Source: Rhodococcus oxybenzonivorans (GTDB lineage: Bacteria > Actinomycetota > Actinomycetes > Mycobacteriales > Mycobacteriaceae). From it: a stretch of 64,000 nucleotides of DNA. This document shows, in pieces, positions 1 through 64,000 of this stretch. Position 1 is the first letter of the stretch. Every line of letters begins with the position of its first letter. The notes under the pieces were generated by a model. It was not told where the DNA came from. It made no database searches and saw only the letters and a list, made by a program, of their open reading frames with translations. Both the position numbers and the translations under genes were made by a program. The DNA lies in the NCBI RefSeq assembly GCF_003130705.1, contig NZ_CP021354.1, positions 6,014,001 through 6,078,000 of the forward strand. Direction: 5' to 3'.

Positions 1-1
1 G

Positions 2-601
2 GAGATTGCGCGCAACGAGGAGTGCCCCGGCGTACACGGCGAAGCCGTGGCGGCGGACGAAACCGTGGTTGTCGGTTGCCAGAACGGCCTGCTGATCTAC
101 CGTGACGGCGTCATCACCAAGGTGACCAGTCCCGATCCGTACGGACGCATCGGCAACCAGGCCGGGGACGAGAATTCCCCGATCATCCTGGGCGATTACA
201 AGACCGACCCGGACGCCGAGCTCGAGCGTCCTCAGCGGGTCAGCCTGACCGACACCACCACCGGACAGCTGACGCTCGTCGACCTCGGCACCAGCTACAC
301 GTTCCGTTCCCTCGGCCGCGGTGTGCACGGTGAAGCGCTCGTCCTGGGTACCGACGGCGCACTGCACGTGATCGATCCCGGGTCCAAGACGGTGACCCGT
401 ACGGTGCCGCTGATCGACCCCTGGACCGAGCCGGAGAAGTGGCAGTCGCCCCGGCCCGCTCTGTTCGTGCAGGACGGCACGGCCTACGTGACCGATCCGG
501 CGAAGAACAGGATCCACGCGGTCGACCTCGAGTCCTGGACCGTGTCCGATTCGGCCGATCTTCCGCAGACGCCGAACGAGATCACCGGCGTCACCGGCTG
601 A
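2..601 (+). CDS. aztD: AztD-like zinc metallochaperone, C-terminal part (5' end outside window)
   Basis: The reading frame is open from base 2, so only about the last 200 codons are present. The visible part is repetitive and beta-propeller-like. The motif CPGVHGEA near the left edge recurs as GVHGEA around residue 100, each followed by short hydrophobic strands. This matches AztD, the periplasmic zinc chaperone of the AztABC zinc importer, whose propeller binds zinc through His and acidic residues. The ABC genes would be expected upstream, outside the window. The family call rests on the repeated HGEA blades. A generic PQQ/YVTN-type propeller protein is the main alternative. A perfect hairpin follows the stop codon. 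Confidence 0.7.
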   Translation, partial: EIARNEECPGVHGEAVAADETVVVGCQNGLLIYRDGVITKVTSPDPYGRIGNQAGDENSPIILGDYKTDPDAELERPQRVSLTDTTTGQLTLVDLGTSYTFRSLGRGVHGEALVLGTDGALHVIDPGSKTVTRTVPLIDPWTEPEKWQSPRPALFVQDGTAYVTDPAKNRIHAVDLESWTVSDSADLPQTPNEITGVTG

Positions 602-613
602 CGCAGTGAAGGC

Positions 614-656
614 GTATCGGATTCGGACCCGCGAGGGGTGGGTCCGAATCCGATAC
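614..656. terminator. Perfect 17-bp hairpin between convergent genes
   Basis: Bases 614-630 are exactly complementary to 640-656 around a 9-nt loop. The element fills almost all of the gap between the stop at 601 and the convergent stop at 659, so it probably terminates both transcripts. There is no U-tract on either side, as is common in high-GC actinobacteria. Confidence 0.75.
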
Positions 657-658
657 CG

Positions 659-1102
659 TCACGACGCGTCGGTTGTGCCCGCGAGCGGACCGAGTTCCTC
701 GTCGAGTGCTTCCTGCACCACAGCCATCGCCGACAATCCGGCGGGGGCACCGCAGTAGGCGCTGGCGTGAATGACCGCCTCCACGATCTCCGTGCGGGTC
801 AGACCGTTTCGAAGAGCTCCGCGCACATGCCCTTTCAGCTCACCGTGCGCCCGCAGTGCAATCAGCATCCCGAGGTTGAGCAGGCTACGGCTGCGCCGAT
901 CCAACCCGGGCCGGTTCCATACAGCACCCCAGACGTGTTCACTGACGAATTCCTGCAGAGATTCGCTGTCGGTACCGGCAGTGCGGGTGAGCGCCCGCTC
1001 GACGAAATCAGCGCCCATCACCTCGCGGCGCACTGCCAGCCCCGCCTCGACTGCGGGACTTCGACCACCACCGGTCGGGCCGGCCGGTTCTGCTTCGGTC
1101 AT
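659..1102 (-). CDS. 4-carboxymuconolactone decarboxylase (CMD) family protein
   Basis: The 147-residue protein has the typical CMD/PcaC layout: an RREVMG start region, the W-x-RPGLDRRSRSLL stretch around residue 65, a HGEL-x2-H segment near residue 90, and a C-terminal YCGAPAG helix. PcaC decarboxylates gamma-carboxymuconolactone in the protocatechuate branch of the beta-ketoadipate pathway. No other pca gene is adjacent, so this may be an orphan paralogue acting on another substrate or as a peroxidase-like AhpD relative. The conserved RPGLDRRSRS block favours true CMD over AhpD, whose CxxC pair is absent. It ends against the 614-656 hairpin. Confidence 0.8.
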   Translation of the reverse strand: MTEAEPAGPTGGGRSPAVEAGLAVRREVMGADFVERALTRTAGTDSESLQEFVSEHVWGAVWNRPGLDRRSRSLLNLGMLIALRAHGELKGHVRGALRNGLTRTEIVEAVIHASAYCGAPAGLSAMAVVQEALDEELGPLAGTTDAS

Positions 1103-1243
1103 CGGTTCACTCCTGTTCCGGTGCCTCGATCGTCACCACCGTCACTCTACGAACTCCCACCTGCCATGCTCGCAACACCCGAGCGATGTCGGTGCGGCCG
1201 GATATAACGGAACCCGACAACACGAGGAAGTGTGGGAGCTGTG

Positions 1244-1612
1244 ATGCCGACCGAGCACGAGGTGCGCACGATGATGCTGGCTCTGCCAGAGGCACACGAG
1301 GTGGTGGTCGCCAACTGGGGTGACCAGCCGACCTTCCGGGTGCGCAACAAGATGTTCGGTCTGGTCGGGTACGGCGCGCCCACGGTGTGTCTGAAAGCCA
1401 CCCTCGAAACCCAGACCGCCCTCGTTCAGGAAGATCCTGAGGTGTTTCTCGTGGCACCGTTCTTCGGGCGCTGGGGGTGGATCGACGTGGTTCTGGAGGC
1501 GGTGACGTCGACCGAACTGGCGGAGCTGGTCGAGGAGGCGTGGCGCCTCACCGCCCCCAAACGTGTCGTCGCCGCGTACGACAAGGAACGGGGTGCTACT
1601 CCGCTGTCGTGA
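1244..1612 (+). CDS. MmcQ/YjbR family protein
   Basis: A 122-residue protein with the CyaY-like MmcQ/YjbR fold. It has an N-terminal EVRTMMLALPEA helix, a WGDQPTFRVRNKMFG strand pair, a WIDV core and a C-terminal helix ending in VAAYD. Family members are often labelled DNA-binding but their biochemical role is unsettled. The ATG at 1244 is preferred because GGGAG lies 5 nt upstream; GTG codons at 1232 and 1241 are in frame. The 3' end overlaps the convergent TIGR01777-type gene by 17 bp. Confidence 0.8.
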   Translation: MPTEHEVRTMMLALPEAHEVVVANWGDQPTFRVRNKMFGLVGYGAPTVCLKATLETQTALVQEDPEVFLVAPFFGRWGWIDVVLEAVTSTELAELVEEAWRLTAPKRVVAAYDKERGATPLS

Positions 1613-2948
1613 ATCGCCCGAGCTGATGCCGCAGGGCACTTTCGAGATCGGGGCGCCGGAACCGGTGCTCGCGCGAGAGAAGCCGTCCCGGAACAACTCG
1701 CTGATTCGCGAGGGCCAGTTCTCGGGCCCCTTGCTCACCCAGGAGTAGTTTGGGTCCGAAGTCGGGCACCGGTAGGAACGCCGGCCGGTGCAGCACCGAC
1801 GCAAGTACCGCCGTGTACTCCGCGTTGCGCACGGGGTTCGGCGCGACGGCATTCACCGGACCAGTCAAGCGCGTGTCGACGACGGCCCGATGGTAGATGT
1901 CCACCAGATCGTCGAGGTCGATCCACGACAACCATTGCGTACCTGCACCGAGCCGGCCACCGAGTCCCACTTCGAAGAGTGGCCGCTGTAGCCGCAGGAC
2001 ACCACCTTTCGGCGATTGGACGATACCGGTCCGCACGGCCACCACCCGCGCGCCCGCATCGGAGGCGGAAGCGGTCGCACCTTCCCACTCTGCCACCGTG
2101 TCGGCGAAGAAGCCGTCACCACGCTCGTCGGCTTCGTGCAGGAGCTCGTCGCCGCGGTCCGGACCGTAGTAGCCGATCGCCGACGCAGTGACGAAGACCT
2201 TGGGTCCGTCGGGAGTGGATGCGATCAGCTCAGCCAGCCGCCGAGTGGGTTCGATGCGGCTGTCCCGAACGGCACGGCGGTGGCTGTCGGTGAAGCGGCC
2301 CGCAATGGACGCGCCGGCGAGGTGGATCACCGCGTCGACGCCCGCGAGGAGATCGGCGGCCGGAGCGGCCGGGTTCCAACGCCGCTCGTCCGGGGTCCGC
2401 GGCGTGCGGCGCACCAAGCGGACGACCCGGTGCCCTCCCGTGGCGAGGAACGCGGTGAGAGCCGAACCCACCAAGCCCGAACTACCGGTCACCGCGATCG
2501 TGCGGGAACCCGGCGCCAGGGTCGATGCCCACTGGTGGCGGGCCATGTCGTCGGCGACCTGGCGATGCCGGTAGCGGAACGTCGAGGTCAGGAAGCGGCC
2601 AGGGACGGCGGTGTCGACGCGGTCGGTCATCCGGGTCTCGTCTTCGGATACGACCTCGAACGTGTGCGTGTGCCGCCACGGCACCAGCAACCGCATCGGG
2701 AGCCCCGCCGAATAGTCGACGAACTGCCGCGGCGGGTCGTACCCCGCTGGGTCGTGTCGGGCTGTCCACCGCAGGCCGCCCGGCAAGCGCAGCACCGCCT
2801 GCCCCGCCTTCAGGGATTCCGCTTCCTCGTCGAGCGCCAGCGGCTGCCACGGCGGCGACAGCCGAGTGAAGGCCCCGGGTCTCGTATGCCACGCGAACAG
2901 CTCGTCCCGCGCGGATCGGATCACGCTCGAATGCACGATGCCCATCAC
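1596..2948 (-). CDS. SRPBCC domain fused to TIGR01777-type (YfcH) NAD(P)-binding epimerase-like protein
   Basis: The 450-residue protein has two parts. Residues 1-145 look like an SRPBCC ligand-binding domain (HTHTFEVV and TFRYRHRQV strands). Residues 150-445 form an extended SDR Rossmann domain starting at AVTGSSGLVGSAL, with VIHLAGASI, the YYG catalytic-type tyrosine segment and a C-terminal DUF1731-like block ending in RFRRPDLESALRHQ. Family members are called sugar epimerase-like, but no substrate is established. The ATG at 2948 lies 49 bp from the divergent 2997 gene, which also combines an SDR with an SRPBCC-like domain in the opposite order. Confidence 0.85.
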   Translation of the reverse strand: MMGIVHSSVIRSARDELFAWHTRPGAFTRLSPPWQPLALDEEAESLKAGQAVLRLPGGLRWTARHDPAGYDPPRQFVDYSAGLPMRLLVPWRHTHTFEVVSEDETRMTDRVDTAVPGRFLTSTFRYRHRQVADDMARHQWASTLAPGSRTIAVTGSSGLVGSALTAFLATGGHRVVRLVRRTPRTPDERRWNPAAPAADLLAGVDAVIHLAGASIAGRFTDSHRRAVRDSRIEPTRRLAELIASTPDGPKVFVTASAIGYYGPDRGDELLHEADERGDGFFADTVAEWEGATASASDAGARVVAVRTGIVQSPKGGVLRLQRPLFEVGLGGRLGAGTQWLSWIDLDDLVDIYHRAVVDTRLTGPVNAVAPNPVRNAEYTAVLASVLHRPAFLPVPDFGPKLLLGEQGARELALANQRVVPGRLLSREHRFRRPDLESALRHQLGRFTTAE

Positions 2949-2996
2949 TCGACCCTAGCGTTGATCGAGCAAGGCGGCACCCGTGACGGGTAGCGT

Positions 2997-4490
2997 ATGG
3001 GAATGACACAGTTACGCGTACTGGTCACGGGTGCTACGGGATACATCGGTGGACGCCTCGCACCCCGACTGCTGGAAGCCGGGTATCAGGTGCGGGTGCT
3101 GGCACGTTCCCCCGAGAAGCTCACCGATGTTCCGTGGGCATCGGACGTCGACATTGCTCGCGGTGACCTGAGCGATCCCGAATCCCTTTCTGCCGCTTTC
3201 GCGGACGTGGACGTCGTCTACTACCTCGTCCATTCCATGGGCGGCCCGGACGAGTTCGAGGAGGCCGAACGGGTCAGCGCGGAGAACGTCGCTCGAGCCG
3301 CCCACACGGCCGGGGTTGGACGCATCGTCTATCTGGGCGGGCTCCACCCCGAATCCGCGGACCTGTCTCCGCACCTCCGTTCTCGGACGGAAGTCGGGAA
3401 GATCCTCACCGAGTCCGGCGTGCCCACAATGGTTCTGCAGGCCGGGGTCGTGATCGGATCCGGTTCGGCCTCTTTCGAAATGATCCGTCACCTCACCAAC
3501 AGACTTCCCGTGATGACGACGCCGCGGTGGGTGAACAACAAGATCCAACCCATCGCCGTCCGCGACGTCCTGCACTACCTCGTCGCGGCAGCGGAGGCCC
3601 CGTTACCGCGCAGCCGCTCCTACGACATCGGCGGCCCCGACGTGATCCGGTACGGCGAGATGATGCAGATCTATGCGGAGATCGCCGGACTGCGGCAACG
3701 CAGAATTCTCGTCCTGCCCGTGCTCACACCGAAACTCGCCGGTTTGTGGATAGGACTGGTCACCCCCATACCGCGTTCGCTGGGCCGCGCACTGATCGAA
3801 TCACTGCACAACGATGCCGTCGTCGGCGAGCACGACATCGACGACGTGATTCCACCACCGGCAGCAGGGCTGACGTCGTACCGTGACGCCGTTCGATTGG
3901 CGTTGCGGCGCATCGACAACGGTGAGGTCGAGACCACCTGGGCAAGTGCGTCCCCCGTGGGTGCCCCGTCCGATCCGCTTCCGTCCGACCCCGACTGGGC
4001 CGGTGAGGTGGTCTACACCGACGAGCGCAGCAAGGAGTGCGCTGCGGATGCGCACACCCTGTGGAGCGTCGTCGAGAGTATCGGCGGGGAAAACGGATGG
4101 TACTCGTTTCCGCTGGCCTGGTCCGTGCGTGGCTGGCTCGATCGGATCGCCGGCGGTGTCGGGCTCACTCGCGGTCGTAGAAATCCGAAGCAGCTCAATA
4201 CCGGTGATCCACTGGATTTCTGGCGTGTCGAGCATATCGAGCGCGGTTCGCTGTTGCGGCTGCGCGCGGAGATGCGGGCTCCCGGCGGAGCCTGGCTCGA
4301 ATGGCGTGTCCGCCCCGTCGATCAGGACTCGTCGCGGTTGGAGCAACGCGCCATATTTTTCCCGAAAGGACTGGCGGGCCGGCTGTATTGGTACTCCATC
4401 CTTCCGTTCCACGGGATCATCTTTCGGGGAATGATGGAGAACATCACCGGCGCCGCCGCCCGCCTGGGTCACACGGTGCAGAGGGGTTGA
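2997..4490 (+). CDS. Atypical SDR (NAD(P)H-binding) with C-terminal DUF2867
   Basis: A 497-residue protein. Residues 1-300 form a Rossmann domain (VTGATGYIGGRLAP near the N-terminus, then YYLVHSMGG and YLGGLHP), resembling the NmrA/ComplexI-NDUFA9-like atypical SDRs. From about residue 335 a DUF2867 domain follows, which has an SRPBCC-type fold (GGENGWYSFPLAW, W-x-VEHIERG, LEWRV, FFPKGLAGRLYWY). Enzymatic role unknown; NAD(P)H binding is likely. ATGs at 2997 and 3003 are both possible. The 3' end overlaps the convergent lipocalin gene by 22 bp, so no separate terminator exists between them. Confidence 0.85.
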   Translation: MGMTQLRVLVTGATGYIGGRLAPRLLEAGYQVRVLARSPEKLTDVPWASDVDIARGDLSDPESLSAAFADVDVVYYLVHSMGGPDEFEEAERVSAENVARAAHTAGVGRIVYLGGLHPESADLSPHLRSRTEVGKILTESGVPTMVLQAGVVIGSGSASFEMIRHLTNRLPVMTTPRWVNNKIQPIAVRDVLHYLVAAAEAPLPRSRSYDIGGPDVIRYGEMMQIYAEIAGLRQRRILVLPVLTPKLAGLWIGLVTPIPRSLGRALIESLHNDAVVGEHDIDDVIPPPAAGLTSYRDAVRLALRRIDNGEVETTWASASPVGAPSDPLPSDPDWAGEVVYTDERSKECAADAHTLWSVVESIGGENGWYSFPLAWSVRGWLDRIAGGVGLTRGRRNPKQLNTGDPLDFWRVEHIERGSLLRLRAEMRAPGGAWLEWRVRPVDQDSSRLEQRAIFFPKGLAGRLYWYSILPFHGIIFRGMMENITGAAARLGHTVQRG

Positions 4491-5092
4491 ATGTTGTCTC
4501 GACCTCCGGTGGTCGGTGAGGTCAGCAGCAGGCACGAGTTGTAACCCCGCGATTCCACCACCTGGCGGATCTGCGTCCAGCCGGAATCGTCTACCGCAGG
4601 AGTCCGCGACAGGACGAAACCCGACGTGCGCGCCGGATCGCCGACCAGTGCCCACGAATAGTCGTCGGCGATGTAGGTCACCACATAGTTGGTGGGACCC
4701 TCGGGTCCGCTCTGAAACGGTACCGAGGGAAAACTCACGTGCAATTGTGCGTTGGTGACGGGATCGTTGACGCGCGCGTTCCCTTCGATGCCGCTCGTTC
4801 CCCCCGTCCACGTCGTGCAGGAGTTGGAAACACTCACATTCGTGGAATCGCGCACTCCGTAGGTGGCTCTCGTGTCGCGCGCGCAATCGAGGTTGAACGG
4901 TTGCGGTACCGCTGCCAGTTGGTACCAGGTACCGGCATACCGCTCCACGTCGAGGTCGGCGACAGGGGCTAGTGCCCCAGGGAACTCCGCCTGCCCCATC
5001 GGTTCTGCCTGCGCCGGACCCGCTGCAAGCAACACAGCGGCGGCAGCGGTCGCAAGTCCGACGGCACATCCACGCATTGTCGAAACGCCCAT
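4469..5092 (-). CDS. Secreted lipocalin family protein
   Basis: The 207-residue protein starts with a Sec signal peptide (hydrophobic stretch about residues 10-28, cleavage near AQA-EP). A lipocalin barrel follows, with the diagnostic [13 protein letters not shown] motif and the C-terminal R-x-Y segment. This Blc-like group binds lipids or small hydrophobic molecules outside the membrane. Four cysteines could form disulfides. The frame stays open far upstream, but the ATG at 5092 is supported by GGAAGAGG about 7 nt before it and by the signal peptide. A CCATCC-N15-TCGAAT promoter on this strand (5200-5174) suggests SigK control together with the divergent fasciclin gene. Confidence 0.85.
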
Positions 5093-5173
5093 GTCGAGCC
5101 CTCTTCCGGTGATCGAGTTCGCGGTGACACGCACACCCCGAAGAGAGGGCTGCGCGGCACCCTTGCGGAAGGA

Positions 5174-5200
5174 ATTCGACGCCGCCTCGCCACCGGATGG
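5174..5200 (-). promoter_or_regulatory. SigK-type promoter for the lipocalin gene
   Basis: Read on the minus strand: CCATCC at 5200-5195, 15 nt, then TCGAAT at 5179-5174. It differs by one base from the element that drives the divergent fasciclin gene, with identical spacing. Both resemble the CCATCC/CCGAAT element I recall for mycobacterial SigK. Confidence 0.6.
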
Positions 5201-5226
5201 GTTGGATACAAAAATAAAAAGCGGAC

Positions 5227-5253
5227 CCATCCGCTTCGCGAACCGCTCCGAAT
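5227..5253 (+). promoter_or_regulatory. SigK-type promoter for the fasciclin lipoprotein gene
   Basis: CCATCC at 5227-5232, 15 nt, then CCGAAT at 5248-5253, ending 49 nt before the ATG at 5303. The -35 element is one arm of a perfect 8-bp inverted repeat (GGATGGGT 5195-5202 with ACCCATCC 5225-5232). The other arm is the -35 of the lipocalin promoter. An A-rich stretch lies between the arms. Confidence 0.7.
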
Positions 5254-5302
5254 GGCTGTCGATGGTGCGCAACCGCACCCACATCGGAGAGAGGCAATTT
5301 CC

Positions 5303-5971
5303 ATGAACATCACCACACGGGTACTGGCAGTCGCAGCGAGCACGTCCTTGGTGTTGCTGGGCGCAGCATGCTCCTCGGACGACAGCGACTCGTCGAGCAC
5401 TGCCGGCGCCGCAGACACCATGACTTCCGAGTCGAACTCCGGCTCCGGATCCACCACTTCTTCCGCGATGGCCGACCCGGCCGCCAACCTGGTGGGTCCC
5501 GGTTGCGCCGAGTACGCGAAGACCGTGCCCGAGGGCGCAGGGTCGGTCAACGGAATGGCGCAGGATCCGGTGGCCACCGCCGCTTCGAACAATCCGCTGC
5601 TCACCACGCTCACCGCTGCGGTGTCGGGACAGCTCAATCCGCAGGTCAACCTGGTGGACACGCTCAACAGTGGACAGTTCACGGTCTTCGCGCCTGTGGA
5701 TGCCGCATTCGCAAAAGTTGATCCCGCCACCATCGAAACGCTGAAGACCGATTCTGCTCTGCTCACCAAGGTGCTCACCTACCACGTGGTGCCCGGGCAG
5801 ATCGCACCGGACGACATCGATGGCGAGCACGCCACCGTCGAGGGTGGTTCCGTCACCGTCACCGGTTCGGGTGACGACCTGAAGGTCAATGACGCCGGCG
5901 TGATCTGCGGTGGCGTGCAGACCGCCAACGCGACGGTGTACCTGGTCGACTCCGTCCTGATGCCGCAGTAA
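5303..5971 (+). CDS. MPT70/MPT83-like fasciclin-domain lipoprotein
   Basis: The 222-residue protein has a lipoprotein signal (hydrophobic core then LLGAAC, Cys23), a Ser/Asp/Thr-rich linker to about residue 60, and one fasciclin (FAS1) domain. The FAS1 motifs are [14 protein letters not shown] and the YHVVPGQ H-box. The N-terminal GPGCAEYA and C-terminal ICGGV cysteines match the MPB70/MPT83 group of mycobacteria, which are SigK targets on the cell surface. The ATG at 5303 has GAGAGAGG 8-15 nt upstream; the longer frame from 5252 would lose the signal peptide. Position next to sigK-rskA supports the assignment. Confidence 0.9.
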
Positions 5972-6342
5972 TTCCCGGCTCAGCCATCACACACAGATCC
6001 CGGTGGTACCGAATCTCGGTGCCGCCGGGTTTGTGCGTTGCAGGAAGAGGCAGAGGACCGGCCCCAACGATGTATTCCTCTGGGCCCGAGTCGATCCGGC
6101 AATCCACGGCCACTTCAGCTTCGAATCACTGATATGGAATTCGGTTTCGCCACAACGACGAGGCACGTGCGCAAGCGCTCATCCGCGTGCCCACCGTCGG
6201 CGGCAATCCGATGAACGATTCGGTCACCGAGGTCGGGGCGTTCGAGGCGGCAACCCGGTTGCTGGAGAGGTCGATGTCCCCGACCTGGTCGCACCGGCCG
6301 CAGGCTGGGATTAGGCTGAAGTTCGATGAACGGACAAGGCCG
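5972..6342. other. 371-bp gap upstream of sigK
   Basis: No convincing gene is seen. A CCGAAT at 6009-6014 is preceded by CCATCA at 5984-5989, but the spacing of 19 nt does not match the 15 nt of the two SigK-type promoters. TAGGCT at 6312-6317 could be a -10 for sigK. No hairpin terminator is obvious after the fasciclin gene, so read-through into sigK is possible. Confidence 0.4.
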
Positions 6343-6921
6343 ATGACCGGCGTCGACAGGGCCACGGAGAACGTGACGCTGACGGCTTTGCTCGCGCAGA
6401 TTGCCGCGGGCGAAACCGAAGCGTTCACCGTCTTCTACGAACGCACGAGCGCGCGCGTGTACGGCATGGTGTTGCGCGTTCTCCGCGACCCCGGTTACAG
6501 CGAGGAAACCACCCAAGAGGTGTATCTGCAGGTCTGGAAGTCCGCAGCGAGCTTCGACCCCCGCCAGGGCTCACCGCTGTCGTGGCTGATCACCTTGGCG
6601 CACCGGCGTGCGGTCGATCGGGTGCGCTCCGAGCAGTCGGGCACCGACCGGGAATCGACCTACGGCGCGGCGAGCTACTACGGCCCGTTCGACGCCGTGT
6701 CCGAAGAGGTTGCCCGCCGTGGCGACAAGAATGACGTCATCGACTGCCTGGGCACTCTCACCGAAATCCAGCAGGAGACCGTCGTCCTGGCCTATTACGG
6801 CGGACTCACCTACCGCGAGGTGGCAGAGCGGTTGTCCGTGGCCCTACCCACCGTGAAATCGCGGATCCGAGACGGATTGAGAAGGCTCGGGCAGTGTTTG
6901 GGGGTGCAGGTCGATGGATGA
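6343..6921 (+). CDS. sigK: ECF RNA polymerase sigma factor SigK
   Basis: From the ATG at 6343 the protein has 192 residues, close to mycobacterial SigK. Region 2 includes ARVYGMVLRVLRD, YSEETTQEVYLQVWK and HRRAVDRVR. Region 4 includes YYGGLTYREVAERL followed by the TVKSRIRDGLRRL recognition helix. The longer frame from 6187 adds about 52 unconserved residues and has no Shine-Dalgarno; GGACAAGG precedes 6343. It overlaps rskA by 8 bp, so translational coupling is likely. In mycobacteria SigK drives mpt70/mpt83, which matches the fasciclin gene and promoters just upstream. Confidence 0.9.
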   Translation: MTGVDRATENVTLTALLAQIAAGETEAFTVFYERTSARVYGMVLRVLRDPGYSEETTQEVYLQVWKSAASFDPRQGSPLSWLITLAHRRAVDRVRSEQSGTDRESTYGAASYYGPFDAVSEEVARRGDKNDVIDCLGTLTEIQQETVVLAYYGGLTYREVAERLSVALPTVKSRIRDGLRRLGQCLGVQVDG

Positions 6922-7639
6922 GTCCACCAACCCTCTGCTCGATCTCGCCCCGGTATACGCCCTCGACGCGGTCGACGACGTGCAACGGCGCCAGATCGAC
7001 GCCGCGGTGCGGGACGCTACGCCCCAGGTTCGCGTCGAGTTCGCCGACGCGGTACGAGATGTCCGGGAAACGATGGCCGCACAGTCCGCGTCTACCGCAG
7101 TGGAACCGCCCGCCCACCTGATCGGCCGCATCCTCGGGTCGCTGCCCGCCGCGACCACCCCGGTGTCGCTCGACGGCGCGCGCAGTCGACGCCGCAACCG
7201 GCTGATCGCCGCGCTGACAGCGGCGGCCGCAGTGGTCGTTCTCGCGGTCGGCGGTGTGACCGTGGTGCAGCAGTTCCGCGATGATTCCACCGAGCCCGTT
7301 CCCGCCCAGATTCTGGCGGCCGACGACGTCCGCACGGCGGTAGCGCCTATTGCCGGTGGCGGTTCGGCCACGGTCGTCTTCTCCAAGGATGTCGACGCGG
7401 GCGTCCTGGTGATGAATGATGTCGCTCCGCCTGCTCCGGGCTCGGTGTACCAGATGTGGCTCCTCGGTCCCTCCCACGAACCGGTGTCGGCGGGGATCAT
7501 GGACGCCGGCGCCGTATCTCCGTCCACGACGGCCGTCGTCACGGGCATCGACGAGTCGACGGCCCTCGGATTCAGTGTGGAGCCGCCCGGTGGTTCGCCT
7601 CGACCGACCACAATCTTCGCGACGATCAACCTCGCCTGA
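6914..7639 (+). CDS. rskA: Anti-sigma-K factor RskA
   Basis: A 241-residue single-pass membrane protein. The cytosolic anti-sigma domain covers residues 1-95 (LLDLAPVYALDAVDD motif), the transmembrane helix about 97-118, and the extracytoplasmic RskA C-terminal domain the rest (VYQMWLLGP and GFSVEPPGGS motifs). It would hold SigK at the membrane until regulated proteolysis releases it. The start overlaps the sigK stop by 8 bp. All expected parts of the domain are present, so unlike the mutated M. bovis protein there is no visible reason to expect loss of function. Confidence 0.92.
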   Translation: MDESTNPLLDLAPVYALDAVDDVQRRQIDAAVRDATPQVRVEFADAVRDVRETMAAQSASTAVEPPAHLIGRILGSLPAATTPVSLDGARSRRRNRLIAALTAAAAVVVLAVGGVTVVQQFRDDSTEPVPAQILAADDVRTAVAPIAGGGSATVVFSKDVDAGVLVMNDVAPPAPGSVYQMWLLGPSHEPVSAGIMDAGAVSPSTTAVVTGIDESTALGFSVEPPGGSPRPTTIFATINLA

Positions 7640-7658
7640 CCGCAGACCCACCGGCCTA

Positions 7659-7699
7659 TCAACAAAGGTTGACGGAGTCGCCTCATCAACATATGTTGA
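7659..7699 (+). promoter_or_regulatory. Tandem TCAAC-N4-GTTGA palindromes overlapping a promoter
   Basis: Two 14-bp palindromes, at 7659-7672 and 7686-7699, lie 27 bp apart start to start; the second is fully symmetric. A candidate promoter runs through them: TTGACG (7669-7674), 17 nt, TATGTT (7692-7697). It would place the transcript start at about 7705, the GTG of the next gene. Likely an autoregulatory operator. Confidence 0.55.
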
Positions 7700-7704
7700 C
7701 AGCT

Positions 7705-7926
7705 GTGGCTGACGATCTGGATCCGGATACCGCGTTGGCGGCCGTGGTGGCACTTCGACGTCAGGCGGATCAGCTCGAGCGCAAGGCAGTGGAGCTGGCC
7801 CTCGCTTCCGGCTGGACCTGGTCGGCGATCGGTCAGGCTCTCGGAATCTCAGGGCAGGCGGCACACAAGCGTCTGGGCCCCGGACGCAGAGAAACAGGCA
7901 ACGCGAAGAGGAGAGGCACACGATGA
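7705..7926 (+). CDS. Small helix-turn-helix DNA-binding protein
   Basis: A 73-residue protein with an N-terminal helix (DTALAAVVALRRQADQLERKAVELA) and an HTH of the form WTWSAIGQALGISGQAAHKRLG, then a basic tail. GTG 7705 is chosen because the candidate -10 at 7692-7697 puts the transcript start on this codon, giving a leaderless message; ATG 7693 is the alternative but lies inside the operator. It overlaps the ClpN-domain gene by 4 bp. This HTH/ClpN pairing is common in actinobacteria. I infer that it represses its own operon through the tandem palindromes. The inducing signal is unknown. Confidence 0.7.
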   Translation: MADDLDPDTALAAVVALRRQADQLERKAVELALASGWTWSAIGQALGISGQAAHKRLGPGRRETGNAKRRGTR

Positions 7927-8414
7927 TGCTGACCCGCGGATGGCGCGACATGCGGTCGATGAAACGGCTGTTCGCCGAGACCGAAGCCGAAGCCGACCGG
8001 CTCGGTGACCGGGAGCCCGGTGCGGAACATCTCTTATTGGCGTCGTTTTCGTTGCCGGACGGCACTTCTCGGCGAGTGTTCGAGCGTCTGGGGTCCGACC
8101 GGGACGCTCTGCGCGAGGCCATTACCCGGGTGCACCGTGACGCACTCGCTGCAGCAGGCATCGGTGACACCACCTCCGTCGACACGGCACTGCGCCGGCC
8201 CCGTTCCGGCCCCCTGCACCTGTCGGCACCAGCACGCGAGGCCTTCCGCGAGGCGACAGCGGTGGCAAAGGCGGGACGTCGACCGTTCACCGGGGCGGAC
8301 ATCGTCCGCGCGGTAGCGGGAGTCGAACACGGCACGGCGGCCCGCGCCCTGGAAATTCTGGGTCTCGAGCGGTCCGACGTCATCGATGCCGCCCGGGCCG
8401 AGGCTCGGGCCTGA
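7923..8414 (+). CDS. Clp N-terminal (ClpR) domain protein without ATPase
   Basis: A 163-residue protein made of two Clp-N repeats: GAEHLLLASFSLPDGTSRRVF near residue 35, and PLHLSAPAREAFREATAVA then FTGADIVRAVAG near residues 100-135. There is no Walker motif, so it cannot unfold substrates itself. ClpN-only proteins may act as adaptors or decoys for ClpC/ClpB. The 4-bp overlap with the upstream HTH gene shows they form one unit. ATGs at 7923 and 7926 are both possible; GGAGAGG precedes them. Confidence 0.8.
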   Translation: MMLTRGWRDMRSMKRLFAETEAEADRLGDREPGAEHLLLASFSLPDGTSRRVFERLGSDRDALREAITRVHRDALAAAGIGDTTSVDTALRRPRSGPLHLSAPAREAFREATAVAKAGRRPFTGADIVRAVAGVEHGTAARALEILGLERSDVIDAARAEARA

Positions 8415-8440
8415 CCAGCACCGCGCGATACCCTCGTAAG

Positions 8441-9721
8441 GTGGTTCTCTCCAGCTCGACCTCGGTGTCACCTGCGGATCTCCTCGGTTCGATGCGCGAC
8501 GTCATCGACGGCTCGCTCCCCGACATCGCCGTCCGGTTCTCGAAATTTCTCGCCGACATCTGGCCGCACACCGCACTCGTGATCTTCACCCGTGAATGCA
8601 CGGGACGTCCTCGGAAGGTCAGCGGAGATCCGTCGATCGTCGAGCGGGTCACCATCACCGAACTCGATGCACTGCGCACCCAGCTGGCCGTGGACGAGGT
8701 CTTCGACGATCACGCCGTGATCGCCGGCTCGAAGCGGAAGGTCTGGGCACTGCTGGACGCCACCGGCACCTTGCTGCTCGTCGTACCGAAAACCCGTCAG
8801 CGCATCCGCGACGTCGACCTCGTCGGGGCCGCGTTCGGTGTCGTGGCCGTGTCCATTCGACTGCAGGTAGCGCAGGCCAGTCCGGCCTATCTGGCGGAGT
8901 CGCGGGCGGCGTCGAGCGAGAGGGCCAGGACCATCGTCGAATTGACGGATCTACATGCCGCCACCCTCGAGTCGATCCTCGCGACTCTCCGGTCCAAGGA
9001 TCTCGACGATCATCGGTCGCGTATCACGGCGAGCGAGACCGCGTCCACGGCCCTGGTGGCGCTGCGCTCGGCCGGTGAGTCCGACCGCCTCCTCACGGAG
9101 GAAGCCGTCACCACCGCATTCGCCCGACTACAGGGTGAACTCCGGCCCCTTCTGCAGCACCGGCCACTGGTCGTCGACTACGTCGATCCGCCCGCGGACG
9201 GACGGGCCCTTCCCGGTGAAGTCGCGCATGCCGCACGCGCGGTGGTGCGCAGCGCTGTTCTCGCCTTCGCCGCACAGGCGACGCTCGAACGGATTCGCAT
9301 CGCCTGGGACTGCGACGGATCCAATCTTCTGGTCGAAGTCCGCGACGACGGCGCCGGCGGCCTGGACACCGACGCACTCGTTCGGCAACTGTCGGGCCGC
9401 GTCCACACCCTCGGTGGGCGGATTGCCGTCGAGTCCGTCGACGGGTGGGGCTCCCGCGTCGCCGTCGCCATTCCGCTCGATCCTCCGGCGGTGAGGCCCG
9501 ACGAACAACAGCTCGGCGACCTCAACCCCCGCGAACTCGAGGTGCTGGGCCATCTCGCCACGGGCAAGCGAAACAAGGCGATCGCCGACAGCCTCGGCAT
9601 CAGCGAGAGCACCGTCAAGTTCCATGTTGCCGGGGTGTTGAAGAAGCTCGGGGTGGGGTCGCGCGGAGAAGCAGGGGCTATTGCGCTCGAGGCAGGGATC
9701 CGCGCCGACAGCCTCAGGTGA
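8441..9721 (+). CDS. GAF-like sensor with histidine-kinase-type ATPase domain fused to LuxR HTH
   Basis: The 426-residue protein has a GAF-like N-terminal region (about 1-150), a helical segment around 165-230 with a DHp-like [16 protein letters not shown] stretch, and an HATPase region ([11 protein letters not shown] near 305, [18 protein letters not shown] near 335). A full LuxR/NarL HTH follows at the C-terminus ([15 protein letters not shown], then SESTVKFHV). No receiver domain is seen, so sensor-ATPase and DNA-binding parts sit on one chain. Whether the kinase part works is unclear. It starts with GTG at 8441. Its end overlaps the convergent fdhD end by 8 bp. Confidence 0.75.
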
Positions 9722-10535
9722 TGCGGTCGGGGTGGGTGTAGATGTTCATCGTGGTGCCGCGGAGAAATCCGATGAGGGTCAGTCCGGTGTCGTGGGCGAG
9801 GTCGATCGCCAACGAGGAGGGGGCGGACACGGCGGCAAGGACGGGGATCCCGGCCATCACCGCTTTCTGGGCGAGTTCGAACGACGCCCGACCCGACACC
9901 AGCAGGATGCTCCCCCGCAGCGGGATGCGGCCCTGTTCGGTGGCCCAGCCGATCAGCTTGTCGACCGCGTTGTGCCGGCCGACGTCCTCCTTGACCGTCA
10001 GCAGGTCCCCGGTAGCGGTGAACAACCCGGCCGCGTGCAGGCCGCCGGTGCTGTCGAACACCTTCTGCGCCGCCCGCAGCCGGTCCGGCAGCTCCGCGAT
10101 CGTCGCGGACGGCACCCGCACCGGGTCGGTGGCCGGGGAATGCTCCGTGCGTTGCCGGATCGCGTCGAGGGACGCCTTTCCACACACCCCACAGGAGGAG
10201 GTGGTGTAGAAGTTCCGTTCGATGCCGGTGTCGGGCAGGAAGATCCCGGGGGCGAGGTCGACGTCGAGAACGTTGTAGGTATTCACCCCGTGCTCGTCGA
10301 CACTGTTGCAGTACCGGATCGACGCAATATCCGCCCGGTCGGCGATGATCCCCTCGGTCAGCAGGAACCCCTGCGCCAGTTCCACATCCGAACCCGGGGT
10401 CCGCATCGTCACCGCCAGCGGGGTCCCGTTCACCCGGATCTCGAGCGGCTCCTCGACCACCACCGTGTCCGGGCGGGTCGACTGCCGGGTGTCGGTGATC
10501 CGGGTGACCGGGGTCCGGAGCGTCACCCGCCCCAT
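9714..10535 (-). CDS. fdhD: Formate dehydrogenase accessory sulfurtransferase FdhD
   Basis: The 273-residue protein carries the FdhD hallmarks: [11 protein letters not shown] near the start, the catalytic CGVC pair (Cys115, Cys118), the [12 protein letters not shown] block and the [12 protein letters not shown] block. FdhD transfers sulfur from IscS-type desulfurase to the molybdenum cofactor, which formate dehydrogenase needs for activity. It is the last gene of the formaldehyde/formate operon. Its ATG overlaps the fdhF stop codon, so the two are translationally coupled. Confidence 0.95.
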
Positions 10536-12841
10536 CAGGACCGCCTCTCGAGCCGGATCAGCACGGCCTTCGACACCGGGGTATTCGACACCGCCGCCAC
10601 GTGATCGAGCGGAATCAGCGGATTCGTCTCCGGATAATAGGCGGCCACATTCCCCACCGGCGTCGGATACGGCACCAGCCGGAAATCGCCGGCCCGCCGT
10701 TCCTGCACGGTCCCGTCAGGGGTGGTCCACTCCGACACCAGATCCACCCGATCCCCGTCGGTGAAGCCCAGTGCGGCAAGGTCGTCGGTGTTGATGAACA
10801 GCACCCGCCGGCCGCCCTTGACGCCGCGGTAACGGTCGTCGAGCCCGTAGATGGTGGTGTTGTACTGATCGTGCGAGCGCATCGTCTGCAGGATCAGCTT
10901 CCCCGCCGGCACCGGCAGCCAGGACAGTGCGTTGACGGTGAAGTTCGCCTTCCCCGTGCTGGTGTCGAACCGGCGCTCATCCCGGGGTGGATGCGGCAGG
11001 GCGAACCCGTCTGGCGCACGCACCTTCCGGTTGAAGTCCTCGAACCCGGGAATCACCCGGGCAATCGAATCGCGGATCCGGTCGTAGTCGGCGGCGAACT
11101 CCTGCCAGGGCACCGGGTGATCGGGCCCGAACAAGGCCTGGGCGATCCCGCACACGATCGCGACCTCACTGCGCAACTGGTCACTGGCCGGGGGGAGGCT
11201 GCCGCGGGACAGATGCACCACCGACATCGAGTCCTCCACCGACACCTGCTGCTTGCGCCCGGACTGCACATCCTTGTCGGTGCGGCCCAACGAGGGCAGG
11301 ATCAGTCCGGTTCGCCCGGTCACCAGGTGGGAGCGGTTCAGTTTCGTCGACACCTGCACCGTCAACGCACAGTTCCGCAGGGCGGCCTCGGTGGTGTCGG
11401 TGTCCGGGGTGGCGGAGACGAAGTTGCCGCCCATCCCGACGAACACCGACGCCTTCCCGTCCCGCATCGCCCGAATCGAGTCGACCGCATCCCACCCATG
11501 TCGGCGGGGGGACCGGATCCCGAACTCGGTGTCCAACGCGGTCAGGAAGGGTTCGGGCATCTTCTCCCAGATCCCCATCGTCCGGTCCCCCTGGACGTTG
11601 GAGTGCCCTCGGACCGGGCACACCCCGGCCCCGGGTTTGCCGATCATCCCCTGCAACAGCAGCAGGTTCACCGCATCCTGAATGGTCGCGACCCCGTGCG
11701 TCTGCTGGGTCAACCCCATCGCCCAGCAGATGATCGTCTTCTTCGAGGCGATCAGCGCCTGCGCCGTCTGCTGGATCTGCGCGAGGGTCAGTCCGGTGGC
11801 TTGGACCACGGTGTCCAGGTCGACCTGCCGGATGGCGGCGGCGTAGTCGTCGAATCCTGCGGTGTGCCGGTCGATGAAGTCGCGGTCGATCACCGTGCCC
11901 GGGTTGCGGTCCTCTTCCTCGAGCAGGAGCCGGCCCAACCCTTGGAACAGGGCCTGGTCGCCGCCGATCCGGATCTGCAGGAACTCGTCGGCGATCTGCA
12001 CCCCGTTCCCGACCACCCCGTGCACCTTCTGGGGGTCCTTGAACCGCAGCAGCCCCGCCTCCGGGAGCGGGTTGATCGCGATCACTTTCGCCCCGTTACC
12101 CTTGGCTTTTTCCAGGGTGGAGAGCATGCGGGGGTGGTTGGTGCCCGGGTTCTGGCCTGCGATCAGGATCAGGTCGGCGTTCTCGATATCCGGGACGGTC
12201 ACCGAGCCCTTCCCGATCCCGATCGTCTCCACCAGAGCCGACCCGGACGATTCGTGGCACATGTTCGAGCAGTCCGGCAGGTTGTTCGTGCCGAATGCCC
12301 GAATCATCAACTGGTACACGAACGCCGCCTCATTACTGGTGCGCCCGGACGTGTAGAACACCGCCTCGTCCGGCGATCCCAGCGCGCGTAGTTCCCCGGC
12401 GATCATCGCGAACGCGGCGTCCCAGCCGATCGGCTCGTAATGCGTTGCCCCGGGCAGCAGCACCATCGGATGCGTCAACCGGCCCTGCTGCCCCAACCAG
12501 AACTCGGTCTTGCCGAGCAACTCCGCCACCGAATGCTCGGCGAAGAAGGGCGGTGTCACGGTGCGGGTGGTGGCCTCCTCCGCGACCGCCTTCGCCCCGT
12601 TCTCACAGAACTCCGCGTGCTTGCGGTGCCCCGGAGTTTCCGGCCACGCACACCCCGGGCAATCGAACCCGTCCCGCTGATTCAACTTGAACAACGTGCG
12701 GGCCGTGCGCACCGGACCCATCTGCTCCAACCCGCGCCGCAACGACACCAACACCGCAGGAACACCCGCCGCATAGGACTTTTCGTGCGTGACGACGACA
12801 TCATCCTCGTCGAAGGTGTACCTGTCGGTGGTGTCGGTCAT
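10535..12841 (-). CDS. fdhF: FdhF/YdeP-family molybdopterin oxidoreductase (probable formate dehydrogenase)
   Basis: A 768-residue molybdoenzyme. Near residue 55 is the [11 protein letters not shown] motif typical of the YdeP branch. It also has [31 protein letters not shown] around the active site, [14 protein letters not shown], and a C-terminal molydopterin-dinucleotide-binding domain ([25 protein letters not shown]). The ATG at 12841 has GAGGAAA 8 nt upstream; the frame stays open further, but that would run into the previous gene. Context (mycothiol formaldehyde dehydrogenase upstream, fdhD downstream) argues for formate oxidation. The electron acceptor cannot be read from sequence. Confidence 0.88.
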
Positions 12842-12845
12842 GAAC

Positions 12846-13478
12846 TCAGTTTCCTCGTGCAATCCACTCGGCGAGGTGCGGGGCCTCGGTGCCGATCGTC
12901 GTTCCGTCTCCGTGCCCGGTGTGCACAGTCGTCTCCTCGGGGAGGGCGAACAGCCGATCGCGGATCGATCCGATGATCGTCGGGAAATCGGAGTACGACC
13001 GTCCCGTCGCCCCGGGGCCACCGGAGAACAGGGTGTCGCCGGAGAACAGAGCACCCACCTCGGGCAGGTACAGGCACGATGAACCCGGCGAGTGGCCCGG
13101 CGTATGGATCACCTGAATGTCGGTGCCCGCGATAGCGATACGCTGTTCGTCCTCGAGCCGCCAGTACTTCGCGTCGGGGTGCGTCATCTTCCAGAGGATG
13201 TCGTCACCCGGGTGCAACAGCACCGGAGCGTGCAAGCGCTCCGCGAGCTCCGGTGCGACGGTGACGTGGTCGTTGTGACCGTGCGTGCAGATCACGGCGT
13301 TGACGTGCCGACCACCGACCGCGTCGATGATGGGCTGCGCCTGATGGGCGGCGTCGACGATCACCACGTCGGTGTCGTCACCGATCAGCCAGATGTTGTT
13401 GTCGACGTTCCACTCTCCGCCGTCGAGAGCGAAAGTGCCCTCGGTGACGACCCGCTCGATCCGCAGCTTCCCACTCAC
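12846..13478 (-). CDS. Metallo-beta-lactamase-fold hydrolase (candidate S-formylmycothiol hydrolase)
   Basis: A 210-residue MBL-fold protein with the metal motif THGHNDH (His65, His67, Asp69, His70), [20 protein letters not shown] and the final H of HTGHGD. It is close to the glyoxalase II-like protein found next to mscR in mycobacteria. Its start overlaps the mscR stop by 4 bp, and fdhF begins 4 bp after its own stop. By position it should hydrolyse S-formylmycothiol to formate and mycothiol, linking the two redox steps. This role is inferred from context; the fold alone only predicts thioester or ester hydrolysis. Confidence 0.85.
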
Positions 13479-14560
13479 AGGACCACCACCGAACGGAGCA
13501 CCTCACCGGCATGCATGGTGTGGAAGGCCTGTTCGACCTCGTCGATCTTGATGCGCTCGCTGACGAACTTCTCGAGGGGAAGCCGGCCCTGCTGGTACAG
13601 ATCGACGAGCACCGGGAAGTCACGCTCAGGCAGGCAGTCGCCGTACCACGACGACTTCAACGAACCACCGCGGGAGAAGAAGTCGATCAGCGGCATCTCG
13701 AGCTTCATATCCGGGGTCGGCACACCGACCAGAACGACGGTGCCTGCGAGGTCGCGGGCGTAGAAGGCCTGCTTCCAGGTCTCGGGTCGGCCGACCGCGT
13801 CGATCACCACGTCGGCACCGAAACCGCCGGTGAGCTCCTGCACGGCCTCCACCGCATCCACGTTCGAGCCGTTGATCGTGTGGGTGGCACCGAGATCCTT
13901 CGCCCACTCGAGTTTCTTGTCGTCCCGATCGATCGCGATGATCTTCGACGCACCGGCAAGCCGGGCCCCCATGATCGCCGCATCACCGACGCCGCCGCAG
14001 CCGATGACGGCGACCGAATCGCCGCGGCTGACGTTGCCGGTGTTCACCGCGGCACCCAGACCGGCCATCACACCGCAGCCGAGCAGTCCGACGACAGCAG
14101 GGTCAGCCGAGGGGTCCACCTTGGTGCACTGACCGGCGTGCACCAGAGTCTTGTCGGCGAACGCACCGATACCCAGCGCGGGCGTGAGTTCGGTGCCGTC
14201 CTCGAGAGTCATCTTCTGCGTCGCGTTGAACGTGTCGAAGCAGTACTGCGGACGGCCACGCTTACACGCGCGACACTGACCGCACACGGCACGCCAGTTC
14301 AGGACCACGAAGTCGCCGACCTCGACCGAATCGACACCCTCGCCGACGCTTTCCACGATGCCTGCGGCCTCGTGACCCAACAGGAACGGGAACTCGTCGT
14401 TGATCCCACCCTCACGGTAGGTGAGGTCGGTGTGGCAGACCCCGCACGCCGCGATGTCGACGACCACTTCTCCGGGTCCGGGGTCGGGAATGGTGATGGT
14501 CGCGATCTCAACGGGGGCACCCTTCGAGCGGGCGATAACACCTCGTACCTGCTGCGGCAT
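13475..14560 (-). CDS. mscR: S-(hydroxymethyl)mycothiol dehydrogenase (mycothiol-dependent formaldehyde dehydrogenase)
   Basis: A 361-residue zinc-dependent class III-type alcohol dehydrogenase. It has a catalytic-zinc ACGVCHTD motif (Cys42), GHEAAGIVE, a structural-zinc cluster [15 protein letters not shown] and the NAD-binding [10 protein letters not shown]. Ends and length match MscR/AdhE2, which oxidises the mycothiol-formaldehyde adduct and also reduces S-nitrosomycothiol. It is the first gene of the operon. The upstream 180 bp hold a palindrome-like AT-rich stretch at 14599-14616 (TGCAT...ATGCA) that may be the control site. Confidence 0.93.
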
Positions 14561-14740
14561 GGGACTCGTTCCTTCGGTCGATCAGTGTGGCGGATCGATG
14601 CATCGCTATATATGCACCTCTTCCCGGAACACTACGGACCGCAGCACCGAGGGGGGACTGATCAAAGGGACAGGCCGACCTGGTCGGATTGCCAGCCGGA
14701 CAGGTCACAGCTCGTCGGCCGCTCGTGTTGGTACCCGCGC

Positions 14741-15880
14741 TCAGCCCACCGCCGCGAAAGCGGCAGACACGTATTGGGCACTCCGGTCGGAGCCGAGAAG
14801 CCCTGGACCCATCCTGTTCATCACGTAGGTCACCGTCATTCGCCGCTCGGTGTCGATGACGACCTGGGATCCACCCCAGCCACCCCAGAAGCAGATGCGC
14901 CCCTCGGGCACGAAGGGAACTGACACCGGCGTCGGCAGGCCGTAGCCGATTCCGAACCGGATTGGCTGTCCGAGAGCAAGATCCACGCCGTTCGACTGCT
15001 CTTCGAAGATAAGCGCGATGGTGTCGGGCGAGAGCAGACGGACACCGTCGATCTCGCCACCGCACGCCACCACAGATTGGATGCGGGCAAGGGATCGCGC
15101 GTTACCGTGCCCGCCCGCCGCACCGTTCTCGGCCTGTCGCCACTCCGGGGTCCATGCCGCAGAGGCGTCGGGGCCCGGCCCGGTGAACGTCTTGACGATG
15201 ACACTCTCGGGGTCGAGTGAAGCTAAATCAATCGGCAGCGGCGGCGGTGGAACGACATTGGACACGCGTCCGAACTCCGGAGGTTTCAACCCGATGTGGA
15301 AGTCGGCACCGAGCGGTCCGGCGATCTCCTCGGCGACGAACCGCCCGAGGGTGCGTCCGTCGATCCGGCGGATCACCTCACCGATCAGATGACCGTAGTT
15401 GAGTGCGTGATACCCGGACATGGTGCCCGGCTTCCACCACGGAGCCTGGGCTGCAAGCTGTTTGGTCGACTCCGCGAGATCGAACATATCCTCGACCGTG
15501 AACGGCTTGTCCCAGCCGGAGACGCCGGAGGTGTGCGAGAGCAGGTGCCGGACCTCGACGTCGCCCTTGCCGTTCGCAGCAAATTCCGGCCAGTACCGGG
15601 CGACAGGCGCGTACACGTCGAGCAACCCTCGGTCGACGAGCACGAGCGCGGCCAGCGCGGTCACGGTCTTGGTGCACGACCACACGTTGGTGATCGTGTC
15701 CCGACCCCACTCCGTGGTGTGCGTGGCGTCGGACCATCCGCCCCAGATGTCGACCACCGGGGCACCGTCGAGGGTGACGACGATGGATGCGCCGAGATCC
15801 TCACCGGAAGCGAGGTTGTCTTTCAACGCTTCCTGCAACGCCGAGAAGCGGCTGTCGCACACACCACCGATTTTGGTCAC
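14741..15880 (-). CDS. Serine hydrolase, beta-lactamase/EstB esterase family
   Basis: About 379 residues with the class C-like active site: SCTK (the S-x-x-K nucleophile and base) near residue 70, the YHALNYG Y-x-N motif near 160, HLLSHTSG, and a late FWGGWGGS motif in place of KTG. There is no signal peptide, so it is probably an intracellular esterase acting on short-chain or lactone substrates rather than an antibiotic-resistance enzyme. GTG 15880 is chosen because AAAGGA lies 5 nt upstream; GTG 15895 is also in frame. It is a single gene, divergent from nothing close, and read in the same direction as mscR. Confidence 0.85.
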
Positions 15881-16016
15881 GCGGATTCCTTTCACGGACG
15901 ACTACATTATGATCTTGACTTCGGATTCAAGTCGAAACCCAGTGTGGTGCCGACCTGCTGTGATGTCAATCACTCGATCGCCGTTGACCAGCTCGGGAGC
16001 ACCATGTGCGACGCCG

Positions 16017-17042
16017 TCACAACCAGCCGCGGCGTTTGAACACCACATAGAGCAGGGCGGCAGCACCCACGATCACGACCGCGCTCGACACGACTCCGCC
16101 GTTGTGACCGAACCCAGGGTAGGGAACGTTCTGCCCGTACCAGCCGGTGACCGCAGTCGGTACGGCGATGATCGCCGCCCACCCGGTGAGCTTCTTCATC
16201 ACCGTGTTCAGCCGAGCGTCCTGTAGGGACAGATTGGTTTCGAACACGGTAGTCACCATGTCCCGCAACGATTCCGTCCATTCGGTGGCACGGATGACGT
16301 GGTCGTAGAGGTCGGCATACCAGCCGTCCAAGGCAACGCTGTTGCCGTTCTCCTCACGGTGCCGCATTACCGCGGTGACGACCTCGCGCATCGGCAGCAC
16401 CACGCGCCGTAGTTCCACGAGCTCCTTCCTCGCCCGGTACGTGTGCCGCTGGATGACGCGGGTCTGTGCGCGGTCGTCGAACAGTCCCTCTTCGAGGTCC
16501 TCGATGGTGTCGTCGAGCGACTGGATGGCGTCGAACTGTCCGTCGACGATGACGTCGAGTAGACCGTGGAGCAGGGCGGCCGTTCCGTGCTGCAGCAGGT
16601 CGGAGTTGTCGTCCCAGCGCCGCAGCACCTCCTCCATGTCGAATCCCGCCGAGCCGGCGTCCGCACGCCGCACCGTGACGATCCCGCGGGGAAGGACGAA
16701 CACCGACACCCTGCTCGTACGCAGACGCGACCCCAGACTGTCCGGCGGCGCGTCCACCGTCAGCCGGGTGGCATACACAGTGAGGAAGGTGTGGTGCGCG
16801 TACCGTGTCGCCTTCGTACGCTCGGCATGCGCGAGAACATCTTCGACCGCGTGCTGGTCGAGTGTGAGCTCCTCGGCGAGCTCGCACAGTTGCGCGTGGT
16901 CGGGGTCGCAGAGGTCCAACCAGACGAGGGCACCGTCCTCCTCGAGGTAATCGGAGACCTCGGCGAAAGGAAAGTCCGTGGCGGCGAGCCGGCCCTGCCG
17001 CCACAGACGAGTCCTGACAGATTCCTGCGTACCTGTGGTCAC
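16017..17042 (-). CDS. corA: CorA-family divalent cation transporter with GQN in place of GMN
   Basis: Residues 1-280 form the cytoplasmic CorA domain and long stalk helix (LDQHAVEDVLAHAERTKA, then VFETNLSLQDARLN). Two C-terminal transmembrane helices follow. The loop after the first reads YGQNVPYPG, where canonical CorA has YGMNF, so the selectivity signature is altered. The C-terminus is basic (KRRGWL). GTG 17042 is used; an in-frame GTG at 17099 would overlap msrA by 37 bp. Magnesium transport is likely but ion preference is uncertain given the variant loop. Confidence 0.85.
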   Translation of the reverse strand: MTTGTQESVRTRLWRQGRLAATDFPFAEVSDYLEEDGALVWLDLCDPDHAQLCELAEELTLDQHAVEDVLAHAERTKATRYAHHTFLTVYATRLTVDAPPDSLGSRLRTSRVSVFVLPRGIVTVRRADAGSAGFDMEEVLRRWDDNSDLLQHGTAALLHGLLDVIVDGQFDAIQSLDDTIEDLEEGLFDDRAQTRVIQRHTYRARKELVELRRVVLPMREVVTAVMRHREENGNSVALDGWYADLYDHVIRATEWTESLRDMVTTVFETNLSLQDARLNTVMKKLTGWAAIIAVPTAVTGWYGQNVPYPGFGHNGGVVSSAVVIVGAAALLYVVFKRRGWL

Positions 17043-17062
17043 ACCTTGTAGTGTGCCCGCGC

Positions 17063-17581
17063 TCAGCCGACCTCGGCGTCGCGACGCGGAAGCTTCCACC
17101 CCGGCCGCACGAAGTGGCAGGTGTATCCGTCCGGCAACCGCTGCAGGTAGTCCTGGTGTTCGGGCTCCGCCTCCCAGAAGTCGCCTGCCGTGGTCACCTC
17201 GGTGACAACCTTGCCGGGCCAGAGTCCGGAGGCATCCACGTCGGCGATCGTGTCCTCGGCGACGCGTCGCTGCTCGTCGCTCGTATAGAAGATGGCCGAG
17301 CGGTAGCTGGCTCCGATGTCGTTACCCTGCCGGTTCTTCGTCGACGGGTCGTGGATCTGGAAGAAGAACTCGAGAAGGTCGCGGTACGACGTCTTCGCCG
17401 GATCGAACACGATCTCGATCGCTTCCGCGTGCGAGCCGTGGTTTCGGTACGTCGCGTTCGGCACGTCCCCACCGGTGTATCCCACCCGTGTGGAGATCAC
17501 GCCCGGCTGCTTACGCACGAGTTCCTGCACACCCCAGAAGCAGCCTCCGGCCAGGACGGCGGTCTCGGTGACGTTCGACAT
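17063..17581 (-). CDS. msrA: Peptide methionine-(S)-S-oxide reductase MsrA
   Basis: A 172-residue protein with the catalytic GGCFWG motif (Cys14), the [18 protein letters not shown] and [15 protein letters not shown] blocks, and a C-terminal region without a clear resolving cysteine pair. It repairs oxidised methionine (S-form). It may be co-transcribed with the corA-like gene 21 bp downstream. Confidence 0.95.
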
Positions 17582-17680
17582 TGTCCGTTCCCTTCATCGG
17601 GGCGCGAGTACACCCCGTGTCGTTTCTCCCCCTCCACAACACCGGCCGTCCGCATCTATTCCGCAACGGGGTGCAGTCTG

Positions 17681-18157
17681 TTACGGTCCAGCGCCTTCCA
17701 CAGCGCTTTCCAGCTCGTCCAGGAATGCCACCTGTGCGGCGATCAGTCGGGTCCGCGCCACTGCGACGGAACACCACTCGACCCGGTCGATCTCGGGGAA
17801 CGACGTCAGCCGGCCCGATCGAGGTGGCCACTCCATCTCGAATTCGTTGCTCACGGCGTCGGTGACGTCGAGGTCGCCTCGCACAGCGAACGCGCTGACC
17901 ACCTTTCCCGCCCGTTGCCGGATCGGAGCAAGAGGAACTACCGCACCCTGCGGCGGATCGAGACCGACTTCCTCCCGAAATTCCCGCTGCGCCGCTGCCC
18001 ACGGGTCTTCGTCGACCGCGTACTCCCCCTTCACGATCGACCACGCTCCTGCGTCCCGACGCGCCCACAACGGACCACCCGGATGGCAGATCAACACCTC
18101 GAGCACACCGTCCCGGATGCGGTACGGAAGCACCCCCGCACTCTGCTTCGCCACCAC
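17681..18157 (-). CDS. Nudix hydrolase
   Basis: A 158-residue protein with a complete Nudix box: G-x5-E-x7-REFREEVGL, starting at the glycine of KGEYAVDEDPW around residue 44. The N-terminal SAGVLPYRI and the WSIVKGEY lead-in fit predicted NTP pyrophosphohydrolases of the YfcD/diadenosine-type subgroup. The substrate cannot be told from sequence. It starts with GTG. Confidence 0.85.
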   Translation of the reverse strand: MVAKQSAGVLPYRIRDGVLEVLICHPGGPLWARRDAGAWSIVKGEYAVDEDPWAAAQREFREEVGLDPPQGAVVPLAPIRQRAGKVVSAFAVRGDLDVTDAVSNEFEMEWPPRSGRLTSFPEIDRVEWCSVAVARTRLIAAQVAFLDELESAVEGAGP

Positions 18158-18299
18158 ACCAGCATGTCACGGACGTGTGACGGCGCTGCGAATGTTCGGC
18201 CACACCCACGAGCTTCTTCTCCCGTTCCGCCGTAGCCGGCAGCCGGGGTGGGGTACGTATTGGGAGGACAGGGGCCTGGCGATCGAGGAGGAGTTACAG

Positions 18300-18539
18300 A
18301 TGAGCGATCAGGAAACCGGTGCGGTGACGGGAACGAAAGACAAGGACTACAACTTGATCTGGTTCGTCGAAGCGTCGCTGAGTAACGCTCTGCGCCTGGA
18401 CGGCTACATCCGGGACGCCGAACGCGCCGGAGATACCGAGCTCATCGACTTCTTCCAGCGAGCGAAGGCCGTAAGCCTCAAAGGTGGCGAACTCGGCAAA
18501 GGACTCCTCGCTGCCCGGCTCGCTCCCAAGGACAGCTGA
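18300..18539 (+). CDS. Small ferritin-like helical protein, unknown function
   Basis: A 79-residue protein with a perfect GAGGAGGAG Shine-Dalgarno 6 nt before the ATG. After a polar N-terminus, the sequence DYNLIWFVEASLSNALRLDGYIRDAERAGDTELIDFFQRA forms two amphipathic helices. The spacing of acidic and tyrosine residues recalls half of a ferritin-like four-helix bundle. I do not recognise a named family. A homodimer could make a complete bundle, but metal binding is speculation. Confidence 0.7.
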   Translation: MSDQETGAVTGTKDKDYNLIWFVEASLSNALRLDGYIRDAERAGDTELIDFFQRAKAVSLKGGELGKGLLAARLAPKDS

Positions 18540-18750
18540 CTCCGGCCCCGGAGACGGACAGCGTCGCCGATTCGGGATGAGAAGTCGGTTCGAGGAAGGT
18601 GTGACCCAGGACGTACAGCACTCCCGCACCCAGTGACCGGTGTCACCGCGTGCAGGCGCCCGTCGGCGCTGTGAGAGTCTGTCACTCGTCGTACCGGATA
18701 ATCGACCGAGCTTCCGTCTCCGCGGGGTTCTGTCCTGGAAAGGTCGCACA

Positions 18751-20076
18751 ATGAGTGTGAACGCCGAAATTACCGAGGGGCCGCTGTCGGGAGGTGTTCT
18801 TCCGGAACCGGTCGGGCAAAGTCGGCCGATCTTGCCGGGGGACGACCCCTTCTACGTCCCACCCGCCGGTTTCGCCGCCGCGGCGCCGGGTGCCGTGCTC
18901 CGCAGCCGCGAAGTCGAGCTGGCCCTCCTCGGCGTCATCCCACAGAAAGTGTCGGCCTGGCAGCTGCTGTACCGCAGCTGTGACCTGCACCAGGCTCCCG
19001 AGGTGGCGGTCACCACCGTGCTGCTGCCGTTCGGCGCCGACCCGGACGAGGAGCGGCCGCTACTGGCGTATCAGTGTGCGATCGACGCCATCGCCGACAA
19101 GTGCTTTCCGTCGTACGCACTGCAGCGGGGTGCGTACTCGCCCGGCAGCCTCCCGCCCCTCGAGATGCTGATCATCGCCAATGCGCTCGAGCGGGGCTGG
19201 GCCGTGACGTTGGCCGACCACGAGGGCATGGGTGGCTACTTCGGCGCACCCCGCGAACCCGGCTACCGGGTCCTCGACGGGATCCGTGCGGCGCTCAGTT
19301 TTCCGCCCCTCGGACTCGACGCCGCGACCCGAGTCGGCGTGTGGGGATATTCCGGTGGCGGCATGGCCTCGTCCTGGGTAGCCGAAATGGCCCCCGAATA
19401 CGCACCCGAAATCGACATCGTCGGCGCAGCGCTCGGCGCCCCGGTCGGTGACCCGGGTGAAACCTACATCCGGCTCAACGGCACCCTCCACGCCGGCCTC
19501 CCCGCGCTCGTCGTCGCCGGACTGCGCCACCTCTATCCCGGCCTCGGACGAGTGATCCGCGACCATGCCGACGACGAAGGAATCCGGCGACTCGACAAGA
19601 TCGAAACGATGTCGACGGTGGAAGCTGTTGCACGTTTCGCCCGTGACGACTTCGACGACTACACCGACATCCCCCTCGCCGACATCCTGGCCACACCCGA
19701 GGTACTGGAGGTGTTCGACGACATCCGGCTCGGCGGACGCATTCCCGAGTGCCCTCTACTGGTGGTGCACCCGGTCCACGACCAGATCATCCACATCGAG
19801 GACGTCGACGGGCAGGTCGAGCGGTACGTCGAGGGCGGCGCCCACGTCACCTACGTGCGGGACCGATTGAGTGAGCACCTGTCACTGATGGTGATCTCCG
19901 CGCCCGCCATGCTCGAGTGGCTGACGGACCGATTCGCCGGCACGCCGCTCCCACCGTCCGGGACCACAACCGTGTGGTCGATCGCGTCCTCTGCGTTGTC
20001 CCCACTTCACGGGTTGCTCACCGTCGGACGCACCGCGGTGCGGGTGCTGTTCGCACGACCGCTGGGCCCGAACTGA
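18751..20076 (+). CDS. Secretory-lipase-family (LIP) alpha/beta hydrolase
   Basis: A 441-residue protein of the fungal/actinobacterial secretory lipase group (PF03583 type). The nucleophile elbow is GYSGGG near residue 205, the acid region LVVHPVHDQIIHIEDV near 335, and the His RLSEHLSL near 375. The N-terminal DPFYVPPAGF and PGAVLRSREV stretches are typical. Despite the family name, no clear signal peptide is visible after ATG 18751, which has GGAAAGG 7 nt upstream. Likely a lipase or esterase on long-chain esters. Confidence 0.85.
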   Translation: MSVNAEITEGPLSGGVLPEPVGQSRPILPGDDPFYVPPAGFAAAAPGAVLRSREVELALLGVIPQKVSAWQLLYRSCDLHQAPEVAVTTVLLPFGADPDEERPLLAYQCAIDAIADKCFPSYALQRGAYSPGSLPPLEMLIIANALERGWAVTLADHEGMGGYFGAPREPGYRVLDGIRAALSFPPLGLDAATRVGVWGYSGGGMASSWVAEMAPEYAPEIDIVGAALGAPVGDPGETYIRLNGTLHAGLPALVVAGLRHLYPGLGRVIRDHADDEGIRRLDKIETMSTVEAVARFARDDFDDYTDIPLADILATPEVLEVFDDIRLGGRIPECPLLVVHPVHDQIIHIEDVDGQVERYVEGGAHVTYVRDRLSEHLSLMVISAPAMLEWLTDRFAGTPLPPSGTTTVWSIASSALSPLHGLLTVGRTAVRVLFARPLGPN

Positions 20077-20198
20077 CCACAGACACCGGCAGCAATCCCC
20101 GGTGCCCTGACGTCGGAGCGCACAGCCGCCTAGGGTGGACGAAGGGAGACGGTCGCACGGCCGTCTCGTGACGGCGTCGACGGGCAGAGGAGGCTGTG

Positions 20199-20885
20199 AT
20201 GAACGGTTCGGGGAGCGGCGGCATCGTCCGCACCATGGCTGACCTCGCACGCAGTTTCTCCGCCCCGCGCTCGGTCGAAGACAGTCTGTCCACCGTGACT
20301 GCCGCTGCTGTCGACTTGATGCCGACGGAAGCGTGTGCGGGCATCTTGATGGTCTCCGGGGGTGGGAAGAAGTTCGATTCGGTTGCCGCGACCTCGGACC
20401 TCCTGCCCAAGCTGGACCACGTACAAGAGGAACTCGGCGAGGGCCCCTGCGTCGCGGCGGCTGTGGCGAACCTGGTGGTCCGCTGTGACGACTTCCGCTC
20501 CGACGATCGGTGGCCGAGATTCGCCGCCGCAGCCGTCGACGTGGGCATCTACAGTTCCATCTCCTTCCAGCTGTATACCTCCGAGGGCAAGATGGGCGCA
20601 CTCAATCTCTTCGCCTTCGAACCCCACGCCTTCGGCCTCCAGGAAGAGTCAATGGCCGAGGTTCTCGCTGCCCACGCCGCGTTGGCCCTGATGGCTGCGC
20701 GCACCAAGGAACAGCTGCAGTCGGCGCTGGTCTCCCGGGACGTCATCGGCCAGGCCAAGGGCATGATCATGGAACGGTTCAATGTCGACGCCATCCGCGC
20801 CTTCGAGATGCTCACGCACCTCTCACAGGAGACGAACACCCGCCTCCACGCCGTCGCGGAGCAAATCGTCGAACGCGGAAAATAG
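20199..20885 (+). CDS. GAF-ANTAR RNA-binding antiterminator
   Basis: A 228-residue protein. Residues 15-160 form a GAF domain (ELGEGPCVAAA, DRWPRFAAAA). Residues about 165-225 form an ANTAR domain (LQSALVSRDVIGQAKGMIMERF, then AFEMLTHLSQETNTRLHAVAEQIV). ANTAR proteins bind paired RNA hairpins and prevent termination when the sensor is occupied. It starts at ATG 20199 (GTG 20196 also possible), with AGAGGAGG just upstream. No kinase or obvious target gene lies next to it. Confidence 0.9.
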   Translation: MNGSGSGGIVRTMADLARSFSAPRSVEDSLSTVTAAAVDLMPTEACAGILMVSGGGKKFDSVAATSDLLPKLDHVQEELGEGPCVAAAVANLVVRCDDFRSDDRWPRFAAAAVDVGIYSSISFQLYTSEGKMGALNLFAFEPHAFGLQEESMAEVLAAHAALALMAARTKEQLQSALVSRDVIGQAKGMIMERFNVDAIRAFEMLTHLSQETNTRLHAVAEQIVERGK

Positions 20886-21182
20886 GGCACTCCCCCCGGG
20901 AATATCCGGGCTACCGCCCTCGTTGAGACTGTCGACGGTGTCCGACCCAATGCCCCGGGTACCACATTAAATATGTCGCTGCGAGCGACCACTTGCCGAG
21001 AGGCGCACTGGCGGGCACCGTCACCTTCGCCGGGTCAGACCTACAGTACGTAGCGTGCCCGACGCGAATGCGAAGCCGCTGACCCCCGACAGGTGCCGGC
21101 GGCTTCTCACGTTTCGAGGCGCTTCACTCAGGTCGAAAAGAGACAGTGGCCTGGGTGCGACGGCGATGGCACTATCGGTTCT
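20886..21182. other. About 300-bp gap with no clear gene
   Basis: It lies between the GAF-ANTAR gene and an unknown gene. Short open frames exist on the plus strand (for example from 21055), but their composition does not look coding. No repeat or hairpin stands out. Confidence 0.4.
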
Positions 21183-21671
21183 ATGCGCAGACACCGGTGG
21201 CCGGCGCAGCCACCACCCGCCACCGGCGGGACCCAGGTGCACGGCCCCACAGTCCTCGCCGCCCATCAAGGCCTGACGCTGCAATTGAACGACATCACCG
21301 CCTATCCGAGTGGGATGCAATTGCGCCTCGTCCTGACGGCCACGGGGAGATGCGCCGAACTCGCCCACCACGAGACGCGCACGCTGACCGACCCCGAGGA
21401 CTACTCCGGACACTGGTCCTATCTGTCCGTGTTCGTCACTGTCGGCGACATCGAAGGGGAAGCAGATCCCTATCACCCGGTGACCAGATCGACCCGCGGG
21501 CGTCCTCCGACCGAATATCGGACGCTGCCGCACTACTGGGTGGGGACCTGCCAGGATTCGGGTGCACTCACCCTGACCGCCGGGTGGGAAGAGATCGGCC
21601 TTCCGCCCACCACCACGACCATCAAACTGGGACCCAACCCATACCTACCCTCGACCAGCCGCTCCGAGTGA
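21183..21671 (+). CDS. Hypothetical protein
   Basis: 162 residues from ATG 21183; I do not recognise the family. The first 20 residues are proline- and basic-rich. Then comes an apparently folded beta-rich domain: VHGPTVLAAHQGLTLQLNDI, LRLVLTATGRCAEL, YLSVFVTVGDI, HYWVGTCQDSGALTLTAGW and a final IKLGPNPYLP. Alternating hydrophobic strands suggest a beta-sandwich. The upstream in-frame ATG at 21093 adds 30 residues of non-coding character. Moderate confidence that it is a gene, low on role. Confidence 0.55.
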   Translation: MRRHRWPAQPPPATGGTQVHGPTVLAAHQGLTLQLNDITAYPSGMQLRLVLTATGRCAELAHHETRTLTDPEDYSGHWSYLSVFVTVGDIEGEADPYHPVTRSTRGRPPTEYRTLPHYWVGTCQDSGALTLTAGWEEIGLPPTTTTIKLGPNPYLPSTSRSE

Positions 21672-21953
21672 GGGCCGTCATTCGACGCATCGAGAAGCAA
21701 AAGAAACTGGATCAGTTCGGGAAACGGCACACGGTCGAACGAACTGCAGGTCACATACCTCGACCGAGGCGACACTTGCTTCCGGGAACGCGGATATCAC
21801 CGCAAAAGCAAGCCCGACGGGTGCACGCCGGCCGCATCGATACCGTATTGTTAGGAACTTCAAGCCGAGACACCAGCTGTGTAGCAGAGCGCAGACTTGT
21901 GTGGCCGGTCGTGGGGCAGTCGCTTCACGACCTTTCACAGAGACGAGACGCCC
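21672..21953. other. About 280-bp gap with no clear feature
   Basis: No protein-like frame, strong hairpin or repeat is seen. Sequence around 21846-21853 (attgttag) is locally AT-richer and could hold the promoter of the next small gene. Confidence 0.3.
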
Positions 21954-22328
21954 GTGCCCCTCGCCCATGCTTTCACCAATCGCTACGCAGATGAGCTCAT
22001 GATGCTTGCTGCGGCCACCCATCGTCCCGCTAGCATCGTCAATATCGGTTGCGGCTACGCCATTCGCATCGATTTCGAGTACCAGCATTATCTCCTCGCC
22101 GTCAACGCCGAGGGCATCCTCGCTGATCAACCAGATGCGGCCGCCCTCTGGCGGGTTGCTCTCTTCAAGGAGAGCGACTCGGCCGAGGCCCCCGACCAAC
22201 TCATCGTCACCGCCGAGTCCAGTTGGCTCGTGGACGCCTTCGACCTGGCCTTCGCCGAGGTGAAAGCAACCGGTCAATGGCCGTCGGCCGACCTGGCGTT
22301 CGGCTCCTTCAACCCTGCGGTGACCTGA
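21954..22328 (+). CDS. Hypothetical protein
   Basis: 124 residues from GTG 21954; alternative GTG 21897 adds 19 poorly conserved-looking residues. The protein contains NIGCGYAIRIDFEYQHYLLAV and SSWLVDAFDLAFAEVKATG, suggesting a compact alpha/beta fold. No known family is recognised. A GAGACGAG stretch 6 nt upstream could serve as ribosome binding site. A weak hairpin overlaps its stop codon region. Confidence 0.55.
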   Translation: MPLAHAFTNRYADELMMLAAATHRPASIVNIGCGYAIRIDFEYQHYLLAVNAEGILADQPDAAALWRVALFKESDSAEAPDQLIVTAESSWLVDAFDLAFAEVKATGQWPSADLAFGSFNPAVT

Positions 22329-22349
22329 CCGCGCGGATGTCGGCGCGGT
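22328..22349. terminator. Short hairpin between convergent genes
   Basis: Bases 22328-22334 pair with 22343-22349 (7 bp, 8-nt loop), directly at the stop of the hypothetical gene and 45 bp before the convergent phoD stop. No U-tract, so this is a weak candidate. Confidence 0.4.
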
Positions 22350-22393
22350 GAACCCCACGAGCCTGCGCACCAGTTGAGCGCCGAGATACGGCG

Positions 22394-23971
22394 TCACGCC
22401 TCGGCGACATTGGGTATCTGGTCCTGGACCACGAAGCTCGCGCGGGTATGGACAGGCGCGCCCGGACGACGGATGTAGGGAACGACGCGGAAGTCGTTGC
22501 GCCACAACTGATGGTCCAGCTCGACGCGCACATATCCCCGCTGAGCGTTGAAGAATTTCATGTCGGGATTGGCCGCCAGCAGGCGGCGCCCCGTGTCATT
22601 CATGTCGGCGCCGTCGCCACCCGTGGTGATCGACGTGCCCGAGAATTCTGACGCGACGACAGGTGATTCCGGGTCGGCATAGTCCCGGCGCAGGTCCGCG
22701 ACGATGTTCTGGTGACGATCGCCGGTGATCACTACGAGATTGCGTACGCCGCGATCCGCTGCGCCGCCGAGAACGGCGTTGCGATCGGCGACGTAGCCGT
22801 CCCACGAGTCGGAGGAGAGCACCGCGTCCGAGCCGGGGTCGTTGTCGGTCTCACCCATCGCCACCTGATTGCCGATGATCTGCCAACGCGCCGGTGACCC
22901 GGTGAATCCGTCGAGCAGCCAGTCCCGTTGCTGCGCACCCAGTATTGTGCGATCGGTGTCGAGCCGGTCGGTGCAATTCGCGGTCACGTTACCCCCGCAC
23001 GCCTGCCGGTCCCGGTATTGCCGGGTATCGAGCATGGTGATCTGCGCGAGATCGCCGAAGCGGTAGCGGCGGTGTAGGCGCATTCCCGGCCCGGAGGGGC
23101 GCTGAGCGAGCCGCAGCGGCTGGTGCTCGTAGAACGCCTGGAAGGCGGCGGCCCGGCGCCGACGGAACAGTGCGGAGATTCGATAGATGTCGATGCCCAG
23201 TCCCGGCGACTCCGCGGCCCAGTTGTTGTCGACCTCGTGATCGTCCATGGTCACGATCCAGGGGAACGCAGCATGTGCGTCGCGCAGTGGCTGCTCGGCT
23301 TTGTACTGTGCGTAGCGCAGCCGGTAGCCGGGCAGATCGACGGCTTCATCGCGGTCGACTCCCATCGACATGCCCTCGCGGCCGCGCCTCCACCCGCGTT
23401 CGTAGATGTAGTCGCCCAGGTGGACCACCACATCGAGGTCTTCGTCGCTCATGTGCTCGTATGCGGTGTAGAAGCCGGAACTCCACGACTGACAGGAGGC
23501 GTACGCGAACCGCATCCGCGCGGTGGGTTGTCCCGAGGCCGGGGCCGTGCGGGTCCGGCCCACCGGGGAGATCGCCGTGCCGGCACGGAATCGGTAGAAG
23601 TACCAGCGGGAGGGCTCCAAGCCGTGGATCTCCGGATGCACGCTATGGGCGAGTTCACGCGTCGCAACAGCCGTCCCGCGCGTCACCGGGTACCGAAAGT
23701 TCTCGTCGTGCGCGACCTCGTATTCGACGGTCACCGGATCCCAACCCATGCCGCCGCGACCCCCAGGGGCAAGGGGATCCGGTGCCAAGCGTGTCCACAA
23801 GACGACACCGTCCTCTGTCGGATCTCCCGAGGCCACGCCGAGTCCGAAGGGGTCATCGCCTCGCCACCGCGGCGCAGGCAACCGCTCGCTGCTCACCGCT
23901 GACGTGCCCACCAGCACCGCAGCCGAGCCGGCCATACCTACTCTCAGCAACTGCCGACGGGAGAGGCGCAT
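22394..23971 (-). CDS. phoD: Alkaline phosphatase D family protein (PhoD), Tat-exported
   Basis: A 525-residue protein starting with a Tat signal (SRRQLLRVGMAGSAAVLVG). A PhoD N-terminal domain precedes the metallophosphatase domain (YASCQSW, VVHLGDYIYERG, TMDDHEVDNNW and VITGDRHQNI metal-ligand blocks). PhoD enzymes are Ca/Fe-dependent phosphodiesterases and monoesterases acting outside the membrane. The residue C-rich insert ACGGNVTANCTD near 330 is typical of the actinobacterial subgroup. No PhoP box was identified in the short upstream gap. Confidence 0.92.
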   Translation of the reverse strand: MRLSRRQLLRVGMAGSAAVLVGTSAVSSERLPAPRWRGDDPFGLGVASGDPTEDGVVLWTRLAPDPLAPGGRGGMGWDPVTVEYEVAHDENFRYPVTRGTAVATRELAHSVHPEIHGLEPSRWYFYRFRAGTAISPVGRTRTAPASGQPTARMRFAYASCQSWSSGFYTAYEHMSDEDLDVVVHLGDYIYERGWRRGREGMSMGVDRDEAVDLPGYRLRYAQYKAEQPLRDAHAAFPWIVTMDDHEVDNNWAAESPGLGIDIYRISALFRRRRAAAFQAFYEHQPLRLAQRPSGPGMRLHRRYRFGDLAQITMLDTRQYRDRQACGGNVTANCTDRLDTDRTILGAQQRDWLLDGFTGSPARWQIIGNQVAMGETDNDPGSDAVLSSDSWDGYVADRNAVLGGAADRGVRNLVVITGDRHQNIVADLRRDYADPESPVVASEFSGTSITTGGDGADMNDTGRRLLAANPDMKFFNAQRGYVRVELDHQLWRNDFRVVPYIRRPGAPVHTRASFVVQDQIPNVAEA

Positions 23972-24083
23972 ACACCACGGTATATCCGGGGGGCGCAGTC
24001 GGGCCCCCGATCCGTCATCCGACCTGCGCCCGCCGATATCGCTACGCTGACACGGTCGGTGCAGTAGACCTTGGGAGGAAGCG

Positions 24084-24344
24084 GTGGTAGCCGTACAGAT
24101 ACAGGTGGGTGATCTGGTGCAGGCATCCGGTCACGCAGGACCGTGGCTGGTGGTGGAAATCAACAAGGGTCTCGCGTCACTGCAGCATCCCGACGGACAC
24201 CGACTGTCGGTCAGGACGACGACGCTGTCGGTGGTGCACAAGGCAACCAGCCCGGCCGGCGAGGTGAAGGCCGGTGACGGTGAACGGACCGGGACGGTCG
24301 GCGACGGCGAATCGGCGGGAGACGCACCGACCCTCTTCGACTAG
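24084..24344 (+). CDS. Small hypothetical protein with an SH3/KOW-like N-terminus
   Basis: An 86-residue protein with GGGAGGAAG just before GTG 24084. Residues 1-55 (VGDLVQASGHAGPWLVVEINKG and HPDGHRLSVRTTTLSVV) look like a small beta-barrel of the KOW/SH3 type; the rest is Gly/Glu/Asp-rich and probably disordered. Role unknown. It is followed directly by a strong hairpin. Confidence 0.65.
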   Translation: MVAVQIQVGDLVQASGHAGPWLVVEINKGLASLQHPDGHRLSVRTTTLSVVHKATSPAGEVKAGDGERTGTVGDGESAGDAPTLFD

Positions 24345-24369
24345 GCGCCGCCGAAACCCGGCGGCGCCT
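24343..24369. terminator. 10-bp perfect hairpin terminator
   Basis: AGGCGCCGCC (24343-24352) pairs perfectly with GGCGGCGCCT (24360-24369) around a 7-nt loop. It starts on the stop codon at 24342-24344 and faces the convergent gene ending at 24402, so it can serve both. Confidence 0.7.
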
Positions 24370-24401
24370 GATCGACCGAGGTCGGGCCGAGTGTTACCGG
24401 C

Positions 24402-24872
24402 CTAGACGTTGGCGGTGCGCACGATCCGCCGACGCATCGCTTCCAACCCCACGACGATCGCGGCCGCGACCACGACGTGCATCAGTGAGAGTGAGATGGT
24501 GCTGGCGGCGTCGAAATCGGCCTGGATGGTCAGGATGATCGTCGCGAGCGCGAGAACGACCCCGATCACCTCTGCGGGACGGATGATAGCCGGCAATTTC
24601 ACGGAGATGAGCGCGGCGAGTGTCATTCCGATGAGAAGGGGAACGACCGTCATGACGACGACGCCGCCGGGTGCTGCACTGGTGGTCTTCCCCGCATCCG
24701 TCATCTCGAACGACGCACCTGCGGGAAGTGCGAGCAACCACAGCACCAGGTTGGGGACGAGTGCGATCACGGCGGTCCAGAGCACGGCGGCGGGACGGCT
24801 CAGTTCGAGGGTAAGCGGATTGAACTTCGTGGCGGCGCTCGTTGCGGTGGCCGTGGTTTCGGTGCTCGACAT
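24402..24872 (-). CDS. DUF6069-type integral membrane protein
   Basis: A 156-residue protein with four predicted transmembrane helices (VLWTAVIALVPNLVLWLLAL, VVVMTVVPLLIGMTLAALI, VIGVVLALATIILTI, SLMHVVVAAAIVVGLEAM). This matches the DUF6069 layout; function unknown. ATG 24872 is preceded by a GAAGGAG-like site. The frame is open far upstream, but that region has no coding character. Confidence 0.75.
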   Translation of the reverse strand: MSSTETTATATSAATKFNPLTLELSRPAAVLWTAVIALVPNLVLWLLALPAGASFEMTDAGKTTSAAPGGVVVMTVVPLLIGMTLAALISVKLPAIIRPAEVIGVVLALATIILTIQADFDAASTISLSLMHVVVAAAIVVGLEAMRRRIVRTANV

Positions 24873-25044
24873 GTTCGTACTCCTTCGGTGAGATGCTGAC
24901 TGACCTTGCTGACATGATCTTGCAACCTCAACCTTTGTCGAGGTCAAGGCGTGGGCGCCATGGTTCTTCCGTCGAATCTGAAAGGTAGACCCGAGCGCAG
25001 CAGAAAACTCATCGGCGGCGGCGCGCACACCTTGCCGCTGGGGG

Positions 25045-25569
25045 ATGATGGCGGACATGAATGCCGGTTCCTCGTCCTCCGCGCAGCCCCGTCGGCGCCG
25101 CAATCCTCTGGTCGCGCTCGCCCGTTGGCTCGGGACACAGGAGTGGGTCATGCGGCTGGCGCCGGTCATCATCTGGCTCGAATCGCATCTGCGCTCGTGG
25201 ACGGGTAACCGGGTGAGCCTCATTGGCATCGCCGGATTGCAGTCGGTGCAGGTCACGGTTCCGGGACGCAAGAGCGGCACCCCTCGGACCACCGCGCTTC
25301 TGTGCATCCCGCAGGGCGACGGGTACATCGTCACCGGTTCGAACTGGGGACGGCCCGAGCATCCGATGTGGTCGGCGAATCTACGGGACGCCCAGGAAGC
25401 CCGCGTAAGGTCGGGGTCGCACGAGCGCCGGATGAGCGTCCGGATGGTGACGGGCGAGGAACGCGAGCAGCTGTGGACGTTCGTCACCGAGTACTGGCCG
25501 GGTTACCTCATGGAACACGCGCGGTCGGGCGGACGCGAGTTCAGAATTTTCCTCCTCCAACCACTCTGA
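25045..25569 (+). CDS. F420/deazaflavin-dependent nitroreductase family (Ddn-like) protein
   Basis: A 174-residue protein of the Ddn/FDOR-B type split-barrel family: LIGIAGLQSVQVTVPGRKSG strand and turn, YIVTGSNWGRPEHPMW (cofactor-contact region), SVRMVTGEEREQLW. These enzymes use F420H2 and reduce quinones or other acceptors. In-frame ATGs at 25045, 25048 and 25057 are all possible; the first is reported. There is no evident operon partner. Confidence 0.85.
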   Translation: MMADMNAGSSSSAQPRRRRNPLVALARWLGTQEWVMRLAPVIIWLESHLRSWTGNRVSLIGIAGLQSVQVTVPGRKSGTPRTTALLCIPQGDGYIVTGSNWGRPEHPMWSANLRDAQEARVRSGSHERRMSVRMVTGEEREQLWTFVTEYWPGYLMEHARSGGREFRIFLLQPL

Positions 25570-25610
25570 CCCAAACCCTCCCGGCAGTTTCGCTGATCGC
25601 GGCGTGCGAT

Positions 25611-25641
25611 ATTGACATTGACGTCAACATCAATCGATACT
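25611..25641 (+). promoter_or_regulatory. Promoter with overlapping palindromic operator, leaderless tetR
   Basis: TTGACA (25612-25617), 18 nt, GATACT (25636-25641) predicts a start at about 25648, the GTG of the TetR gene. A palindrome fills the spacer: TTGACGTCAA (25618-25627) inside a wider imperfect repeat, ATTGA...TCAAT (25611-25634). TetR binding here would block the polymerase. Confidence 0.6.
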
Positions 25642-25647
25642 GTGATC

Positions 25648-26268
25648 GTGACCACAAGCCAAGCGCAGGAGCGGGCTCGCACTGCGCGGAAGAACAACGA
25701 CGGACCGCGGAGGCGGGAGCTCATCCGCGCGGCGGGCGTGTGCTTCGCTGAACTCGGCTACGACCGCACCACCGTCGAGGTGATCACCAGTCGCGCCGAT
25801 GTCTCCCGGGCGACGTTCTACGCGTACTTCTCGTCGAGGGACGAAATGTTCCATGCGGTGGCGGACGAGGTGTGTGAGGAGTTCCTCGAGTCGCAGCACG
25901 TGAAAGGCCCCGCCAGCGAGGATTTGCGTGAAGTCCTGCGCACCACGACCAAGGCCTTCGTCGAGGCGGTGTACGCCAACGGACGTGTCCTCGAGCTGAT
26001 CGAGCACCGCGCGCGTCTCGATCCGGAGGTCGGCCGAACATGGTCTGCCGTGCAGACGCGGCTGATTCGTCGGTACACCCGCTTCATCGAGCGGATCAAC
26101 GAGAGTTGCGACGTGGTCCCGTGCGCGTCACCGGCACGGATCGCGCAGACACTGGCCGACGCCCAGCTTGCCGGTGCCGCCCGGCTCGTCGACGCCACGC
26201 CCCGGGAGCGGCGTCGCTACACCTCCGACGTGACTGCCATCTCCGAAAGACTCATCGGCTTCATCTGA
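25648..26268 (+). CDS. TetR-family regulator of the acyl-CoA ligase/carboxylase operon
   Basis: About 206 residues. The N-terminal TetR HTH is clear (RELIRAAGVCFAELGYDRTTVEVITSRADVSRATFYAYF). The ligand-binding domain carries a KstR2-like helical pattern. GTG 25648 fits a leaderless transcript from the promoter at 25612-25641. It lies 34 bp upstream of the acyl-CoA ligase in the same direction, so it probably regulates the operon from the palindrome at its own promoter. The ligand is unknown; an acyl-CoA is a reasonable guess. Confidence 0.85.
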   Translation: MTTSQAQERARTARKNNDGPRRRELIRAAGVCFAELGYDRTTVEVITSRADVSRATFYAYFSSRDEMFHAVADEVCEEFLESQHVKGPASEDLREVLRTTTKAFVEAVYANGRVLELIEHRARLDPEVGRTWSAVQTRLIRRYTRFIERINESCDVVPCASPARIAQTLADAQLAGAARLVDATPRERRRYTSDVTAISERLIGFI

Positions 26269-26302
26269 GCCGGAAACATCCGCACAGAATCGGGAGTTCG
26301 GT

Positions 26303-28015
26303 ATGCCATCTCCACCTTCGAGTGACCATGCGGTGCTGGAAGCCGCCGTCGCCGACCTTCGCGCAATCCAGGATGCCGCCTGGCCACCGCAGGTACCGAA
26401 AACCGTCGAATATCCGATCGAGGATCGCACGGTCGTCGGCTACCTACGCCACTGGGCGACACGGCGTCCGGACACCGTGGCAATCGATTTCTACGGACGC
26501 CGAATCACGTACGCGGAGTTCGACGACCTGTCCGATCGGTTCGCTGGATGGCTGCTCGAACAAGGTGCCACGGCCGGTGACCGCGTCGGCGTGCATCTCG
26601 CGAACTGCCCGCAGTTTCACATCGCAATGCTCGGCATACTCAAAATCGGTGGAGTTCATGTGCCGATCAACCCACTATTCCGCGAACACGAACTGATCTA
26701 CGAACTCAACGACGCCGGGGTCGAGATCCTGCTGACCCAAGACGCTTTCGCGCCCATGGTCGAGTCGGTCCGGCGCGACACTCCCTTGCGCCACGTTGCG
26801 GTGACATCGCTGTCCGACCTGCTGCCGCCCGTCCCCAGCGTCCCTCCCCCCTTCCCTGTCGCCGACCCCGCGACCACGGACTGGGCCGAGATCATGGAGT
26901 CGCCCCGCGCGGAACCGGTTGCCACCGACCCCGACGCCCTCGCGGTGTTGAACTACACCGGGGGCACCACCGGAATGCCCAAGGGCTGTGAGCACACTCA
27001 GTGGCACATGGTCTACACCGCGGCTACCGCGACCGTGGCAGGCGGACGACGAGTCGGTGAGACACCACCGGTCGTTCTAGGTTTCCTTCCCATCTTCTGG
27101 ATTGCGGGAGAGGATTTCGGAATTCTGTACCCGCTGCTCAACGGCGGCACCGTCGTCCTCCTCACCCGTTGGGATCCCGAGGCCGCGGTGACGCTGATCG
27201 AACGATGCCGAGTGACCTCGATGGTCGGGACGGTCGACAATTATGTGGAACTGATGGGTCTTCCCGGATTCGCCGACCGCGATCTGTCGACACTCGACAA
27301 CGCCATGGCAGTGTCGTTCGTGTTGAAACTCGATCCGGCGATTCGTGCCCGGTGGCGCGACGCCACCGGACACGTGTTGCGAGAAGCCAGTTACGGGATG
27401 ACCGAAACCCACACCGCCGACACCATTACCCTCGGCTTCCACACCGGCGACTTCGACCTTCTCAGTGAACCGGTGTTCTGCGGGCTCCCCGTACCCGGCA
27501 CGGACATACTCGTCGTCGATGAGGCAGGCGTACCGGTTCCGATGGGCGAATCTGGTGAGATCATCGTGCGCAGCCCATCCCTGCTCACCGGCTACTACAG
27601 AAAACCCGAGGCCACGGCTGAGGCACTGCGCGGCGGATGGCTGTGGACCGGTGACATCGGCAAACTCGACGACAGAGGTGCTCTGCACTATCTGGCACGC
27701 AACAAGGAAATGATCAAGACCAACGGTATGAGCGTGTTTCCCTCGGAGGTAGAGGCACTGCTCCTGCTGCACCCCGCCATTCAGTGCGCTGCCGTGGTGC
27801 CCAAACCCGACTCGGCGAGAGGTCAGGTTCCTTTTGCTTTCGTCCAACTACTGCCTGATCACAACGTGTCGAGTGACGAACTGCGAGAGTGGGCAGCCCA
27901 GAACATGGCCGGCTACAAGGTACCCACCGTCGAAGTCCTCGACACTCTGCCCATGACTGCGACAGGGAAGGTCCGTAAGGCCGACCTGTTCACCCTTGCC
28001 GAGGAGTACAAGTGA
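26303..28015 (+). CDS. Acyl-CoA ligase (AMP-binding, ANL superfamily)
   Basis: A 570-residue ANL enzyme. It has the P-loop YTGGTTGMPKGCEHT near 216, the adenylate motif YGMTETHTAD near 370, the WLWTGDIGKLDDRG hinge region near 450, and the catalytic lysine in TATGKVRKADL near 555. It activates a carboxylic acid as acyl-AMP then acyl-CoA. It is translationally coupled (4-bp overlap) to the multidomain carboxylase, so the two probably act in sequence: activation then alpha-carboxylation. Chain length cannot be determined from sequence alone. Confidence 0.9.
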   Translation: MPSPPSSDHAVLEAAVADLRAIQDAAWPPQVPKTVEYPIEDRTVVGYLRHWATRRPDTVAIDFYGRRITYAEFDDLSDRFAGWLLEQGATAGDRVGVHLANCPQFHIAMLGILKIGGVHVPINPLFREHELIYELNDAGVEILLTQDAFAPMVESVRRDTPLRHVAVTSLSDLLPPVPSVPPPFPVADPATTDWAEIMESPRAEPVATDPDALAVLNYTGGTTGMPKGCEHTQWHMVYTAATATVAGGRRVGETPPVVLGFLPIFWIAGEDFGILYPLLNGGTVVLLTRWDPEAAVTLIERCRVTSMVGTVDNYVELMGLPGFADRDLSTLDNAMAVSFVLKLDPAIRARWRDATGHVLREASYGMTETHTADTITLGFHTGDFDLLSEPVFCGLPVPGTDILVVDEAGVPVPMGESGEIIVRSPSLLTGYYRKPEATAEALRGGWLWTGDIGKLDDRGALHYLARNKEMIKTNGMSVFPSEVEALLLLHPAIQCAAVVPKPDSARGQVPFAFVQLLPDHNVSSDELREWAAQNMAGYKVPTVEVLDTLPMTATGKVRKADLFTLAEEYK

Positions 28016-31000
28016 CACTGCTGGTCGCCAACCGTGGCGAGATCGCGCTGCGCATCATCCGCTCCGCCGCCGAGATGTCGATGGAGACGGTGGCCGTCTA
28101 CGCAGAGGACGATGCGGACTGCCCTCACGTGCGGGCCGCGACCGAGGCGGCGGCGCTGAGCGGTTCGGGCCCGGCCGCCTACCTCGACCACGCGGCACTT
28201 CTCGCAGTTGCGGAGAAATTTGGTGCCACCGTGATTCATCCGGGGTACGGGTTTCTCAGCGAGAACGCAGAATTCGCCCGCAAGTGCGCACAGGTCGGCG
28301 TGAACTTCGTGGGACCGAGCCCAGACCTGCTCGACGTCTTCGGGAACAAGTCGGCGGCCCGGGATGCAGCCGTCGCAGCGAAGGTGCCGGTGTTGCCGGC
28401 AACCAACGGCGCCACCGATCTCGACGGCGTCCACGCCTTCTTCGCGAGCCGGCCACAGGGCATCATGATCAAGGCACTTGCCGGTGGCGGTGGCCGCGGA
28501 ATACGCGCCGTGCACAGCGCCGACCACGTCGACGACGCCTACCGGCTCTGTGCGTCCGAAGCCCAGCTCGGCTTCGGCAACCCCGCCGTATTCGCGGAAG
28601 CTCTGCTGACGGGCGCGCGGCACATCGAGGTTCAGGTGGTGGCGGCGCCGTCGTCCGAGGGCGTGCGCGCGCTGGCACTCGGCGATCGTGACTGCAGCGT
28701 CCAGCGTCGACATCAGAAGTTGATAGAGATCGCACCGGCACAGGGCCTCGACCCGACGTTGCGCACCGAGCTACACGAGGCGGCCGCCCGCTTGTGCGCC
28801 AGTGTGGGGTACCGAGGACTTGCCACCGTCGAATTCCTCGTCTCTGCCGACGGGTTCTACTTCCTGGAAGTGAACCCGCGAATCCAGGTGGAACACACCG
28901 TGACCGAAGAAGTGACCGGTGTCGACCTGGTGGCGACACAGCTAGCGATCGCCGCCGGCACCGACTTCGAGTCGTTGCTCCTCCCCCACGGGATCACCGC
29001 CACAGGGCTCGACACTTCCGGTGAGCCTGCCGCGTCCCGGGGTATCGCGGTGCAGGCGAGGGTCAACATGGAGACGATGCGTTCCGACGGGCAAGCCGTT
29101 CCCGCGGCCGGCACTCTCACCGTGTTCTCCCCGCCGACCGGACCCGGTGTTCGGGTCGATACCTATGGGCGGCCGGGACTCTCCCCGAGCCCGCGTTACG
29201 ACTCCCTCCTCGCCAAGGTGATCGTCCTCTCGCGCGGACCCGCATTTTCTGCTGCCGTTCGGAAAGCGGAGGCGGCGCTCGCCGAGTTCGAGATCGAAGG
29301 CGTCCCCACCAACATCGCGTTCCTGCGTGCCATCCTCACCGATCCGGATTTCGGCAGCGGGGTCGTAGGCACCGATTATCTCGGCGAGCGAATGAGCAGA
29401 CTGGTCGAGGACGCGCAGGCCCAGCAGGGGCCGCACGTTCCGTCCACCGCCGTCGAGTTGCGCGCCGGCCAGGAAGTGTTGCGGGCGGAGTTGGCCGGAA
29501 CCATCGTCGAAGTGGTCGACGAAGGTCGTAACGTCGACTCGGGCGCCGCGTTGGTGGTACTCGAAGCGATGAAGATGCAACACGCGATCGCCAGCCCCGC
29601 GGCCGCGGTGGTGGAACGACTGCTGGTCGCTCCGGGACAAACGGTGGCTACCGGGGATCCACTCGTCGTCATCCGCCGCACCGGTGCCGATTCAGCCGAG
29701 ATGGCAGACATTGCCGTCGACCTGGACCGTGCACGCGAGGATCTGGCCGAGGTCCGGCACCGGCACGAGGTAACCCTCGACGCCGCCCGTCCCGCCGCCA
29801 TGGCCAAGCGGGCGAAGCTCGGTCGCCGCAGCGCCCGGGCGAACATCGAGAACCTCGTCGACCCCGGCAGTTTCGTCGAATACGGTCCCCTCGTCCTCGC
29901 GGCGCAGCGCAGCCGTCGCTCCGAACAGGACCTGATCGACAACACTCCGGCCGACGGCCTGGTCGCGGGACTCGCGACCATCAACGGTGACGTGTTCAGC
30001 GCGGCTGCGTCGGAGGCTGTGGTGCTGTCGTATGACTACACCGTCCTCGCGGGTACGCAGGGGATGCGCAACCATGCGAAGACCGACCGGGTGATCGGAT
30101 TGGCTGCCCGCAAACAGATTCCGTTGGTTCTGTTCGCCGAGGGCGGCGGCGGCCGGCCAGGCGATACCGACGCCGGTACCGCGGCCGGACTCGACCTCGA
30201 CACGTTCCGGTCGCTCGCGGCGCTGAACGGGAAGGTGCCGTTGATCTCGATAGTGTCGGGCCGGTGCTTCGCGGGTAATGCCGCGCTGGCCGGGGTCTGC
30301 GACGTCCTCATCGCCACACCCGACGCAAATATCGGCATGGGTGGACCGGCCATGGTGGAGGGCGGCGGGCTGGGTGTGTACCGGCCGGAGGACATCGGAC
30401 CCGTCGAGGTGCAACGACGCAATGGGGTGATCGATCTCCTTGCCCGGGACGAGGCTCACGCGGTGGAGCTGGCCAAACGGTATCTGTCGTACTTCCAGGG
30501 CCCCCTTGCACAGTGGTCTTCCCCGGACGAACGGATTGCCCGGCACGTCGTTCCTGAGAACCGGTTACGCGCGTATGACGTTCGCACTGCCGTCGACGCG
30601 ATCGCGGACGTCGACTCGGTACTCGAACTGCGACCCGACTACGGGGTCGGCATCGTGACGGCACTGATGCGGGTCGAAGGGCACCCCTACGGAGTGGTCG
30701 CCAACAGCAGTCATCACCTGGGCGGCGCCATCGACGCCGTCGCGGCAGACAAGATGGCTGACTTCCTGCGACTGTGCGAGTCGTTCGGTCTTCCGGTGGT
30801 TTCTCTCTGCGACACACCGGGCTTCATGGTGGGACCGGATTCGGAGAAGGAGGCAACCGTACGCCGGTTCGGCGCGCTGTTCATCGCGGGCGCGCGGATG
30901 ACCGTGCCTTACGGCACGATCATCCTGCGCAAGGGCTACGGCCTCGGAGCGATGGCCATGGCGGGCGGATCGTTCCACGCCTCACAGTTCACGGTCGCCT

Positions 31001-31233
31001 GGCCGACCGGCGAAATCGGGGCCATGGGCTTGGAAGGTGCCGTCCGACTCGGATTCCGGAAGGAACTCGACGCGATCGACGATCCGGCCCAGCGCGACGC
31101 GGCGTTCACCCAGCTGGTCGATGCGGCGTACCAGCAGGGCAAGGCACTGAACGCGGCCACGATCTTCGAACTCGACGACGTGATCGACCCCGCCCAGTCC
31201 CGGGCCTGGATCGTGCGCCTCCGCCGCCCGTGA
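28012..31233 (+). CDS. Single-chain long-chain acyl-CoA carboxylase (BC-BCCP-CT)
   Basis: A 1073-residue biotin enzyme with three parts in one chain. The biotin carboxylase is about residues 1-450 (LLVANRGEIALRIIRSA, ATP-grasp loop GGGGRG near 160, FLEVNPRIQVEHTVTEE). The biotin carrier domain has EAMKMQ with biotinyl Lys521. The carboxyltransferase spans about 560-1073 (HPYGVVANSSHHLGGAID, CDTPGFMVGPDSE). Size and order match the single-chain long-chain acyl-CoA carboxylase (LCC) described from Mycobacterium avium paratuberculosis, a homohexamer that carboxylates short to long acyl-CoAs. It starts with GTG overlapping the ligase stop. Confidence 0.9.
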   Translation: MTLLVANRGEIALRIIRSAAEMSMETVAVYAEDDADCPHVRAATEAAALSGSGPAAYLDHAALLAVAEKFGATVIHPGYGFLSENAEFARKCAQVGVNFVGPSPDLLDVFGNKSAARDAAVAAKVPVLPATNGATDLDGVHAFFASRPQGIMIKALAGGGGRGIRAVHSADHVDDAYRLCASEAQLGFGNPAVFAEALLTGARHIEVQVVAAPSSEGVRALALGDRDCSVQRRHQKLIEIAPAQGLDPTLRTELHEAAARLCASVGYRGLATVEFLVSADGFYFLEVNPRIQVEHTVTEEVTGVDLVATQLAIAAGTDFESLLLPHGITATGLDTSGEPAASRGIAVQARVNMETMRSDGQAVPAAGTLTVFSPPTGPGVRVDTYGRPGLSPSPRYDSLLAKVIVLSRGPAFSAAVRKAEAALAEFEIEGVPTNIAFLRAILTDPDFGSGVVGTDYLGERMSRLVEDAQAQQGPHVPSTAVELRAGQEVLRAELAGTIVEVVDEGRNVDSGAALVVLEAMKMQHAIASPAAAVVERLLVAPGQTVATGDPLVVIRRTGADSAEMADIAVDLDRAREDLAEVRHRHEVTLDAARPAAMAKRAKLGRRSARANIENLVDPGSFVEYGPLVLAAQRSRRSEQDLIDNTPADGLVAGLATINGDVFSAAASEAVVLSYDYTVLAGTQGMRNHAKTDRVIGLAARKQIPLVLFAEGGGGRPGDTDAGTAAGLDLDTFRSLAALNGKVPLISIVSGRCFAGNAALAGVCDVLIATPDANIGMGGPAMVEGGGLGVYRPEDIGPVEVQRRNGVIDLLARDEAHAVELAKRYLSYFQGPLAQWSSPDERIARHVVPENRLRAYDVRTAVDAIADVDSVLELRPDYGVGIVTALMRVEGHPYGVVANSSHHLGGAIDAVAADKMADFLRLCESFGLPVVSLCDTPGFMVGPDSEKEATVRRFGALFIAGARMTVPYGTIILRKGYGLGAMAMAGGSFHASQFTVAWPTGEIGAMGLEGAVRLGFRKELDAIDDPAQRDAAFTQLVDAAYQQGKALNAATIFELDDVIDPAQSRAWIVRLRRP

Positions 31234-31269
31234 GTACTTGTTAACCGCCCAATGTTAATAAGCACTCAC
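31230..31269. terminator. Hairpin spanning both convergent stop codons
   Basis: Bases 31230-31245 pair with 31254-31269 (14 of 16 positions, 8-nt loop). The stem includes the stop codon of the carboxylase (31231-31233) and that of the convergent reductase (31255-31257), so it serves as a two-way terminator in a gap of only about 20 bp. Confidence 0.65.
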
Positions 31270-32256
31270 GGGGGCGAAGCCCACGACGGCACGGCCCGAG
31301 TAGGACCCGGCCCGCACCTGGTCGATCACCGACACCACCTCGGCGATCGGAACGTCGTGGGTGATTGCGTCGAGGTGCGTCGGCGCCAGATCGGTGGCGA
31401 GGCGTTTCCACAGGCGACGGCGCTGCGCGATCGGGTACTGCACCGAATCGATACCGAGCAGGCTGACCCCGCGGAGGATGAACGGCAGCACCGTGGTGTC
31501 GAGCCCGGACCCACCGGTGAGTCCGCTGGCCGCCACCGAGCCGCCGTACTCGATGGTGCTGAGCACGTGTGCGAGGGTGGCACCGCCGACGCAATCGACC
31601 GCGGCCGCCCACTGCGCCTTGCCGAGCGGACGAGGCTTGGTGTCGGGTTCGGGTAGCCGTCCGATCACCTTGCTCGCACCGAGGCCGGTCAGTAGCTCGG
31701 CCTTCTCGGGTTTCCCGCTCGATGCCACAACCTCGAAGCCGGCAGCGGCCAGAAGGTCGACGGCAACCGTGCCCACACCGCCGCTCGCGCCGGTGACCAG
31801 CACCGGACCGTCGCCCGGTTCGAGTCCGCGGGACAGCAACGCCTCGACGCTCATCGCGGCCGTGAAACCGGCTGTCCCGATAGCTGCCGCGGTCCGGGTC
31901 GACATGCCGTCCAGACGCACCACCCAGTCGGCCGGGACCCGGGCGAACTGCGCGTACCCACCGTGGCGGGCGGTACCGATGTCGTACCCGTGCGCGACTA
32001 CCTTGTCGCCGACCGCGAACTCCGACGACTCCGACTCGACGACGGTGCCGGCGAGGTCGATGCCGGGCACGATCGGGTATGCGCGTACCACTCCGCCTTT
32101 CGGGGTGAGCGCAAGTGCATCCTTGAAGTTCACGCTGGAGTACTCGACCTGAATGGTGACCTCACCCGGCGGGAGAAACGACTCGTCGACCGTGTCGGGG
32201 GCGAGTTCGATCCTGCCCTCGTTCTCGCGAGCGATCCAGGCGGTGAAGTCCTTCAT
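31255..32256 (-). CDS. AcuI/YhdH-type acrylyl-CoA reductase/quinone oxidoreductase
   Basis: A 333-residue MDR-superfamily enzyme without zinc ligands. The hallmarks are SSVNFKDALALTPKGGVVR, YPIVPGIDLAGTV, and the NADPH-binding VTGASGGVGTVAVDLLAAAG. AcuI reduces acrylyl-CoA to propionyl-CoA, which would fit beside an acyl-CoA carboxylase, but YhdH-like relatives also reduce general electrophiles. ATG 32256 has AGGAGAT about 7 nt upstream. It is convergent with the carboxylase gene. Confidence 0.85.
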   Translation of the reverse strand: MKDFTAWIARENEGRIELAPDTVDESFLPPGEVTIQVEYSSVNFKDALALTPKGGVVRAYPIVPGIDLAGTVVESESSEFAVGDKVVAHGYDIGTARHGGYAQFARVPADWVVRLDGMSTRTAAAIGTAGFTAAMSVEALLSRGLEPGDGPVLVTGASGGVGTVAVDLLAAAGFEVVASSGKPEKAELLTGLGASKVIGRLPEPDTKPRPLGKAQWAAAVDCVGGATLAHVLSTIEYGGSVAASGLTGGSGLDTTVLPFILRGVSLLGIDSVQYPIAQRRRLWKRLATDLAPTHLDAITHDVPIAEVVSVIDQVRAGSYSGRAVVGFAPVSAY

Positions 32257-32290
32257 CAGTTGATCTCCTGACCTCGAGAATGGTGACGGT

Positions 32291-33268
32291 TCACTCACGG
32301 TACAGAAGCGACAGCGATCGGTCGGCGTTGAACAGCGCCTCGCGGTCGAACGTCGATGTGGACGCGAGAAGCTCATCCGCGCCGGTGCGGGCGAACAGGG
32401 AGTCGAGCCGCTCCCGCACCTCGTCCGCCGTTCCGTGGATCGACGACTCGATCGACGCGTCGATCTGCTCACGCATCCGCTGTGTCCACGGCCGATCGCG
32501 CAGGACCGAGACCGGTTCGAGGGCCGGAAACTCGCCTGTCCGGCTCGACGACGCCAGCGCCCACGCCTCCGACAGCAGGAGATCGCGCGCCGCGTCGGTG
32601 CTGTCCGCGATCATCACCTCGAGCGAGATCACCACGTAGGGCTTTCGGTTCCCCGGTGAGGGTACGAATTCGTCGCGGTAGCGATCGAGCTCTGGGATCC
32701 TGCCCGCGGTGCTGCCCAGTATCGGTCCGCCTACCACTACGGGCAGTCCGGCGCGCGCGGCGAAGTCGAGCCCCCGCCGGGTGGCGAGCACGAACATCGG
32801 GGGTGCCGCCTCCACCCGAGGTCGTGCGGTGACCGGCGCCGCCCCCTCCAGATACCGCCGCAGCTCGTCGAGGTCGTCCGCGAACGTATCGGGTGCAGTG
32901 CGGTCGCGGCGCAGAGCGTCACGGACCGGTCTGGTGAATCCCAGAGACCGCCCCACTCCCAGATCGATCCGCCGCGGGTACAGGGCTTCGAGCATCAGGA
33001 ATTGTTCCGCCACCACGATCGGCTGATGATTGGGCAGCATCACGCCACCCGATCCCAGCCGAATGCGGTCGGTGCGGGCTCCGATCGCGGCGAGGAGTAC
33101 CGGCGGGGAGCCACTCGCGATCCCCGGGACCCCGTGATGCTCCGCCACCCAGAACCGGTGGAACCCGAGCTGCTCGGCGTGCACCGCCCTGTCGATCGTC
33201 CCCGTCAGCGCGGCGGCGTCGGGCACGCCGGCACGCGTGCGGGATCGGTCCAGGATCGACAGCTTCAC
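32291..33268 (-). CDS. LLM-class flavin-dependent oxidoreductase
   Basis: A 325-residue luciferase-like (LLM) TIM-barrel protein, group MsnO8-like: LSILDRSRTRAG at the start, GFHRFWVAEHHGVPGIASGSP, IRLGSGGVMLPNHQP and RIDLGVGRSLG. Such proteins use FMN/FMNH2 or F420. It starts with GTG, 34 bp upstream of the AcuI-like gene in the same direction, so the two may be co-transcribed. Substrate unknown. Confidence 0.85.
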   Translation of the reverse strand: MKLSILDRSRTRAGVPDAAALTGTIDRAVHAEQLGFHRFWVAEHHGVPGIASGSPPVLLAAIGARTDRIRLGSGGVMLPNHQPIVVAEQFLMLEALYPRRIDLGVGRSLGFTRPVRDALRRDRTAPDTFADDLDELRRYLEGAAPVTARPRVEAAPPMFVLATRRGLDFAARAGLPVVVGGPILGSTAGRIPELDRYRDEFVPSPGNRKPYVVISLEVMIADSTDAARDLLLSEAWALASSSRTGEFPALEPVSVLRDRPWTQRMREQIDASIESSIHGTADEVRERLDSLFARTGADELLASTSTFDREALFNADRSLSLLYRE

Positions 33269-33309
33269 CCTCGACGCAACCGTCGCTCCGACCCAACTAT
33301 TTCCCGCAG

Positions 33310-34728
33310 CTACACCGCGGACACTTGCGAAGACCGGCTGTCGCGCATGTTTCGGGACGTGAGGACGCCGACGAGCAGCACGACTCCCGCAGCCGCGATG
33401 AACCAGCCGGTGCGGTGCAGTCCGTCGTCACCGATGATGTGTCCGGCGGTGGCCTGGAGCACCACCGCCGACAGATTCGCACCGATGTATTGGACGGTGC
33501 GGTACATCCCGATTGCCGTGCCCACCTCCTCGACCGACGTCACCGAGCTGATCAGATTCTGGTTGCCGATGTTGTTGAAGCCATTCGGTATTCCGAGTAC
33601 GGCGGCGACGAGCAGCAGCACCACGATCGGTGCGGTACTTCTCTCGACCGAGGCGAGGAGCAGGCCACCCACTAGCAGCGCACAGGTACCGACGGCGAGC
33701 GTCCGCCGGGCGCCGTGCCGCCGGTAGATTCTCGACGCGAGCATCGTCGAGCCGATGCCGACCACTGCGACGGGCAGCATTGTCAGGCCCGCCTCGGTGG
33801 CACTCATGCCGCGTGAATATTGCAGCCACTGCGGCACTCCGAAGAAAACACAGTAGAACGCCGTATAGGTCAGCAGAGTGCGCGCAAGGGTCGCGCCGAG
33901 TGCGCGGTTGCGGGTGAGCGCCCGGACGTCGATGAACGGTTCCGGCGCCCGCCCTTCCCACTGGACGAATGCGGCGAGAGCGAGCGCCCACACCGGCAGC
34001 AGCCACCAGAGCGGTTCCGACGTCGACGACAGCAGGAACAGCATCGTCGAGGACACCAGTACCAGGAACAACAGCACCCCGGCGAGGTCGAGTGAGTGCA
34101 GCAACTGCCGGTGACCGACCGACGAACCGCCGACGAAGCCGACGTCGGCGAACCGCACAACGGCCAGGGCGCTGAAGGCGATGATCGGCAGATTGATCCA
34201 CATGATCGACTGCCACCCGAAGGCGCCGACGAGCAGACCACCCAGCGTGGGCCCCAGGGCGACGACCGCCTGACTACAGATGGCGAGTGTCGTGATCGCG
34301 GTACGCGGCTGCGCGTCGTACTTCTCCGCGTAACCCCGGATCATCGTCATGGCATTGGGATACTGTGTGGCAGTTCCAATTCCGACCAGTATTCGTGAGA
34401 AGATCAGCCAGCCGACCGACGGCGCCAGCAACCCCGCGATCGACCCCAACGCCACCAGCGCGAGACCACCGAGATACACCCGTCGAGCGCCGAGCAGCGA
34501 ACCGAGCTTGCCCGCCATCGGGGCGGTCACGGCGGTCGCGATGTACAGGGCAGAGATCACCCAGGCAATTCCGGATGAGGGGCCGAACTGTGCGGCGATA
34601 CCGACGATCGCGATGGCGATCATCGACGAGTTCAGCGGCTGGAGAATACTGCCGGTTGCGACCGAGCCGCTGACCCGAAACGGTACCCGGCGGGCGTCCT
34701 GTGTCGGAGTGGTGTCGGTGACCGTCAC
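33310..34728 (-). CDS. MFS efflux transporter (DHA2-type, 14 helices)
   Basis: A 472-residue integral membrane protein with about 14 hydrophobic segments. Motif A is GKLGSLLGARRVYLGG, and the motif C-like antiporter region is QAVVALGPTLGGLLVGAFGWQSIMWINLP. These features place it with drug:H+ antiporters. The GTG start overlaps the marR stop by 4 bp, so the efflux pump is under the control of the MarR regulator upstream. Substrate unknown. Confidence 0.87.
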   Translation of the reverse strand: MTVTDTTPTQDARRVPFRVSGSVATGSILQPLNSSMIAIAIVGIAAQFGPSSGIAWVISALYIATAVTAPMAGKLGSLLGARRVYLGGLALVALGSIAGLLAPSVGWLIFSRILVGIGTATQYPNAMTMIRGYAEKYDAQPRTAITTLAICSQAVVALGPTLGGLLVGAFGWQSIMWINLPIIAFSALAVVRFADVGFVGGSSVGHRQLLHSLDLAGVLLFLVLVSSTMLFLLSSTSEPLWWLLPVWALALAAFVQWEGRAPEPFIDVRALTRNRALGATLARTLLTYTAFYCVFFGVPQWLQYSRGMSATEAGLTMLPVAVVGIGSTMLASRIYRRHGARRTLAVGTCALLVGGLLLASVERSTAPIVVLLLVAAVLGIPNGFNNIGNQNLISSVTSVEEVGTAIGMYRTVQYIGANLSAVVLQATAGHIIGDDGLHRTGWFIAAAGVVLLVGVLTSRNMRDSRSSQVSAV

Positions 34729-35207
34729 GGAGTCATCAGTGACTCCTTACGCGAACCCGACCCGGCAGAGTCGGCGAGCCGCCCCCGATCCGGAACGTCG
34801 GCGAGCCGCCTCAGCAACCTGCCGGCGATGAAGAGTAAGTCACGCTCGGCGTCCGTGCAGGTGTCAGCCAACGCCGCCGACAACCATTCACTGCGTTGGG
34901 CCCGGTCGGCGGCCAGCATCCGATGCCCGGACTCGGTGATGGCGATGAGACTGGCGCGCGCGTCCTGTGGGTCCACTGTCCGCGAAACCATGCCCGAATC
35001 TTCGAGCATGGTGACCGTGCGGGCGATGGACTGGGGAGTCACCTGCTCGAGGTCGGCGAGCGTCTTGGCGCTCATCGGTCCTTCTCGATCGAGGTGGGCG
35101 AGTGCCTGGAGTTGCGTGGGCGTAAGCAGGTGGCCTGCCCTTTTGGTGCGGATGCGCCTTGTGAACAGCACTATGTCTTCGCGGAGCTGATCTACTCGCT
35201 CGTCCAT
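34725..35207 (-). CDS. MarR-family regulator
   Basis: A 160-residue winged-helix protein. It has LTPTQLQALAHL, SAKTLADLEQVTPQSIARTVTMLEDSGMVSRTVDPQDARASLIAIT and the C-terminal dimer helix. First gene of a two-gene unit with the MFS exporter. A 21-bp inverted repeat at 35232-35252, 25 bp upstream of its ATG, is the likely autorepression site. Confidence 0.9.
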   Translation of the reverse strand: MDERVDQLREDIVLFTRRIRTKRAGHLLTPTQLQALAHLDREGPMSAKTLADLEQVTPQSIARTVTMLEDSGMVSRTVDPQDARASLIAITESGHRMLAADRAQRSEWLSAALADTCTDAERDLLFIAGRLLRRLADVPDRGRLADSAGSGSRKESLMTP

Positions 35208-35231
35208 TGCGGCCTCCCTGCTTCAGTGTCG

Positions 35232-35252
35232 TTAGCCAGTCTAGCTGTCTAA
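35232..35252. promoter_or_regulatory. Probable MarR operator
   Basis: Inverted repeat TTAGnCAG-N5-CTGnCTAA, centred 35 bp upstream of the marR ATG. Half-site length and symmetry are typical for MarR dimers. Assignment is from position. Confidence 0.55.
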
Positions 35253-35328
35253 TGAACTTCCGGCCAGGTGAGTTTTGTCTCGATACATCGAAGTAATATG
35301 GGACAGTTGGACAGCAAACCTGGATAAT

Positions 35329-36756
35329 TCAGGCTGAGACCGGCGTGCGCCCGGTCCACCGCTTCAAGGCCACTCGCCACCCATCGGACGCACTGTCGCC
35401 CGCCCACGCGATGTACCCGTCGGGCCGCATGAGCAACGCGGGTCCGTCGCCGAGCCGGGTCACGGAGTGAACCCCGGAAGGCACAGGCACGTCCCGCTCG
35501 GCTATCAGAACGAAACCGCCGGAGCGCAGTACCTCGTACAACCTGCCGGCGGCAGTCGGAATGTCCTCGGCCCGCCTGCCCACCAGTACGCTGTCGCCGG
35601 TTCGGTGCCCGTACCGGATCCCGATACCCGAAAACGTCTTAGCGACAGCACCACCCGTCGGCGGAAACCGCAGAAGAGTCGCGACCACCACGTTCCGGAG
35701 CTTCCGCAGCACCCACGGCCGTAGCGTCATCATTCGCATCGTGGTGCCGCTGGTCCGGAGAACCATCCTTCCTACCGGATGCCGTTCGGCGTGGTAGGTG
35801 TCGAGCACGGAGTCGTCCGCCCCGCCGAGCACCGCCGCGAGCTTCCATCCGAGGTTGGCGGCGTCCTGTATGCCGGTGTTCATCCCCTGCCCACCGGCAG
35901 GCGAGTGCACGTGCGCGGCGTCGCCGGCAAGAAACACCCGTCCCGTCCGGTACTGCGGGACCTGCCGTTCGTCGCTGTGGAACCGTGACTGCCATCGCAC
36001 CGCACCGAGGCCGTAGTCCGTACCCATGGCGCTTTCGATGACGTCGCGCAATTCGGCCCGATCCACCGGAGCGCTGTCGTCCACCTGATGCCGCCGGTTC
36101 CAGGCGATCACGCGAAACAGGTTGTCGCCGTATGGGGCGAGGAAGGCGAATCCGTCGCGCACCGCGTTGACGGTCACGATGCTGTCGGGCGGATTCCGGA
36201 GTTCGACGTCGGCGAGCATGATCGAACGGAGCACTGCCTTTCCGGGAAACGGCTGACCGATCATCTGCCGCACCGCACTGTGTGCGCCGTCTGCGCCCAC
36301 CGCGTACGCCGCGCGGAACGCGTGTTCCTCTCCCGACGTGTCCCGCCCGCGCACTGTGACAGCGTCGCCGTCCTGCTGCACCCCGGTCACGGTGATGCCG
36401 CGGATGATCTCGGCGCCCTGTTCACGGGCGTGCCGCTCGAGGAGGGAATCGACATTTCGCTGCGGGGTGATGAGTACGAACGGGAATCGTGACGGAAGGC
36501 CGGCGAGATTCAATTCCGCACCTCGCCACAGCTTCAACCCCGGAGACGGCGCGCCCGAGGCGACCAGCTCATCAGCGAGTCCACGGGCGTCGAGCAACTC
36601 GAGGGTGCGGGCATGAACACCGAATGCCCGACTGAGCGGTGATGGTGCGTCCCGCTTGTCCAGAACGGTGACCGATCTGCCTGCGGCTGCCAACTCCCCG
36701 GCAAGCATGCAGCCGGTGGGCCCTGCGCCGATCACCACGACGTCGGTGTTCTTCAT
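35329..36756 (-). CDS. FAD-dependent aromatic monooxygenase (class A, PheA/TfdB group)
   Basis: A 475-residue flavoprotein. It has GAGPTGCMLAGELAAAG near the N-terminus, an RNVDSLLERHAREQG-type segment, the DGAHSAVRQMIG region and the GDAAHVHSPAGGQGMNTGIQD FAD/NADPH motif near 285. It could hydroxylate a phenol or inactivate an antibiotic of the rifampicin type; sequence alone does not decide. It is divergent from a TetR gene, and two matching operators lie between them. Confidence 0.87.
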   Translation of the reverse strand: MKNTDVVVIGAGPTGCMLAGELAAAGRSVTVLDKRDAPSPLSRAFGVHARTLELLDARGLADELVASGAPSPGLKLWRGAELNLAGLPSRFPFVLITPQRNVDSLLERHAREQGAEIIRGITVTGVQQDGDAVTVRGRDTSGEEHAFRAAYAVGADGAHSAVRQMIGQPFPGKAVLRSIMLADVELRNPPDSIVTVNAVRDGFAFLAPYGDNLFRVIAWNRRHQVDDSAPVDRAELRDVIESAMGTDYGLGAVRWQSRFHSDERQVPQYRTGRVFLAGDAAHVHSPAGGQGMNTGIQDAANLGWKLAAVLGGADDSVLDTYHAERHPVGRMVLRTSGTTMRMMTLRPWVLRKLRNVVVATLLRFPPTGGAVAKTFSGIGIRYGHRTGDSVLVGRRAEDIPTAAGRLYEVLRSGGFVLIAERDVPVPSGVHSVTRLGDGPALLMRPDGYIAWAGDSASDGWRVALKRWTGRTPVSA

Positions 36757-36780
36757 GACGGTCCTCCGATCGAGCTCCGA

Positions 36781-36796
36781 GTCAACGCCTGTTGAC
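36781..36796. promoter_or_regulatory. Operator 1 between monooxygenase and tetR
   Basis: Perfect palindrome GTCAAC-GCCT-GTTGAC, 25 bp upstream of the monooxygenase ATG. Flanks (A before, CTT after) are shared with operator 2. Confidence 0.7.
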
Positions 36797-36824
36797 TTCC
36801 ACGGTAGGCGCCTTCGATCGCCAA

Positions 36825-36840
36825 GTCAACAACTGTTGAC
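36825..36840. promoter_or_regulatory. Operator 2 between monooxygenase and tetR
   Basis: Perfect palindrome GTCAAC-AACT-GTTGAC, 13 bp upstream of the tetR ATG and 44 bp (about four helical turns) from operator 1. Same face of the helix, suited to repression of both divergent genes. Confidence 0.7.
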
Positions 36841-36852
36841 TACACTCGGGGA

Positions 36853-37419
36853 ATGCCCGAAAGACGTACCCGCTCCGCTGTCGCCACCCGCGCCGCGATC
36901 CTCGATGCCGCCCGCGCCCGGTTCGGTGCCGAAGGCTACGACCGCACGACGATGCGGGCTGTCGCATCGGATGTCGGCGTCGATCCCGCCCTGGTGATTC
37001 GCTATTTCACCAACAAGGAATCGCTGTTCGCGGAGGCGGCCGAGTTCGAACTCCACCTTCCCGACCTCCACGACGTTCGGGCCGACTCGCTCGCCACCGT
37101 GCTGATGCCGCGATTCTTCGCCGTGTGGGAGAACGACGGCGCGTTTCTCCCGCTGCTACGGGCGGCGTCGACCAGCGCTCGGGCCGCCGAGACGATGCTC
37201 CAAGTGTTCGCCCGGCAGGTGGCACCGGCACTCGCGGCGGTCGCGGTGGATCGGGCGGCGGAGCGCGCGGCCCTGGTGGGATCGCAGATCCTCGGGCTTG
37301 CGTTCGCGCGCTACATTCTTCGCGTTCCACCGCTGGCGGAGATGACACATGAGCAGTTGGTGCGGTGGGTCGGGCCAGTCCTCGAGCACTACCTGACCGC
37401 CCCGCATCTGCGAGACTGA
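36853..37419 (+). CDS. TetR-family regulator
   Basis: A 188-residue protein with an N-terminal HTH (AILDAARARFGAEGYDRTTMRAVASDVGVDPALVIRYF) and a C-terminal TetR_C-type domain (QILGLAFARYILRVPPL). Divergent from the FAD monooxygenase, whose shared promoter region holds two perfect palindromes. It is followed closely by an FAD-linked oxidase on the same strand. Confidence 0.9.
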   Translation: MPERRTRSAVATRAAILDAARARFGAEGYDRTTMRAVASDVGVDPALVIRYFTNKESLFAEAAEFELHLPDLHDVRADSLATVLMPRFFAVWENDGAFLPLLRAASTSARAAETMLQVFARQVAPALAAVAVDRAAERAALVGSQILGLAFARYILRVPPLAEMTHEQLVRWVGPVLEHYLTAPHLRD

Positions 37420-37482
37420 GGACGAATGAGGGTCCCGCGGACGCAGCGACAGGCGGGCCACGCAACCGACTTGGAGGCGCTC

Positions 37483-38892
37483 GTGAGGTCACCGTCCGCG
37501 GAATGTGTCCAGCAGCTGAAGGCGACTGTGCCCGATCGGGTGCATCTCCCGGATTCGCCCTCCTACCGAAATGCGCTCGGGAGAGTCTTCTTTCCCGACG
37601 CGGCGAGACGGCGTCCAGCCTGTGTGGTGCAGCCGGTTTCCGCTGCGGAGGTCGCGACGGTCATGGCCATCGCGCACCGAACGGGTGGTGCGATCACCGT
37701 GCGGGGCGGCGGCCTCAGTTCCAACTGCGTGGCCGACAGTGCCGTCATGCTCGACCTCTCCGCACACCTTCATACCGCCCGCCTCGAGGGTGATCGCGTC
37801 GTGGTCGAGGGCGGCGCCACCATGGGAACGATGCTGGACGCCCTCGCGCCCGCCCACCGTGTGGTGCCGGTCGGCATCGTCCAGCACGCCGGCTTCGGGC
37901 TCGCCACTCGCGGTGGCTTCGTCTACCTCACCCGCAGCCTGGGCCTGACGCTCGATCATCTCGTCCAGGTCGAACTCGTTCTCCCCTCCGGTGAGATTCT
38001 TCAGCTGTCCGAGGCCAGTACCGGCGACGAGGCCGATCTGTGGTGGGCGGTGCAAGGATGTGCGCCCTGCTTCGGCGTCGTCACCTCAGCGGTGTTGCGC
38101 ACCCACCGGGCCGGCCCGGTATGGGTCGACCGGATGATGCTCGGACTCGACGCCCTCGCCACCTATTTCCGTGTAGCACCGGAGCTTCCGCGCGACACGA
38201 CCATGGGCGCCGTCCTCGGCTACAGCGACGACTCACCCGATGAGCCGGTCTTGTTCGTCTACACCGCCTGCGCGAGCCGGGACGAGGCCGCCATCGCCCG
38301 CGCCCGCACCTCGGCGTCCGGCGTGGCCGCGGCGTCGAAGAACGTGCTCTACCGCTCCGAGATGTCCGGTCGATACCTCGACGGTTTACCCGAGTTCACC
38401 CCGCCCGGCCGCGGCGGGCAAGAACCCGAACCGATCCGTCTGCCGGTACCGGGCGAGCCGCGCGGATCCTTCTTCGGTAAAGCGGTTTTCACCGGTCCGA
38501 CCCTCGATTCCGACATCGCCGAGGCGCTGGCCGCTCAGATCCACGGTGCTCCGACCCGTCAGTGCCGTATCGACTTCCAACACAGCGGCGGTGCCCTCGC
38601 CGACGTGGACGACACCGACACCGCGTTCTGGGGCCGCACCGGCGAATGGAACGTTCCCCTCAACGCGATTTGGTTCGACCCCTACGACGGCGCCGCCTGC
38701 CTGGCGTGGGCGGGCGGTGCGCTCGACGCCCTCGCTCCGCACACGATCGGCGTCTACAGCGTGGAAGTGCGGCCGGGGTTCCCCGAGACCGGCGTCGAGA
38801 TCAGCGCGGCCTACGGAGGAAACCTCCGGCGGCTCCGGTCGTTACGACAAACCCACGACGCGCGTGGAGTGCTCGCGCACTATCCGCTCTGA
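37483..38892 (+). CDS. FAD-linked oxidase (PCMH-type FAD-binding, BBE-like)
   Basis: About 469 residues. It has an FAD-binding PCMH domain (RRRPACVVQPVSAAEVATVMAIA, TVRGGGLSSNC, VVEGGATMG, RSLGLTLDHLVQVELVLPSG, DLWWAVQG) and a C-terminal substrate domain. The usual bicovalent motif is not complete: GGGLSSNC lacks the classical His. GTG 37483 has GGAGG 5 nt upstream; ATG 37426 is in frame and only 6 bp after the tetR stop. Could oxidise a phenolic or sugar-like alcohol. May share the tetR transcript. Confidence 0.8.
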   Translation: MRSPSAECVQQLKATVPDRVHLPDSPSYRNALGRVFFPDAARRRPACVVQPVSAAEVATVMAIAHRTGGAITVRGGGLSSNCVADSAVMLDLSAHLHTARLEGDRVVVEGGATMGTMLDALAPAHRVVPVGIVQHAGFGLATRGGFVYLTRSLGLTLDHLVQVELVLPSGEILQLSEASTGDEADLWWAVQGCAPCFGVVTSAVLRTHRAGPVWVDRMMLGLDALATYFRVAPELPRDTTMGAVLGYSDDSPDEPVLFVYTACASRDEAAIARARTSASGVAAASKNVLYRSEMSGRYLDGLPEFTPPGRGGQEPEPIRLPVPGEPRGSFFGKAVFTGPTLDSDIAEALAAQIHGAPTRQCRIDFQHSGGALADVDDTDTAFWGRTGEWNVPLNAIWFDPYDGAACLAWAGGALDALAPHTIGVYSVEVRPGFPETGVEISAAYGGNLRRLRSLRQTHDARGVLAHYPL

Positions 38893-39115
38893 GCTCTGGA
38901 AGTGCCACGGAGGCTCTGAAAGTGCTACGAGCGGGAGGACCTGCCGGATGCATCAACCGCAGTCATCGACGGCGGCCACCCCGGCGAAACGTGCTGCGAG
39001 GAAGTCGATCGCGCCTTGGGCACCGGTGATCAACCACGGCAAGACAGACGAGCCACCCCGCTATGCGCATGGAAAACATGCTACCGTGCGAATGGTACGA
39101 CCGAAAGGACTTTCA

Positions 39116-40096
39116 GTGGATGCCGTGGTACTACGCGAATTCGGGGAGCCCGACGTCCTGCGGCTGGAGTCGGTCCCAGATCCGGCCCCGGGCCCGGGCT
39201 GGGTCACCGTCCGCCTGAAGGCGGCGGCACTCAACTGGCACGACGTGCTCGTCCGCCAGGGCAAGTATTCGTCACCCCTGCCGCACGTACTCGGCGCCGA
39301 CGGCGCAGGCGTGCGCACCGACACGGGCGAAGAGGTTCTCGTCCTCCCGTCGCTGTGGTGGGGCGATCGCGAGGCCGCACCGAGCGCACAGTGGGAGATA
39401 CTCGGCGATCACCAGCGAGGCACGTACGCCGAGTCGGTACGAGTTCCCGAAAATTGCGTCGCCCCCAAACCACGTGGCCTCAGCTGGGAACAGGCCGCTG
39501 CGCTACCTCTGGTCGGACTCACCACCTATCGCGCCCTGTTCACGCGCGGGCGTCTGCGGGCCGGTGAGAACCTCCTGGTTCTGGGTGCCGGCGGCGGCGT
39601 CGCGACCATGGCCGTCATGCTGGCGTCGGCCGTCGGCGCGAACGTGACCGTCACATCGTCGTCAGCCGACAAGATCGCGCAGGCGCAGGAACTCGGTGCG
39701 GCCAACGGTGTGCTGTACACCGACTCGGAATGGCCGGCGGCGGCTCGCACGCTCACTCCGGACGGGCAGGGTTTCGACCTCGTCCTGGACTCGGTGGGGA
39801 CTTGGGAACCGTCCATCGCAGCACTGCGACCAGGTGGCCGGTTGGTCGTGCTGGGCGCGTCGCGGAGCGAGCACGCCACCCTCGACGTCCGTCCCTTTTA
39901 CTTCGGCCAGTACGAACTGATCGGAACCACGATGGGCAGCCCCCGGGACTTCACGGGGCTGTTGACCCTGCTGGACACCGAAACCGTTCCGCCCGTACCT
40001 ATCAGCGCGGCGTTTCCGCTCGCCGAAGCGGCCGCGGCACACAAGTATCTCGAACAGGGAGGCGGGTTCGGAAAGGTCGTCCTCACGCACTGCTGA
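39116..40096 (+). CDS. Zinc-independent MDR-type alcohol dehydrogenase/quinone reductase
   Basis: About 326 residues: VLREFGEPDVLRLESVP, NWHDVLVRQGKY (no zinc Cys), HVLGADGAGV, LGAGGGVATMAVMLASAVGA nucleotide-binding loop, and a C-terminal HKYLEQGGGFGKVVL. GTG 39116 has GAAAGGA 7 nt upstream; the open frame from 38240 is a shadow of the oxidase gene. MarR follows 53 bp later on the same strand. Role unknown; it may process an aldehyde or enoyl intermediate of the neighbouring CoA cluster. Confidence 0.83.
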   Translation: MDAVVLREFGEPDVLRLESVPDPAPGPGWVTVRLKAAALNWHDVLVRQGKYSSPLPHVLGADGAGVRTDTGEEVLVLPSLWWGDREAAPSAQWEILGDHQRGTYAESVRVPENCVAPKPRGLSWEQAAALPLVGLTTYRALFTRGRLRAGENLLVLGAGGGVATMAVMLASAVGANVTVTSSSADKIAQAQELGAANGVLYTDSEWPAAARTLTPDGQGFDLVLDSVGTWEPSIAALRPGGRLVVLGASRSEHATLDVRPFYFGQYELIGTTMGSPRDFTGLLTLLDTETVPPVPISAAFPLAEAAAAHKYLEQGGGFGKVVLTHC

Positions 40097-40149
40097 CCGC
40101 CGTTTACTATCTACCTCGACGCGGTTCGCTGACGACGAGAGGACGCCCA

Positions 40150-40680
40150 GTGGCGAGTGAACTCCCGATGTCGGCCGACGATCATCGACACGACGTGGTC
40201 GACTGGATGCGAGCCGAATGGTCCGAGCGGCGGGATTCGGCCGACCTGGAGTTCGGAACCACGATGGCGCTGCTCCGTGCCCATCAGTGGGTCGTGCGTG
40301 CCATGGACCAGGAACTGCGATCACTTCGCTTGTCCCGCAACGCCTATCTCATTCTGATGTCGTTGCAGCTGTCAGAGCAGCGGACCCGTACGCTCGGCAA
40401 GTTGAGCAAGTACCTCATGGTCCACCCCACCACCGTGTCGATGGCGGTCGACCAGCTCGTGAAAGCGGGCTTCGTCGAACGTCAGGCCCACGCGACGGAC
40501 CGCCGCACCGTTCTCGCAACCCTCACACCCGCCGGCCTCGAGGTGGTCGAGGACGCGAATGATCGCCTTGCCGCGGTGCACTTCGGTCTTGCGTCGGTCG
40601 ACACCGAGACACTGGAAGCCTTGATCGAACAATTGCAAGAGGTACGTCGCGCCGTCGGCGACGTCGAGACCGGGCTCTGA
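40150..40680 (+). CDS. MarR-family regulator
   Basis: A 176-residue winged-helix protein: LRSLRLSRNAYLILMSLQ, LGKLSKYLMVHPTTVSMAVDQLVKAGFVERQAHATDRRTVLATLTP. GTG 40150 has GAGAGGA about 6 nt upstream; ATG 40168 is an alternative. It stands just before the acyl-CoA dehydrogenase promoter, whose inverted repeat at 40775-40795 is a good candidate target. It may respond to an acyl- or aryl-CoA, as known for MarR regulators of hydroxycinnamate and benzoate pathways. Confidence 0.88.
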   Translation: MASELPMSADDHRHDVVDWMRAEWSERRDSADLEFGTTMALLRAHQWVVRAMDQELRSLRLSRNAYLILMSLQLSEQRTRTLGKLSKYLMVHPTTVSMAVDQLVKAGFVERQAHATDRRTVLATLTPAGLEVVEDANDRLAAVHFGLASVDTETLEALIEQLQEVRRAVGDVETGL

Positions 40681-40764
40681 GCTACCGGACACGCTCTCGC
40701 GCAGTACATCTACCCGGCACACCCCTAGCATCATCTGCCCGGAACACCCCTTGCACGGCGAGCT

Positions 40765-40795
40765 TTGACGCCCTACTATTCAAACCTAGAATAGT
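40765..40795 (+). promoter_or_regulatory. Promoter with operator upstream of the acyl-CoA dehydrogenase
   Basis: TTGACG (40765-40770), 16 nt, TAGAAT (40787-40792). Overlaid is a perfect inverted repeat ACTATTC-N7-GAATAGT (40775-40795) that covers the spacer and the -10. Repressor binding would block transcription. The MarR gene just upstream is the likely regulator. Confidence 0.65.
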
Positions 40796-40888
40796 TTCCC
40801 GGGGCGAAGAGCAGCCGTGCGGCCTGCTGCACGACAGCGCTCCCTCGCCGTGATCATCAATCCGAGCCACGCACAGGAGCACACTCCG

Positions 40889-42043
40889 ATGGTTTCATTT
40901 GCATTCACCGACGAACACGAAGAGTTCCGAAAGACGTTGACCTCGTTCAGCGACCGAGTCCTACTTCCCGGCTATCGCGACCGCGCCGCGTCGACGAACT
41001 TCCCCTTCGACATTCTGAAGAGACTCGGCGACCTCGGCTTGCTGGGCATTGGCCTGCCCGAAGAGTACGGCGGCACAGGAACCGAAGACCCTGTACTTCT
41101 CGGGATCGCCACCGAGACCCTCGCCTACGGTGACGTGAACATGGCGTCTGCACCCGTCCAGATCGGTTTGGTGGCCTCTCAACTGGCGCTGTGCCGGGAC
41201 GAAATCCAGGAGCGATACCTCCCTCCCCTCATCAACGGTGAACAGACCATTGCCATCGCCTTGACCGAACCCGGGTCTGGCTCCGATGCAAGTGCGCTGA
41301 CCACCACCGCGACGGCAGTCGAGGGCGGATGGCGCCTGAACGGCGAGAAGACGGCCATCTCCTGGGCGATGAACGCCACTGCCGCGCTTGTCTATGCACG
41401 CGAGCCGGGGTCCAGTCGTGCAAGGGGCGTCAGTTGCTTCGTCGTACCGCTCGATGCGGACGGCGTCAGCGTCAGCCACATGCCCGGCATGGGATGCCTT
41501 CCCCTGGGGTGGGGAAGCATTCATCTGTCGGACGTGTTCATTCCGGAGTCCCACCTCGTCGGCGAGCTCGGCAAGGGCTTTCACTCGGTCATGGATCACT
41601 TCGACTTCAGTCGAGCCGCCCTCGGACTGATGTGCCTCGGCGCAGCGAAACAGAGCCTGGAGGAAGCCGCCGCATACGCACAGCAGCGGGAGACGTTCGG
41701 GCAACCACTCTCCGAACACCAAGGACTTGCGTTTCAATTCGCCGAACACGCAACGTACCTCGAAGGTGCACGATGGATCTGCTACCGGGCACTGTGGCTC
41801 CGCGAGACCGCTCAACCGCACACGGCGCTGGCGTCGATGAGTAAGTGGTGGCCGCCCGTCGTAGCAAAGAACGCAATCGAGTTCGCCATGCGCGTACACG
41901 GAAACCTCGGGTACTCCACAGAATCGCCTCTGCAGCAGCGGTACCGGGATGTCACCGCATACCTCGTGGCGGACGGCACGGCCGAGATCCAGAAGCGCAT
42001 CATCGCGAAGGACATCTTCGCCCGCGGCACAGTGTCCCTCTGA
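40889..42043 (+). CDS. Acyl-CoA dehydrogenase
   Basis: A 384-residue flavoprotein with the standard fold: TDEHEEFRKTLTSF start, IALTEPGSGSDASAL, the FAD-binding W-x-NGEKTAISWA segment and RVHGNLGYSTESPLQQRYRDV near 345. The usual catalytic Glu position (before the C-terminal domain) is not obvious to me, so this may be a specialised member. It is followed by the SDR (24 bp) and probably the ligase. It would desaturate an acyl-CoA made by the neighbouring ligase. Confidence 0.87.
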   Translation: MVSFAFTDEHEEFRKTLTSFSDRVLLPGYRDRAASTNFPFDILKRLGDLGLLGIGLPEEYGGTGTEDPVLLGIATETLAYGDVNMASAPVQIGLVASQLALCRDEIQERYLPPLINGEQTIAIALTEPGSGSDASALTTTATAVEGGWRLNGEKTAISWAMNATAALVYAREPGSSRARGVSCFVVPLDADGVSVSHMPGMGCLPLGWGSIHLSDVFIPESHLVGELGKGFHSVMDHFDFSRAALGLMCLGAAKQSLEEAAAYAQQRETFGQPLSEHQGLAFQFAEHATYLEGARWICYRALWLRETAQPHTALASMSKWWPPVVAKNAIEFAMRVHGNLGYSTESPLQQRYRDVTAYLVADGTAEIQKRIIAKDIFARGTVSL

Positions 42044-42066
42044 CATCCCCTGAACGGAGTACACGA

Positions 42067-42864
42067 ATGGGTACGCATGAAATCGCGCCACCGAAAGAAC
42101 TGAAAGACAGTAGTGGTCTCATCGTGGGCGGCACCGCCGGGATCGGGCTCGCAACCGCCGTGGGCCTCGCCCAGGCCGGCGCACCCCGCATCATGATCGT
42201 CGGACGCAATCCGGAACGCGGACAGATCGCCGCCGAACGAATTTCGTCCGCCAACTCGTCGTGTGAAGTCACCTTCCTGTCAGCCGACGCAACCACCGTC
42301 GACGGTGCCGCGCACATCGCCTCCGAAGCCGAGCGGATTCTCGACGGCGTCGATATTCTCGTGTCCACGTCGGCCGCCGACACCCGGCCGGAACTGTGTG
42401 CGAACATTCCTACCGCCGACATCGCGCGTATCTTCAATCAACTCGCGTTGCCGTGCATGTATCTCGCGAGTGAAATCGTTCCGCACATGACGGTGCGGAA
42501 GGGTGGCGTCATCATAAACGTCGCATCGGACGCAGCCAAGACCGCGACACCGGGCGAGTCCGTCATCGGAGCGGCGAAGGCGGCGATCGTCATGTTCACT
42601 CGCACCCTCGCCATCGAGGCGAAGCGCAGCGGGATCCGGGTGAACGCCCTGACGCCGTCGCTGGTCGCGGGCACCGGGTCGACCGAACGCATCACCTCCG
42701 ACGGATTCAGCGCCAGCCTGTTCGCCAAGGCAGCACAGCAGGCGCATCTGGGCGTCCCCGAATCCGAAGATCTGGCTGCGCTGGCTGTCTTCCTTGCTTC
42801 CCCCGCCGCACGCCGGCTGACCGGCCAGGCGATCAGCGTCAACGGGGGTATCTCCGCAGCCTGA
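42067..42864 (+). CDS. SDR-family protein lacking the catalytic tyrosine
   Basis: A 265-residue Rossmann protein: VGGTAGIGLATAVGLAQAG cofactor loop, then IINVASDAAK with the catalytic-type Ser, and GIRVNALTPSLV. Where classical SDRs have Y-x-x-x-K, this one reads I-G-A-A-K, so the tyrosine is replaced by isoleucine. Either it is not an oxidoreductase or a different residue serves as acid/base. It sits between an acyl-CoA dehydrogenase and an acyl-CoA ligase, on one transcript. Confidence 0.82.
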   Translation: MGTHEIAPPKELKDSSGLIVGGTAGIGLATAVGLAQAGAPRIMIVGRNPERGQIAAERISSANSSCEVTFLSADATTVDGAAHIASEAERILDGVDILVSTSAADTRPELCANIPTADIARIFNQLALPCMYLASEIVPHMTVRKGGVIINVASDAAKTATPGESVIGAAKAAIVMFTRTLAIEAKRSGIRVNALTPSLVAGTGSTERITSDGFSASLFAKAAQQAHLGVPESEDLAALAVFLASPAARRLTGQAISVNGGISAA

Positions 42865-43121
42865 GATCTGCCTCCGAATCGGGGGCGAAACTCCTCGTCT
42901 GGGTGACGCATGGGTGCCGTTCATGCGACCACGGGGTCACAGTTGCCCGCCACCACGCCTCCGACCATCGATCATCCTCCGGGGGCAATTTCCTCACTCG
43001 GAAGGATGAGAAGGCTTTCGATTTCCTCCCCTTACGGGCTTCCCTGACGGTAATATGGTTCGACCAAACCCCCCTGTCCTCCTCCTGTCGAGGAAAGGCA
43101 CCTGAAAGCAAGGATCCGCAC

Positions 43122-44789
43122 ATGGATGTCATGGAAGACGCGGGAGCCGTTCTCCCCGAGGACCGCTACAGTGCGAGCACCCTCGAGACCTTCCGTTCGA
43201 ACGGATACTGGCGCGACGAGAGCCTGGCCCAGCATGTGGATCGCTGGGCAACGATCGACCCAGACTTCGTCGCTGTCACCGACGGCTACGGATCACTCAC
43301 ACGGGGCGAGTTGCGGGCCCATGCGTACCGCCTCGCGTCCTCACTGAAGAAGCTAGGCGTCACGCGCGGGGACCGAGTGCAAGTCCAGCTGCCGAACTGG
43401 AACGAATTCGTCGTCATCTATGTGGCACTCGCCAGGATCGGCGCCGTACTCGTACCCACGATGCCGGTCTACCGGCATGACGAGGTCCGCTATGTACTGG
43501 AACACTCCGGTGCGAAAATCTCTTTCGTCACTGAGGAATTCCGGAACTTCCGGTACACCGACATGCTGGCCGAGGTCCGTCCCGACGTGCCGGGACTCGA
43601 GCACGTGGTCGTCGTGCGGGGGACTGCGGGGGCCGACGAAATCGCGTTCGATTCCTTGACCGCCGGCGACCACGTCCCCGGTGACGACGAACTCGGGCCG
43701 CCGCCGTCTGCGGATGCGGCCCACGCCATCATCTACACCTCAGGAACCGAGTCGCGGCCGAAGGGCTGCCAGCACACCTTCAACACGCTCTCCTTCACCG
43801 TCTACGGGTTGGGTGGGCAGGTCATGGGACTCAACCCCGACGACGTGATGTTCATGCCCTCCCCCGTGACACATGCGACCGGGCTCGCCGTGGGCGTGAC
43901 GACACCATTGATTCTCGGAAGTGGGATCCACCTTCTCGACGTGTGGGAACCGGGTGAGGGCCTGCGGCGTATCGCGAAATTCAAGACGACGGTGAGCATG
44001 GCCGCGACACCGTTCCTCCAAATGGCTCTCGGGGCCATCGAGGCCGGTGCGGACCACGATGTCAGCTCGATGCGACTCTGGGTCAGCGCCGGCGCACCGA
44101 TACCGGAAACGCTTCTGCAGGAATGGAAGAAGGCGCTGCCCGACTGCACGCTCCTCCCGGTGTACGGCAGCAGCGAAGGCCTTCTGGTGACGGCTGTCCG
44201 TGTCGACGATCCCGTCGAAAAGGTGCTTTCCTCCGACGGTCGGGCCTTCGATGGTGTTGCTCTCGAAATCCGCGACGAAGAGGGTGCTGTGGTTCCCGCG
44301 GGCGAGGAAGGCCAGATCTTCTACGGGGGACCGGGCATCTTCCTCGGATACTGGCGTGACCTCGAACGCACGGCCGCATCGGTCGACGACCGTGGGTTCC
44401 TCGCATCGGGTGACCTCGGCCGCGTCGACGAAGCCGGCTATCTCCGGGTCACGGGACGGATCAAGGACTTGATCATCCGCGGGGGCATGAACATTTCGGC
44501 ACGGGAGGTGGAAGAACACCTCTTGGCGCATCCGCAGATCATCGCGGCAGCAGCTGTGTCGATGCCCGACGCCCGTCTCGGCGAGAAGGTGTGCGCCTTC
44601 ATCGTCGTCAACGGACCCGCGCCGACCCTGCAGGAACTGGCTGAATTCCTACGGATCGAGCGTAAAGCCATGATGCAGAAGATTCCCGAGAAGCTGGTGG
44701 TCGTCGATCAACTCCCCACCACCGCGACCGGGAAGATCCAGAAGTTCATTCTTCGGAAGCAAGCGGCAGAACAGGTCGCCGACGCCTAG
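43122..44789 (+). CDS. Acyl-CoA ligase (ANL superfamily)
   Basis: A 555-residue AMP-forming ligase. Motifs: YTSGTESRPKGCQHT (P-loop, with ES in place of the usual TG), PVYGSSEGLLV, ASGDLGRVDEAGYLRVTGRIKDLIIRGGMNISAREVEE, and the catalytic Lys in TATGKIQKFILR. ATG 43122 has AAGGA 7 nt upstream. It closes a cluster with acyl-CoA dehydrogenase and SDR and ends at a strong terminator. Substrate could be an aliphatic or aromatic acid. Closeness to the aromatic cluster (47-62 kb) makes an acid released from ring cleavage plausible. Confidence 0.88.
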   Translation: MDVMEDAGAVLPEDRYSASTLETFRSNGYWRDESLAQHVDRWATIDPDFVAVTDGYGSLTRGELRAHAYRLASSLKKLGVTRGDRVQVQLPNWNEFVVIYVALARIGAVLVPTMPVYRHDEVRYVLEHSGAKISFVTEEFRNFRYTDMLAEVRPDVPGLEHVVVVRGTAGADEIAFDSLTAGDHVPGDDELGPPPSADAAHAIIYTSGTESRPKGCQHTFNTLSFTVYGLGGQVMGLNPDDVMFMPSPVTHATGLAVGVTTPLILGSGIHLLDVWEPGEGLRRIAKFKTTVSMAATPFLQMALGAIEAGADHDVSSMRLWVSAGAPIPETLLQEWKKALPDCTLLPVYGSSEGLLVTAVRVDDPVEKVLSSDGRAFDGVALEIRDEEGAVVPAGEEGQIFYGGPGIFLGYWRDLERTAASVDDRGFLASGDLGRVDEAGYLRVTGRIKDLIIRGGMNISAREVEEHLLAHPQIIAAAAVSMPDARLGEKVCAFIVVNGPAPTLQELAEFLRIERKAMMQKIPEKLVVVDQLPTTATGKIQKFILRKQAAEQVADA

Positions 44790-44807
44790 GTCCGGCCGAA
44801 GCAACAG

Positions 44808-44841
44808 CACCGCCCCCTTTGCCGAGGCAAAGGGGGCGGTG
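44808..44841. terminator. Strong bidirectional terminator
   Basis: CACCGCCCCCTTT (44808-44820) is perfectly complementary to 44829-44841. The 8-nt loop can extend the stem by a GCC/GGC pairing. TGTTT follows on the plus strand. It separates the ligase from the convergent luxR gene. Confidence 0.85.
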
Positions 44842-44844
44842 TGT

Positions 44845-45990
44845 TTACCGTTGACCCGTTATCGCGAGATAGCGGTAGATCGCCTCGGACCGGTTCATGG
44901 CACCCAGCTTGCGAAGTATCTTCTTGACGTGCGTCTTCACCGTGAAGATGCTGATGACCAGCTCGTTCGCTATCTCGGCGTTCGATGCGCCCCGGGCAAG
45001 AAACGCGAACACCTCGCGTTCACGCGTTGTCAGCGACTCCAGCGCAGCGGAATTCAGATCGTTGTGGGACGTACCGGGCAACGTCGAAGTCTGATCAGCC
45101 GAGGTTTCCTCGAGGAAACTGACATCAGCGTGTTCGAGAAGCTCAGCTTCGCGGGCTTCCTGTTGCAGGCGTTGGACAATCACATTCTTCTGTTCACCGA
45201 GGCGGTCGGCGAGCATCGCCCGTTCGAACAACGTTCCGAAACCGCGGGCATATGCCCCCAGCATGTCCCGGACCACAACGTTCACCGGATCCCCGGACGG
45301 TCGACTGCCGTGCACGAGCCCGATAACCCCGGTCGACACTGTGATCGGGGCAACCACATAGGACTCGGCAGCGAGCATCCGTACGACCTCGCCACTCGGC
45401 CGAACATCGCCATTCGGCCCGGCGAGTACCGCTGATCGGGTCTCGCACGCCCTGCTCTCGGCCGATTCGAAGCCGAGGGGCAACACCGAGGAACTCAGGA
45501 CCTCGTCCGACCTCATCGAGCTGTTGAGCTCGAGGGCCGTCCACGTACCGTTGTGTACCTCGGACAGGAGTATTCGGTCGAGTTGCGCTGCAGTCGCGGC
45601 CTCCGAGCAGATTCGCTTGCGAAGACCGGCGACGGACTCCGAGCACCGTAACCGCCGGATCGCGCTGGCAAACTCGGCGGGTTGCACGACGTGCCCCGGA
45701 CCTCCGCGCACCGTGCGAATCCGCATACGCGTCTTCTGCAGGTCGACGATGAGGCGACCGAGCGCTCGTTGCTGCTGGGAGCCTAGTTCGGGGAACTTCG
45801 CAAGTGCAGATTCTGTGGCCTCGTCGAGGAGCGCCATCTGGGTGCCGAGCGAGACAACACGAATTTCGTGGGATCCGGGACCAACGCCGTAGTCGTCGCG
45901 CAGCCGGTCGAGGAGAATGATGACTGCATGCGACAACTCACGGTCGGTCGTGGAACGCACGGCAGCTCGCTCCTGCGCCTTCCCTGTCAT
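44845..45990 (-). CDS. LuxR-family transcriptional regulator (second of a tandem pair)
   Basis: A 381-residue protein with a long N-terminal sensor region that includes a GAF-like segment (about residues 115-260). The C-terminal LuxR HTH is LTTREREVFAFLARGASNAEIANELVISIFTVKTHVKKILRKL. No receiver domain. The ATG overlaps the stop of the preceding luxR gene by 4 bp. The two proteins share architecture and C-terminal sequence and look like diverged duplicates. They likely control the neighbouring CoA or aromatic cluster. Confidence 0.87.
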   Translation of the reverse strand: MTGKAQERAAVRSTTDRELSHAVIILLDRLRDDYGVGPGSHEIRVVSLGTQMALLDEATESALAKFPELGSQQQRALGRLIVDLQKTRMRIRTVRGGPGHVVQPAEFASAIRRLRCSESVAGLRKRICSEAATAAQLDRILLSEVHNGTWTALELNSSMRSDEVLSSSVLPLGFESAESRACETRSAVLAGPNGDVRPSGEVVRMLAAESYVVAPITVSTGVIGLVHGSRPSGDPVNVVVRDMLGAYARGFGTLFERAMLADRLGEQKNVIVQRLQQEAREAELLEHADVSFLEETSADQTSTLPGTSHNDLNSAALESLTTREREVFAFLARGASNAEIANELVISIFTVKTHVKKILRKLGAMNRSEAIYRYLAITGQR

Positions 45991-47168
45991 CGCGCTCGTC
46001 GGGTTTGACTCGAGTAGAGGGCGGTCGCCGCGGCGCGCGTCGGTGCGTGCAGCTTCTTCAGCACGGTTTTCACATGCGATTTCACGGTGCCCTCGGAAAT
46101 GACCAGTGCCTGCGCGATCTGGTTGTTGGTGGCCCCGGTGGCGAGGTGGGACAGGACCTCACGCTCCCGGACAGTCAGCACGCTGTTGATTTCGAGTATC
46201 CGGTTCCCTCCCGGGTCGTCGGTGGAACTGTCGGCGGTTGCCGCGGCCTGGTGCGAGAGAATTGCATCCGCCTTCGAGATCCGGTCCAGCATCGTCTGGG
46301 TTGCGTCGAACGACTCTTCCACTCGGGCGCGCTGCAGTTGGATTCGGTGCTTCAGCACCGCTTGCTCGTACACGATGGCCAAAATGGTTGTGAAGGCGTC
46401 CAACCGATCTCGGTCGTCCGGATCGAGACCACCTTCCGATTCCGGCCGATCGGCATGGAGCAGTCCGATGACCTTCCCCGAGGACATGACGGGCGCCGCG
46501 ACGTACGCGGACGTCCGAGATCGGCTGATGATCTCTTTGTGCGTGCGGTCGTCGGCAGCCGGGGCGGCGACCAGCGCGGGAACTCGGCGTCGGACCAGCT
46601 CGGTTTCCAGAGGCGCATCAGCCAGGGACCACACTGAGGAGTCGACGTAGTCGGAGAAGTCGAGAGGTGATCCGTCGAGGTCGGGCTGCAGATAAAGACG
46701 GCGGGGCTGCCACAGAGAACCGGACACCGCTGAAATCAACGAGCGCGCGAAAGGTAGTTGTGTGCACACCACTTCCGGTGCCGCCTCGATGACCTGTTGC
46801 GGGGAGAGTCCCCGAAGCGTCACTGCAGCGTCGTGCACCTCACTCAGCTCCGCGATCCGGCGAATCTCTGTGGTCCTGGCGAGCTGCTCCTGAACACGTT
46901 CGATGTCGACGAGGACCCGGCATGCGTCTTCGATATCGGACTCGGCGAGCTGCCCCTCGGTGAGCGCTTCGGCAAGGCGACCTCGCGCCGCTGCAAGTGA
47001 CTCCGGGAGTGTGGGAGTGCCGAAGTCGGAGTGGCCGTCGTGGTCGACCAGCAGCGTGCCGACAATAGCAATGCAGTCGACCGCTTGCTGCACGAGATCC
47101 GCTTGATCGGGATCGATTGACGTCGTCGTCCAGCTCACCTTCCGATACACCTCCGGCCGTTTGTGCAC
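45987..47168 (-). CDS. LuxR-family transcriptional regulator with GAF-like sensor
   Basis: A 393-residue protein. The N-terminal part is helical with a SELSEVHDAAVTLRGLSPQQVI segment. A GAF-like domain lies around residues 130-270 (SAYVAAPVMSSGKVIGLLHADRP), and the LuxR HTH is at the C-terminus (LTVREREVLSHLATGATNNQIAQALVISEGTVKSHVKTVLKKL). GTG 47168 is used; GTG 47138, with GGAGG 12 nt upstream, is an alternative. First gene of the tandem luxR unit. Its promoter must lie in the 165-bp gap before the extradiol dioxygenase gene end. Confidence 0.87.
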   Translation of the reverse strand: MHKRPEVYRKVSWTTTSIDPDQADLVQQAVDCIAIVGTLLVDHDGHSDFGTPTLPESLAAARGRLAEALTEGQLAESDIEDACRVLVDIERVQEQLARTTEIRRIAELSEVHDAAVTLRGLSPQQVIEAAPEVVCTQLPFARSLISAVSGSLWQPRRLYLQPDLDGSPLDFSDYVDSSVWSLADAPLETELVRRRVPALVAAPAADDRTHKEIISRSRTSAYVAAPVMSSGKVIGLLHADRPESEGGLDPDDRDRLDAFTTILAIVYEQAVLKHRIQLQRARVEESFDATQTMLDRISKADAILSHQAAATADSSTDDPGGNRILEINSVLTVREREVLSHLATGATNNQIAQALVISEGTVKSHVKTVLKKLHAPTRAAATALYSSQTRRAR

Positions 47169-47334
47169 ACCACACCTGTGATTGGCATCACTATCCTAGA
47201 GTAACCCGAAAGCTTTATTATCGTCCAATGGTATGACCAATCAGCTGCCCTATTCCTTCTGGAGCAGAGAACACCCGCGCGTTCCGCGGTTGGTTCCGTC
47301 GCCTCCTCGCCGACTGCGCCGGGATGCCGATCTG

Positions 47335-48396
47335 TTACGAGTACACGGCAAACGCCTTGTTAGAGTTGAACACATCGGTCACCACGAGGTCGGACCACTC
47401 CCGGCGCAAACCGAGCTCCTCGACCGCACCGAGCATGCAGAACCAGTTGAGGATCTCGTGCTGGCCGGCATCGACGACTTCTGCGCTGGTGTATCTGCGC
47501 ATCATTGCGTAATCGTTGTCGAGCAGCGCCTTGTAAATGCGCATGTCAGCTTCGGTATCGGGACGCATATGCCACAACTTGTCCGCCAAGAAGGCGTGGG
47601 ACCAGCTCGAGGAGGCGACGAATGCCACCTTGAGATCGCGGTCGCGGAAATGCTGCGCGACGGCTCGACCCACTTCGAAACAACGAGCAGGTGTGGGGCC
47701 CGAAGGATCAAGCTCCTCCGACTCGATGTCGGCGAATCTGGCCAATCCACCCTTACGCGCGATCGCGTGTTGGCCATAGCAATTGACGGTCATCGGAATG
47801 AAGGGGTATGACATCTCCGCGCCGGCGTTCTCGTAATCGAGGAACAATTGCGTGTTGAGGATCGCGTGTGGAAAGTGTGCACCGGCGCGCTTCTTGTACG
47901 AGTAGGCCATGTCGAAACCGCGCTCGATCAGGCCGCCGGTGAGTTGGCGGGCTGCCGATGCGTCACCACGCATGACTATCTCGAAATCGTCCGGTTTGCC
48001 CCAGAAGTTCGGGCTGCCTCTTTCGTTCATGACCTCGAACGCGGGCACCTCGAGGTCACCGTAGGCGAGCACACAGAAGGGTGGCACTACCTCCTCGCGG
48101 AAATTCTCGTATTGGTCGTCGCCCCACACCACGACGACATCGGGGGCGAACTCGTCGACCGCTTCACGCACCCGAGTCAGATTCGACACCAACTCCGCAC
48201 GATGTGCCGCCGCGGCTGCCGTTCCACCGTCGTCGGACCACTCGGAGCGCATCCGGTCCGGCCAATGGGCCGGGTCCTTCTCCTCGACCGGGATGTCCGG
48301 GTCGGTGAGGGTCCATCGCAACAGGCCTGCCATGTGCTCGTCGGTTCCCGCCAGCAGCGGGTAGTGGGTCATGCCGAGAGCGAGGAAGTCTCCCAT
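47335..48396 (-). CDS. LigB-type (class III) extradiol ring-cleavage dioxygenase
   Basis: A 353-residue protein of the LigB superfamily. The N-terminal LALGMTHYPLLAG carries the first iron-ligand-type His (His11). Other family blocks are VVVWGDDQYENFRE, PFIPMTVNCYGQHA, VAFVASSSWSHAFL and a C-terminal LNWFCMLGAVEELG. Enzymes of this type use Fe(II) to open catecholic rings beside a hydroxyl (meta cleavage). Given the Rieske dioxygenase and dehydrogenase downstream, it probably cleaves a 2,3-dihydroxy aromatic carboxylate. AAAGGA lies 8 nt before the ATG, and a GTTCC-N7-GGAAC palindrome lies 99 bp upstream of the start. Confidence 0.88.
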   Translation of the reverse strand: MGDFLALGMTHYPLLAGTDEHMAGLLRWTLTDPDIPVEEKDPAHWPDRMRSEWSDDGGTAAAAAHRAELVSNLTRVREAVDEFAPDVVVVWGDDQYENFREEVVPPFCVLAYGDLEVPAFEVMNERGSPNFWGKPDDFEIVMRGDASAARQLTGGLIERGFDMAYSYKKRAGAHFPHAILNTQLFLDYENAGAEMSYPFIPMTVNCYGQHAIARKGGLARFADIESEELDPSGPTPARCFEVGRAVAQHFRDRDLKVAFVASSSWSHAFLADKLWHMRPDTEADMRIYKALLDNDYAMMRRYTSAEVVDAGQHEILNWFCMLGAVEELGLRREWSDLVVTDVFNSNKAFAVYS

Positions 48397-48494
48397 TTGG
48401 CCGTCCTTTCTGGGGTGGCGCCTCGGGCGCCGTCACACGCGCCGGGCGGATCGCTCCCTCATCGTGTGACGTGCCGGTGACGCACGCACGGCAA

Positions 48495-48511
48495 GTTCCA
48501 GTGCCCGGAAC
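48495..48511. promoter_or_regulatory. IclR operator candidate A (upstream of extradiol dioxygenase)
   Basis: GTTCC-AGTGCCC-GGAAC. It lies in the gap between iclR (stop at 48518) and the extradiol dioxygenase start (48396), on the transcription side of the latter. Confidence 0.65.
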
Positions 48512-48517
48512 GCGGCG

Positions 48518-49333
48518 TCAGTCGTCGAACGGAAAGAGGTCTGCTCGGCCCTGGGAGAGCATCTGGGTGGTGTCGCGGCTGATGCGGTGGGCGGTCAGTT
48601 TGACCGCGTTGATCACCGACTCGGAGACCTGCTTCGACGAGTCGAACTGAACGGCGATCGCCCCCATCGGCCGGCCCTTGATCAGGACGGGCGCCGCAAT
48701 GTTGCCCAGGCCGAGAACCACACCATCCTTCTGGACAGCTGCTCCCGCCACCCGTATGCGCTTCAATTCGTCCTGAATCTGCATCGGATCCGTCACGGAC
48801 TTGGGCGTCAGACCGACGAGAGTGCCCGCAAGCAGTTCGGTGAGCTCGTCCTCGGGGATATAGGCCATCATTGCCCGACCCATCGCGGACAGGTGCGCGG
48901 GGATCCGCGTACCCACCTCACCTATTGGCCGGGCGTGATCCACGGCGAAGAGCGCCTGCAGCACGACGACCTCGTTGCCCCTGAGGACGCCGAAGTGCAC
49001 CGATTCCTTCGACCACGCCTGCAACTGGGCCAGGTGCGGCAACGCGACCTCGCGCATTCCGTCCACCGGCATGGACGAAACCAGCTGCAACAGACGGATA
49101 CCGAGTCGGTAACCCGCACCGTGTTCCTCGATCACATCCAGCTCGCCCAACCGCTGCAGCAACCTGTGTACCGTCGACTTGGGTAAGCCGGTCTTACGGC
49201 TGATCTGTGTCAGGGTCAGCACCCGATCTCGCTCGTTGAACGCCCCGATGACCAAGAACGCCTTCGCCAGAATGGAGGGAGGCGCACTCTGCGCGCCACC
49301 GACCTCGTTTTTGTCATCTGCCATGTGCATCAT
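48518..49333 (-). CDS. IclR-family regulator of the aromatic cluster
   Basis: A 271-residue protein. The winged HTH is LTLTQISRKTGLPKSTVHRLLQRLGELDVIEEHGAGYRLG. The effector domain contains LPHLAQLQAWSKESVHFGVL and RIPAHLSAMGRAMMAY, and the C-terminal region GLGNIAAPVLIKGRPMGAIAVQF. ATG 49333 has GGAGG 5 nt upstream; later in-frame ATGs at 49330 and 49324 are possible. Divergent from the amidohydrolase-hydrolase-MFS unit. Operators of one type flank it on both sides, so it is the best candidate to control the whole cluster. Confidence 0.88.
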   Translation of the reverse strand: MMHMADDKNEVGGAQSAPPSILAKAFLVIGAFNERDRVLTLTQISRKTGLPKSTVHRLLQRLGELDVIEEHGAGYRLGIRLLQLVSSMPVDGMREVALPHLAQLQAWSKESVHFGVLRGNEVVVLQALFAVDHARPIGEVGTRIPAHLSAMGRAMMAYIPEDELTELLAGTLVGLTPKSVTDPMQIQDELKRIRVAGAAVQKDGVVLGLGNIAAPVLIKGRPMGAIAVQFDSSKQVSESVINAVKLTAHRISRDTTQMLSQGRADLFPFDD

Positions 49334-49431
49334 CCGGGCCTCCGCACTCTCCGCTCCGCCGACCCAGCGGGAAACCAACTGTAACGGCGGTCACAACGCG
49401 CATGTATTCAGGGTACGGGTTTCACCTACCG

Positions 49432-49448
49432 GTTCCAGCCCCTGGAAC
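49432..49448. promoter_or_regulatory. IclR operator candidate B (between iclR and amidohydrolase)
   Basis: GTTCC-AGCCCCT-GGAAC, in the divergent gap, about 110 bp upstream of the amidohydrolase GTG and about 100 bp upstream of the iclR ATG. Suited to autoregulation and control of the catabolic unit. Confidence 0.65.
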
Positions 49449-49557
49449 AGCCGCGGCGGCCACCGTGCGAGGGCCCCTAACGTTTCGCAGAACCGGCTTA
49501 CCCACGACGTGGGCGTGCCGACGGAACTGAAACGGATGCGTGCGAAAGGAGAACCTC

Positions 49558-50622
49558 GTGGTTCCACCCGGCACCGTCGATGTGCATGCGCACTACTTCC
49601 CCCGTGACGCCCCTCCCGTCGAGGTCATCGCAGGTTTTCCGCGCGCACCTCGATTAGTGGTCGACTCTCCGACGGAGGGACGGTTGGTCCGCGGATCCGA
49701 AGACTTCCGCAGCGTCCGGCGCGCCCTCTGGGATGTGGAGGCGCGCCTGGCGGACATGGATCGCGCGGGCGTCGGGGTTCAGGCGATTTCTCCCGTGCCG
49801 GTCGCATTGGAATACGGTGCTCCGGTAGCACCGTTTGCCGCCTACTGCCGATGGATGAACGAGTCCATCGCCCGTGCGGTCGACCCTGCTGACGGCAGGC
49901 TCGTCGGTATCGGAACCGCCCCCGTTGCATCACCCCGTCACTGTCTGCCCGAACTACGTCATCTGTCCGAAGTTCTGGGGCTTCGCGGCGTCGAGATCGG
50001 CACGCGGATCAACGGAATGGAGTTGGACGACCCGGCGCTGGGGTATTTCTTCGACGCCGTCGACAGCCTCGGTCTCGCGGTACTTGTGCACCCGGTCGAC
50101 GGTGGTGGCGGCGCCGTGCGGCGCTCCGGGTTCACCTATGACTTCGGGCTCGGAATGCCCTCCGACACTGCGTTGGCGGCCACTGCCCTCGTCTTCGGCG
50201 GGGTTCTGGACAACCATCCAGGACTACGGGTGGCAACGGTTCACGGCTGCGGAACCTTCCCGTGGGCGTATCCAAGACTTCGCCTCGGAGCCCAGCTTGC
50301 CGCCACACACGACCCGGATGATCTGAATCGGACCGTATCGCGCCTCTACGCAGACACCCTCGTGTTCGATCCGGCGCACCTGCCGACTCTGGTACATCGC
50401 TTCGGTCCGAACAGGGTCCTTCTCGGCAGCGACCACCCGTTCATCCCGAACCAACCCGAAGAGGGAATTGCGGACTTGTCCTCTATGGCAGCATATTTAC
50501 CGCCCGGTACCGTGCCGCGAATCCTCCGTGACAATGCACTCGAATTCCTCGGACTGTCATCCGATGCGCTCGTCACCGCTCACTTCTCACCGACAAAGGA
50601 AGACCACCATGGCACTCACTGA
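49558..50622 (+). CDS. ACMSD-type amidohydrolase (probable ring-cleavage product decarboxylase)
   Basis: A 354-residue TIM-barrel amidohydrolase. Metal motif VDVHAH (His10, His12), LVHPVDGGGG, ATVHGCGTFPW and LLGSDHPF (late metal Asp). This is the subfamily of aminocarboxymuconate-semialdehyde decarboxylase and gamma-resorcylate decarboxylase, which includes metal-dependent nonoxidative decarboxylases and a few hydratases. In this context it would remove the ring carboxylate after meta cleavage. GTG 49558 has AAAGGAG 6 nt upstream. Its end overlaps the next gene by 14 bp. Confidence 0.83.
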   Translation: MVPPGTVDVHAHYFPRDAPPVEVIAGFPRAPRLVVDSPTEGRLVRGSEDFRSVRRALWDVEARLADMDRAGVGVQAISPVPVALEYGAPVAPFAAYCRWMNESIARAVDPADGRLVGIGTAPVASPRHCLPELRHLSEVLGLRGVEIGTRINGMELDDPALGYFFDAVDSLGLAVLVHPVDGGGGAVRRSGFTYDFGLGMPSDTALAATALVFGGVLDNHPGLRVATVHGCGTFPWAYPRLRLGAQLAATHDPDDLNRTVSRLYADTLVFDPAHLPTLVHRFGPNRVLLGSDHPFIPNQPEEGIADLSSMAAYLPPGTVPRILRDNALEFLGLSSDALVTAHFSPTKEDHHGTH

Positions 50623-51592
50623 TGAAAATCTCGTCGACGTTCCCGGAATGGCCAGCCGATGGGTACGCCTGGCGAACGGCGCCCGCGCGCATTACATGAC
50701 TGCCGGCACCTCCGGCCCCGCGGTGATCCTGCTCCACGGCGGTTTACCCGGCTCGTCAGGTCTCGCGGGGTGGCGCTTCATGGCCCCCTATCTCGGCGAC
50801 AACGGTTTTCGCGTCTACTGTCCCGACATGCCCGGCTTCGGACTGTCCGACACCCGGGAAGAATACTGGCCGGACGGCATGGAGTCGTTCGTCGACTTCA
50901 TCGACCAGTTCGCCACCGCACTGTGCCTCGACGAGTTCCACCTCGCAGGAAACTCCATGGGCTGCATGAACACGGTCAACTACACGGTTGCACACCCGGA
51001 CAAGGTCAAGAGCTTCATTCTGATCGCGGGAGATATCGGTGATGTGGTCCCGGAACACTTGACACCACCAGCGGGCGAATTCCGTCTCACGGCGTACGAC
51101 GGCACACGTGAGGGCATGCGCACCATGATGGAAGCGATCATCCACCGCGGCGAGGCCATCAGTGAAGACCTGATCGACATGCGTTACCTCTCCGCGAGGG
51201 ACCGGATGGATGCGCACGCGAAGTTCTGGCCCACGCTCCTGCAGTACCGTCGAATCACGGACTGGACGAACGAGAATCGCGCCGCCCGCCTCGTCACCAA
51301 GGGGCGCCTCGACCGGTTGAGCACGCCCGGGCTCTACCTCTACGGTCGTCAGGACATCCTCACACCGGTCGAGTGGGGGTACGTCCAGGAAGACTACTTG
51401 CCCAATGTCCAGTTCTTCTACCCCGACGAGTGTGGCCACCAGGGTCAGACCGACAGGCCCGACCTGTTCAACCCGGTCTTTCTGGAATTCTTCCGGGACG
51501 GTACGGTCTCCGGTGAGCTCGCCGACGCCGCTGGTGTCTCCGATCGCCGCCCCGAACTCCCACTGATCAACCGTTCCCTGGTTTCTGCCTGA
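50609..51592 (+). CDS. Alpha/beta hydrolase, meta-cleavage C-C hydrolase type
   Basis: A 327-residue alpha/beta hydrolase: ILLHGGLPGSSGLAGW oxyanion loop, nucleophile GNSMGC near 115, acid in LYGRQDILTP near 250, and His in DECGHQGQTDRPD near 280. The GNSMG elbow and the catalytic His followed by a short C-terminal helix match BphD/MhpC-type hydrolases, which split 2-hydroxy-6-oxo-dienoates into an acid and 2-hydroxypenta-2,4-dienoate. AAAGGAAG precedes ATG 50609. Co-transcribed with the amidohydrolase, it is the next step after decarboxylation. Confidence 0.87.
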   Translation: MALTDENLVDVPGMASRWVRLANGARAHYMTAGTSGPAVILLHGGLPGSSGLAGWRFMAPYLGDNGFRVYCPDMPGFGLSDTREEYWPDGMESFVDFIDQFATALCLDEFHLAGNSMGCMNTVNYTVAHPDKVKSFILIAGDIGDVVPEHLTPPAGEFRLTAYDGTREGMRTMMEAIIHRGEAISEDLIDMRYLSARDRMDAHAKFWPTLLQYRRITDWTNENRAARLVTKGRLDRLSTPGLYLYGRQDILTPVEWGYVQEDYLPNVQFFYPDECGHQGQTDRPDLFNPVFLEFFRDGTVSGELADAAGVSDRRPELPLINRSLVSA

Positions 51593-51602
51593 ATCTCCGG
51601 CG

Positions 51603-51654
51603 ACAACCGTTGGCCGACTCCGGGGTCCACGATCCGGCGTCGGCCAATGGTTGT
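51603..51654 (+). terminator. 16-bp hairpin with short T-run
   Basis: Bases 51603-51618 pair with 51639-51654 (15 of 16 positions), followed by TTTCGTC. The stem-loop lies in the 89-bp gap between hydrolase and MFS genes. It may act as an attenuator that lowers transporter expression. Confidence 0.6.
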
Positions 51655-51681
51655 TTCGTCCGTGAACCGAGGAAGTGTCCG

Positions 51682-52920
51682 ATGGCTCGACCGCAGACTG
51701 CGCCGACCGAAACATCACCCACTGTTCCGGCACTGTCGGTGCGAACCGGACGTCGTGCCCGGACCTGGTTCTCGATCTGCGCGGCAATGTTCGTGGTCGC
51801 CTGGGGTGGCAATCAATTCACTCCACTGCTGACCATGTACCGGACGCAACGCGGGTTCAGCGAACTCGCCGTGAACACACTGCTGTTCGCGTATGTCGTC
51901 GGCCTGATCCCCTCGCTCCTGCTCGCGCATCGGCTGGCGGCCCGCTGGGGCACCCGGAATCCTCTCGTTCTCGCCGTACCCCTCAGTGCACTGGGCTCTA
52001 TCCTGGTCGCGGCCGGGTCACACAACCCTGCGCTGATGTTCGCGGGGCGTATGTCGACCGGTGTGGCGCTGGGGATCGGGATGGTGGTCGGCGGGCTGGC
52101 GCTCGATTCGCTTTCGACCACATCTGGCCGCGCTCCACGCGCATCGGCAATGAGCCTGACCAGCGGATTCGCGGTGGGCGCGGGTGCTGCGGGCGCACTC
52201 GCCCAGTGGGCTCTTGCGCCGACCACCACGCCTTTCGTGCTTCACGGAGTGCTCTGCGCTGGTGGTGCCGTACTGATTGCGCGATCCACGACCGCTACTG
52301 CGCGCACACGGTCAGACCAATCGGAGCGAAACCGAACACCGCTTCCGAGAGCATTCCATCTCCTCGTGATACCCGCCGCACCGTGGATCTTCGGTGCCCT
52401 GGGCATCGCTTACGCGGTCCTCCCGCCCATCGTGGCGGCTGAGCTGGCCGGCTTCGATTCAGCATTCTCGGGAGTGCTGTGCCTGCTGAGTTTAGGACTA
52501 GGCTTCATCGCGCAACGTCTCGCCGGGCGCACACCGAAACGATCGGGCCCGACACGGGCGATCGGACTTACGCTGTTCGTGGTCGGCACGCTCGCCGCCG
52601 CCGTAGCTGCCGCAACCGCGTCGGTGTGGCTGGTCGTGGTCGCGGCATCCGTGCTGGGGATCGGATACGGATTGACGTTGGTCGGATGCTTGCGTGACTG
52701 CGAGCGATCAGCCCCGCCCGGCCGGCTCGGGACGATGACCGGCCGGGTCTACTGTCTGGGCTATCTCGGGTTCGGACTACCGACCGCGATCGCATGGCTG
52801 CACAGTTCATTTGCGATCGGCACGACGACATCATTGCTGTGGGTCGCCGGTGCGGCCGTCGCGACCAACATTGCAGGTGCTGTCCTTCTCGGCATCACAC
52901 GAAAAGAGCAGGCGGGTTAG
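51682..52920 (+). CDS. MFS transporter, probable aromatic acid uptake
   Basis: A 412-residue membrane protein with 12 predicted helices. It begins with a short polar tail, then MFVVAWGGNQFTPLLTMY, LLFAYVVGLIPSLLLAHRLAARWG and VLGIGYGLTLVGCLRDCE. It follows the hydrolase gene and ends near the remnant of a second transporter. GAGGAAG lies 6 nt before ATG 51682. Likely brings the aromatic substrate in, but direction of transport is inferred. Confidence 0.82.
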   Translation: MARPQTAPTETSPTVPALSVRTGRRARTWFSICAAMFVVAWGGNQFTPLLTMYRTQRGFSELAVNTLLFAYVVGLIPSLLLAHRLAARWGTRNPLVLAVPLSALGSILVAAGSHNPALMFAGRMSTGVALGIGMVVGGLALDSLSTTSGRAPRASAMSLTSGFAVGAGAAGALAQWALAPTTTPFVLHGVLCAGGAVLIARSTTATARTRSDQSERNRTPLPRAFHLLVIPAAPWIFGALGIAYAVLPPIVAAELAGFDSAFSGVLCLLSLGLGFIAQRLAGRTPKRSGPTRAIGLTLFVVGTLAAAVAAATASVWLVVVAASVLGIGYGLTLVGCLRDCERSAPPGRLGTMTGRVYCLGYLGFGLPTAIAWLHSSFAIGTTTSLLWVAGAAVATNIAGAVLLGITRKEQAG

Positions 52921-52947
52921 GGCATCTCGCCAAATCACGGATCGTGC

Positions 52948-53607
52948 CTAGCCGACATCCTCGTGTGCTCGCACCGTAACGGGCTCAGTTTCACTCTCTT
53001 GCAGAGAAATTCCCTTGGTCTCGGCCAGAAAGGCGACGCAGAGCGCGCTGGCTCCAGCGAGGACGGCCATCATGACTGCAAGTCCGAGACTGCCGAAGGC
53101 GGCGACCAACGGCGCGGCGACAATCGGGGGGATGGCCCCGCCCACCACACTGCCCATGTTGAACGCCACACCGGCGCCGGTGGAACGGTAGCGGGTGTGA
53201 AAGGTCTCGGGAATGATCGCCGTGGTGGTGCCGCTCGCGACTCCTACCAGCAGGAGCGTGCCTGCCACTGCAACGGCCATCAGAGCGATATTGCCGGAGT
53301 TCGCCAGGGGAAACAGTGCGAACGCCCATCCGACGGCCAGAGCGTTGGCTCCTCCGATGGTGATCTTGCGCCCTCGTCGATCTGCCAGGAGGGCTCCCGC
53401 GACGGAGCCGATGACGTTGAACCCGACGCCGATGAGGTTCACGGTCAGCATCTCGGAGCGACTGAAGTTCAGAACGGTGGTGCCGTAGTTGGTGATGTAT
53501 ACCGCGCCGATGTAGAAGAATGACAGCCACATGACTACCGCGCCGGATGCCAACAGCACTTCTTTGCTCTGGTGATGGAGGAGTTGGACGAGCGGCGTCT
53601 TGGTCTC
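52948..53607 (-). pseudogene. C-terminal half of an MHS-type MFS transporter (truncated)
   Basis: Only 219 codons of coding-quality sequence remain, beginning ETKTPLVQLLHHQSKEVLL. This is the central cytoplasmic loop and helices 7-12 of a metabolite:H+ symporter-type carrier. The N-terminal half, normally about 210 residues, is absent. Upstream of 53607 the frame stays open but has no membrane or coding pattern. There is no good start codon with a ribosome binding site at the break. Stop TAG at 52948-52950 and the SLQESE tail are intact. Most likely a deletion during rearrangement of the cluster, which left the transporter role to the 51682 gene. Confidence 0.8.
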
Positions 53608-53646
53608 GTTTAACCTAGGTGAGATACAGGTCACTGCCGGTGGGAT

Positions 53647-53663
53647 GTTCCAGTGAACGGAAC
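53647..53663. promoter_or_regulatory. IclR operator candidate C
   Basis: GTTCC-AGTGAAC-GGAAC, 95 bp upstream of the ferredoxin reductase start, in front of the Rieske dioxygenase operon. Confidence 0.65.
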
Positions 53664-53700
53664 TCCGGCCGGACACTGAGCGACTTGCGAGGTGTGTGCA

Positions 53701-53717
53701 GTTCCAGCGGTCGGAAC
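53701..53717. promoter_or_regulatory. IclR operator candidate D
   Basis: GTTCC-AGCGGTC-GGAAC, 54 bp from site C (start to start) and 41 bp upstream of the reductase ATG. A candidate -10 TACGTT (53746-53751) lies just downstream and would give a leaderless message at 53758, with this site overlapping the -35 side. Confidence 0.65.
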
Positions 53718-53757
53718 TACGCACCACCCGGCCGTGCGACGTCGCTACGTTTCGACT

Positions 53758-54951
53758 ATGTCCTTCCTGATCGTCGGCGCCTCGGTTGCAGGCACTCGAA
53801 CAGCAATCGCCCTGCGGCAGCGCGGTTTCTCCGGGCACATAGTGCTCCTCGAGAGCGAAGAGCACTGGCCGTACGACAAGCCCCCTCTGTCCAAGGACCT
53901 CCTGGCCGAGGGGCACGTCCCGGATGTTCCGCGCCTTCTCACACCGGAGCTCGCAGCGGAGTTCGCCCTCGACGTCCGGTTGGGTATGCGCGCGACCGGT
54001 CTGGACCCGGCGCGGCGGGTGGTGTTCACCCACACCGGCGACGAGTTCTCGTACGAACGGTTGGTGATCGCTACCGGCGCTCATGCGCGGTCCCTCCCCA
54101 TACCTGCCGTACCGGGGGTTCACACGCTGCGAACGCTCGACGACGCGACGGCTCTGCGAGAAGCTCTCGCCGGCAGGCCGCGGGTGGCCGTGGTGGGCGC
54201 CGGATTCATCGGCGCCGAATTCGCCTCCGCGGCACGAGGGCGCGGCCTCGACGTCACTCTGATCGAGGCACTCGAGATCCCGATGAGTCACGTTTTCGGC
54301 GACGAGGTCGGGCGTGAGATCTCCTCGATCCACACACTTCACGGCGCCGGGCTCGTCACCGGAGCACGCGTCGAGCGGTTCCTCGGCAGCGAGCAGGTCG
54401 AGGGGGTCGCCCTCGCCGGCGGAACCGAGGTACCTGCCGACCTCGTCGTCGTCGGCGTGGGTGCGGTACCGAACACGCACTGGCTCGCGGACAGCGGGCT
54501 TCCCATCGACGGCGGGGTGCACTGCAGCGACCGCTTCGAGGTCGAAGGCTTCCCCTCCATCTTCGCGATCGGTGACCTCGCCCTGCGCCGACACCCACTG
54601 CTCGGGGTCAGCGCGCGGATCGAGCACTGGACCAGCGCCGGTGAACAAGCCGATGCTGTCGCCGCATTCGTTACCGGCGCGGAACCCCTTGCGGCCCAAC
54701 TTCCGTACGTGTGGTCGGACCAGTACGGCGCCCGGATCCAGATGGTTGGAATGCCCTCGCTCGGCGAACTCGCCCATCGCGAGGGGTCGATCGCGGAGGG
54801 CCGATTCCGCGCCGTCTACACCGACACCGACCACAACCCGATCGCCCAGGTCAGCGTCAACGACCCCAGAGCAGTAGCCGCGTTCCGCAAGAACCATCGT
54901 CGCGGCGGGAGTCTCGCGGACCTCGTCGGCCAGCAGACATCCGCCCGATAA
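53758..54951 (+). CDS. Ferredoxin reductase of the ring-hydroxylating dioxygenase
   Basis: A 397-residue FAD/NAD(P) oxidoreductase of the BphA4/CmtAa group: LIVGASVAGTRTAIALRQRG, DKPPLSKDLL, YERLVIATGAHAR, VAVVGAGFIGAEFA and FAIGDLALR, then a C-terminal reductase domain. It passes electrons from NADH to the Rieske ferredoxin (57225). No Shine-Dalgarno is visible; leaderless start is likely. First gene of the dioxygenase operon, behind two palindromes. Confidence 0.9.
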   Translation: MSFLIVGASVAGTRTAIALRQRGFSGHIVLLESEEHWPYDKPPLSKDLLAEGHVPDVPRLLTPELAAEFALDVRLGMRATGLDPARRVVFTHTGDEFSYERLVIATGAHARSLPIPAVPGVHTLRTLDDATALREALAGRPRVAVVGAGFIGAEFASAARGRGLDVTLIEALEIPMSHVFGDEVGREISSIHTLHGAGLVTGARVERFLGSEQVEGVALAGGTEVPADLVVVGVGAVPNTHWLADSGLPIDGGVHCSDRFEVEGFPSIFAIGDLALRRHPLLGVSARIEHWTSAGEQADAVAAFVTGAEPLAAQLPYVWSDQYGARIQMVGMPSLGELAHREGSIAEGRFRAVYTDTDHNPIAQVSVNDPRAVAAFRKNHRRGGSLADLVGQQTSAR

Positions 54952-54963
54952 AGGAAGGCACTC

Positions 54964-55245
54964 ATGCGTCATATTCAGCATTTCAAGGACGGTCCGGACA
55001 AGATCCTTCATATCGAGACCGAGGGCTGCAAGGTCAACGTGATCATCGGGACCCACGACCTGAGCAACGAGGTCTTCACGACCGTCGAGATTCTGCCCGC
55101 CGAACCGGACGACGACGGACGGAACTGGATGGCAATCGGTCCCACGGCTGTGCTGGTCGTTCCGGCTACCGGCTCCGATCCCGACAGTTGGTTCTTCCGG
55201 GACCTCGCAATGACCGATCCCAGCGTCGCCGACCACCACCACTAA
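54964..55245 (+). CDS. Unknown 93-residue protein in the dioxygenase operon
   Basis: A small acidic protein with a Shine-Dalgarno AAAGGAAGG just before ATG 54964, between the reductase and the alpha subunit. It contains KVNVIIGTHDLSNEVFTTVEILPAEPDDDG and AVLVVPATGSDPDSWFFRDLAM and ends in HHH. I do not recognise it. Its fixed place inside the operon and its size suggest an accessory or assembly factor, but there is no direct evidence of function. Confidence 0.75.
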   Translation: MRHIQHFKDGPDKILHIETEGCKVNVIIGTHDLSNEVFTTVEILPAEPDDDGRNWMAIGPTAVLVVPATGSDPDSWFFRDLAMTDPSVADHHH

Positions 55246-55291
55246 TACACGCCGCCGGCGCGGCCCGCACTCATCAGAACGGATCATCTCC

Positions 55292-56605
55292 ATGACCGCA
55301 GAGCAATTCATCATCGACGACCGTGAGAACAACCTTTTCCGGGTCAACCGTGAAGCCTTCACTTCCGAGGAGGTGCTGCAGCGCGAGCGAAAAGAGATCT
55401 TCGACAAGACGTGGCTGTACGTCGGACACGAGTCCGAAATTCCCGGCAAGAACGACTTCCAGACCCGGGACGTCGGCGGCCGGCCGGTGATCTTCAACCG
55501 CGACCGCCATGGTGATGTTCGGGTGCTGCTCAACACCTGCCTGCACAGGGGATCGTCCGTCTGCCGGCACAGTTCGGGTAACGCCAAAATTTTCACCTGC
55601 TTCTACCACGGCTGGGCGTACCGAAACTCGGGCGAGTTGGTCAACGTGCCCGGTAACGAGGATTACAAGAGCGAGCCGGCAGCGGTGTACAAGGGTCTAC
55701 AGTCCCCGGCACAGGTGGACAGCTACCGCGGGCTCTACTTCGTGAACTTCGATCCCGACGCGCCTGATCTGCTGACGTTCCTCGGCGAAGCGCGCTACTT
55801 CATCGATCTGGCAGCCGATCAGTCCCCCGAAGGCGTCGCAATCCTGGAGGGAACCCACAAGTACTCGCTGAAGGCCAACTGGAAGCTCCTCGTCGAGAAC
55901 AGCATCGACGGATATCACGCCAAATCCGTCCACCACACCTACTTCGAAATGATGATGGAACTGGGTGCCACACCCCCGATGCTGGGTAAGGAAACCGTCA
56001 ACGGTGTGGCGCCGGCCGGCATGGGCACCGAATTCCCGAACGGGCATGCCACATTGATGTACCCGGCCAACGGACTCCCTCTGGCGACCGACAGTGTCAA
56101 GCAGACCCTCGCCAACCTTCGAGCACAGGCCGAGCAGACCTTCGGTGAGAACTACGCCACCGCGATGTTCGGCCTGGCACGAAACTCGGTGTTCTTCCCC
56201 AGCCTCATCCTGATCGATCTCAGCTTCGGATTGACGCTGCGCACGTTCTACCCGGTGAGCCCATCGGAAACCCTTGTGACCGGCTGGCAGATCATCCCCA
56301 AGGGTGTCGACGAGGAGTTCGTCAAATACCGCATCAACAATGCACTCACCTTCTGGGGACCGGCGGGGCTCGCGACCCCAGACGATGTCGAGGCTCTCGA
56401 ACAGGCCCAGAAGGGGTTCGGTGCACGCGGCGAAGTCGGCTGGTCCGACGTGTCGAAAGGTATGGGCAAGCCCGTCCCAGCGGCAAACGACGAGCTGCAG
56501 ATGCGTTCGTGGTGGCGAGAATGGAACAGGCGAATCACCGGACAGCAACTCCCCACCGAGGGCACGTCGTTCGTTCCCTTCGACAAGCAGGACGTCGATG
56601 CCTGA
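55292..56605 (+). CDS. Rieske aromatic-ring-hydroxylating dioxygenase, alpha subunit
   Basis: A 437-residue catalytic subunit. The Rieske cluster is C83-L-H85 and C103-F-Y-H106. The mononuclear iron site has Asp206, His209 and His214 in the ENSIDGYHAKSVHH segment. Length and motifs fit a 2,3-dioxygenase acting on an aromatic acid. It acts with the beta subunit (56655), ferredoxin (57225) and reductase (53758) as a three-component system. Exact substrate unknown; the downstream pathway favours an alkyl-substituted benzoate such as p-cumate. Confidence 0.92.
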   Translation: MTAEQFIIDDRENNLFRVNREAFTSEEVLQRERKEIFDKTWLYVGHESEIPGKNDFQTRDVGGRPVIFNRDRHGDVRVLLNTCLHRGSSVCRHSSGNAKIFTCFYHGWAYRNSGELVNVPGNEDYKSEPAAVYKGLQSPAQVDSYRGLYFVNFDPDAPDLLTFLGEARYFIDLAADQSPEGVAILEGTHKYSLKANWKLLVENSIDGYHAKSVHHTYFEMMMELGATPPMLGKETVNGVAPAGMGTEFPNGHATLMYPANGLPLATDSVKQTLANLRAQAEQTFGENYATAMFGLARNSVFFPSLILIDLSFGLTLRTFYPVSPSETLVTGWQIIPKGVDEEFVKYRINNALTFWGPAGLATPDDVEALEQAQKGFGARGEVGWSDVSKGMGKPVPAANDELQMRSWWREWNRRITGQQLPTEGTSFVPFDKQDVDA

Positions 56606-56654
56606 CCTCGTTCGATAAGCGCCTATCCGCCAGTCACCCCAGAAGGACACCCTA

Positions 56655-57158
56655 ATGACTTCCGTGTCAGAGACACCAACCATCACGACGCGTAACGCCG
56701 TCGAGGAATTCCTGTTCCACGAAGCCGGCCTGATCGACGAATGGCGACTCGAGGAGTGGCTCGACCTGTTCACCCTCGACTGCACGTACGAGGTTCCGGC
56801 CACGGACCGGCCGCACGCGGACCCCGGTCTCACGTGGTCGCTCATCCACGATGGTCGCACCATGCTCGAGCAGAGGGTGATTCGGCTCAAGAAGCCGGAG
56901 GCGCACGCCGAGTTTCCCCATTCGCAGACCAGTCGAATCGTCGGCAACGTGCGGATCCTTGCAGAGACGGACGAAATGATCGCCGTCACTGCTAATTTCA
57001 TCATCAACCGCGCAAAATCGGGCAAGTTCGACACCTACGTCGGCCGGTACGACTACGAACTCATACCCGGGAACTCGTCGTTCCTGATCCGTCGAAAACG
57101 AGCCGTCCTGGCTCACGACATGCTCGACCCCCAGGGCAAAATCAGCTTCATCATCTGA
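56655..57158 (+). CDS. Ring-hydroxylating dioxygenase, beta subunit
   Basis: A 167-residue SnoaL-like beta subunit: VEEFLFHEAGLIDEWRLEEWLDLFTLDCTYEVPATD, SRIVGNVRILAET, and the final FLIRRKRAVLAHD. It has no cofactors and shapes the alpha3beta3 hexamer. It is 49 bp after the alpha subunit gene, in the same operon. Confidence 0.92.
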   Translation: MTSVSETPTITTRNAVEEFLFHEAGLIDEWRLEEWLDLFTLDCTYEVPATDRPHADPGLTWSLIHDGRTMLEQRVIRLKKPEAHAEFPHSQTSRIVGNVRILAETDEMIAVTANFIINRAKSGKFDTYVGRYDYELIPGNSSFLIRRKRAVLAHDMLDPQGKISFII

Positions 57159-57224
57159 ACGATCCACGATTCGCACCGCCGACAAATAGGCGATTCCGCA
57201 TCGCGCTTTACGAGAGGGCCGACC

Positions 57225-57560
57225 ATGGCACCAGAAACGTCAACCGAAGCACTGATCTTCGCGTGCAACGAGCAGGATCTGGCTGACGGTGAAACTCTAC
57301 GCTTGGACGCCGACGGTGGGATCGCCGTGTATCGCGTCGACGGCGAATTTTATGCCACATCCGACTCCTGTAGTCACGAGAAGTGGTCGCTCGGCGAAGA
57401 GGGCGAACTCGAGGGGCACGAAGTGCTCTGCACACTCCACATGGCCCGGTTCGACGTCCGCACCGGAGCACCCCTGTGCTTTCCCGCGGTTCTCGCACTG
57501 AAGAAGTACCGAACCGTCGTAACCGACGGCCGGGTGTACATAGCGCCGAACGAAGACTGA
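57225..57560 (+). CDS. Rieske-type ferredoxin of the dioxygenase
   Basis: A 111-residue protein with C49-S-H51 and C69-T-L-H72 in a Rieske fold. It carries electrons from the reductase to the alpha subunit. GAGAGGG lies upstream of ATG 57225. Third component of the same system. Confidence 0.92.
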   Translation: MAPETSTEALIFACNEQDLADGETLRLDADGGIAVYRVDGEFYATSDSCSHEKWSLGEEGELEGHEVLCTLHMARFDVRTGAPLCFPAVLALKKYRTVVTDGRVYIAPNED

Positions 57561-57602
57561 ACACCGTCGCGCAGCGTATTCCAGCGGAAGGTAGTACCAC
57601 AC

Positions 57603-58382
57603 ATGAACAGGTTCAAAAGCCGGACCGCGGTTGTCACCGGTGCAGGCAGCGGCATCGGTCGCGCCATCGCCGTGCGATTGGCGGATGAGGGTGCCGATCT
57701 CGTCCTCGGAGACCTCAGTGCGGACGCAATAGAGGCGGTGGCCGAACACCTTCGGCCGGGCGCGGCGTCGGTGACCACCGTGGTCGGAGACCTCTCCCAG
57801 CGAGAGGATGCCGCCGACCTCATCCGGCGGACAGTCACCGAACGTGGCGCGATAGACGTGCTGGTGAACTGCGCGGGCGGCGGCGTCATCCTTCCCACGT
57901 TCGACCACACCGAGGAAACCTTACGGGCCACCATCGACCGCAACCTCTGGACGACCCTGTACACCACGCTCGAGGCACTACCCCACATGGTGGACGCCGG
58001 TTACGGCCGAATCGTGCACATAGGAGCCGAATCCGTACGCAACGGTCTGTACCGGCACGCAATTTACAACGCCGCGAAGGGTGGAGTTCATGCATTCGGA
58101 ACCGGACTCGCGCGTGAGTTCGCGGATTACGGAATCACCGTCAACACGGTCGCTCCGGCGTGGATCGAGACGCCGGAGGCCGCCGCCAAGTTGGCCTCCG
58201 CACCGGCCGAGGTGAAAGACGACATGGCGATATTCGGTGCCCAGATGCGCAACCTCATCCCGATGGATCGTCCAGGAACGGTCGAAGAAGTAGCGGCCAC
58301 AGTCGCCTTCGTCGCGTCCGAAGAAGCGTCCTACGTGACGGGTCAGGTGATCAGCGTGAACGGTGGCAGTTCCATGCTGTGA
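57603..58382 (+). CDS. SDR, probable cis-dihydrodiol dehydrogenase
   Basis: A 259-residue classical SDR: VTGAGSGIGRAIAVRLADEG, NCAGGG, and the Y-N-A-A-K catalytic pair near 158 (YNAAKGG). It follows the ferredoxin by 42 bp. By position it rearomatises the cis-dihydrodiol formed by the dioxygenase to the catechol-type acid that the LigB enzyme then opens. Intact in contrast to the tyrosine-less SDR at 42067. Confidence 0.88.
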   Translation: MNRFKSRTAVVTGAGSGIGRAIAVRLADEGADLVLGDLSADAIEAVAEHLRPGAASVTTVVGDLSQREDAADLIRRTVTERGAIDVLVNCAGGGVILPTFDHTEETLRATIDRNLWTTLYTTLEALPHMVDAGYGRIVHIGAESVRNGLYRHAIYNAAKGGVHAFGTGLAREFADYGITVNTVAPAWIETPEAAAKLASAPAEVKDDMAIFGAQMRNLIPMDRPGTVEEVAATVAFVASEEASYVTGQVISVNGGSSML

Positions 58383-58442
58383 CGCAGTTTGGACGTGCTC
58401 TCGAACCGCAGCCGGGAGGGCCAAGGTAAGTGCGTCGCCGCC

Positions 58443-59228
58443 CTATTCTCGATCCCTGGCGTCGGTGAGCGCACGGGTAATGCTCAGGGCGGTGGTATGG
58501 ACGGCGGGACCTACACGCCGGATATCGACCTTGCCGATCCATCCGGACGCGGAGACGGCGGCCACCGGTGGACCGTCGTCAATGCGGATGACGCTCGCCA
58601 CGCAGGCCACGCCCGGTGCGGATTCCTCGTGCTCGTAGGCGATGCCGCTCGAGGCTATGCGGCGCAGCTGCCGCACCAGGGGTCCGGGCGTGGTGATGGT
58701 GCGTGGACCCACCTGGACCAGGCCGGCCGCGAGCACCTCGGCGATCATCTGCGGCGGCGATCCGGCGAGCAGGGCTTTGCCCACCCCCGTGGCGTGCGCG
58801 GGTAAACGGCTACCCACGCCGGACGGCAGCCACGGTGCGTCCCGTCCCGGCAGGATCTCGACGTAGACCACCTCGGTGCCGTCGAGGATGGCCAGATGCA
58901 CGGTCTGCCGCGTCGCCTCCCGCAGATCGGCGAGGAACGGCAGCGCCACCTCGCGTACCGACCGGCGCCGTGAGGCCCGTTCGCCGAGTTCGAACAGCCG
59001 CAGACCGAGCACCACCTTGACACCCCGACGTTCGAGAAACCCGACGCCTTCCATCTCCTTCACCAACCGCGACACCGTCGCCTTCGGTATCCCGGTCCGC
59101 CGGGTCAGTTCGTTCACACCCAGCGCGGTGTCGGTGGGCCCGAATGCGGCGAACAGATCCGACATCCGCCGGACCACCGACGTCGGCTCGCCACCGGGCG
59201 GCGAAGTGTTCCGTTCTACGGGACTCAT
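58443..59228 (-). CDS. Second IclR-family regulator
   Basis: A 261-residue protein. Winged HTH VNELTRRTGIPKATVSRLVKEMEGVGFLERRGVKVVLGLRL, then the effector domain with LPFLADLREATRQTVHLAIL and RLPAHATGVGKALLAG. It is less than 35% alike by eye to the IclR at 48518 outside the HTH. Divergent from the hydratase-aldolase genes, so it probably controls that lower-pathway unit. ATG 59228 is chosen because the earlier in-frame start adds a non-conserved leader. A partial GTTCC-N7-GGGAC lies over its start region. Confidence 0.85.
   Translation of the reverse strand: MSPVERNTSPPGGEPTSVVRRMSDLFAAFGPTDTALGVNELTRRTGIPKATVSRLVKEMEGVGFLERRGVKVVLGLRLFELGERASRRRSVREVALPFLADLREATRQTVHLAILDGTEVVYVEILPGRDAPWLPSGVGSRLPAHATGVGKALLAGSPPQMIAEVLAAGLVQVGPRTITTPGPLVRQLRRIASSGIAYEHEESAPGVACVASVIRIDDGPPVAAVSASGWIGKVDIRRVGPAVHTTALSITRALTDARDRE
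59208..59224. promoter_or_regulatory. Weak IclR-type palindrome over the second iclR start
   Basis: GTTCC-GTTCTAC-GGGAC: one mismatch from the GTTCC-N7-GGAAC pattern and lacking the AG at the start of the spacer. It lies just inside the coding start of the second iclR gene, so it may be chance. Confidence 0.3.
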
Positions 59229-59317
59229 TCGTTGAGTATCACCACCCGGCCCGGCACAGTACAAGCCACACGCGCCGTCCGCATCCCCCACGAGCGAAAA
59301 GCAATCGGAGGACATTG

Positions 59318-60151
59318 ATGTCAGCTAGCACGCCCACCACTCAACGAAGTTCGTCGATCCTGGCCGCAGCCGCCCGCCTTGCGGCCGCAACCACCCGACC
59401 GTGCGCACCCGTGCGGGACCTACTCGGAGTCACCGATATCGACGCCGCCTACGCGGTCCAGCAGCGGTTGGCCGATGACCGGGTAGCCGCCGGCGGCACC
59501 ATCACCGGCCGGAAGATCGGCCTCACCTCCCCCGCCGTGCAACAACAACTCGGGGTGAACCAACCGGATTTCGGTGTGCTGTTCGCAGACATGGACGTCA
59601 CCGGCCTACCCGAGGTACCGAGTAGCCGGTTGCTGCAGCCGAAGGCCGAGGCCGAGATCGCCTTCGAACTCGGCGCCGACCTCGTCGACGGCGACCTCGA
59701 CATCACACAGGTCCGGGCCGCCGTCGCCCGCGCCGCTGCAGCGTTGGAGATCGTCGACTCCCGCATCGCCGACTGGGACATCACCATCACCGACACCGTC
59801 GCCGACAACGGCTCCTCCGGACTCTACGTCCTCGGCGAGAAATGGCTCACGCTGGACGAATTCGAGCCCCGCGATGTCGCGATGCGGCTCTACAAGAATG
59901 GTGAACTTGCCTCCAAGGGCACCGGTGCCGCGTGCCTCGGTGACCCCCTCGAAGCGCTCTCCTGGCTCGCCCGCAACGCCCGCGACTACGGTCAGCCCCT
60001 GCGCGCCGGACAGGTCATCCTCTCCGGGGCCCTCGGCCCCATGGTCCCCACCCCGCCGGGTACCACCATCCGCGCCGATCTGACCAGCCTCGGCACCGTG
60101 ACCGCCACCTTCTCGACCGTGCCAATCCCCTTCCCTAAGGACAACTCATGA
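59318..60151 (+). CDS. 2-keto-4-pentenoate (2-hydroxypenta-2,4-dienoate) hydratase
   Basis: A 277-residue hydratase of the MhpD/HsaE group: [55 protein letters not shown] and [10 protein letters not shown]. It hydrates the dienoate released by the C-C hydrolase to 4-hydroxy-2-oxovalerate. CGGAGGA lies just before ATG 59318. Its stop overlaps the dehydrogenase start by 4 bp. Confidence 0.92.
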
Positions 60152-61119
60152 CCGACACCCCCAAGATCAAGGTCGCGATCATCGGATCCGGCAACATCGG
60201 CACCGACCTGATGATCAAGGTCATCCGCAACTCCGACACCCTCGAGATGGGCGCAATGGTCGGCATCGACCCGACTTCCGACGGACTCGCCCGCGCCACC
60301 CGACTGAACGTGCCCACCACCGCCGACGGCGTCGACGGCCTGATCGCCCTCGACAACTTCGCCGACATCGCCATCATCTTCGACGCCACCTCCGCCAAAG
60401 CCCACCAGGCCAACGCCGCCGCCCTCGCCCCCTACGGGAAGAAGCTCGTCGACCTCACCCCCGCCGCGATCGGCCCGTTCGTCGTTCCCCCGGTCAACCT
60501 CGAGCAGCACCTCGACTCCGGCGTCGACAACGTCAACATGGTCACCTGCGGCGGCCAGGCCACCATCCCCATGGTCGCCGCCATCTCCGCGGTCACCCCC
60601 GTCGCCTACGCCGAGATCGTCGCGTCCATCGCCTCCAAATCCGCCGGCCCCGGTACAAGGGCGAACATCGACGAATTCACCGAAACCACCTCCCACGCCA
60701 TCGAACAGGTCGGCGGCGCCGCCCGCGGCAAGGCCGTGATCATCCTCAACCCCGCCGAACCGCCCCTGCTGATGCGCGACACCGTCTTCGCCCTGATCGG
60801 CGACGCCGACCACGACGCGATCCGCGCGTCCGTCACCGAGATGGCCGCCCGGGTCGCCGAATACGTCCCCGGCTATCGGCTCAAGCAGGACGTCCAGTTC
60901 ACCCCCATCCCCGACGGCGAACCCGTGCATACCCTGCTGCGCGACGGCGGCGGTCCGGTCACCACGAAGGTGTCGATCTTCCTCGAGGTCGAGGGCGCCG
61001 CCCACTACCTGCCCGCCTACGCCGGCAACCTCGACATCATGACCTCCGCGGCCCTGCGCACCGCCGAGTCCATCGCCCGACGCATCCAGAACACCATTCC
61101 CGCGGAGGCAAACTCGTGA
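60148..61119 (+). CDS. Acetaldehyde dehydrogenase (acylating)
   Basis: A 323-residue enzyme of the MhpF/BphJ/HsaG group: [14 protein letters not shown]ossmann motif, catalytic Cys in [12 protein letters not shown], and PLLMRDTVF with [12 protein letters not shown]. It oxidises acetaldehyde from the aldolase to acetyl-CoA by direct channelling. Overlaps both neighbours by 4 bp. Confidence 0.93.
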
Positions 61120-62132
61120 CCACCCCCCAGCTCTACATTCAGGACGTCACGCTCCGCGACGGCATGCACGCGGTCCGGCACCGCATCACCCCCGACGACG
61201 TCGGAGCGATTGTTGCCGCCCTCGACGCCGCCGGTGTCGACGCGATCGAGGTCGCCCACGGCGACGGTCTCGCCGGAGGCTCCCTCAACTACGGGCCCGG
61301 CTCGAACACCGACTGGGAATGGATCGAGGCGGCCGCCGACAATCTGACCCACGCCACCCTGACCACGCTGCTGATACCCGGCATCGGCAGCATCGCCGAA
61401 CTCGAACACGCCTACCAACTCGGGGTGCGCTCCATCCGGATCGCCACGCACTGCACCGAGGCAGATGTGTCCGCCCAGCACATCGCCAAGGCCCGCGAGC
61501 TCGGCATGGACGTCTCCGGATTCTTGATGATGAGTCACATGGCCCCCGCCGACGACCTCGCCAAGCAGGCCAAGTTGATGGAATCGTATGGGGCGCACTG
61601 CGTGTACGTCACCGACTCCGGAGGCCGACTCACCATGGACGGTGTCCGCGACAGGGTCCGCGCCTACCGGAACATTCTCGACCCCGGCACCCAGATCGGT
61701 ATCCACGCCCACGAAAACCTCTCACTGTCCGTCGCCAACAGCGTGATCGCCGTCGAAGAAGGCGTCACCCGCGTCGACGCGTCCCTCGCCGGGCACGGCG
61801 CCGGCGCCGGCAACTGCCCGATCGAACCATTCATCGCCGTCGCCAACCTCCAAAACTGGACGCACGGCTGCGACCTGTTCGCCCTCCAAGACGCCGCCGA
61901 CGACCTCGTCCGACCCCTGCAAGACCGGCCCGTGCGCGTGGACCGAGAAACCCTCACCCTCGGCTACGCCGGCGTCTACTCCAGCTTCCTCCGCCACGCC
62001 GAAACCGCCTCGAAGCAATACGGCATCGACGTGCGCACCATCCTCCTCGAAGTCGGCAAACGCGGACTCGTCGGCGGACAGGAAGACATGATCACCGACA
62101 TCGCCCTCGACTTGACGGCTCAGGGACGATGA
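61116..62132 (+). CDS. 4-hydroxy-2-oxovalerate aldolase
   Basis: A 338-residue DRE-TIM metallolyase of the MhpE/BphI/HsaF group: [13 protein letters not shown] start (metal and substrate Arg/Asp), [25 protein letters not shown] and [15 protein letters not shown]. It splits 4-hydroxy-2-oxovalerate into pyruvate and acetaldehyde in complex with the dehydrogenase encoded just before it. End of the lower-pathway unit. Confidence 0.93.
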
Positions 62133-62206
62133 CCGTCCTCCACCCCCCTTGCCAGAGGCGACGCGACTTGATTATGGTCAGTCCATTCGCATGAGAGGAG
62201 ATCAGC

Positions 62207-63127
62207 GTGTCGATCAGAGTGGGGTTGTCGGTCACTGATGCACTTCTCGTCCCGAAACCCGTAGATCGGAGGCTTCTTCTCGACTCCGCGGCCGAAGCCG
62301 GGCTCGACCACATCACCGTCGGTGACCACATCAGCTTCCACGGCGGTACCGGGTTCGACGGCATGGTGTCGGCCACGACCGTCCTGTCCAGCCACGACAC
62401 TCTTTCGGTGATCATCGGTGTCTACCTGCTCGGCCTGCGGCACCCGATGCTCGCCGCCCGCCAGATCGCGACGCTCTCGCAGATCGCGCCCGGACGGTTG
62501 GTCGTCGGTGCCGGCGTCGGCGGTGAGGACCGATCCGAGATTTCGAACAGCGGGGTCGACCCCAGCACCCGCGGCCGTCGGCTCGACGAGACCCTCGAGG
62601 TTCTGCGTGCTGTCCTCACCGGTGAGGAGGTCACCCATCACGGTGAGTTCTTTACCCTCGACCAGGCACGAATCTTACCGGCGCCGCGGCCCGCCGTTCC
62701 GATCCTCATTGGCGGCCGAGGTGAATCCGCCATTCGCCGCACCGCCCGCTACGGCGACGGCTGGCTCGGAATCTTCTGCACACCGAGGCGGTTCTCCGAG
62801 ACACGTACCGCGATCCTCGACGCCGCCGCGCGGGAGAACCGCGCTCCCGACTCGTTCGGCGTGAACGTCTGGTGTGGACTCGACACCGACGCCGATGTTG
62901 CGGATCGTCTGGTGGGCGAGAAGATGCAGGCGTTGTATCAGTTGCCGCGCGACAAGTTCCGTCACCTGGCACCCTCCGGAACACCCGAGCAAGTGGCCGA
63001 GTGGCTGAACTCGTTCGTCGAGGCCGGTGCCGACAACATCACCCTGGTCCCGGCAGCCACCTCGATGGAAGCGGCGATCGAGCACACGGCCGCGGTCCGT
63101 GCACTACTGCTCGGCCATCACAGCTGA
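62207..63127 (+). CDS. LLM-class F420-dependent oxidoreductase-like protein
   Basis: A 306-residue luciferase-like barrel of the F420 (TIGR03619-like) branch: DHITVGDHISFHGGTGFDG, LLGLRHPMLAARQIATLSQIAPGRLVVGAGVGGE, ILIGGRGESAIRRTARYGDGW. GTG 62207 has GAGAGGAGA upstream. It starts 75 bp after the aldolase on the same strand. Possible role in the pathway is unknown; it could also be unrelated. Confidence 0.83.
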   Translation: MSIRVGLSVTDALLVPKPVDRRLLLDSAAEAGLDHITVGDHISFHGGTGFDGMVSATTVLSSHDTLSVIIGVYLLGLRHPMLAARQIATLSQIAPGRLVVGAGVGGEDRSEISNSGVDPSTRGRRLDETLEVLRAVLTGEEVTHHGEFFTLDQARILPAPRPAVPILIGGRGESAIRRTARYGDGWLGIFCTPRRFSETRTAILDAAARENRAPDSFGVNVWCGLDTDADVADRLVGEKMQALYQLPRDKFRHLAPSGTPEQVAEWLNSFVEAGADNITLVPAATSMEAAIEHTAAVRALLLGHHS

Positions 63128-63149
63128 CCGGGCAGAATTGAGGACGCCG

Positions 63150-64000
63150 ATGTCCACCCCCGATGAGCGAAACGGCCGTAAACATCTACCGCTCAGTGTT
63201 TTCGATGAGCTTCTCGACGACGCCGCGGTCGCGGTCGACTGCCTTTCGGCGATCGTCCGAGTCTGTTCGGACGCCACTGGCAAAGCGGTAACCCTTTTCG
63301 ACCGGCAGGGGCACATCGTCGCGTCCACGTGGCCGGAGGGCAGCGGGCAGACCGTCTTTCCCTCACTACGCGACATCCTGCGGGAACACACCGCCACCCC
63401 GGCCAGTGCCGACCCCGTGCTGTTGCGTGCGGAACTCGGCACCGGGTTGTCGCGGCGGAAGATCCTCAGCGCGATCGTCGAACGTGCCGAACACCTCGGA
63501 TGGTTGGTCGTCGACGAACAGCCCACGCCGTTTCATGCCACGGACGACTACGTCACCCTGCGCTGCGCCCGCCGCATCGGAGCGCAGCTCCTGACCCAGC
63601 GCCGCATTACGCGAGTCGCCTGGAACGCAAAATCGAACCTCGCCCGGCAACTCGTCCGGGGCTCCGGCGCCTGGAAAGATCTCGCGGCCGGCGCCGAATA
63701 CCTCGGCGTCAACGTCCACGCCCGCCGCTCCCTGGCCTACATCCGCAAATCCGATCGAACACCGCCAGATTTCGACCGGTCCGTCGCCGAGTACACCGAG
63801 CGCGCACTCGACCTGGAGGTGCTCTCGACTCGCGGATCGGAAGGAATTCTCCTGCTTATCGGGGCGCCCCCATATGTCGCGTCCCCTAGTCTCGTCGGGC
63901 TCATCACGTCGACCCGCGAGAGGGCGGCCACCGAATTGAGCCCGGCAGGGGGGCTGACCGCTGGGGTGTCGTCCGTATACGAACCCGACGCGTTGGTCCG
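63150..64000 (+). CDS. PucR/CdaR-type regulator, N-terminal part (3' end outside window)
   Basis: At least 283 residues, with no stop before the window edge. ATG 63150 (AGGAC 5 nt upstream) or 63163 in another frame; the first frame is coding. A GAF-like N-terminus (VTLFDRQGHIVASTWPEG) is followed by a CdaR-like GGDEF-related segment (LARQLVRG, LAAGAEYLGVNVHARRSLAYI, GILLLIGAP). A HTH_30 domain is expected beyond the edge. It may control the LLM gene or the aromatic cluster. Confidence 0.7.
   Translation, partial: MSTPDERNGRKHLPLSVFDELLDDAAVAVDCLSAIVRVCSDATGKAVTLFDRQGHIVASTWPEGSGQTVFPSLRDILREHTATPASADPVLLRAELGTGLSRRKILSAIVERAEHLGWLVVDEQPTPFHATDDYVTLRCARRIGAQLLTQRRITRVAWNAKSNLARQLVRGSGAWKDLAAGAEYLGVNVHARRSLAYIRKSDRTPPDFDRSVAEYTERALDLEVLSTRGSEGILLLIGAPPYVASPSLVGLITSTRERAATELSPAGGLTAGVSSVYEPDALV

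Follow-up and report, generated by a model that had tools for sequence, protein, structure and literature searches.

Four conserved GTTCC-N7-GGAAC palindromes very probably mark a local regulon of an IclR-type regulator in a putative p-cumate cluster of Rhodococcus

The IclR family comprises repressors, activators and dual regulators (PMC8222616). Among the binding motifs of this family, a GTT-11-AAC subgroup with the consensus GTTYCRYW3RYGRAAC has been described (Suvorova and Gelfand 2021, PMC8222616); in the available part of that survey, Actinobacteria account for 30% of the group's taxa in the survey table, and many COGs of aromatic metabolism are underrepresented in the subgroup. The same source gives ATTCC-N7(5)-GGAAT as the site of GenR of Corynebacterium glutamicum. 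The p-cumate operons of Rhodococcus sp. T104 are flanked by iclR-type genes (Bae et al. 2007, as cited in PMC5224996), and the p-cumate genes of Pseudomonas putida F1 and Burkholderia xenovorans are regulated by CymR, which binds upstream of cmtAa (PMC5224996, available part). A search of the open-access literature turned up no IclR operator described for p-cumate genes.

The window analysed here is a single stretch of 64,000 bases from Rhodococcus oxybenzonivorans. An exact scan located four GTTCC-N7-GGAAC palindromes in it, at 48495, 49432, 53647 and 53701, all with AG directly after GTTCC on the plus strand, as the preliminary description had reported. One hundred dinucleotide shuffles of the window averaged 0.08 matches and never held more than one, and among 60 Markov-resampled windows 57 held no such dyad and three held one. 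Perfect 5-N7-5 dyads of any half-site are common (113 in the window), and CG-rich half-sites also recur in four to five copies each; what is unusual is the GTTCC half-site itself and its placement, not dyads as such. Allowing up to one mismatch raises the number of matches in the window to ten, six of them inexact. None lies in the neighbouring CoA cluster (40-48.4 kb), said earlier to be free of the site and found so even at this relaxed threshold. One inexact match is a weak candidate for a fifth site; TANNNT at +28 to +30 is absent from the 48 bases examined there.

The surrounding genes are predicted to degrade an aromatic acid, probably p-cumate (Table 1). Domains or named homologs provide a candidate for each step of the p-cumate (cmt) pathway that was checked: Rieske dioxygenase with reductase and ferredoxin, diol dehydrogenase, extradiol enzyme, decarboxylase, hydrolase, hydratase, aldolase and aldehyde dehydrogenase. 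The decarboxylase candidate belongs to a family different from the one to which CmtD presumably belongs. A class II aldolase gene adjoins ligB in loci L060 and L061.

Table 1 Genes, palindromes and -10-like boxes of the cluster, numbered from the first base of the window
Feature	Position	Strand	Remarks
LigB-type extradiol ring-cleavage dioxygenase (ligB)	47335..48396	-	PF02900; 73% to protein named 2,3-dihydroxy-p-cumate dioxygenase
-10-like box CACGAT of ligB	48461..48466	-	28 nt beyond operator
Putative operator of ligB	48495..48511	-	98 nt upstream of ligB start; conserved in 7 other loci
iclR1, proposed regulator	48518..49378	-	Both IclR domains above cut-off; ATG near 49333 is the probable true start
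Candidate -10 box TACCCT of iclR1	49410..49415	-	16 nt beyond operator; low confidence
Putative operator, iclR1/amidohydrolase intergenic (divergent)	49432..49448	.	Exact scan, conservation
-10-like box TAACGT of amidohydrolase operon	49478..49483	+	29 nt beyond operator
Amidohydro_2 protein	49540..50622	+	PF04909; probable decarboxylase of ring-cleavage product
Alpha/beta hydrolase	50609..51592	+	Probable meta-cleavage product hydrolase
MFS transporter	51682..52920	+	
MFS transporter remnant, C-terminal half, divergent	52948..53595	-	Aligns to second half of PF00083/PF07690
-10-like box TAGGTT facing MFS remnant	53612..53617	-	29 nt beyond operator
Putative operator of divergent MFS transporter remnant	53647..53663	-	Intact MFS gene behind same site in Citricoccus
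Putative operator of dioxygenase operon	53701..53717	+	40 nt upstream of reductase ATG
-10-like box TACGTT of dioxygenase operon	53746..53751	+	
Ferredoxin-NAD reductase-like subunit (fdR)	53758..54951	+	
93-aa protein	54964..55245	+	No Pfam match; conserved with operon
Rieske dioxygenase alpha subunit, p-cumate dioxygenase type	55292..56605	+	99% to "p-cumate dioxygenase" of Rhodococcus sp. WS4
Rieske dioxygenase beta subunit	56655..57158	+	
Rieske-type ferredoxin, 111 aa	57225..57560	+	PF00355, 53.3 bits (cut-off 20.3)
SDR dehydrogenase	57603..58382	+	Probable cis-diol dehydrogenase
iclR2, second IclR gene	58443..59315	-	Distinct from the proposed regulator
Weak candidate fifth site GTTCCGTTCTACGGGAC	59208..59224	.	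One mismatch; before hydratase operon, near iclR2/hydratase boundary

The product of iclR1 belongs to the IclR family by both of its domains (PF09339, 55.3 bits against a cut-off of 22; PF01614, 93.8 bits against 24) and scores below the curated cut-off of TIGR02431, the PcaR/PcaU/PobR subfamily (122 against 284.75 bits). In a PDB search it matched IclR-family entries; the same search with LigB returned nothing at E 0.001. Seven of 28 genus genomes carry an iclR1 ortholog. In all seven, and in Citricoccus (62% identity), the palindromes are kept before the same genes, giving 28 perfect sites in the same places across eight loci, and in each of the eight iclR1 is located between two sites. The gap between the operator and the ATG of fdR is 40 nt in the seven Rhodococcus loci and 41 nt in Citricoccus. 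The sites are conserved in the seven orthologous clusters found besides that of the window. A class-wide search at E 1e-62 over 394 genomes gave one match, the genome's own, and no further cluster.

Co-occurrence was assessed in 23 other LigB loci, a site being the R...Y form of the motif (GTTCCR-N5-YGGAAC) with one mismatch at most, no more than 250 bp ahead of a cluster gene. All 12 loci with an iclR1-type regulator carry such a site, as against three of the 11 without one in the stretch retrieved (L049, L053, L054); with GntR/FCD regulators the count is zero out of five. An unlinked iclR1-type gene, predicted for the genomes of L049 and L054, was not borne out by a genome search; no close iclR1 relative was found in genomes G396, G206 (only 57% complete) and G286. 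On two plasmids whose IclR proteins are 35-40% identical, every site with no more than one mismatch (12 on one plasmid, 7 on the other) falls outside the listed genes, the gene tables being incomplete. The recognition stretch PKSTVHRL is identical in all eight aligned iclR1-type proteins, and four other aligned IclR proteins (L049, L050b, L052, L053) depart from it by only one to three residues. Judged by this conservation and linkage, the four palindromes are very probably sites of the neighbouring IclR1 and form a local regulon. The earlier proposal of one regulator over three transcription units is well supported as regards the local regulon; the number of promoters tied together was most likely four, not three.

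In the whole genome the pattern is not frequent. The scan that had been proposed found 22 exact matches, compared with five for the reversed control. Eighteen of them are outside the cluster, 15 inside GC3-called ORFs and three intergenic (L012, L013, L033), the latter without the R...Y form. The refined motif occurs seven times in the 8.0 Mb genome, at the four cluster sites and three times within ORFs; with up to one mismatch it has 110 matches, the reversed control having 79. Counts over whole genomes are not discriminating, however: the 21 genus genomes lacking an iclR1 match have 0-8 copies of the R...Y motif each, and the seven that bear iclR1 have 6-9, or 2-6 once the cluster sites are subtracted. 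Because non-cluster matches are about equally numerous in genus genomes that lack iclR1, the genome-wide count says little and would alone be insufficient to reject chance; a chance origin of the four sites is rejected on the shuffles, the placement and the conservation.

A new result is a -10-like box that recurs 28-30 nt beyond the palindrome, an activator-like position. Of 38 tracts downstream of sites, 15 have TANNNT at +28 to +30 (mean 0.66 and maximum 4 in mononucleotide shuffles), figures that overstate significance since the tracts come from ten hand-chosen, partly related loci and the TANNNT test was picked after the window promoters had been seen. The other 23 tracts lack it. The box is missing or weak in L058 and at most L059 sites, and there is none at the L050 sites 6803, 13006 and 13057. 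The ligB box is not a TANNNT sequence; the Rhodococcus loci retain it, at a distance greater by one base in L024, and it reads CAGCAT in Citricoccus. The transcript of the dioxygenase operon is predicted to be leaderless, probably starting at the ATG at 53758; for the amidohydrolase operon and ligB the predicted starts are near 49490 and 48454. On the iclR1 side, TACCCT as the -10 box would place the 49432 operator over the -35 region; a second -10 candidate lies further downstream and is a rival to it where autorepression of iclR1 is concerned.

The preliminary description had placed the sites before ligB, between iclR1 and the amidohydrolase gene, and twice before the dioxygenase operon. The first two positions stand, as does 53701; the site at 53647 faces a divergent, truncated transporter gene. 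A second dioxygenase operator was rejected as the main reading of this site, for it has no -10-like box toward fdR at +28 to +30 and one facing the MFS remnant. Citricoccus has the divergent transporter gene intact, and half of it is deleted here; in L027 and L050 the remnant's place is taken by long open frames (485 and 477 codons). Most likely, 53647 belongs to the divergent MFS transporter, decayed in this genome.

The sites, their conservation, the recurrent phasing and the link with the regulator are computed results; binding, activation, ligand and substrate are inferred. We consider it likely, with good though not full confidence, that IclR1 acts on the four palindromes as operators and activates the promoters of the cluster. 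An IclR1 dimer would occupy each operator, some 49 bp ahead of the transcription start, probably with a pathway ligand, which may be p-cumate or its dihydroxy derivative, and would aid RNA polymerase at promoters whose -10-like box lies 28-29 nt past the palindrome. The units activated would be ligB, the amidohydrolase-hydrolase operon and the operon for reductase, Rieske dioxygenase, ferredoxin and SDR dehydrogenase. The fourth operator would formerly have served the divergent MFS gene, probably for uptake, the 5' half of which has been lost here. The operator common to iclR1 and the amidohydrolase gene may also autoregulate iclR1.

The same sites could instead be bound by IclR1 as a repressor, induction being its release from the operator. 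The family offers precedent for repressors and dual regulators (PMC8222616, available part), and the iclR1/amidohydrolase operator may cover the -35 region of iclR1. On the enzyme side, however, 28-29 nt separate the end of the palindrome from the -10-like box, which puts it upstream of the would-be -35 region and at an equal distance at different promoters. A blocking repressor needs no such phase; the recurrent spacing suggests activation, and we regard repression as unlikely. Still less probable is another regulator on these sites, either IclR2 or an unlinked protein. The iclR2 gene adjoins the dioxygenase operon, many IclR proteins bind this class of site (PMC8222616, available part), and three LigB loci have sites and no iclR1-type gene nearby. 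Against this stands the position of iclR1 between two of the sites in every conserved locus. IclR2 itself is disfavoured: its recognition stretch differs (PKATVSRL), and the stretches retrieved for the seven conserved loci list no match to it at E 1e-15; these stretches cover its place beyond the SDR gene in L024, L025, L026, L028 and L029, not in L023 and L027. An origin of the palindromes as chance repeats, or as RNA hairpins of a terminator or attenuator, with no protein partner is scarcely credible, despite the many perfect dyads of other half-sites in this GC-rich window, as the sequence itself, not mere pairing, is conserved across genera and before different genes, none of the four sites is followed by a T-run, and their position ahead of the -10-like boxes leaves them out of the predicted transcripts.

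An Actinomycetota clade of IclR activators may run p-cumate-type pathways through a rigid module of GTTCCR-N5-YGGAAC, 28-29 nt and a -10 box. Such a module would work in either orientation, with one operator driving two divergent promoters at equal distance (L046, 9963), and would replace the GntR/TetR control of similar enzymes elsewhere; orphan operators would mark transporter genes under deletion. This generalization could about equally well prove right or wrong. The phasing rule would offer a means of separating likely targets of this clade from chance palindromes.

Compared with the described systems, the locus resembles that of GenR in having nearly the same inverted repeat with a 7-base gap and an IclR-type regulator of aromatic-acid genes. 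The outer bases differ, being A/T in the GenR site and G/C here, and GenR controls 3-hydroxybenzoate/gentisate genes and no extradiol pathway. GenR reportedly both activates and represses aromatic-acid genes. With T104 the locus shares, by description, a Rhodococcus p-cumate pathway with flanking iclR-type genes; three IclR genes are named for that strain and no operator is given in the available part of the source (PMC5224996). CymR is a TetR-type protein with the site ACAAACAGAC-N6-GTCTGTTTGT, and both are unrelated to IclR1 and its proposed operator (PMC5224996, available part). An operator, a regulator and a promoter rule can be proposed for an actinobacterial aromatic-acid pathway whose counterpart in Pseudomonas and Burkholderia is under an unrelated regulator. 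CymR is in use in cumate-inducible expression systems, where an activator-type Rhodococcus sensor could therefore be useful. As in the GTT-11-AAC class, GTT and AAC stand inverted and 11 bases apart in all 28 exact sites of the eight loci, the adjacent Y-C-R and the R...Y symmetry are present, and either half agrees with the consensus over its six outer positions. The full consensus, with Y at position 7, an A/T centre and R at 11, is not matched, the window sites having G at 7 and a mostly G/C centre, and the available part of the survey gives no fixed distance from operator to -10 box (PMC8222616). The view of the four-site system as a new instance of an established type of IclR switch is well supported.

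An exact scan of the window for GTTCC-N7-GGAAC returned four palindromes (48495, 49432, 53647 and 53701; 0.08 expected) and none in the neighbouring CoA cluster, even with up to one mismatch; in both respects the preliminary description holds. In all four, GTTCC is followed by R and GGAAC is preceded by Y. The genome-wide scan that it proposed gave 22 exact matches in 8.01 Mb, compared with five for the reversed control, and 15 of the 18 outside the cluster fall in GC3-called ORFs. Refinement to GTTCCR-N5-YGGAAC (R...Y) left seven, the window sites and three within ORFs; with one mismatch, 110 were found against 79 in the control. Among the 28 genus genomes scanned, the 21 without a match to iclR1, the gene of the proposed regulator, hold 0–8 R...Y motifs each (80 in total), and the seven with iclR1 hold 6–9, or 2–6 once three or four cluster sites are subtracted. 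The exact pattern exceeds its control, but the R...Y count alone does not separate genomes with and without iclR1. Since the background is about four motifs per genome, the argument depends on where the sites lie and how well they are conserved, and not only on how rare they are. A further R...Y site with one mismatch (GTTCCGTTCTACGGGAC, 59208–59224) lies at the boundary of the hydratase gene and iclR2, a second IclR gene, within the listed iclR2 ORF and close to its likely start; it could be a fifth, weak operator or have arisen by chance.

An iclR1 ortholog (87–100% identity) is present in seven of the 28 genus genomes, that of the window included, and all seven carry the sites. They are also found in Citricoccus zhacaiensis, which has an IclR of 62% identity; judged by eye, no other block shared with it in alignments of the three intergenic regions is as well conserved as the palindrome. 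Seven Rhodococcus loci have 40 nt between the operator and the reductase (fdR) ATG; Citricoccus has 41.

Features of the cluster and its surroundings
Feature	Coordinates	Strand	Remarks
LuxR-type regulator genes	44845–47168		two, neighbouring
LigB extradiol dioxygenase gene (ligB)	47335–48396	minus	domain match; flanked by sites
iclR1	48518–49378	minus	HTH_IclR and IclR_C domains; flanked by sites
Amidohydrolase-hydrolase-MFS unit	amidohydrolase 49540–50622	plus	flanked by sites
MFS remnant	52948–53595	minus	215 codons
Reductase-Rieske dioxygenase-ferredoxin-SDR unit	reductase 53758–54951	plus	flanked by sites
93-aa protein	54964–55245		no Pfam match; encoded between the reductase and the Rieske alpha subunit
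Hydratase-like, acetaldehyde dehydrogenase and aldolase genes			beyond the reductase-Rieske dioxygenase-ferredoxin-SDR unit
iclR2	58443–59315	minus

The Rieske alpha subunit shares 99% identity with a Rhodococcus sp. WS4 protein annotated as p-cumate dioxygenase, and LigB 73% with a Streptomyces albus protein annotated as 2,3-dihydroxy-p-cumate dioxygenase. In two more distant clusters (L060 and L061) ligB adjoins a class II aldolase gene, the type to which the decarboxylase CmtD belongs; this fits a reading of the amidohydrolase as the putative decarboxylase of the window cluster. The 93-aa protein is kept together with the operon, and its relative at another locus, L046, adjoins ligB. Counterparts of the LuxR-type genes show 46–56% identity in four Rhodococcus relatives and 86–88% in R. 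koreensis, a contrast that suggests replacement. In L029, the mfs1 gene of genome G009 matches as two overlapping pieces and is probably broken. In Rhodococcus sp. T104, p-cumate operons have three IclR genes around them, according to PMC5224996.

Reading outward from each palindrome, -10-like boxes occur at a nearly fixed distance: TAACGT at +29 toward the amidohydrolase, TACGTT at +28 toward the reductase, TAGGTT at +29 toward the MFS remnant and CACGAT at +28 toward ligB. The boxes in Citricoccus read TAGCGT, TAGCTT and TATGTT, again at +28 or +29, and CAGCAT in the case of ligB. A single palindrome in L046 faces two divergent units, one across TAGCCT at +28 and the other across TAACGT at +29. 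The first set comprised 39 tracts; of the 21 TANNNT boxes found there within 60 nt, 20 sit at +28 to +30, and three sites of locus L050 (6803, 13006 and 13057) have no box. In a second set (38 tracts from ten of 24 loci, excluding near-identical Rhodococcus loci and L047, and including only sites 3986 and 17064 of L050), 15 tracts have the box at these offsets, compared with a shuffle mean of 0.66 and maximum of 4 (6 for the best three-offset window at any position), the tracts being partly related and the test set up after the pattern was noticed. In this second set, 14 of the 25 tracts toward genes other than iclR1, at loci with the regulator, have the box. If it is a -10 element, the operator would have its centre near -49 and stop just short of the -35 region, which is where an activator would sit. 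Transcription of the reductase gene would start at its ATG, which would account for the invariant 40 nt gap. On the iclR1 side, TACCCT, at 16 nt from the palindrome, is a candidate box that would set the operator over the iclR1 -35, which would suggest autorepression; a rival -10 candidate lies further downstream.

Two sites had been assigned to the dioxygenase operon. This stands for 53701; 53647 has no box toward the reductase, its box being on the minus-strand side, where the MFS remnant comes next. The remnant aligns solely with the C-terminal half of transporter profiles. In Citricoccus and L050 a like site (with one mismatch in L050) and box precede a long MFS frame, open for 485 and 477 codons, respectively. 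R. jostii NBRC 16295 and L023 have a short MFS 3' end left and retain the second site; in L025, L026, L028 and L029 no MFS piece was found (short-word blastn, E 1e-3), and only one site is present. From box orientation and this decay series, the tandem sites are best read as two predicted back-to-back promoters, one losing its gene.

At 23 further loci that have a LigB relative, R...Y sites (one mismatch allowed) were counted if they lay no more than 250 bp upstream of a cluster gene. At least one was found in 12 of 12 loci with an iclR1-type regulator, including L058, whose regulator gene is on the same plasmid at a distance of 20 kb (as L076 shows), and in three of 11 without (L049, L053 and L054); loci with annotated GntR or FCD regulators had none (0/5). 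The one-sided Fisher p is near 0.0003, calculated by hand and ignoring relatedness, seven of the 12 being closely related to the window or to Citricoccus. Two plasmids, pRhX5 of R. erythropolis and one of Pseudonocardia, have all their sites (12/12 and 7/7; one mismatch allowed, with or without R...Y) outside listed genes, though the gene tables are incomplete and some may hit unlisted genes. The 12 on pRhX5 (45 kb) are scattered among CoA, oxidoreductase and extradiol genes and may form a larger regulon under an IclR about 40% identical.

All eight iclR1-type proteins in the alignment have the helix stretch PKSTVHRL. That of iclR2 is PKATVSRL, and the stretches of four other IclR proteins closely resemble PKSTVHRL. 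Against the link to iclR1, a search of the L049, L053 and L054 genomes at E 1e-30 found no iclR1 relative closer than a 34% match in G286, so similar sites are probably used by other IclR proteins. L049 and L054 have palindrome pairs, most imperfect, with a spacing of 38–39 bp, which precede ligB, SDR or Rieske genes; no iclR1-type gene was found in their genomes, G396 and G206 (the latter 57% complete).

In Pseudomonas and Burkholderia, according to PMC5224996, the pathway is under the control of CymR, a TetR protein with a different operator, unlike the IclR-type regulator of the window. The outer bases of our motif match the GTT-11-AAC class of IclR sites described in PMC8222616, in which many aromatic-metabolism genes are underrepresented, but its centre is G/C-rich, unlike the class consensus; it is very near ATTCC-N7-GGAAT, the GenR site of the same source. 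As no earlier report of the pair was found in the open-access literature and the motif belongs to a known IclR class, the predicted IclR-operator pair is a well-supported new example of this operator class, and it brings along a promoter rule open to testing.
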